Part shown: positions 1-10,258 of the stretch, one piece after another
Layout: each line of letters starts with the position of its first letter
Position numbering within the stretch: position 1 is the first letter of the stretch
Origin: Geobacteraceae bacterium
Lineage (GTDB): Bacteria > Desulfobacterota > Desulfuromonadia > Desulfuromonadales > Geopsychrobacteraceae
Assembly: GCA_027064785.1 (NCBI GenBank)
Contig: JAMOPE010000284.1
Coordinates: forward strand, 1-10,258
Length of the DNA stretch: 10,258 nucleotides
Direction of reading: 5' to 3'
Position numbers and translations under genes: made by a program
Notes under the pieces: model-generated
Databases searched by the model: none
Seen by the model: the letters and a program-made list of their open reading frames with translations, nothing else
What the model was told of the DNA's origin: nothing

Positions 1-30
1 CTGAAACGTGCTTTTTCCGGGAAGAGTTGA

Positions 31-603
31 ATGACGTATAAGATTGTCATAGCAGATGATGAGCCGATTACCCGGCTGAATATGTACGAAATACTGGTCG
101 GCGCCGGCTACGATGTTGTCGGTGAGGCAGGGGATGGTTTTGACGCCCTCGATCTCTGTCGGACTCATTCTCCCGATCTGGTTCTCCTCGACATCAAGAT
201 GCCTTTGATTGATGGTTTGAAGGCGGCTCAGCTGATTAAAGAGGAGAAGCTGGCGGGGAGCATTCTTCTGCTGACGGCGTACAGTGGAAAAGAGTTTGTT
301 GAACAGGCCAAAGCTGTCGGGGTTGAAGGGTATCTGGTGAAACCGGTTTCGGAGGAATCGCTGCTGCCGATGGTGGAAGTTGCGATTGCCAAGGGGATTG
401 AGATGGATCAGATGCGTGCCGATATCCGCAAGGTTCAGGATGAACTCGAAGGTCGAAAACTGATCGAAAGGGCAAAGGGATTGCTGATGGCACAGGAGAA
501 ACTGTGCGAAGACGATGCCTACAAAAAAATCCGTAAACTCAGTATGGATAAGGGGCGCCCGATGAAGGATATCGCCAGCGCTATTTTGTTGAATAGTGGC
601 TGA
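31..603 (+). CDS. eutV: EutV, ANTAR-domain response regulator (antiterminator)
   Basis: A 190-residue response regulator of the usual EutV length. Residues 1-120 form a receiver domain with the acidic pair D9/D10, the probable phospho-acceptor D54 in LLDIKMP, T82 in LLTAYS and the conserved lysine K104 in LVKP. Residues about 130-187 are a helical ANTAR RNA-binding domain, including the block ERAKGLLM near 147-153. In this family, phosphorylation lets ANTAR dimers bind paired hexaloop hairpins in nascent mRNA and prevent terminator formation. Such a pair lies at 2085-2121, between eutW and eutA. The ATG has a plausible Shine-Dalgarno (GGGAAGAG, 19-26). The 3' end overlaps eutW by 8 nt, which suggests translational coupling. 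Only 30 nt of upstream sequence are visible, so promoter and leader cannot be judged. Confidence 0.95.
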   Translation: MTYKIVIADDEPITRLNMYEILVGAGYDVVGEAGDGFDALDLCRTHSPDLVLLDIKMPLIDGLKAAQLIKEEKLAGSILLLTAYSGKEFVEQAKAVGVEGYLVKPVSEESLLPMVEVAIAKGIEMDQMRADIRKVQDELEGRKLIERAKGLLMAQEKLCEDDAYKKIRKLSMDKGRPMKDIASAILLNSG

Positions 604-2044
604 GGAATCGAGGCTCGTTACCCTGTGCCGGCAACATGCTGATATTGCTGAAGCTGATATTGAGGTTATCCGCAAAAATGCTGAGTGTCTCGATAGTATC
701 GCGGAGCTGATGGGGGCCGATATCTTTATCGATTGCGGCACCAGAGATCCTGATGTTGCAGTGGTTGTTGCACAAGCCCGGCCGACCAGTGTCAAATCGC
801 TCTATTCCGGTTCAGTGGTCGGTAAGTTTGCCCGTCGCAGTAAAGAGCCTGCGGTTATCAGAACTCTTGAAGTCGGTATGTCGACGATGGATATGAGCGG
901 GGTGACGCAGGAGGATAAAAGTGTCCGTCAGAGCGTTGCCCCGCTTAAAAACAGTGCCGGTGATGTCATTGGAGCGCTGATTGCCGAGAAAGATGTCACC
1001 GAAAGTGTCCGGGCTGAAAAGAAATTATCGGTTCTGACCCAGACCACGGGACAATTGATCGAACGGGGTGCGGTGGTGACATCGGGAGATAACAGTCTGC
1101 CGTATCATGTGACCGACGGCATTTTGATTTTCAGCCGCTCCGGGGTATGTACTTACGCAAATCCGGTTGCTGAAACAATTTATCGGAACCTTGGTTATAT
1201 TGAACCGCTGGAAGGACTCAGTTTTTCTAATATGACCTTTCATGGTGTGAAGTTTGAGGAGATCCTGACTCGTAAACAGGTGGTCCTCACCGATATGGAA
1301 ATCGGCAACTATATTTTCCATATCAAATACACCTATGTGAAGAACAAGAACGAGAATTTCACCGGGGTCGTCATGCTGATCAATGATGTGACCGAGGTGA
1401 AGAATAAAGAAAAAGAACTGGTGTTGAAGACGGTTGCAATCAGCGAGATTCACCACCGGGTCAAGAACAACCTGCAGACGATTGCCAGTCTGCTTAAGCT
1501 GCAATGGCGTCGGGTCGATGATCCGTTGGCCAAGGCAGCGTTTAACGAAAGCATCAGTCAGGTTCTCAGTATTGCCGCCACGCACGAAATATTGGCGGAA
1601 GAGTGTAAAGATGATGTTGACATCATGACGATGCTCGAAAAAATCAAGTCCAACACGATAAAGCACGGACTGTTGGCAAAGAAAGGAATCACTATCAATT
1701 TGAAGGGTGATACCTTCTTCTGTGATTCTGATATGGCGACTTCGATTGCGCTGGTGGTTAACGAGATCACTCAGAATTGTTTGAAATATGCGTTTGTCGG
1801 GCGGGATTCGGGAACGATTGATATTGAGATTTGCAACGGAGCAATGTACTCAAATATCTCCGTCATTGATGATGGGATCGGTTTTAAGTTCGATTCTGAA
1901 GCGACAAACAAGCTTGGTTTGCAAATTGTTAAACGGATTGTCACCGAGAAGCTTAAAGGTAATTTTTCGACAGAATCGAGTCAGACCGGAACTAAGGTTC
2001 TGTTCGATTTTCCACTGAATTCCCGATCTGCTGAAACAATGTAG
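596..2044 (+). CDS. eutW: EutW, soluble sensor histidine kinase
   Basis: A 482-residue kinase with no transmembrane segment, so a cytoplasmic sensor. Residues 8-140 resemble the histidine-kinase N-terminal sensor domain typical of EutW (blocks ADIFID, VVVAQA, EPAVIRT). Residues about 165-270 look like a PAS-type domain. Residues 280-345 are a HisKA_2 dimerisation domain with EIHHRVKNNLQTI, where H287 is the probable phosphorylated histidine. Residues 375-475 are the HATPase domain, with N box NEITQN (389-394), G1 box DDGIG (425-429) and GLQIV near 441. It should phosphorylate EutV in response to ethanolamine; that signal is known for the family, not visible here. The GTG start overlaps eutV and has no clear Shine-Dalgarno. 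It was chosen because the N-terminal domain needs the full length and coupling to eutV explains initiation. Confidence 0.93.
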   Translation: MAEESRLVTLCRQHADIAEADIEVIRKNAECLDSIAELMGADIFIDCGTRDPDVAVVVAQARPTSVKSLYSGSVVGKFARRSKEPAVIRTLEVGMSTMDMSGVTQEDKSVRQSVAPLKNSAGDVIGALIAEKDVTESVRAEKKLSVLTQTTGQLIERGAVVTSGDNSLPYHVTDGILIFSRSGVCTYANPVAETIYRNLGYIEPLEGLSFSNMTFHGVKFEEILTRKQVVLTDMEIGNYIFHIKYTYVKNKNENFTGVVMLINDVTEVKNKEKELVLKTVAISEIHHRVKNNLQTIASLLKLQWRRVDDPLAKAAFNESISQVLSIAATHEILAEECKDDVDIMTMLEKIKSNTIKHGLLAKKGITINLKGDTFFCDSDMATSIALVVNEITQNCLKYAFVGRDSGTIDIEICNGAMYSNISVIDDGIGFKFDSEATNKLGLQIVKRIVTEKLKGNFSTESSQTGTKVLFDFPLNSRSAETM

Positions 2045-2084
2045 CTTCAGCTTTGTTGTGCCGGGAGATTGGAACCAAAGATTT

Positions 2085-2104
2085 CACATGCAACGGTGTA
2101 TGTG
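2085..2104 (+). promoter_or_regulatory. EutV-binding hairpin P1 (hexaloop AACGGT)
   Basis: A 7-bp stem, CACATGC (2085-2091) with GTATGTG (2098-2104), includes one G-U pair. It closes the six-base loop AACGGT (2092-2097). The loop has A at position 1 and G at position 4, the signature of EutV/ANTAR target hairpins. It lies 41 nt after the eutW stop and 3 nt before the second hairpin, as expected for the first member of the tandem pair. Confidence 0.85.
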
Positions 2105-2107
2105 TGA

Positions 2108-2121
2108 AGGCATCGAAGCCT
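2108..2121 (+). promoter_or_regulatory. EutV-binding hairpin P2 (hexaloop ATCGAA), antiterminator
   Basis: A 4-bp stem, AGGC (2108-2111) with GCCT (2118-2121), closes the hexaloop ATCGAA (2112-2117), again with A1 and G4. Its 3' arm GCCT is also the first part of the terminator 5' arm (2118-2124), so P2 and the terminator cannot form together. That exclusivity is the mechanism by which phosphorylated EutV permits readthrough in the known Enterococcus-type systems. Confidence 0.85.
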
Positions 2122-2158
2122 GAGTTGCACTTTTCAGGTGTCACCTCGGGCTTTTTTT
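2116..2158 (+). terminator. Rho-independent terminator upstream of eutA, EutV-controlled
   Basis: The stem GCCTGAG (2118-2124) pairs with CTCGGGC (2145-2151), with one G-U pair, and is extended by A2116-A2117 pairing into the T-run. Further pairing inside (CAC 2128-2130 with GTG 2138-2140) lengthens the hairpin. It is followed by seven T (2152-2158). It ends 16 nt before eutA, so it separates constitutive eutVW transcription from the structural genes unless P2 forms. Confidence 0.9.
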
Positions 2159-2174
2159 ATCAATAGGGATTGTT

Positions 2175-3605
2175 GTGAGAGAACAGGTTCTCAGCGTCGG
2201 TATCGACATCGGGACAACGACAACTCAGTTGGTCTTCAGCCAGCTGACGCTGGAGAATACTGCTTCCTTGGTGACGGTCCCACGGATTGAGATTATCGAT
2301 AAAGAGGTCATCTATCGCAGTGCAATCCATTTTACCCCGCTACGCTCTCAGAATGAGATTGACGATCACAGTATTCGTTCGTTAATTGAACGGGAGTATC
2401 AGGCAGCAGGGATAACGCCGCAGCAGGTGCAGACGGGGGCTGTGATTATTACCGGTGAGGCTGCTCGCAAACAGAATGCTGAAGCGGTTCTCCGGGCTTT
2501 GAGTGGTTTGGCGGGTGAATTTGTCGTTGCGACGGCCGGGCCAACTCTCGAAGGAATTATTGCCGGAAAGGGTGCCGGGGCTGGTGTGGAGTCGAAAAAA
2601 CGCGGGGCGACCGTAGTCAACCTCGATGTCGGTGGCGGAACGACCAATATTGCTGTCTTCAAAAATGGAGAAGTGATTGATACCGCCTGCCTCGATATCG
2701 GTGGGCGGCTGATTCGCTTTAATAACCAGGGCACGATTGATTATGTTGCCGACAAAGTTGCTTCATTGGCCCGGGCACTGAATCTCAATATCGCAACCGG
2801 GCAACGCTACGACCAGACGGTTGTAGATGCTATTGTCCGGCGGATGGTGGGAATCCTTGAAGAAGTTCTGGGGCTGGTTCCCGCAACATCAGAGTTGGCG
2901 ATGCTGCTGACTGATCACGATCTGCGTCGTGACTATAAAATCGACTACGTCTCTTTCTCCGGTGGGGTTGCTGACTGCCTTTTCAGTTGTGGTAACAGTG
3001 ATCCATTGCAGTATGGTGATATTGGAAAACTGCTGGGAGAAGCCATCACCGGGTCAAAATTGATGCAGAATATTCAGACCCTCACTGCGATTGAAACGAT
3101 CAGGGCAACAGTTGTCGGGGCCGGGTCACATACAACCAATATCAGTGGCAGTACGATTACAGTCGCTCCGGGGGTGTTGCCGTTACAAAATATTCCGGTG
3201 CTGAAACTGTCAACTGAAGATGAAGCTTTGCCGCTCGATGCGTGGGGCGATGCGATTCGTAAAAAGGTGCAGTGGTTCAACCTGGATGGAGAAAAACAGA
3301 ATCTAGCCTTGGCTTTCAAAGGCCCGGAAAATCTCGGTTTTGATGAGGTTCGAGTGTTGGCCGAAGCAATTGTTCAGGGGATGGAAGAAGTATTGTGTAA
3401 AACCTGCCCCCTGATTGTTGTGATTGAGCGTGATCTGGCGAAAGTATTGGGGCAGACGTTACGCAATCGCCTCGGGTTTGCTAAAGATGTGATCTGTATC
3501 GATACGATCAGGGTTGCCAATGGCGACTACATTGATATTGGTCATGAACTTGCTGCAGGAAATGTGGTTCCGGTGATCGTTAAGACACTGGTGTTTAATT
3601 ATTAA
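2175..3605 (+). CDS. eutA: EutA, ethanolamine ammonia-lyase reactivating factor
   Basis: At 476 residues this is close to the usual EutA length. It has the ASKHA-type ATPase fold. Phosphate-binding motif 1 is GIDIGTTTTQLV (from residue 9, D11). Phosphate-binding motif 2 is NLDVGGGTTNIAVF (D151). A third conserved block, FSGGVADCLF, occurs in the second half. EutA uses ATP to eject damaged or cyanocobalamin from inactivated EutBC so that fresh adenosylcobalamin can bind. The GTG start is preceded by AGGGA (2165-2169), 5 nt upstream. It is the first gene after the EutV-controlled terminator, followed 20 nt later by eutB, so it shares the mRNA with its target enzyme. Confidence 0.95.
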   Translation: MREQVLSVGIDIGTTTTQLVFSQLTLENTASLVTVPRIEIIDKEVIYRSAIHFTPLRSQNEIDDHSIRSLIEREYQAAGITPQQVQTGAVIITGEAARKQNAEAVLRALSGLAGEFVVATAGPTLEGIIAGKGAGAGVESKKRGATVVNLDVGGGTTNIAVFKNGEVIDTACLDIGGRLIRFNNQGTIDYVADKVASLARALNLNIATGQRYDQTVVDAIVRRMVGILEEVLGLVPATSELAMLLTDHDLRRDYKIDYVSFSGGVADCLFSCGNSDPLQYGDIGKLLGEAITGSKLMQNIQTLTAIETIRATVVGAGSHTTNISGSTITVAPGVLPLQNIPVLKLSTEDEALPLDAWGDAIRKKVQWFNLDGEKQNLALAFKGPENLGFDEVRVLAEAIVQGMEEVLCKTCPLIVVIERDLAKVLGQTLRNRLGFAKDVICIDTIRVANGDYIDIGHELAAGNVVPVIVKTLVFNY

Positions 3606-3625
3606 TCGTGGGGTGAAGGACGACT

Positions 3626-4990
3626 ATGAGATTGAAAACAGTACTGTCCGGAGTAATGTACGAATTCAAAGACCTCAATGAGGTGATGGCAAAGGCCAAC
3701 GAAGAAAAGTCGGGAGACCGGCTGGCTGGTTTGGCTGCTGCAACTGTGACTGAAATGATCGCCGCCAAGGAAGTTCTGGCGGGGGTCACTCTGGCCGAGA
3801 TCCGCAATAATCCGGCGGTCCCCTACGAACAGGATGAGGTCACCCGACTTGATCAGGATCGGGTCAACGAAAAAATCTACGCTGAGTTGAAAAATCTGAC
3901 GGTTGGTGAGTTTCGTGAGTGGCTGTTGTGTCACGAAACTAGTGGTGACGATATTTCCCGTGCATCTCACGGTTTGACTGCCGAAATGGTCGCTGCCGTG
4001 GCGAAGTTGATGTCGAATCTCGATCTGATCTATGCCGCCCGAAAAATTAAAATAATTGCCCACTGTAATACCACCATTGGTGAAGAGGGGGTGCTGGCGT
4101 TTCGGCTGCAACCGAACCATACCACTGATGATCTTGATGGTATCCGCATCTCGACATTTGAGGGGTTAAGCTACGGTTCCGGCGATGCCCTGATCGGCTT
4201 GAATCCGGTCAATGATACCGTTGAGTCATTATCGAATATTCTCAAAATGTTTCAGGAGATCAAGGAAACCTATCAGATCCCGACCCAGAACTGTGTTCTC
4301 GGCCATGTGACGACCCAGATGGAGGCGGTGCAGAAGGGTGCTCCTGCCGATATGATTTTTCAGAGTATCGCCGGGAGTGAAAAGGGAAACACCGCTTTTG
4401 GTTTGAGTGCTTCGGTTCTGGCTGAAGCGCACGATCTGATGCTGAAGGAAGGGACCGCGACCGGCCCCAATGTTATGTACTTCGAAACGGGGCAGGGGGC
4501 GGAACTTTCATCCGATGCTCACCATGGTGTCGATCAGGTGACAATGGAGGCACGCTGTTACGGCTTTGCCCGCCATTATAATCCGTTTCTGGTCAACACC
4601 GTTGTCGGCTTTATCGGCCCCGAATATCTTTATGACAGCCGTCAGGTGATCCGGGCCGGGTTGGAAGATCTGTTTATGGGGAAATTGTCGGGGATTTCAA
4701 TGGGTGTCGATGCCTGTTACACCAACCATATGAAAGCCGACCAGAACGACATTGAAAACCTTGCAGTTCTCCTGACTTCGGCCGGTTGTAATTATCTGAT
4801 TACTGTCCCGCAGGGGGACGACATCATGCTCAACTACCAGTCTCTCGGTTATCACGAAGCATCAGCATTGCGTGAGCTGCTGGGAAAAAAACCGATTCCT
4901 GCGTTTGCCGCCTGGCTGGAAAAGATGGGAATCTATGAAAATGGTCGCCTGAGTCGGATTGCGGGGGACGCATCAATCTTCTTTGGTTGA
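3626..4990 (+). CDS. eutB: EutB, ethanolamine ammonia-lyase large subunit
   Basis: 454 residues, the standard EutB length. This catalytic subunit forms the TIM-barrel active site that converts ethanolamine to acetaldehyde and ammonia by an adenosylcobalamin radical mechanism. The residues known from Escherichia coli EutB to contact substrate fall at the same numbers here: R160 and Q162 in FRLQPNH, N193 in GLNPVND, E287 in YFETGQG and D362 in MGVDACYTNH. The enzyme therefore looks fully functional. The ATG has AAGGA at 3616-3620. It lies 20 nt after eutA and 41 nt before eutC. Confidence 0.98.
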   Translation: MRLKTVLSGVMYEFKDLNEVMAKANEEKSGDRLAGLAAATVTEMIAAKEVLAGVTLAEIRNNPAVPYEQDEVTRLDQDRVNEKIYAELKNLTVGEFREWLLCHETSGDDISRASHGLTAEMVAAVAKLMSNLDLIYAARKIKIIAHCNTTIGEEGVLAFRLQPNHTTDDLDGIRISTFEGLSYGSGDALIGLNPVNDTVESLSNILKMFQEIKETYQIPTQNCVLGHVTTQMEAVQKGAPADMIFQSIAGSEKGNTAFGLSASVLAEAHDLMLKEGTATGPNVMYFETGQGAELSSDAHHGVDQVTMEARCYGFARHYNPFLVNTVVGFIGPEYLYDSRQVIRAGLEDLFMGKLSGISMGVDACYTNHMKADQNDIENLAVLLTSAGCNYLITVPQGDDIMLNYQSLGYHEASALRELLGKKPIPAFAAWLEKMGIYENGRLSRIAGDASIFFG

Positions 4991-5031
4991 TATCCGGACT
5001 GAAATTTCCAGAATAACGGAGAAAAGAGGTT

Positions 5032-5904
5032 GTGGTGGAGAGTGAAATAAATATTAAAAAGATCATTGCTGAAGTTCTGGCAGAAATGGGTCATGACGTA
5101 CCAGCTTCATCAGCACAGGGTGAGGTTGCTGCGGTTGATGATAGCCCATTAGTCGATCTGACGACTGAGGATCTTAAGAAGCAGTTGCTGGTTCCTGAGC
5201 CGGCCAATCGTGATGCTTATCTCAATTACAAAGATGCAACTGTTTCGCGAATCGGGATCTGGAGGAGCGGTTCCCGTTATAAAACCAGTGCTTTCCTCCG
5301 CTTCCGTGCTGATCATGCCATTGCTCAGGACGCGGTGTTCAATGATGTTTCCAGCGATTTTCTCAAAGAGTGGGGGCTTTTCGAGGTAAAAACGAAGTGT
5401 ACTGACAAAGATCAGTTTCTGACCCGCCCCGATCTGGGACGTGAACTGGACGATGAGAATATTGCCCTGCTGAAAAAAAACTGTAATGAACGGGCAAAGG
5501 TTCAGATTTATGTCACCGATGGCTTGAGTTCTACGGCTGTTGAAAAAAATGCCCGCGATACATTTCTGGCGATGGAGCAGGGATTGAAGGGGCATGGTAT
5601 TGAGGTGGGGGCACCATTTTTCCTCCGTTATGGTCGGGTTCCGGCAATGGATGCCATTGCTGATGTTCTCCATCCCGAAGTCACGGTTGCCTTGATTGGT
5701 GAGCGTCCGGGTCTGGCGACAGCAGAGAGCATGAGCTGCTATATGGCCTACAATGCCCACGGTGGAATGCCCGAAGCGAATCGGACGGTGCTGTCCAATA
5801 TTCATCGTGGCGGGACTCCGGCAGTCGAGGCGGGGGCTCATATCGCCGATGTCATCAAAATGATGCTTGAGCAGAAAGCCAGCGGCTTGGAGCTGAAGAA
5901 ATGA
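5032..5904 (+). CDS. eutC: EutC, ethanolamine ammonia-lyase small subunit
   Basis: 290 residues, typical of EutC, which completes the cobalamin-binding cleft with EutB. Conserved blocks include RFRADHAIAQDAV, YVTDGLSSTAVE, GRVPAMD and GERPGLATAESMSCY. Residues 5-20 (starting EINIKKIIAEVL) form a short amphipathic helix, followed by a low-complexity Ala/Ser/Asp linker. In Salmonella this EutC end directs the enzyme into the microcompartment. Two adjacent GTG codons (5032 and 5035) could both initiate; AGAGG at 5025-5029 favours this region, with 5035 giving more normal spacing. The choice changes the product by one residue. Confidence 0.97.
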   Translation: MVESEINIKKIIAEVLAEMGHDVPASSAQGEVAAVDDSPLVDLTTEDLKKQLLVPEPANRDAYLNYKDATVSRIGIWRSGSRYKTSAFLRFRADHAIAQDAVFNDVSSDFLKEWGLFEVKTKCTDKDQFLTRPDLGRELDDENIALLKKNCNERAKVQIYVTDGLSSTAVEKNARDTFLAMEQGLKGHGIEVGAPFFLRYGRVPAMDAIADVLHPEVTVALIGERPGLATAESMSCYMAYNAHGGMPEANRTVLSNIHRGGTPAVEAGAHIADVIKMMLEQKASGLELKK

Positions 5905-5937
5905 GTTTCGGGACTGTTTTGAATCGGAGGACTGACG

Positions 5938-6591
5938 ATGAAAGGTGATGCTCTACGGGCCGCGGTTCTGAGTGTGCGGATGATTCCGCGAGTCAGTCCG
6001 GCACTGGCGAAGGAGTTCACGTTGACAGCCGAACAGCAGAGCCTTGGGTTGTTGACAGTTGATTGCGATGACGTCGGGTACACTGCCCTTGATGAGGCAA
6101 CGAAAAAGGCTCAGGTCGATGTTGTCTACGCCAAATCATTTTATGCCGGTGCCGCTAACGCCAATACCAAACTGGCGGGAGAGTTTATCGGTATTCTTGC
6201 TGGGCCGACTCCAGCGGAGGTTCGCAGCGGACTTGATGCCGCCATTAGTTTTATTGAAAACGATGGGACGTTTATCAGTGCCAACGAAGATGATTCTATT
6301 GCTTACTACGCCCACTGTGTCTCCCGAACGGGGAATTATCTTTCGGAGCTTGCCGGGATTCCAGAAGGGGCTTCGCTGGCATACCTGATCGCCCCGCCGA
6401 TTGAGGCCGTTGTTGCCCTCGATGCGGCACTGAAAGCCGCTGATGTTGAAATGGTCGCTTTTTATGGTCCACCATCCGAAACCAACTTTGGTGGCGGCCT
6501 GTTGAGTGGCAGCCAGTCGTCGTGTCAGGCGGCCTGTGATGCTTTTGCCGAAGCCGTTCAGGCTGTCGCAGATAACCCGAAGGGGTATTGA
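5938..6591 (+). CDS. eutL: EutL, trimeric BMC shell protein with two tandem domains
   Basis: 217 residues, compared with about 219 in Escherichia coli EutL, and collinear with it. It has two circularly permuted BMC domains (about 1-105 and 106-217). Shared blocks are LGLLTVDCDDVGYTALDEAT, YAKSFYAGAA, CVSRTGNYLS, YLIAPPIEA and PPSETNFGGGLLSGSQSSC. Trimers of this family tile the shell as pseudohexamers and have a large gated central pore thought to admit cofactors or substrate. CGGAGG (5922-5927 region) is a strong Shine-Dalgarno. The stop is 1 nt before the eutK-like start, so translation of the two is probably coupled. Confidence 0.97.
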   Translation: MKGDALRAAVLSVRMIPRVSPALAKEFTLTAEQQSLGLLTVDCDDVGYTALDEATKKAQVDVVYAKSFYAGAANANTKLAGEFIGILAGPTPAEVRSGLDAAISFIENDGTFISANEDDSIAYYAHCVSRTGNYLSELAGIPEGASLAYLIAPPIEAVVALDAALKAADVEMVAFYGPPSETNFGGGLLSGSQSSCQAACDAFAEAVQAVADNPKGY

Positions 6592-6592
6592 T

Positions 6593-7138
6593 ATGAAGGT
6601 AAACGAGTCGCTGGGAAGTTTTGAAACAGTTGGTTATGTCGCTGCTCTGGCAGGGGCTGATGCGGCATTGAAAACAGCGGAAGTCCGATTGCTGGGTTGC
6701 CGCTATGTCGGTTCCGGGCTGGTTTCAGTTCTGCTGGCGGGCGATGTCAGTTCGGTCAAAGTTGCCGTTGAAGCGGGATGTGCTGCCGCACAGCAGGTTG
6801 GTGACCTCAAGTGGCAGACAGTAATTGCCCGGACTGCGGAAGGGCTTGATCTGATTGTCGCCGAGTCGAGAAAGAAGGGTCGGCAAAAGACAGCACCACC
6901 AGAAAAGTCGGTCTCACGCCGCAGTTCAGCGGAGCCACGCAAACGCCGAAGCAATTCACGCCGGAAGAAGATTCCGCAGCTGAGTCAGGAAGAGCTTGAT
7001 GGCATGCGGGTGATTAAATTGCGTGAGGTCGCACGGTTGATGCCGGGACTGACCCTTAATCGGCAACAGATCCGGTCGGCACGTAAAGACGATCTGATCG
7101 CAGCAATCACCAGTTATTACCGGAACGAGAAGGAGTAG
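6593..7138 (+). CDS. EutK-like BMC shell protein with basic linker and Rho-N-like C-terminal domain
   Basis: 181 residues from the ATG at 6593. A longer in-frame start at 6506 exists but would overlap eutL by 86 nt, and AAGGGG (6580-6585) supports 6593. Residues 8-91 form one hexamer-type BMC domain, with YVGSGL (38-43) in the pore region. Residues 92-127 are a strongly basic linker rich in Arg, Lys and Ser. Residues 133-177 contain ELDGMRVIKLREVARLM and KDDLIAAITSYY, a pattern resembling the Rho N-terminal/SAP-like fold, which often binds nucleic acid. Escherichia coli EutK also has a C-terminal nucleic-acid-binding-type domain, but that one is a winged-helix type and looks different from this tail. 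Position between eutL and eutE is the usual eutK position. The BMC domain is certain; the tail assignment is a pattern judgement, and any nucleic-acid role is inference. Confidence 0.85.
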   Translation: MKVNESLGSFETVGYVAALAGADAALKTAEVRLLGCRYVGSGLVSVLLAGDVSSVKVAVEAGCAAAQQVGDLKWQTVIARTAEGLDLIVAESRKKGRQKTAPPEKSVSRRSSAEPRKRRSNSRRKKIPQLSQEELDGMRVIKLREVARLMPGLTLNRQQIRSARKDDLIAAITSYYRNEKE

Positions 7139-7143
7139 ATAAT

Positions 7144-8586
7144 ATGGCGGATCGTGATTTAGCCTCGATTCAGGAAGCGAGAGATCTGGTCAGCAGAGCG
7201 CGGGCGGCACAACAGGAGTTTGCCCGTTTGAATCAGCAGCAGGTCGATCAGGCCGTTCAGGCGATTTCAAAAGTGATGACGGCGATGGCAAAGGATCTGG
7301 CGACGATGGCGGTTGAAGAAACCGGTTTTGGGAATGCCGAGGATAAAACCAAAAAGAACCTTCTGGCTTCAGATAAGCTGTTCAAGCGGATTCAACCGCT
7401 GAAAACCATCGGGGTGATTGATGAGGGGCGGGAGAGTAAAATCACCAAGGTGGCGGTTCCTGCCGGAATTATTGCGGCGTTGATCCCATCGACCAATCCG
7501 ACCTCAACAACAATTTATAAAACGTTGATTTCGCTCAAGGCAGGCAACGGTGTGGTGTTCAGCCCTCATCCCAGTGCCTTGCGGTGTATCGGCCGGACAG
7601 TTGAAATTATCCGTCAGGTTCTCAAGGAACTGAATATTCCCGCAGATCTGATAAGCATGATTGAGATCCCGACCCTTGAGGGGACTGCCGAGCTGATGAA
7701 ACAGGCCGATCTGATTCTGGCAACGGGCGGCCCGGCGATGGTCAAGGCGGCATACAGTTCAGGAACTCCCGCTCTGGGTGTCGGCCCGGGTAACGTCCCG
7801 GTCTTTATCGAGAAGAGTGCCGATATTGACGCGGCGGTTAAGCGGGTTATGACAGGGAAAACGTTTGATTACGGAACTGTCTGCTCTTCGGAGCAGGCCA
7901 TCGTCACCGAAGATGCAATTGTCGAACAGGTCAAGCGGGCGTTTGTCTCACAGGGAGGTTATTTCCTCGAAGGTGAGGCGGCAGAGAAGGTCAAAGTCAT
8001 CATGAAGAGCCCGAAAGGGGGGATGAATGCAGCGATTGTCGGTAAGCCTGCCAGTGAGCTGGCAAAGATGGCGGGGATCGAGGTTCCGGCAGGAACGCGA
8101 CTGTTGCTGTATGAAGAAAAAGGTGTTGGCCCCGGTTATCCTTTTTCGTACGAAAAATTAACAGGACTGATGGGCTTTTACAGTGTCAAGGACTGGCATG
8201 CCGCCGCCGATTTGTGTTTACGGCTGTTGAAAAATGGAGGACTTGGTCATTCTCTGTCGCTCCATTCCAATAACGAAGAGATTATCCGCCATTTCGGTTT
8301 GAACATGCCGGTATCGCGGCTGCTGGTGAATACGCCATCCTCTCTGGGTGCCGTTGGCAGTACGACAAATCTTGATCCCTCCCTGACGCTGGGCTGTGGC
8401 CCGGTTGGTGGCAGTTCGACCTCTGATAATGTCGGGACACAGCATCTGTTTAATATCCGTTCTATCGCCTACGGGCTTGATCAGGCGGTTCCACAAAAAA
8501 CAACAACCAGCATTGATATCGATAAGATCAGTGCTTTGGTTGTCGAACAATTGAAGAAAATGAATTATGTTCCAGCGGAAGTTTGA
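7144..8586 (+). CDS. eutE: EutE, CoA-acylating acetaldehyde dehydrogenase
   Basis: 480 residues of the aldehyde dehydrogenase superfamily. It oxidises acetaldehyde to acetyl-CoA with NAD+ inside the compartment. The catalytic cysteine is C247 in FDYGTVCSSEQAI. Nucleotide-binding and structural blocks include IIAALIPSTNPTST (109-122), ILATGGPAMVKAAY (191-204) and LGVGPGNVPVF (211-221). The N-terminus begins almost directly with the catalytic fold (DLASIQEARDLVSRAR). It lacks the separate N-terminal helix of Escherichia coli EutE. A Thr/Gln-rich linker (449-455) is instead followed by a C-terminal amphipathic helix at 456-475 (SIDIDKISALVVEQLKKMNY) that looks like an encapsulation peptide. AAGGAG (7130-7135) precedes the ATG, inside the end of the eutK-like gene. 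Confidence 0.96.
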   Translation: MADRDLASIQEARDLVSRARAAQQEFARLNQQQVDQAVQAISKVMTAMAKDLATMAVEETGFGNAEDKTKKNLLASDKLFKRIQPLKTIGVIDEGRESKITKVAVPAGIIAALIPSTNPTSTTIYKTLISLKAGNGVVFSPHPSALRCIGRTVEIIRQVLKELNIPADLISMIEIPTLEGTAELMKQADLILATGGPAMVKAAYSSGTPALGVGPGNVPVFIEKSADIDAAVKRVMTGKTFDYGTVCSSEQAIVTEDAIVEQVKRAFVSQGGYFLEGEAAEKVKVIMKSPKGGMNAAIVGKPASELAKMAGIEVPAGTRLLLYEEKGVGPGYPFSYEKLTGLMGFYSVKDWHAAADLCLRLLKNGGLGHSLSLHSNNEEIIRHFGLNMPVSRLLVNTPSSLGAVGSTTNLDPSLTLGCGPVGGSSTSDNVGTQHLFNIRSIAYGLDQAVPQKTTTSIDIDKISALVVEQLKKMNYVPAEV

Positions 8587-8647
8587 TAATGACTGAAAAA
8601 GCAGTTTTAAACTCACACACGATCCAATAACGGAAAAGGAGAAAACA

Positions 8648-8932
8648 ATGGCAACATCAAGTGCAATCGGAATGGTAGAGACCCGCGGTTTTGTCGCAGC
8701 CCTCGAAGCTGCTGATGCAATGGTCAAGGCAGCGAACGTCACTCTGGTCGGTAAGACTCAGGTCGGTAGCGGTCTGGTGGCAATCCTGGTGCGTGGCGAT
8801 GTCGGTGCCGTCAAAGCGGCAACGGATGCTGGCGCGGCTGCTGCTGCCAAAGTTGGTGAAGTGGTCAGCGTCCACGTGATTCCACGCCCTCATGACGAAG
8901 TTGAAATTATTCTGCCGAAGATAAAAGAGTAA
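8648..8932 (+). CDS. eutM: EutM-type hexameric BMC shell protein, copy 1
   Basis: 94 residues, a canonical single BMC domain. It contains [20 protein letters not shown], the pore motif QVGSGL (38-43), [19 protein letters not shown] and the typical C-terminal [12 protein letters not shown]. Hexamers of this family form most of the flat shell, and their central pores pass small metabolites. AGGAG (8637-8641) precedes the ATG. The 61-nt gap after eutE shows only a weak ACTG/CAGT hairpin near 8591 and no terminator. It is 90% identical to the protein from copy 2 (85 of 94 residues by direct comparison). Confidence 0.97.
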
Positions 8933-8935
8933 TTG

Positions 8936-8949
8936 TCTCTGCTCAGAGA
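8936..8949 (+). other. Small hairpin just after eutM copy 1
   Basis: TCTCT (8936-8940) pairs with AGAGA (8945-8949) around the tetraloop GCTC, 3 nt after the stop codon. There is no T-run, so it is not an intrinsic terminator. It could protect the mRNA 3' end after processing, but nothing in the sequence shows that. Confidence 0.35.
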
Positions 8950-8958
8950 TGATGGAGA

Positions 8959-9049
8959 TGCAATCCGCATATCAAGGGACACATAAACCCGTCCATGGGG
9001 TTTGTTGCCGCCATCCATGGCGACAAACACCCTTGATCTACGAATTGCA
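8959..9049. repeat. Large imperfect inverted repeat / branched palindromic element between the eutM copies
   Basis: Outer arms TGCAAT (8959-8964) and ATTGCA (9044-9049) are complementary. A symmetric 6+6 internal loop separates them from ATCAAGGG (8971-8978) and CCCTTGAT (9030-9037), also complementary. Inside are two hairpins: AAACCC (8985-8990) with GGGTTT (8998-9003), and GTTGCC (9004-9009) with GGCGAC (9019-9024). Both loop regions carry the self-complementary CCATGG (8993-8998 and 9015-9020). The result is a three-way-junction shape of 91 nt. It may be a palindromic extragenic repeat dispersed in the genome or a structured RNA in the eut mRNA. No ORF on either strand across it looks like a protein. 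Confidence 0.6.
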
Positions 9050-9110
9050 GGTCCGTCCGGAATGGTGCCGAACAGTCGCATGTTTTTTAAAAGAAGGCAG
9101 AATATAAAAG

Positions 9111-9132
9111 TTTATCTCAATGGCGGGATAAA
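9111..9132 (+). promoter_or_regulatory. Hairpin with A1/G4 hexaloop upstream of eutM copy 2
   Basis: TTTATCTC (9111-9118) pairs with GGGATAAA (9125-9132), 8 bp with one G-U, closing the hexaloop AATGGC (9119-9124). The loop has A at position 1 and G at position 4, as in EutV targets, and the stem ends 9 nt before the Shine-Dalgarno of the second eutM. No partner hexaloop hairpin and no T-run terminator are seen next to it, so a canonical antitermination site is not supported. A single A1/G4 loop can arise by chance. Confidence 0.4.
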
Positions 9133-9152
9133 GGTTTGAAAAAGGAGAAACA

Positions 9153-9437
9153 ATGGCGGTTTTAAGTGCATTGGGAATGGTGGAAACCCGTGGTTTTGTT
9201 GCAGCTCTCGAAGCAGCAGACGCAATGGTCAAGGCAGCAAATGTCACTCTTGTCGGTAAGACTCAGGTCGGTACCGGTTTGGTAGCAATTCTGGTGCGTG
9301 GCGATGTCGGTGCGGTCAAAGCAGCGACCGATGCCGGTGCGGCAGCGGCTGCCAAAGTTGGTGAAGTGGTCAGTGTCCATGTGATTCCACGGCCTCATGA
9401 TGAAGTTGAACTGATTCTCCCCAGTCAGGGAAAATAA
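9153..9437 (+). CDS. eutM: EutM-type hexameric BMC shell protein, copy 2
   Basis: 94 residues, the same canonical BMC domain as copy 1. The nine differences fall at residues 3, 4, 7, 41 and 87 and in the last four residues (91-94). Residue 41 lies in the pore loop: QVGTGL here, QVGSGL in copy 1. The DNA differs at many silent third positions while the protein core is unchanged, so the duplication is not very recent and both copies appear to be under purifying selection. AAGGAG (9142-9147) precedes the ATG. The stop codon directly abuts the start of the next gene, so translation of the two is probably coupled. Confidence 0.97.
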
Positions 9438-10258
9438 ATGATCGAAAAAGTCATCACGGAAGCTTTATTGAGGACACAATTTCTCAAAGGGCTTCCCGAG
9501 ACTTTTACTCTGACTGAGAGTCAGCTGCTGACTCCGGCGGCAGCACAGTTTCTCAACGACCGCAAGATTTCGGTTGTTAAGGTAAAAGAGACGACCGGGG
9601 CAGGTTATATCGCGGTTGAGGATGGTCAAAACTATCCGGTGAAGCCGGAGCATATGACCCATCTGATCGGTCGTCAACTGGTGCCGAAGGATCATCCGCG
9701 GATTATTTTCCGTGGTCTGATTGACAACTTTCAGGCTGAGGTGCTGTTACAACAGCAGTATGAGGAACAACGGGGCAATGGTTCTCTGAGCAAACAGCTG
9801 GAAGATCTGTTTCGCCGGGCGCAGGAGATTCTGAAGGCCGAAGTGACCGGTAAGGAACTTGAGCCATGCAACTTTCTCGGTTGGAGTGAAGCTGAGATCA
9901 GAGAACGTTCCCATACGCCTCAGAAGTATTTTGGTATCGGGCACCTTGATCTCAGTGCCGAACTGAGCCCGGAAGTTTTGTCGCTCAACCGCTTACGGAC
10001 GTTGATTCGACGGGTTGAATTGGCAGCGGTGACAGCGTTTACTCACGGTGAAACGGTTGAACAGCCAGATATCCTGCAGGCACTGAACCGCTTGAGCAGT
10101 GTGATTTATGTGATGATGCTGGTCGCTGACGGGGCGAAAGGGCAACGCGGAGAGAGTATGGATAACCGACTGGTTGACGAGGTCGTTGCTAAAGTGATGA
10201 CCCGTTTTGAAGCGACAGATCGGCAGATTCCGGTGGAGCTGTCGGCCCGCCACGTCCA
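9438..10258 (+). CDS. eutT: EutT-like cobalamin adenosyltransferase fused in frame to a PduL-like phosphotransacylase N-terminus (partial, runs off the window)
   Basis: Reading from the ATG at 9438 gives 273 codons with no stop before the window edge. Residues 1-240 align by eye with EutT, the ATP:cob(I)alamin adenosyltransferase that makes adenosylcobalamin for EutBC. Shared blocks are ITEALLR (6-12), LVPKDHPRIIFRG, GWSEAEIRERSH, SLNRLRT and QPDILQALNRLSSVIYVMM (209-227). The cysteine-rich metal motif of Salmonella EutT is missing; the only cysteine is C144. Residues 241-273 begin with an amphipathic helix (MDNRLVDEVVAKVMTRF) and reach IPVELSARHV, which matches the start of PduL. PduL transfers acyl groups from CoA to phosphate, and its RHVH motif holds zinc-binding histidines. 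The last two bases (CA) fit the next His. The EutT part is confident. The fusion is directly readable, but the rest of PduL is outside the window. Confidence 0.85.
   Translation, partial: MIEKVITEALLRTQFLKGLPETFTLTESQLLTPAAAQFLNDRKISVVKVKETTGAGYIAVEDGQNYPVKPEHMTHLIGRQLVPKDHPRIIFRGLIDNFQAEVLLQQQYEEQRGNGSLSKQLEDLFRRAQEILKAEVTGKELEPCNFLGWSEAEIRERSHTPQKYFGIGHLDLSAELSPEVLSLNRLRTLIRRVELAAVTAFTHGETVEQPDILQALNRLSSVIYVMMLVADGAKGQRGESMDNRLVDEVVAKVMTRFEATDRQIPVELSARHV
10149..10160 (+). promoter_or_regulatory. Possible internal Shine-Dalgarno and ATG for a separate PduL product
   Basis: GGAGAG (10149-10154) lies 3 nt before an in-frame ATG (10158-10160) at the exact point where PduL-type sequence begins. 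In a non-fused arrangement this would be the pduL start. It could therefore give a free PduL in addition to the fusion. The spacing is short, so initiation strength is uncertain. Confidence 0.4.

What the first reader, a model, noticed from the sequence alone, without database searches (positions are those of the whole stretch)
9438..10258. In-frame fusion of EutT adenosyltransferase to a PduL-type phosphotransacylase
The reading frame from 9438 passes through the conserved end of EutT (QPDILQALNRLSSVIYVMM) and a 13-residue linker into a PduL-like start (amphipathic helix, then IPVELSARHV) with no stop. I know these as separate enzymes in other eut/pdu loci. A fusion would join cofactor synthesis to CoA recycling, and the PduL encapsulation helix would become an internal element that could carry EutT into the compartment. 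The remaining risk is a lost stop codon from a sequencing error or a strain-specific mutation.
Basis: partly seen in the sequence, partly recalled or inferred. Interest (0 to 1): 0.85.

Follow-up and report, generated by a model that had tools for sequence, protein, structure and literature searches.

The report
EutT and PduL fused into one
In an ethanolamine-degrading compartment operon of an environmental bacterium, two enzymes usually made separately, one finishing the vitamin B12 cofactor and one recycling coenzyme A, are encoded as one chain; the same join is found in many related proteins and appears to have arisen more than once.

Summary
ORF 9438-10258 is open to the contig end and runs from EutT through a 13-residue linker into the start of PduL. 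The contig breaks there, so the PduL body is missing from this assembly. A 97%-identical database protein (447 aa) and 65 further clusters carry both domains, so this is not a lost stop. The named isolate is Desulfuromusa kysingii.

The fusion is neither unique nor single-origin. In 58 of 80 fetched loci the genes are separate, 57 of them eutT then pduL side by side; in 11 they are fused. Sporomusa and Desulfosporosinus proteins are fused too. Trees force at least two changes. No paper passage I read mentions it.

New here: the Desulfuromusa-type linker keeps pduL's old start signal (GGAG, 5 nt, ATG at 10158) and its encapsulation-type helix. Five of seven linker ATGs have a Shine-Dalgarno tetramer, against 1 of 85 other internal ATGs; the Gly codon is GGA in 7 of 7. 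I infer one gene giving a long EutT-helix-PduL and probably also free PduL. Expression, activity and location are untested.

The parts
9438..10258 (+). eutT::pduL fusion ORF, open at the contig end
   Evidence: 61 of 66 two-domain relatives are 438-465 aa
9438..10118 (+). EutT cobalamin adenosyltransferase part
10119..10157 (+). 13-residue variable linker
   Evidence: pLDDT under 50 at 234-260 of P0001
10149..10152 (+). Shine-Dalgarno-like GGAG inside the ORF, 5 nt before the internal ATG
10158..10160 (+). Internal in-frame ATG, at the place of the start codon of unfused pduL
   Evidence: the free PduL of L096 begins MDTQIVKKIIEDVVAEL
10158..10208 (+). Amphipathic encapsulation-type helix MDNRLVDEVVAKVMTRF, now internal
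   Evidence: similar N-termini of unfused PduL; helix 246-257 in the model of P0001
10227..10258 (+). First residues of the PduL domain (IPVELSARHV)
   Evidence: in P0001 PTAC scores 244.6 bits, cut-off 25, from residue 265
31..603 (+). eutV response regulator (receiver + ANTAR)
596..2044 (+). eutW sensor histidine kinase
2175..3605 (+). eutA ammonia-lyase reactivase
3626..4990 (+). eutB ammonia-lyase large subunit
5032..5904 (+). eutC ammonia-lyase small subunit, with an N-terminal helix-like stretch of encapsulation type
   Evidence: moment
5938..6591 (+). eutL shell trimer
6506..7138 (+). BMC-domain shell protein with a C-terminal extension (EutK-like); the true start is probably 6593
7144..8586 (+). 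eutE acetaldehyde dehydrogenase, with a C-terminal helix-like stretch of encapsulation type
   Evidence: moment
8648..8932 (+). eutM shell hexamer, copy 1 (not itself scanned with Pfam)
   Evidence: ORF; 86% DNA repeat of copy 2
9153..9437 (+). eutM shell hexamer, copy 2

Best explanation
The ORF encodes a bifunctional protein of a type-2 ethanolamine (EUT2-like) microcompartment. EutT adenylates cob(I)alamin for ethanolamine ammonia-lyase; PduL turns the acetyl-CoA made by EutE into acetyl-phosphate and frees CoA. The two genes were neighbours; loss of the boundary between them joined them. In the Desulfuromusa lineage the join kept pduL's encapsulation-type helix, which probably anchors the whole chain to shell tiles, and kept pduL's ribosome site, so that the gene probably makes both the long chain and free helix-PduL, which would give more PTAC than EutT. 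Shown: the fusion, its conservation, kept catalytic positions, the operon, the retained site. Inferred: activity of both halves, encapsulation, the second product, and that acetyl-phosphate feeds ATP to EutT through EutQ.
Against: The eight Desulfuromusa-type DNA sequences share ancestry, so the Fisher value overstates; the codon test alone is 1 of 21, and 6 of 129 other invariant columns also keep one codon in all rows. The deeper fusions L016 and L017 lack ATG and SD, and 11 of 65 linkers lack the Met. In the window another ATG (10197) scores equally in the duplex measure. Only 3 of 202 other fusions show the helix pattern, so fusion does not need it. G009 and G010 have EutB without any match to the fusion model. 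No expression, activity or localisation data.
Confidence: 0.75

Rival explanations
1. A single bifunctional polypeptide only: the internal ATG and GGAG are relics of the former pduL start, or Gly-Glu-x-Met-Asp is kept for the protein's sake (helix cap), and no free PduL is made.
For: Met missing in 11 of 65 linkers and the site absent in L016 and L017; most short-linker fusions have no room for an internal start and still exist.
Against: Linker columns 6-10, just before the site, are variable (1.2-1.7 bits) while Gly (3.4) and Met (2.9) are kept, and the Gly codon is GGA in 7 of 7 although GGA is 6-40% of Gly codons in these ORFs.
Confidence: 0.38
2. A fusion precursor that is cut in the linker to give separate EutT and PduL.
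For: The linker is low-confidence, probably flexible, in the model (pLDDT under 50 at 234-260).
Against: I saw no conserved cleavage-like motif apart from the start-site residues; the rest of the linker is variable. No protease search was made.
Confidence: 0.06
3. Lost stop codon by sequencing error or a strain-specific mutation.
For: Single draft-genome contig ending within the ORF.
Against: 66 clusters with the same join, down to 47% identity, and the D. kysingii isolate genome.
Confidence: 0.01
4. One half is a catalytically dead structural domain.
For: Such degenerate fusions are known in general (recalled).
Against: The catalytic positions checked are kept in both halves; no separate EutT or PduL matched the fusion model in the 14 genus genomes.
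Confidence: 0.04

Closest known systems
EutT of EUT loci (PF01923; NF011595)
   Same: Fold class, conserved end DILQALNRLSS.YVMM, place in the operon beside eutM
   Different: Fused at its C-terminus. No CCxxC in the first 140 residues of any of 322 related proteins, fused or not; that Salmonella EutT has such a metal motif is recalled
PduL / EutD of EUT2 loci (PF06130; NF040837, NF011652; structure 5cuo)
   Different: The helix is internal, preceded by EutT
Two-domain EutT-PduL proteins of Sporomusa, Desulfosporosinus and Clostridia (database names such as 'phosphate propanoyltransferase')
   Same: Same two domains in the same order; in L042 the same place in the operon
   Different: Fall elsewhere on the trees (long branches); 172 of 202 have linkers of 20 residues or fewer and 3 of 202 show the helix pattern
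CcmM of beta-carboxysomes (long and short forms)
   Same: A compartment protein with long and short N-terminal forms that have different roles (PMC11005335, passages seen)
   Different: Unrelated protein; two products are not shown here

Membership tests
EutT / cobalamin adenosyltransferase (PF01923) | Profile match over the curated cut-off | tested here: met
   61 bits against 24
EutT / cobalamin adenosyltransferase (PF01923) | NCBIfam EutT equivalog NF011595 cut-off | tested here: not met
   116 of 226 bits; the unfused P0067 also falls short at 136.9, so I take this as a divergent EutT branch
EutT / cobalamin adenosyltransferase (PF01923) | Adenosyltransferase activity | not testable with these tools
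   Only conserved residues seen
PduL phosphotransacylase (PF06130) | PTAC domain in the window's own ORF | tested here: inconclusive
   Only about 10 residues before the contig end; no PTAC hit in the window ORF
PduL phosphotransacylase (PF06130) | PTAC domain in the 97% relative P0001 | tested here: met
   244.6 bits against 25; NF011652 249.8 against 209; NF040837 267.1, under its 315
PduL phosphotransacylase (PF06130) | Metal-binding His and Glu residues | tested here: met
   H272, H274, E331, H379, H381, H426 kept, aligned with 5cuo; their metal role is recalled
Encapsulation peptide | Short amphipathic helix joined by a flexible linker | tested here: met
   Helix 246-257 in a low-confidence stretch; moment 0.56 beside EutC N-term 0.38, EutE C-term 0.52 and unfused PduL 0.34-0.54; not extreme within P0001, so weak by itself
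Encapsulation peptide | Terminal position | tested here: not met
   Internal in the long product; terminal only if the internal ATG is used
Encapsulation peptide | Directs cargo into a shell | not testable with these tools
   No experiment
EUT2-type locus | Two-component regulator and PduL-type PTAC | tested here: met
   EutV and EutW in the window; PduL by relatives; criteria from passages of PMC4207490

The most novel reading that the evidence does not exclude
A dual-product gene: a fused eutT::pduL that has kept a working internal ribosome site, so that one reading frame makes a scarce EutT-helix-PduL and an abundant free helix-PduL. The long form, whose halves belong to oligomeric families, would cross-link enzymes and shell and help to nucleate the compartment, in the manner of CcmM.
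Probability: 0.45. Interest if true: 0.65.

Novelty: new variant of a known kind. Interest (0 to 1): 0.5.

Why it matters
It suggests that cofactor maturation and CoA recycling have been tied into one chain more than once in ethanolamine compartments, which argues that both belong in the same place; in the one localisation section I read (PMC12487888, section 6) EutT was not among the proteins imaged. The retained helix and start site allow a direct test of whether an internal encapsulation peptide works and whether a metabolosome uses two products of one gene to set enzyme ratios.

Tried and rejected
Rejected: lost stop or assembly artefact. Rejected: fusion unique to this lineage. Looked for the missing PduL half elsewhere in the genome: none found. 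Wider samples: of 136 genomes of the order 9 hold a match spanning the fusion (the window's own cut by the contig end); of 395 drawn from the phylum only the window's own does. Rfam search of window, L014 and L042: no family at the gathering threshold. A palindrome scan of the window was at chance level (3 found, 2.33 expected). Hydrophobic moment: the linker helix is not among the 12 highest windows printed for P0001, so the moment alone proves nothing. Co-occurrence in the genus is imperfect: EutB in 8 of 14 genomes, the fusion in 7 of 14; G009 and G010 have EutB without any match to the fusion model, and G005 has two fusions without EutB; these three drafts are 78-84% complete. Rows left out of counts: the SD count used 10 of 12 fused ORFs (L042 and L085 left out) and ATGs from codon 21 on; the conservation table used the 60 linkers of 36 residues (46 distinct) out of 65 found in 66 proteins; the trees were thinned from 392 to 266 and from 349 to 218 rows, and because long branches meet there I claim only at least two changes, where L042 and L085 are also flagged as long. 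The searches started from fusions, were length-limited and listed only the best 120 each, so 268 of 322 is not a frequency. A script count gave Met in 53 of 65 linkers; P0024, one residue longer, was misread by it, so the count is 54.

Full report
What is there. The window is one whole contig, G000:C284, of a draft genome whose genus-mates are Desulfuromusa, as shown by matching contigs with named records. It holds an ethanolamine operon on the + strand: eutV, eutW, eutA, eutB, eutC, eutL, a EutK-like shell protein, eutE, two eutM copies, and at 9438 an ORF that stays open to the contig end. That ORF is EutT followed by a 13-residue linker, an amphipathic helix and the first ten residues of PduL.

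Is the join real. The assembly cannot say what follows 10258, and no PTAC domain was found elsewhere in this genome. Relatives can. Of 905 proteins found the best 120 are listed; 66 of those 120 (P0001-P0066) carry both PF01923 and PF06130, the nearest at 97% identity; 61 of the 66 are 438-465 aa, five are shorter. D. kysingii DSM 7343 has it as one 455-residue ORF (L014). Among 14 genomes of the genus 7 hold it, and none of the 14 shows a separate EutT or PduL to the fusion model.

How it arose. I fetched 80 named loci (best 80 of 136). Eleven hold one ORF with both domains, 58 hold both in separate frames, and 11 hold PduL alone. In 57 of the 58 the order is eutT then pduL on one strand with 61-236 nt between the domains; L075 has the reverse order, 2 kb apart. 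In Desulfobacterium L018 and Clostridioides L022, for example, eutT's stop is followed by a purine-rich site and an ATG that opens a helix, MDKTIIEKIVALVMAEL or MESLLNEIVEEVINR. The fused linker reads MDNRLVDEVVAKVMTRF at the same place. In quick maximum-likelihood trees of the EutT and PduL parts, the Desulfuromusa, L016 and L017 fusions form one group (support 98 and 93) inside the separate-gene Thermodesulfobacteriota rows, while L042 (Sporomusaceae) and L085 (Clostridiales) fall elsewhere on long branches; three changes are needed and starred branches force two. L096, from the same order, is the closest unfused PduL: eutE-eutM-eutM-pduL, with about 30 residues that look like eutT's beginning and then a stop in between. 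It is either a lineage that lost EutT before fusion or one that split after it.

A widespread architecture. Searches with L085 and L042 listed 120 two-domain proteins each. Over the three searches 268 of 322 distinct proteins have both domains; because two queries were themselves fusions and the searches are length-limited, this is not a frequency. Named holders include Sporomusa acidovorans, S. malonica, Desulfosporosinus orientis and D. youngiae. Of the 202 found with these two queries, 172 have linkers of 20 residues or fewer. A hydrophobic pattern for the helix is met by 3 of the 202 (P0137, P0192, P0205, each with a Met before the helix) and by 46 of 65 Desulfuromusa-type linkers. L042 sits at the same place in an operon with eutA, eutB, eutC, an aldehyde dehydrogenase, shell genes and eutN.

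The retained start signal. In all eight Desulfuromusa-type sequences for which I have DNA (window, L009-L015) a start-type codon stands at the old pduL start: ATG in seven, GTG in L009. GGAG lies 5 nt before it in six (window, L009, L010, L011, L014, L015); L012 and L013 have variants. Over ten fused ORFs (L042 and L085 left out) there are 92 in-frame ATGs past codon 20; six have GGAG, AGGA or GAGG 5-13 nt upstream, and five of those six are the linker ATG (Fisher 2.5e-6, overstated because the sequences are related). By duplex energy the linker codon ranks 3, 6, 3, 3, 1, 2, 1 and 2 among in-frame ATG, GTG and TTG codons of window and L009-L015, tied in places. Of 21 Gly columns kept in at least seven rows, only the linker's uses GGA in all (7 of 7); as a background, 6 of 129 invariant columns of common residues keep one codon in all rows. 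Linker columns 6-10 before it are variable. Against this, the deeper fusions L016 and L017 lack it, 11 of 65 linkers lack Met, and a second ATG at 10197 scores equally in the window.

How it most likely works. EutT and PduL serve the same pathway: PduL regenerates the CoA that EutE uses, EutT makes the cofactor that EutBC uses (established knowledge). The D. kysingii operon also encodes EutP and EutQ; in Salmonella EutQ was found in the compartment and was proposed to make ATP from acetyl-phosphate (PMC12487888, section 6 read). ATP for EutT could thus come from PduL's product; this is inference. In the Pdu system PduL is a dimer whose N-terminal peptide binds between shell tiles (PMC11157265, passages seen), so an internal helix on a two-enzyme chain could anchor and cross-link. 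The retained start suggests that free PduL is made too.

Literature. Searches that bear on the fusion gave no paper whose passages, as far as I read them, describe it. Six papers in the library hold EutT, PduL and microcompartment; I saw passages of all six and of the catalogue PMC8217296, and none mentions a EutT-PduL protein fusion. For PMC4207490 12 of 20 places were shown; supplements were not open to me, and most subscription journals are not in the library. Database names already reveal it ('propanediol utilization protein/ethanolamine utilization cobalamin adenosyltransferase'). So: known to databases, not described in what I could read, a new variant of known enzymes.

Noticed in passing
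8633-8916 and 9138-9421: The two eutM genes lie in an 86% identical DNA repeat of 284 nt, a tandem duplication of the shell gene just before the fusion.
   Followed up: partly
L014:17153-20571: In D. kysingii phosphonate-metabolism genes (phnH, phnI, a phnK-like gene) lie downstream of the ethanolamine operon, which might link phosphonate and ethanolamine use.
   Followed up: no
L096:1273-1569: About 30 residues like the start of EutT, then a stop, between eutM and a free pduL in a genome of the same order: EutT lost while PduL was kept.
   Followed up: partly
G005:C67 and G005:C102: One draft genome of the genus carries two different eutT::pduL fusions.
   Followed up: no
L014:11317-11979 and 12298-12612: Two ORFs weakly similar to the uncharacterised family TIGR02536 (67.2 and 20.3 bits, cut-off 152.6) follow the fusion in D. 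kysingii.
   Followed up: no
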